A stretch of DNA of 7,981 nt from Candidatus Fermentibacterales bacterium (GTDB taxonomy: Bacteria > Fermentibacterota > Fermentibacteria > Fermentibacterales > JAFGKQ01). Where the stretch lies: the NCBI GenBank assembly GCA_016928495.1, contig JAFGKQ010000219.1, forward strand, positions 1 to 7,981, given 5' to 3'. The notes under the pieces were generated by a model. The model saw nothing but the letters and a program-made list of their open reading frames with translations. It was not told where the DNA came from and did no database searches. The position numbers and the translations under genes are program-made. This document shows, one piece after another, positions 1 through 7,981 of this stretch; the stretch's first letter is position 1, and the number at the start of each line of letters is the position of its first letter.

Positions 1-179
1 ATCAGGTCCGGCGCCCGGACCATCCTCTCGTAGCGTGCCTCATCGGGGGGCACCAGGCTCCGGGCCCATTCCTCCTCGGTGGGAAGCTTCGAGCCGGCGC
101 TAGCGAGGCCCTCGCGCCGCAGCCAGTCGAGGTCCGGCTTGCATGGCTCCTGAGCGCGATCCCCGGGTATCACGGACAC
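1..179 (-). CDS. Unrecognised protein, N-terminal 59 codons only
   Basis: The frame opens with GTG at 179-177, directly abutting the TAG stop (182-180) of the DUF1846 gene, and stays open to the window edge. A second GTG at 173-171 is an alternative start; the purine-rich GGGATAGG just upstream could serve either weakly. The visible protein is hydrophilic, with no signal peptide or membrane segment. It reads KPDLDWLRREGLASAG near residues 14-29, followed by an acidic PTEEEWARSLVPPDEARYER stretch. I do not recognise the family. The zero-base gap suggests translational coupling with the DUF1846 gene, so the two may act in one process. The residue composition looks like a real soluble protein, but only the N-terminus is visible, so no function is proposed. 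Confidence 0.6.
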   Translation of the reverse strand, partial: MSVIPGDRAQEPCKPDLDWLRREGLASAGSKLPTEEEWARSLVPPDEARYERMVRAPDL

Positions 180-1691
180 CTATCCCGCGAAGAGGTTCTC
201 TGAGATGAAGCTGGCATCGGTGGTCAGGTTGACTCCGAGCTTCCTCAGCCCCTCTTCGTCGCCCGGGCCGGGTATGTGGGTGATGTGGAGCTCGGTCCCG
301 CGAAGCTCGGGCAGCCTCGTCAGCGCCTCGCGGGTGGCCGGACTCGTGGTCGCGCTGATCCCCAGCGCGATCAGCACCTCCTCGAGGTTCAGGCAGGCGC
401 CCGTTCCGCCCAGGGTCGACTCGAGCTGGCGAATGGAGCCTATCGTCTCGGGCGTGAGAAGGTGTATCCTGTCCGGGATGCCGGAGAGGCTCTTGATGGA
501 GTTGATGACCACCGCTGCCGACGCGCTCATCAGCTCCGATCTGCGGCCCGTGACGATCGTGCCGTCCATCAGCTCGAGGGCCGCCCCGCCCCTGGAGCCA
601 TCCGGCGCCGGATGTGAAGGCGTGCTCTCCGCGGCCTCCCGCGCCGGGATGACCACCGAGCGGTACTCCGGGGTCAGGTCGAAATCCTCCATGATGAGCT
701 GTGACTTCTGGAGGGTCCTCTCGTCGGAAAGCCCCATGACGTACTCGCACCTGTAGCGGAAGTACCTCCTGACGAGCTCCTGCCTGGCGGCCTCCCTGAC
801 CACCTCGTCATCCGTGATCCCGAACCCGGCCCTGTTCACTCCCATTTCGGTGGGTGAGGCGTAGGGAGAGCTCTCGCCCGTTATCCTCTCGAGGATCCTC
901 CTGACCAGGGGAAACGCCTCCACGTCACGGTTGTAGTTGACCGCCGTGTCGCCGTAGGACTCGAGGTGAAAGGGGTCCAGAAGGTTGGAGTCTCCCAGAT
1001 CTGCCGTCGCCGCCTCGTAGGCTGCGTTCACGGGATGCTTGAGCGGAAGGTTCCAGATGGGAAAGGTCTCGAACTTCGCGTAGCCGGCATCCAGGCCCCT
1101 CTTGTGCTCGTGGTAGAGCTGGGACAGACAGGTGGCCAGCTTGCCGCTGCCCGGGCCGGGCCCGGTCACCACGACCAGAGGCTTCTTCGTCTCGATGTAG
1201 TCGTTTCGCCCGTATCCTTCCTCGCTGACCACGAGATCGATGTCAGTGGGATAGCCCCTGGTGTGGTAGTGGAAGAAGACCGGGACTCCCCGCATCTCGA
1301 GCCTCTTGCGGAACGCCCTGGCCGACGGCTGCTCCGAGAACCGCGTGATGACCACGCCGCGCACGTCCAGGCCCCGCGCCCGGAGATCGTCGATAAGCTT
1401 CATTGCATCGGAATCGTAGGTGATGCCGAAGTCGCCCCTGATCTTCCTCCTCTCGATGTCGCCCGCGTAGATGCACAGGACGATCTCGGCGCGATCCGCA
1501 AGCTCCTGGAGAAGCCTGACCTTCACGTTGGGGTCGTAGCCGGGAAGCACTCTCGCGGCATGGAAGTCGTACATGAGCTTCCCGCCGAACTCCAGATAGA
1601 GCTTGTTTCCGAAGCGGTCCACCCGGGAGGCTATCTCGGCGGTCTGCTCCTTCAGGTACTTGTCGTTGTCGAATCCCGTCCCGCTCTTCAA
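180..1691 (-). CDS. DUF1846 family protein (P-loop-like, function unknown)
   Basis: This is a 503-residue cytoplasmic protein recognised as a DUF1846 family member; the family is usually about 490-510 residues. Evidence is the family-typical opening GFDNDKYLKEQ (residues 5-15), FGGKLMYDFHAARVLPGYDP soon after, FHYHTRG (140-146), and a glycine-rich GPGPGSGK at 177-184 resembling a Walker A loop. After this comes the conserved stretch around FPIWNLPLKHPVN and DPFHLESYGDTAVNYNRDVEAF. The rest is a C-terminal domain rich in helix and sheet. I chose the TTG at 1691 because GGGGAGGA lies just upstream and the family N-terminus begins there. An in-frame ATG at 1715 would add eight residues (MPDYRGGP) not typical of the family. 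It is divergent from an XRE regulator and abuts an unknown gene downstream. The family has known structures, but I know of no established reaction, so nucleotide binding is inference. Confidence 0.9.
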   Translation of the reverse strand: MKSGTGFDNDKYLKEQTAEIASRVDRFGNKLYLEFGGKLMYDFHAARVLPGYDPNVKVRLLQELADRAEIVLCIYAGDIERRKIRGDFGITYDSDAMKLIDDLRARGLDVRGVVITRFSEQPSARAFRKRLEMRGVPVFFHYHTRGYPTDIDLVVSEEGYGRNDYIETKKPLVVVTGPGPGSGKLATCLSQLYHEHKRGLDAGYAKFETFPIWNLPLKHPVNAAYEAATADLGDSNLLDPFHLESYGDTAVNYNRDVEAFPLVRRILERITGESSPYASPTEMGVNRAGFGITDDEVVREAARQELVRRYFRYRCEYVMGLSDERTLQKSQLIMEDFDLTPEYRSVVIPAREAAESTPSHPAPDGSRGGAALELMDGTIVTGRRSELMSASAAVVINSIKSLSGIPDRIHLLTPETIGSIRQLESTLGGTGACLNLEEVLIALGISATTSPATREALTRLPELRGTELHITHIPGPGDEEGLRKLGVNLTTDASFISENLFAG

Positions 1692-1694
1692 TGG

Positions 1695-1703
1695 TCCTCC
1701 CCT
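1695..1703 (-). promoter_or_regulatory. Shine-Dalgarno that decides the DUF1846 start
   Basis: On the minus strand this reads AGGGGAGGA, with CCA between it and the TTG at 1691. It lies inside the extra codons that the alternative ATG at 1715 would add. No comparable purine tract precedes that ATG, so the TTG is preferred. The spacing from GGAGG to the start (4 bases) is slightly short. Confidence 0.55.
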
Positions 1704-1740
1704 GTAGTCAGGCATGGAAACGCGCCCTGACGCCGCGGAG

Positions 1741-1766
1741 CCGGGCCGGCAACAGGCCGGCCCCGG
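1741..1766 (-). other. GC-rich hairpin in the DUF1846 leader
   Basis: The arms 1741-1750 (CCGGGCCGGC) and 1756-1766 (GCCGGCCCCGG) pair fully except for one bulged C, leaving a five-base loop. If the DUF1846 transcript starts upstream, near 1775 or beyond, this lies in its 5' leader about 50 bases before the start codon. No T tract follows it in the minus direction, so it is not an ordinary intrinsic terminator. In GC-rich DNA such a structure may be incidental. Confidence 0.35.
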
Positions 1767-1783
1767 TGTCGTGGAACTGCGTT

Positions 1784-1812
1784 GATATGGGCTTTCAGGC
1801 GTTCTGCAGCAA
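1784..1812 (-). promoter_or_regulatory. Weak candidate promoter for the DUF1846 gene
   Basis: On the minus strand TTGCTG (1812-1807) and CATATC (1789-1784) are separated by 17 bases. Each matches only three of six sigma70 consensus positions. It is the best correctly spaced pair I found in this region, and it would give a leader of about 85 bases containing the 1741-1766 hairpin. Treat as tentative. Confidence 0.2.
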
Positions 1813-1860
1813 GCCCCTATCGCGCTGTCGGGGCTCAGGGGTTGATTTCGGCGCCGGAAA

Positions 1861-1889
1861 TCGTTAAGTATTGGTTCAACGCATAACAT
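1861..1889 (+). promoter_or_regulatory. Candidate promoter and operator-like dyad of the XRE gene
   Basis: TCGTTA (1861-1866) and TAACAT (1884-1889) have a 17-base spacer, with three and four of six consensus matches. An imperfect dyad at 1862-1881, with arms of the form CGTTNA and TNAACG, fills the spacer. This is the usual position for a repressor site. This AT-richer patch stands out in otherwise GC-rich DNA. The XRE protein encoded 50 bases downstream could bind here and regulate itself and perhaps the divergent DUF1846 gene; that is inference. Confidence 0.3.
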
Positions 1890-1931
1890 GGCGGTCGGGG
1901 TGAGGCTCCTTCGGGCCGGGAGGTCGTCAGC

Positions 1932-2438
1932 TTGGCAGGCAGCCGATTCGGGAGAAGGGTCCGGAAGCTGCGCAAGGCAACGAGGATCTCCCTGCGCAAG
2001 TTCGCCGATCAGATGGAGATGAGCGCTGCCTATCTCTCGCGCATCGAGACCGGGAAGTTCCCCCCTCCCGCCGAGGACAAGATACTGGCAATGGCGGATG
2101 CCCTGGGGGCCGACAGGGATGAGCTCCTCGCCCTTGCCGGCAAGGTCTCCTCCGAGGTGCAGCAGGCACTCGTGGACAACTCAGGCTGGCTCCCGATACT
2201 GGTGCGCAGGCTTGCGGGGCTTCCGGAGCGCCAGAGGCACCTCCTCGAAGACGGCAGGGCCGCAACCATCAGAGTGACCGGGGAGTCCGTCTCGGTCGGG
2301 AAGGATGCGGAGCCTTCGCCAGGCACTGCCGGTGCCGGGATCGCCATGCACCTGGTCGAGGAACCCCCTGTCGACGAGCTCCAAGGCCTCACGGTCGGCC
2401 AGCCCGACCTCTTCTCCGTCCTCGAGGAAGAGGACTGA
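1932..2438 (+). CDS. XRE-family helix-turn-helix transcriptional regulator
   Basis: This 168-residue protein has an N-terminal Cro/C1-type helix-turn-helix at about residues 6-66. ISLRKFADQMEM (19-30) supplies the first helix and turn, SAAYLSRIETGK (31-42) the recognition helix, and the domain closes with ILAMADALGADRDELLALAG. The recognition motif YLSRIETGKFPPP is typical of XRE regulators. Residues 80-110 (NSGWLPILVRRLAGLPERQR region) may form a short helical linker or dimerisation segment. The acidic C-terminus ends in LEEED. The TTG start at 1932 follows GGGAGGT with seven bases between, a good ribosome-binding site. It is divergent from the DUF1846 gene. No ImmA-type metallopeptidase lies beside it, so a phage-immunity pairing is not supported here. 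Targets are unknown; autoregulation through the upstream dyad is plausible. Confidence 0.9.
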   Translation: MAGSRFGRRVRKLRKATRISLRKFADQMEMSAAYLSRIETGKFPPPAEDKILAMADALGADRDELLALAGKVSSEVQQALVDNSGWLPILVRRLAGLPERQRHLLEDGRAATIRVTGESVSVGKDAEPSPGTAGAGIAMHLVEEPPVDELQGLTVGQPDLFSVLEEED

Positions 2439-2455
2439 TCTTCCTGTCCCTGTTC

Positions 2456-2474
2456 CCGGGACGCTCTGTCCCGG
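2456..2474. terminator. Hairpin between convergent genes, possible shared terminator
   Basis: CCGGGAC (2456-2462) and GTCCCGG (2468-2474) form a perfect seven-base-pair stem with a five-base loop. It sits in the 42-base gap between the stops of the XRE regulator and the convergent beta-barrel gene, where a bidirectional terminator is expected. There is no clear T run on either side, so it may work poorly alone or with Rho. Confidence 0.4.
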
Positions 2475-2480
2475 CGTCTC

Positions 2481-3257
2481 TCAGAACCTGTAGGTGAGTA
2501 TTCCCGACGCGTGAGAGCGCTTTCCGAAGCCGCCCTCGAAGTCCACACTCCAGTGATCGAGAAGCTCGGCTCTGAGCCCGGCGAGGTAGTTCCAGGGCGC
2601 CTCGTCCTCCAGGGTCACGTCGTACTCGACGGGAACGGGAACGCCCTCGATCTCGATGCTCCCGGAATGCTGCTCGTCGGTGCGCTGGTACATCGCCCCC
2701 GCCCACAGGGACACCGAGTTCGTGAAGAGGACCTCGTCGAAGGTCACGCCCGCCTTCGGACTCAGCACCAGGGAGTTCATCGACGAGGAGGACTCCTTCA
2801 GCTTCGTGTCCGTGTAGGTTCCCGTGAAGGAGCCGAAGAACCTGTCGACACCCATCGCGACAGTGCCGCCTCCTCCGTAGACCGTACCCTCGGAGTCGAT
2901 GCTGAGTTGCCCCAGGCCGGGGCCGAGGTCGATGTTGGTCTCGCCATTGACGCTTCCGAGCACCCCGAAGACATTGAAGAACGGCAGCACCCACAGGTCG
3001 ACCTTCACGTTGACCTCGCGGACCTCGTTCTGGATGGCTATGTCCTCGGGGACCGGCATGGTGACGCTGAACTCGAGCTCCTTCAGGCTGTAGTCCTGGT
3101 CCTGGCCATGATAGGTCAGCCCGATCCCCAGTGGCCTTGGAAGCGCCGCTTCATCGACGATCGACCTGGCCAATGGAAAGGGAAACGCATGGCAGGCGCC
3201 GGTCAGTGGATGGAACGTCAGCAGGGCGACGACCGCGGTAGCTGCAAGCGTTCTCAC
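2481..3257 (-). CDS. Outer-membrane beta-barrel protein, exported
   Basis: This 258-residue protein begins with a Sec signal peptide: MRTL, a hydrophobic core to about residue 20, and a likely cleavage after ACHA (residue 24). The mature part alternates polar and hydrophobic residues in strand-like segments rich in G, T, S and aromatics. Examples are GSFTGTYTDTKL, SVSLWAGAMYQR, and WSVDFEGGFGKRS near the end. It ends in LTYRF; a C-terminal phenylalanine after such a strand is the classic signal for BAM-dependent outer-membrane insertion. The GTG start at 3257 follows GGAGGGGG at a suitable distance. Residues 45-75 (ELEFSVTMPVPEDIA and following) suggest a periplasm-facing or first-strand region. 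No specific family or ligand is recognised; a small barrel with a structural or transport role is possible. It has its own candidate promoter. Confidence 0.8.
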   Translation of the reverse strand: MRTLAATAVVALLTFHPLTGACHAFPFPLARSIVDEAALPRPLGIGLTYHGQDQDYSLKELEFSVTMPVPEDIAIQNEVREVNVKVDLWVLPFFNVFGVLGSVNGETNIDLGPGLGQLSIDSEGTVYGGGGTVAMGVDRFFGSFTGTYTDTKLKESSSSMNSLVLSPKAGVTFDEVLFTNSVSLWAGAMYQRTDEQHSGSIEIEGVPVPVEYDVTLEDEAPWNYLAGLRAELLDHWSVDFEGGFGKRSHASGILTYRF

Positions 3258-3322
3258 CGACAGTACCCCCCTCCGGTCTGAAGGTAATCATCCGCACCGT
3301 CCGCTGCTCTCTTGTCCGTCCA

Positions 3323-3351
3323 AAGATAGGCTCCATGCGGATGGCCAACAA
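3323..3351 (-). promoter_or_regulatory. Candidate sigma70-like promoter of the beta-barrel gene (2481-3257)
   Basis: On the minus strand TTGTTG (3351-3346) and TATCTT (3328-3323) are exactly 17 bases apart, with three and four of six consensus matches. Transcription would start near 3316, giving a leader of about 60 bases that contains the GGAGGGGG ribosome-binding site. Confidence 0.4.
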
Positions 3352-3379
3352 GAAGCCCATGTCTTCCCGCCAGCGGCCC

Positions 3380-3408
3380 GTGACACGTGCCCCGAGGTTG
3401 CCTACAAT
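3380..3408 (+). promoter_or_regulatory. Good sigma70-like promoter of the 149-residue protein gene
   Basis: GTGACA (3380-3385) and TACAAT (3403-3408) are 17 bases apart and each match five of six consensus positions. This is jointly the strongest promoter I can see in the window. The start point would be near 3415, about 39 bases before the ATG at 3454. Confidence 0.6.
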
Positions 3409-3453
3409 CCACTGGGCGCCGACGCACACGAGCACCGGAAGGAGGCCCGCCGA

Positions 3454-3903
3454 ATGGCGGAGGTGAGTGAGGTATCGCTCGATATCGCCCAGGGGAGCAG
3501 GGACGAACTGAAGAGGGTCACGGTCGAGTGGCGCCTGACCTTCGGGCCCCAGGACGCCGGAAAGAGGTTCAGGCTGCTCGTCATGCTGCTCGGAGAGGAC
3601 ATGCCCGGGGATGACGAGCCGCCCGCTTCGCAAGGGCGTGCCGCCTCTCAGTGGCTCTACACCTTCACGCGCGCCGACGGTACGAGGCACAGGATCGTCG
3701 AGGCCGTCGAAGGGACCGCCGTGTACAGGGAGAGCCGGGAGCTCGACAGATCAGTCCTTGACGAGGATCCGGGCTTCGATCTCATCCGCAGGGAGCCCGG
3801 CGACTGGGTGCGCTTTCCGCACAAGGACGAGGTCTACGCCCGGGTCACTCTGGTGGAGGAGCCTTGCCAGGCTCGCTCGGAGACGGTCGAGCTGGTGTTC
3901 TAG
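3454..3903 (+). CDS. Uncharacterised 149-residue protein
   Basis: I do not recognise this protein. The ATG at 3454 follows AAGGAGG with an eight-base spacer, and a near-consensus promoter lies upstream, so expression is likely. There is no signal peptide or membrane helix, which points to the cytoplasm. The sequence alternates in a beta-sheet-like way: VTVEWRLTFGPQDAGKRFRLLVMLLGE reads as paired strands, followed by WLYTFTRADGTRHRI, then EREPGDW-like turns (REPGDWVRFP) and a final YARVTLVEE strand. A compact beta-sandwich is a guess. Acidic residues are abundant (GDDEPP, DEDPGFDL). It has a single cysteine near the C-terminus. Its stop codon overlaps that of the convergent arsenate reductase gene. 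Codon use resembles the neighbours. Confidence 0.75.
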   Translation: MAEVSEVSLDIAQGSRDELKRVTVEWRLTFGPQDAGKRFRLLVMLLGEDMPGDDEPPASQGRAASQWLYTFTRADGTRHRIVEAVEGTAVYRESRELDRSVLDEDPGFDLIRREPGDWVRFPHKDEVYARVTLVEEPCQARSETVELVF

Positions 3904-4388
3904 CCGGGAAGCACACCGCCGTCCTCCGGAAGATGAAGCACCGTTCTCGAGTCCCCGGAGTCGGTGAGCCAGTCGGGAAGCTCCAGCACGAACTCGCCTA
4001 TGGCATCTCTCGTCCCCCTGTAGACCTGCAGCTTCTCCTCCCACGACATGTCCTCTCTCAGCAGGTCCACTGGGTCCTCGAAACCCCTGTGCAGCACGAC
4101 TGTCGTCCCGGGAAACACGGGGCAGCTCTCCCGGGCGCTTCCGCACAGCGTCACCACGTAGTCGAACCCGAGATCAGCGACCTCGCCGACGCTCTTGCTC
4201 CACTGCCCGGAGATGTCGACGCCAGCTTCTCTCATGACCTCGATGGTGAGGGGGTTCATGCCGTCTGCCCTGATGCCCGCGGAGAAGGGCTCCAGCCGGT
4301 CGCCCCTGAGCTTCCTGGCCCAGCCCTCCGCCATCTGGCTCCTGCAGGAGTTGCCCGTGCAGAGGAACAGGACCCTGGGTCTGTCCAT
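3900..4388 (-). CDS. arsC: Arsenate reductase, thioredoxin-coupled LMW-phosphatase type
   Basis: The protein (162 residues) reduces arsenate to arsenite in the cytoplasm by a cysteine relay, within the low-molecular-weight protein tyrosine phosphatase fold. The CX5R phosphate-binding loop is CTGNSCR at residues 10-16 (Cys10 nucleophile, Cys15, Arg16), followed by SQMAEG. The redox pair Cys82 and Cys89 lies in TLCGSARESCPVFPG, and the catalytic DP motif is Asp105-Pro106. These positions match those known for Staphylococcus aureus pI258 ArsC, where Cys82/Cys89 are recycled by thioredoxin. The family is about 131-140 residues; here about 28 extra residues (DSGDSRTVLHLPEDGG region) follow the domain. 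The ATG start at 4388 follows GGAAGGGAGG at a rather long spacing. No arsR or arsenite efflux gene lies in the window, so its pathway partners are elsewhere. It could act on other phosphate-like substrates, but the complete cysteine set favours arsenate. Confidence 0.93.
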   Translation of the reverse strand: MDRPRVLFLCTGNSCRSQMAEGWARKLRGDRLEPFSAGIRADGMNPLTIEVMREAGVDISGQWSKSVGEVADLGFDYVVTLCGSARESCPVFPGTTVVLHRGFEDPVDLLREDMSWEEKLQVYRGTRDAIGEFVLELPDWLTDSGDSRTVLHLPEDGGVLPG

Positions 4389-4445
4389 CCCGGTTGGTGC
4401 CTCCCTTCCGTTGTCCAGGGGGAGCCGGGGCGCCTCCCGGGCGCG

Positions 4446-4473
4446 AATATAGAACAGGAATGCCGGCGCTCAC
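4446..4473 (-). promoter_or_regulatory. Candidate promoter of arsC
   Basis: On the minus strand a good -10, TATATT (4451-4446, five of six), lies 16 bases from a weak -35, GTGAGC (4473-4468, three of six). The leader to the ATG at 4388 would be about 50 bases. I could not identify an ArsR-type operator with confidence. Confidence 0.35.
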
Positions 4474-4489
4474 ATGTCCTGCCGCTCTC

Positions 4490-4518
4490 TTGCCACCGAA
4501 GGCTACCGGGAATAGTAT
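4490..4518 (+). promoter_or_regulatory. Good sigma70-like promoter of the 4557-5162 gene
   Basis: TTGCCA (4490-4495, five of six) and TAGTAT (4513-4518, four of six) are 17 bases apart. The start point would be near 4525, about 32 bases before the ATG at 4557. A perfect dyad lies across the -10 box. Confidence 0.55.
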
Positions 4519-4523
4519 CCCGG
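4506..4523. promoter_or_regulatory. Perfect dyad over the -10 box, possible operator
   Basis: CCGGGA (4506-4511) and TCCCGG (4518-4523) are exact inverted repeats around the six-base centre ATAGTA, and the dyad covers the -10 hexamer. A bound dimeric regulator here would block transcription of the downstream barrel gene. The RNA could instead form a small hairpin, but it would lie mostly upstream of the predicted start point. Confidence 0.35.
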
Positions 4524-4556
4524 GGTAGTGGTTCCGGCCTCCAACCGAGGGACGAG

Positions 4557-5162
4557 ATGAAGCCACGATCCGGAGTTGATGCCCTGCTGGCGCTGACCGG
4601 TCTCGTCATAGCCTTCGCGGCTCCGGCGGCGGTGGCCCAGTCGGGGTCGGACCAGTGGGGCGCCAGGCTGTTTGCCGGAGCCACGCTGCCATCCACCAGA
4701 AGCGCCGGGGACTTCGGCGACCGTGACTACACCGCAGGTCTGCTGATGGGAGCCGAGATGCGGAGGATCCTCGCCGGTCCGCTCTCGGCCCTGGCCGGAG
4801 CCACCTTCTGCTTCACCGGCGTCGAGGAAGCCGAGCAGCCGGGCGGCGCTCCAGGGGAGATCTACGACACGGACTTCTCCTCGACCATGCTCAACCTCTA
4901 CGCTGGCCCCAGGCTGTGCCTGGGCCCTGTCGCATTGTCCGCGTCTGCCGGATACTACTCCACCCGGGACAGATGGAAGCACTTCTTCCCGACGGGCTAC
5001 AGCACGGAGGTCTACGGCGACGACCTCTTCGGCATCCAGTGCTCTGCCGGCTTTCTGTTCGGCGCCTTCGGGCAGAGCCTGTCCATCGACGGCAGGTTCC
5101 ACTGGCTGGACACCGACGACCAGATGATAGTGCTCACCCTGGGCTTCGAGACCGGCAGGTAG
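4557..5162 (+). CDS. Exported small beta-barrel-like protein (201 residues)
   Basis: A Sec signal peptide covers residues 1-27: MKPR, a hydrophobic core, and a clear AVA cleavage site before QSGSD. The mature protein of about 174 residues alternates like a porin-type barrel: WGARLFAGATLPS, AGLLMGAEM, ALAGATFCF, LNLYAGPRLCL, ALSASAGYYS, SAGFLFGAF and a final MIVLTLGFETGR. The length and strand count fit an eight-stranded outer-membrane barrel of the OmpA/OmpW-like size class. The last residue is arginine rather than phenylalanine, although a phenylalanine lies five residues from the end. Three cysteines sit in the strands, which is unusual for a barrel. The ATG at 4557 follows GAGGG with a five-base gap. 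The frame stays open far upstream, but the promoter, ribosome site and signal peptide all place the start here. No specific family is recognised. Confidence 0.78.
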   Translation: MKPRSGVDALLALTGLVIAFAAPAAVAQSGSDQWGARLFAGATLPSTRSAGDFGDRDYTAGLLMGAEMRRILAGPLSALAGATFCFTGVEEAEQPGGAPGEIYDTDFSSTMLNLYAGPRLCLGPVALSASAGYYSTRDRWKHFFPTGYSTEVYGDDLFGIQCSAGFLFGAFGQSLSIDGRFHWLDTDDQMIVLTLGFETGR

Positions 5163-5198
5163 TCCCCGGGCCCTCCATTCTCGCCTCTCGACGAGTCG

Positions 5199-5227
5199 TT
5201 GACGCCGAACGAGCATCTTCCGAGAAT
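5199..5227 (+). promoter_or_regulatory. Candidate promoter of the beta-propeller gene
   Basis: TTGACG (5199-5204, five of six) and GAGAAT (5222-5227, four of six) are 17 bases apart. The start point near 5234 gives a leader of about 60 bases before the ATG at 5295. No convincing terminator for the preceding barrel gene lies between 5163 and 5198, so read-through from it is also possible. Confidence 0.45.
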
Positions 5228-5294
5228 ACGAGTGGGTTTTCTGCAGCGAAATCCGGCATCGACGAACGGTGCGTTCCCGGGAGGTGATGGCCAC

Positions 5295-6536
5295 ATGTCG
5301 GCACGCCCCAGCATCTCGGTCCTTTCTCTCCTGCTTCTGCTTCTCCCATGTACGTCCCTGTCCGACTGGGAGCCCATCGGACCCGAGGGTGGTGAGATCA
5401 ACAGCATCACGCAATCGCTGACTGACCCTGACGTCCTCTACGCAGCATCCGGCTCCTATCCGGTCATAGTCGTGCGCAGCTACGACGGCGGGCAGAGCTG
5501 GAGCCAGGTCGGCACCTACAACGGTTACAACTACTGCATGACCATAGGGCCGACCGGCATCCTGAACGCGGGCGGCGCACACGCAGTCTACAGGTCCACC
5601 AACGGTGGCGTGACATGGACGACCAAGAGCCTCTCCAACGTCTACGTCTACAGCATGGTCGCGCACCCCACCGACCCGGATATCGTCTACGCGGCGGGCT
5701 ACCAGTACGTCAGCAGCCAGTGGCGCATGGCGTTCCTGAGGAGCGTCAACGGAGGCTCGGACTGGACTGTGACCCCTCTGCTGTCAGAGGCCTCCTACGG
5801 CAGGTGCGTGGCAGTCTCGCTCTCGAACCCGGACATCGTCTGGGTGGGCGGCTACTGCACGACGGCCAGCCCCTACGATCCACGCGTCTTCAAGTCCACC
5901 GACGGCGGCGACAGCTTCACAGAGGTCGTCAACTCCGGCTGGAACGATGACTACTACCTCTACTCGCTGGCGGTGCACCCCACGAATCCCGACATAGTCT
6001 GCGTCGGCACCTACTATGGCATATTCAGGACCACCAATGGCGGGTCCAGCTGGTCCGAGGTGGCCCAGTACTACTACTACAACTACGACATGGAGTTCTC
6101 CAGGCTGGACCCCAACTACGTCTACGTCGCGGGATACAGCCAGATCTACCGCAGCTCGAATGCCGGACAGACCTGGACGAAGATCTCCTCCGGCCTCTCC
6201 GGAACGGGCATAGACAACATCGCGGCATCGCTGGGCCAGGCCAGCGACGCCTACATTGGCAGCATCGCCGGCTTCTTCATGTCCGAGAACTACGGCTCCA
6301 CCTGGACGCAGTCGAACTCCGGCCTGACGCTGGGGAAGGTCATCGCCTACGGCATGTCTCCCTCGCAGCCCTCGATCATCTACAAGTGCCTCACCGACAT
6401 GGGGGTCTACAAGACGACCGACGCCGGCAACACCTGGATCGACATAGAGACCCCCCTGACATGCGGAGACTTCTGCGCCATGGCGACCCATCTGAGCGAT
6501 CCCGACATAGTCCTGGCGCTCGAAGGGAGTGGTTGA
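5295..6536 (+). CDS. Secreted Asp-box beta-propeller protein, N-terminal part up to an in-frame TGA
   Basis: The 413 residues before the TGA carry a signal peptide (MSARPSISV, a leucine run, cleavage likely near TSLS at residue 23). Eight Asp-box (BNR, sialidase/sortilin-type) motifs follow: RSYDGGQSW (61-69), then RSTNGGVTW, RSVNGGSDW, KSTDGGDSF, RTTNGGSSW, RSSNAGQTW, a degenerate SENYGSTW, and KTTDAGNTW. Each follows a NPDIVYAAG-like strand, the pattern of WD40/YVTN/BNR or Vps10-like propeller blades. These proteins are usually extracellular and bind surfaces or ligands; no sialidase catalytic residues are evident. ATG 5295 is chosen because GGGAGGTGA lies seven bases upstream and the signal peptide starts there; an earlier in-frame ATG at 5199 coincides with the -35 box. 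The frame continues past the TGA with the same repeats, so this product is truncated unless the stop is read through or is a sequence error. Confidence 0.85.
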   Translation: MSARPSISVLSLLLLLLPCTSLSDWEPIGPEGGEINSITQSLTDPDVLYAASGSYPVIVVRSYDGGQSWSQVGTYNGYNYCMTIGPTGILNAGGAHAVYRSTNGGVTWTTKSLSNVYVYSMVAHPTDPDIVYAAGYQYVSSQWRMAFLRSVNGGSDWTVTPLLSEASYGRCVAVSLSNPDIVWVGGYCTTASPYDPRVFKSTDGGDSFTEVVNSGWNDDYYLYSLAVHPTNPDIVCVGTYYGIFRTTNGGSSWSEVAQYYYYNYDMEFSRLDPNYVYVAGYSQIYRSSNAGQTWTKISSGLSGTGIDNIAASLGQASDAYIGSIAGFFMSENYGSTWTQSNSGLTLGKVIAYGMSPSQPSIIYKCLTDMGVYKTTDAGNTWIDIETPLTCGDFCAMATHLSDPDIVLALEGSG

Positions 6537-7127
6537 GGCTACGCAGAGCTCTACAGGAGCACAGACGGAGGCTTCGTCTGGACACTGATCGACAACAACT
6601 ACTACGTTGATGGCGGCTACATGGTTGCGGACCCGGTGACCCCCAACGTCTACTGGACCGCTGGAAGGGACCTGAACTCCAGGATCGCGGCTTCGAAGAC
6701 GACTGACGGCGGTGCCTCGTGGACCCGCTATTCCCTCGGCTCGACCACCGGCTACGCATACTCCGTGCAGGTGGACCCGATCAGCCCGGGCACGGTCTAC
6801 GTCGCGGGCTACGAGAACAGCCAGCCCGTCATCTACAGGACCACCAACGGGGGAAGCAGCTGGTCCACGCTGGCGGCTGCGGGCCTCCAGGGATACGTGT
6901 ACACCTTTGCGATAGACCCGACCGATCCGACCGTCCTGTGGGCCGGGACCAACTACGGCATCTTCAAGTCCACCAACTCGGGGTCGAGCTTTACCGAGAT
7001 GTCGACGCTGGTGGACCACACCAAGGACGTCTGTGTGGATCCGGACGACGGTGACCGCGTCTGGGTCGGAACCTACAACGAGGGCGTGTACGTGACCGAG
7101 GATGGCGGCTCCACGTGGACGCAGATG
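5475..7127 (+). repeat. Thirteen tandem Asp-box blade repeats
   Basis: The protein repeats S-x-D/N-x-G-x-x-W roughly every 40-50 residues, eight times before the TGA and five after it (RSTDGGFVW, KTTDGGASW, RTTNGGSSW, KSTNSGSSF, TEDGGSTW). Thirteen blades would fit two propellers of six or seven blades. At DNA level some copies remain close: 6027-6056 and 6837-6866 match at 25 of 30 bases, both beginning AGGACCACCAA. This suggests blade duplication or gene conversion. The blades are rich in tyrosine, with a TAC run at 6069-6080 giving YYYY. Confidence 0.85.
6534..6536 (+). other. In-frame TGA interrupting the beta-propeller gene
   Basis: The codons run GAA GGG AGT GGT TGA GGC TAC GCA GAG CTC TAC, codon 414 of the full frame. 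The next 334 codons continue in the same frame with intact Asp-box blades and a sorting tail, and no other stop. The stop falls within a blade, between the IVLAL strand and YRSTDGG, where other blades carry G- or Y-rich loops. One substitution from GGA, CGA or TGG explains it. TGA is a true stop elsewhere here (2436-2438; 2483-2481), so a global TGA reassignment is not supported. Confidence 0.85.
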
Positions 7128-7541
7128 AACGAAGGCCTGGATCCCTCCAGGGTCGACAGGCTGGCGGTCAACCCCTCCAACTGGCTCTATGCCGGCACCT
7201 ACGGAGGATCCTCCTACCGCTGGAGCCTTCAGACCGGTGTCGAGGACCAGGGATCGGCGCCCATCGAGACCCTCGCGATGAGCGTCTTTCCCAATCCCTG
7301 CCCGGGAGGCTCCGGTGCGACCATAGCGTTCAGCCTCGACGCCCCCCGAGAGATGAGACTCCTTCTGTACGACCTGGGTGGAAGGCTCGTCGCCAGCCCT
7401 CTGGAGGCCTTCATGCCCCAGGGCGAGCACACGCTCAGCTTCGTCCCGGATCAGGAGGGCATGGCGCCCGGAGTCTACTTCTGCAGGCTGGCCGTGGATC
7501 AGGGCGCTTCGATCGTTCGCAGGCTGGTCGTCATCCGGTAG
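6621..7541 (+). CDS. C-terminal part of the beta-propeller protein with a sorting-tail domain
   Basis: This is the same reading frame as the gene starting at 5295, resuming after the TGA; homologous sequence begins at 6537. The first ATG after the stop is at 6621 and has no good ribosome-binding site, so independent translation is doubtful and this may be the dead half of a pseudogene. It encodes 306 residues: the last four Asp-boxes (a fifth lies between the TGA and this ATG), then a C-terminal domain of about 87 residues. That domain has SVFPNPCPGG, ATIAFSL, LLLYDLGGRLV and APGVYFCRL, and ends RRLVVIR. This pattern (FPNP, a D-x-x-G-R-x-V strand, G-x-Y strand, basic end) is that of FlgD-Ig-like / type IX secretion sorting tails, which are cleaved at export in Bacteroidota. 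Without this part the protein would lose its secretion or anchoring signal. A strong terminator follows the TAG. Confidence 0.75.
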   Translation: MVADPVTPNVYWTAGRDLNSRIAASKTTDGGASWTRYSLGSTTGYAYSVQVDPISPGTVYVAGYENSQPVIYRTTNGGSSWSTLAAAGLQGYVYTFAIDPTDPTVLWAGTNYGIFKSTNSGSSFTEMSTLVDHTKDVCVDPDDGDRVWVGTYNEGVYVTEDGGSTWTQMNEGLDPSRVDRLAVNPSNWLYAGTYGGSSYRWSLQTGVEDQGSAPIETLAMSVFPNPCPGGSGATIAFSLDAPREMRLLLYDLGGRLVASPLEAFMPQGEHTLSFVPDQEGMAPGVYFCRLAVDQGASIVRRLVVIR

Positions 7542-7569
7542 AGAAGACTTCGGCATAGCCGGATCAACG

Positions 7570-7595
7570 AAGGGCGGGCCGTCGGGCCCGCCCTT
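7570..7595 (+). terminator. Strong intrinsic terminator after the beta-propeller gene
   Basis: AAGGGCGGGCC (7570-7580) and GGCCCGCCCTT (7585-7595) form a perfect 11-base-pair stem with the loop GTCG. The plus strand then continues TCTCG, so the T run is short (TTT then CT). It lies 28 bases after the TAG at 7541 and 25 bases from the convergent stop at 7621, so it may serve both strands. Confidence 0.85.
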
Positions 7596-7620
7596 TCTCG
7601 TGCTCCGGCGGCAGGCTCCC

Positions 7621-7981
7621 CTACTCGATGCTGAAGCTGACCTGGACGCTGGCCGTTGCGGTGAAGGAGCCGGGCGTCACTGGCGGCGCCTCCCCGTAGC
7701 CCGTCAGGCCTCCGCCGTAGTTGCACAGGGCCGAGGTGGCGTCCGCGTAGGGGTAGTAGCTTCCCCATTCCGACACGGACTGCGCCTCGCCCAGAGTCAC
7801 TCCGAGGGATTCCGCCAGCAGCTCCGCCCGGTCACGCGCGTCATCGACAGCATCGGCATAGGCGCTGTCGTAGAGGGCGGTCGGGTCATCCACGGTGAAG
7901 TAGACGCTGCTCACGCTGTTGGCTCCGGCCTCCACAAGGGCCGCGAGCACATCCCCTACCTCGCCCATCTCGCGGACGTCC
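7621..7981 (-). CDS. SIMPL (DUF541) domain protein, C-terminal part
   Basis: The gene runs in from the right edge; about 119 C-terminal residues are visible, ending at a TAG (7623-7621). The frame is open to the window edge through DVREMGEVGDVLAALVEAGA, so the ATG at 7968 is internal. The signature is typical of the SIMPL/YggE/BP26 family: VRE(M)GEVGDVLAALVEAGANSVSSVYFTVDD, then an alanine-rich helix (SAYADAVDDARDRAELLAESLGV), and a last strand FTATASVQVSFSIE. These proteins are generally periplasmic or envelope-associated, about 230-250 residues with an N-terminal signal; E. coli YggE is linked to oxidative stress, and the biochemical role is unclear. The glycine/tyrosine loop (NYGGGLTGYGEAPP) is the usual variable insert. 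No conclusion on regulation is possible because the 5' end is outside. Confidence 0.85.
   Translation of the reverse strand, partial: DVREMGEVGDVLAALVEAGANSVSSVYFTVDDPTALYDSAYADAVDDARDRAELLAESLGVTLGEAQSVSEWGSYYPYADATSALCNYGGGLTGYGEAPPVTPGSFTATASVQVSFSIE

Follow-up and report, generated by a model that had tools for sequence, protein, structure and literature searches.

A UGA codon very probably read as selenocysteine in a family of beta-propeller proteins of uncultured bacteria

The gene, its product and its neighbours

The window, i.e. the whole stretch of 7,981 nucleotides analysed here (contig JAFGKQ010000219.1, Candidatus Fermentibacterales bacterium), carries a gene of 748 codons closed by a TAG stop (5295..7541, +), defined by translation, a fold model, and profile and Foldseek matches. 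A likely ribosome-binding site, GGAGGTGAT, was read in the sequence before the ATG at 5295 (5280..5288, +). The gene is laid out as a leader peptide, tandem Asp-box propellers and a C-terminal sorting-type domain. As noted in a preliminary description of this DNA, the frame 5295-7541 contains one stop and no frameshift; on translation, the stop is a single internal TGA at codon 414 (6534..6536, +), placed also by the alignments of relatives. Eight Asp-boxes lie upstream of the TGA, and the intact frame downstream holds five more, followed by the sorting-type tail, again in line with that description. A standard ORF caller splits the gene in two.

The neighbours in the window encode a DUF1846 protein (183-1709, -), an HTH regulator (1932-2438, +), a low-molecular-weight phosphatase/arsenate reductase-like protein (3903-4388, -) and a SIMPL-domain protein (7624-7980, -). 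No link to selenium was seen among these four. No gene neighbourhood is conserved across 22 loci of the family, and thus there is no operon clue to the substrate.

The AlphaFold2 model (pLDDT 88) features a long series of blades and a C-terminal domain. The best Foldseek matches are all GH74 xyloglucanases (5fkt, E 9e-26, TM about 0.65). The GH74 fold is made by two seven-bladed propellers, and the window protein is modelled likewise, as two Asp-box propellers in a tandem seven-bladed fold. The tandem Asp-box propellers, seen in both Foldseek and profile matches, are what is shared with GH74 enzymes. In contrast, identity is about 16%, and the window protein features a putative selenocysteine (Sec) and Cys390 instead. 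At this identity the GH74 profile alignments are shifted by repeats, and the register of the catalytic Asp pair is unfixed. A second structural look with VIA-align was uninformative on function, single propellers being alignable to many WD40 chains.

A hydrophobic leader is seen in the sequence at the N-terminus. The C-terminal sorting-type domain (7284..7532, +) is a weak match to TIGR04183, scoring 20.9, just under the cut-off of 23; the tail of a WOR-3 homologue scores 43.4, above it. The type IX translocon protein SprA is encoded in the genome of the window. A sorting-type C-terminal domain, just below cut-off in the window, and SprA in the genome are shared with surface proteins secreted by the type IX secretion system (T9SS). 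Because SprA is present and the tail of the WOR-3 homologue passes the sorting-domain cut-off that the window tail barely misses, T9SS secretion of the window protein is likely.

The internal TGA, the RNA element and the selenocysteine genes

The read-through protein, carrying X at position 414, served as query for relatives in 60 related genomes; all family sequences come from MAGs. About 20 full-length relatives were found, most with exactly one internal TGA. The TGA falls on codon 414 in 23 core members of the same order (Fermentibacterota), the window gene included, which are 33-48% identical to the window protein. Beyond Fermentibacterota, about 20 more TGA-bearing loci were identified in WOR-3/Stahlbacteria, and one in Zixibacteria. 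A scan of named genomes added members from Ca. Fermentibacteria, Sabulitectum, Aegiribacteria, Hyd24-12, WOR-3, Stahlbacteria and one Zixibacteria contig, and found the TGA in all clear family members except one Aegiribacteria copy, from which it has been lost. Altogether, 42 core members, from Ca. Fermentibacterota, WOR-3/Stahlbacteria and one Zixibacteria contig, have a TGA at the codon 414 site and an open frame beyond; relatives in this set are 28-48% identical. In four distant paralogues, about 25% identical to the window protein, the TGA is one residue off, since one codon after the TGA is missing. In close pairs, synonymous and non-synonymous differences give pN/pS values of about 0.15-0.4 on both sides of the TGA, so that purifying selection acts about as strongly past it as ahead of it; together with the shared site of the TGA, this excludes chance or decay.

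Some loci deserve separate mention. The four distant Sec-bearing paralogues (L035, L037, L038, L039; identity as above) probably make up a second subfamily. The genome of the window hosts a second member featuring a TGA and a SECIS, found in two pieces (G000:C103:10-1188 and G000:C205:11957-12583), possibly one gene split across two contig ends. A member on a contig labelled as Thermoplasmatales archaeon (L114, contig LSSI01000083.1) groups within the WOR-3 clade of the tree; the contig is probably mis-binned.

Just past the TGA, synonymous variation is about nil in the codons for Glu, Leu, Arg, Ser, Thr, Asp, Gly and Ser (23 sequences), as compared with a mean of 1.76 bits and a minimum of 1.22 at conserved four-fold residues in the rest of the gene. 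RNAalifold, unprompted, recovered in this region an element made by two hairpins. The first is small (GCUCU/GGAGC; 6548..6560, +), is supported by RNAalifold and pairing counts, and competes with another pairing when the window sequence is folded alone. The second, supported by alignment folds and z-score, is the apical hairpin of a bacterial SECIS (bSECIS; 6562..6580, +), and has an 8-bp stem, CAGACGGA/UUCGUCUG, and a GGC triloop (6570-6572). Family-wide, the apical stem measures 8 bp (CAGACGGA/UCCGUCUG), carries a GGU or GGC triloop, and starts one base past the small hairpin; most WOR-3 members have a 7 bp stem and a CGGGU loop. The loop starts 33 nt after the TGA.

The element comprises 12-13 pairs, three of which exhibit changes on both sides; for example, four sequences have A-U in place of G-C, and five have C-G in place of A-U. 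Pairing holds in 93.6% of cells, vs 34-48% when partners are slid (41 sequences). When the window sequence is taken by itself, the 28-nt apical piece stands out for its stability (z = -3.14), and the full 54-nt element is no better than shuffled sequences (z = -0.81). The bSECIS model has G at the first two loop positions, a stem of 4-16 bp and a UGA-to-loop distance of 16-37 nt (PMC13188914); the 8-bp stem, the GGU/GGC (or CGGGU) loop and the 33 nt spacing all fit this description. In the 60 genomes, a covariance model of the element gave strong scores in family members only, and also matched a remnant in the TGA-less Aegiribacteria copy (E = 2.8e-12). In the genome of the window, the SECIS model R1 hit convincingly only the window gene and the second member (C103). 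The element was unmatched in an Rfam scan of the window, which returned no credible known RNA family. In one relative (L033, G033:C133), an Asp-box Asp is changed to Asn, along with a silent change, and a SECIS base pair is thereby preserved; here the protein appears to have been shaped by the RNA constraint.

The genome of the window (2.3 Mb, 81% complete) carries a selenocysteine machinery of its own. A tRNA-Sec with UCA anticodon (G000:C136) scores 74 bits vs a gathering threshold of 47. SelB is present, over cut-off; the end of SelA adjoins SelB at a contig edge, as a fragment that scores below cut-off. Two SelD genes, both over cut-off, have each the known N-terminal Sec TGA (CAG-U-xxK). 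In the first SelD gene, the sequence past the TGA folds into a stem whose GGC triloop is closed by A-U, and thus shares the apical arrangement of the window element. The two SelD genes, with the in-frame TGA in both, are arranged in tandem (G000:C329:357-2646). Because the TGA is conserved, a SECIS lies downstream and the genome has its own Sec machinery, codon 414 is almost certainly read as Sec. SelB would bind the hairpin immediately past the UGA and bring Sec-tRNA(UCA) to the ribosome at this codon, and Sec insertion would yield one 748-residue protein. This would be exported via its leader, probably handled by type IX secretion, and presumably located at the cell surface.

The cysteine at codon 390

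Alignment of the core members points to a partner residue upstream of codon 414, the Cys of a CGD motif at codon 390 (6462..6464, +). Cys390, in a CGD or CGN context, is found in 42/42 Sec-bearing core members and in 0/4 Sec-less ones. The latter have Tyr, Tyr, Tyr and Ala at position 414, and Ala, Ala, Thr and Phe at position 390. Sec-less members sit at three separate places of the maximum-likelihood tree, as forced by the starred branches, which implies at least 3 losses. The coupling is specific to Cys390, since Cys394 is retained in three of the four Sec-less members; in most of these, Glu410 and Gly413 have disappeared as well. The four distant Sec paralogues are devoid of Cys390, and feature an invariant Cys 26 residues past Sec, where the next blade begins. 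No locus returned by the collection scan has Cys at the Sec site, though one of the peptide patterns used accepted Cys. In the Aegiribacteria copy L026/L124 (G024:C126), Ala replaces Sec and the SECIS remnant is still recognisable (R1 E = 2.8e-12), denoting a recent loss of Sec.

In the fold model, strands span residues 393-398, 406-410 and 417-422. Cys390 would thus be located in the loop ahead of strand A, and Sec414 in the loop joining strands B and C, on the same face of one blade. Since the two loops share one face, we lean slightly towards a redox pair, with Cys390 and Sec414 forming a selenenylsulfide/dithiol-like couple on one propeller face. A redox-active Cys-Sec pair is our best guess on function, and metal binding the main alternative. 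Given Sec, it is quite possible, if less likely, that Sec and Cys390 serve as metal ligands or as a purely structural crosslink. Binding of metals or ligands is common on propeller faces, and the partner Cys resides elsewhere in the distant paralogues, both of which would suit such roles; the near-invariant positions gave no third conserved ligand (e.g. His), and selenoproteins are mostly thought to be oxidoreductases (PMC13188914), which argue for the redox pair.

Other readings of the UGA and known selenoproteins

Bacterial Sec insertion is usually incomplete, and some 413-residue product is expected whenever it fails. As the sorting tail is encoded downstream of the TGA, selenium supply might act as a switch between a short, tail-less form with eight Asp-boxes and a long surface form. 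We regard such a switch as improbable, as the short product would end partway through a blade of the second propeller, and the co-conservation of Sec and Cys390 points to the chemistry of the residue rather than to stopping.

Even less probable is that the UGA is decoded otherwise, by near-cognate read-through, a suppressor tRNA or local reassignment to Trp, Gly or Arg, with the hairpin merely aiding read-through. The frame past the TGA is open under selection, as this would also entail, and the flanking glycines might tolerate many residues. However, TGA is an ordinary terminal stop both in several homologues and in the window itself, where it closes the HTH gene (2436-2438), and the other long frames of the genome have no internal TGA. 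The presence of the Sec machinery and of SelD selenoprotein genes, the fit of the hairpin to the SECIS model, and the lack of the co-conserved Cys in Sec-less members likewise favour decoding as Sec.

The options listed in the preliminary description, with no preference among them, were a recent nonsense mutation, a base-call error, read-through and recoding; GGA, CGA or TGG at codon 414 in relatives would have pointed to the first two, but the aligned relatives show TGA, so that mutation and error are discarded and recoding, specifically to Sec, holds. A pseudogene generated by mutation or error, which has in its favour only that a single TGA breaks the frame, is practically negligible in front of about 40 independent loci in three phyla sharing the same TGA amid codon-level conservation.

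Decoding of codon 414 as Sec would place the window protein next to the bacterial selenoproteins that depend on SelB and SECIS, such as formate dehydrogenase and SelD. An in-frame UGA, a GG-type apical loop within 16-37 nt, and tRNA-Sec, SelA, SelB and SelD in the genome are shared features. In contrast to those proteins, the window protein is a predicted secreted tandem beta-propeller, no Cys version of it was found, and its family features a second conserved hairpin ahead of the apical one. The Cys homologue at the Sec site, usual though not essential in arguing for a selenoprotein, has no counterpart in the window family.

A 2026 inventory lists 119 prokaryotic selenoprotein families, and a propeller is not among them; the families of Haft and Tolstoy 2025 are included in the review table. 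No report of a propeller, VPS10-like, T9SS, Fermentibacter or WOR-3 selenoprotein was found in the literature searched. The family of selenium proteins is apparently unreported. Sec insertion follows a known mechanism; the protein family, the fold and the absence of a Cys version are new, as far as could be checked. On the whole, we think it more likely than not that these genes form an ancient and so far unreported family of selenoenzymes, secreted and built as tandem beta-propellers. The family would extend to three or more phyla of uncultured bacteria; Sec would nowhere have given way to Cys, and the partner Cys, sited on a propeller face, would be obligate. The most common approach to selenoprotein finding requires a Cys homologue, which this family does not offer; if the reading is correct, families of this sort escape search methods built on such homologues. 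An exported beta-propeller would be an addition to the folds known to carry Sec, and the joint loss of Cys390 and Sec marks a testable active-site pair in uncultured bacteria.

Existing profiles recognise the window protein by its blades. NCBIfam NF045728 (F510_1955 family glycosylhydrolase) scores 205.6 vs a cut-off of 175, and Pfam Sortilin-Vps10 127.2 vs a cut-off of 33; both score the repeated Asp-box blades, and neither name takes in the Sec residue. The name assigned to 5295-7538 through NF045728 would be glycosylhydrolase, from the Asp-box repeats alone.
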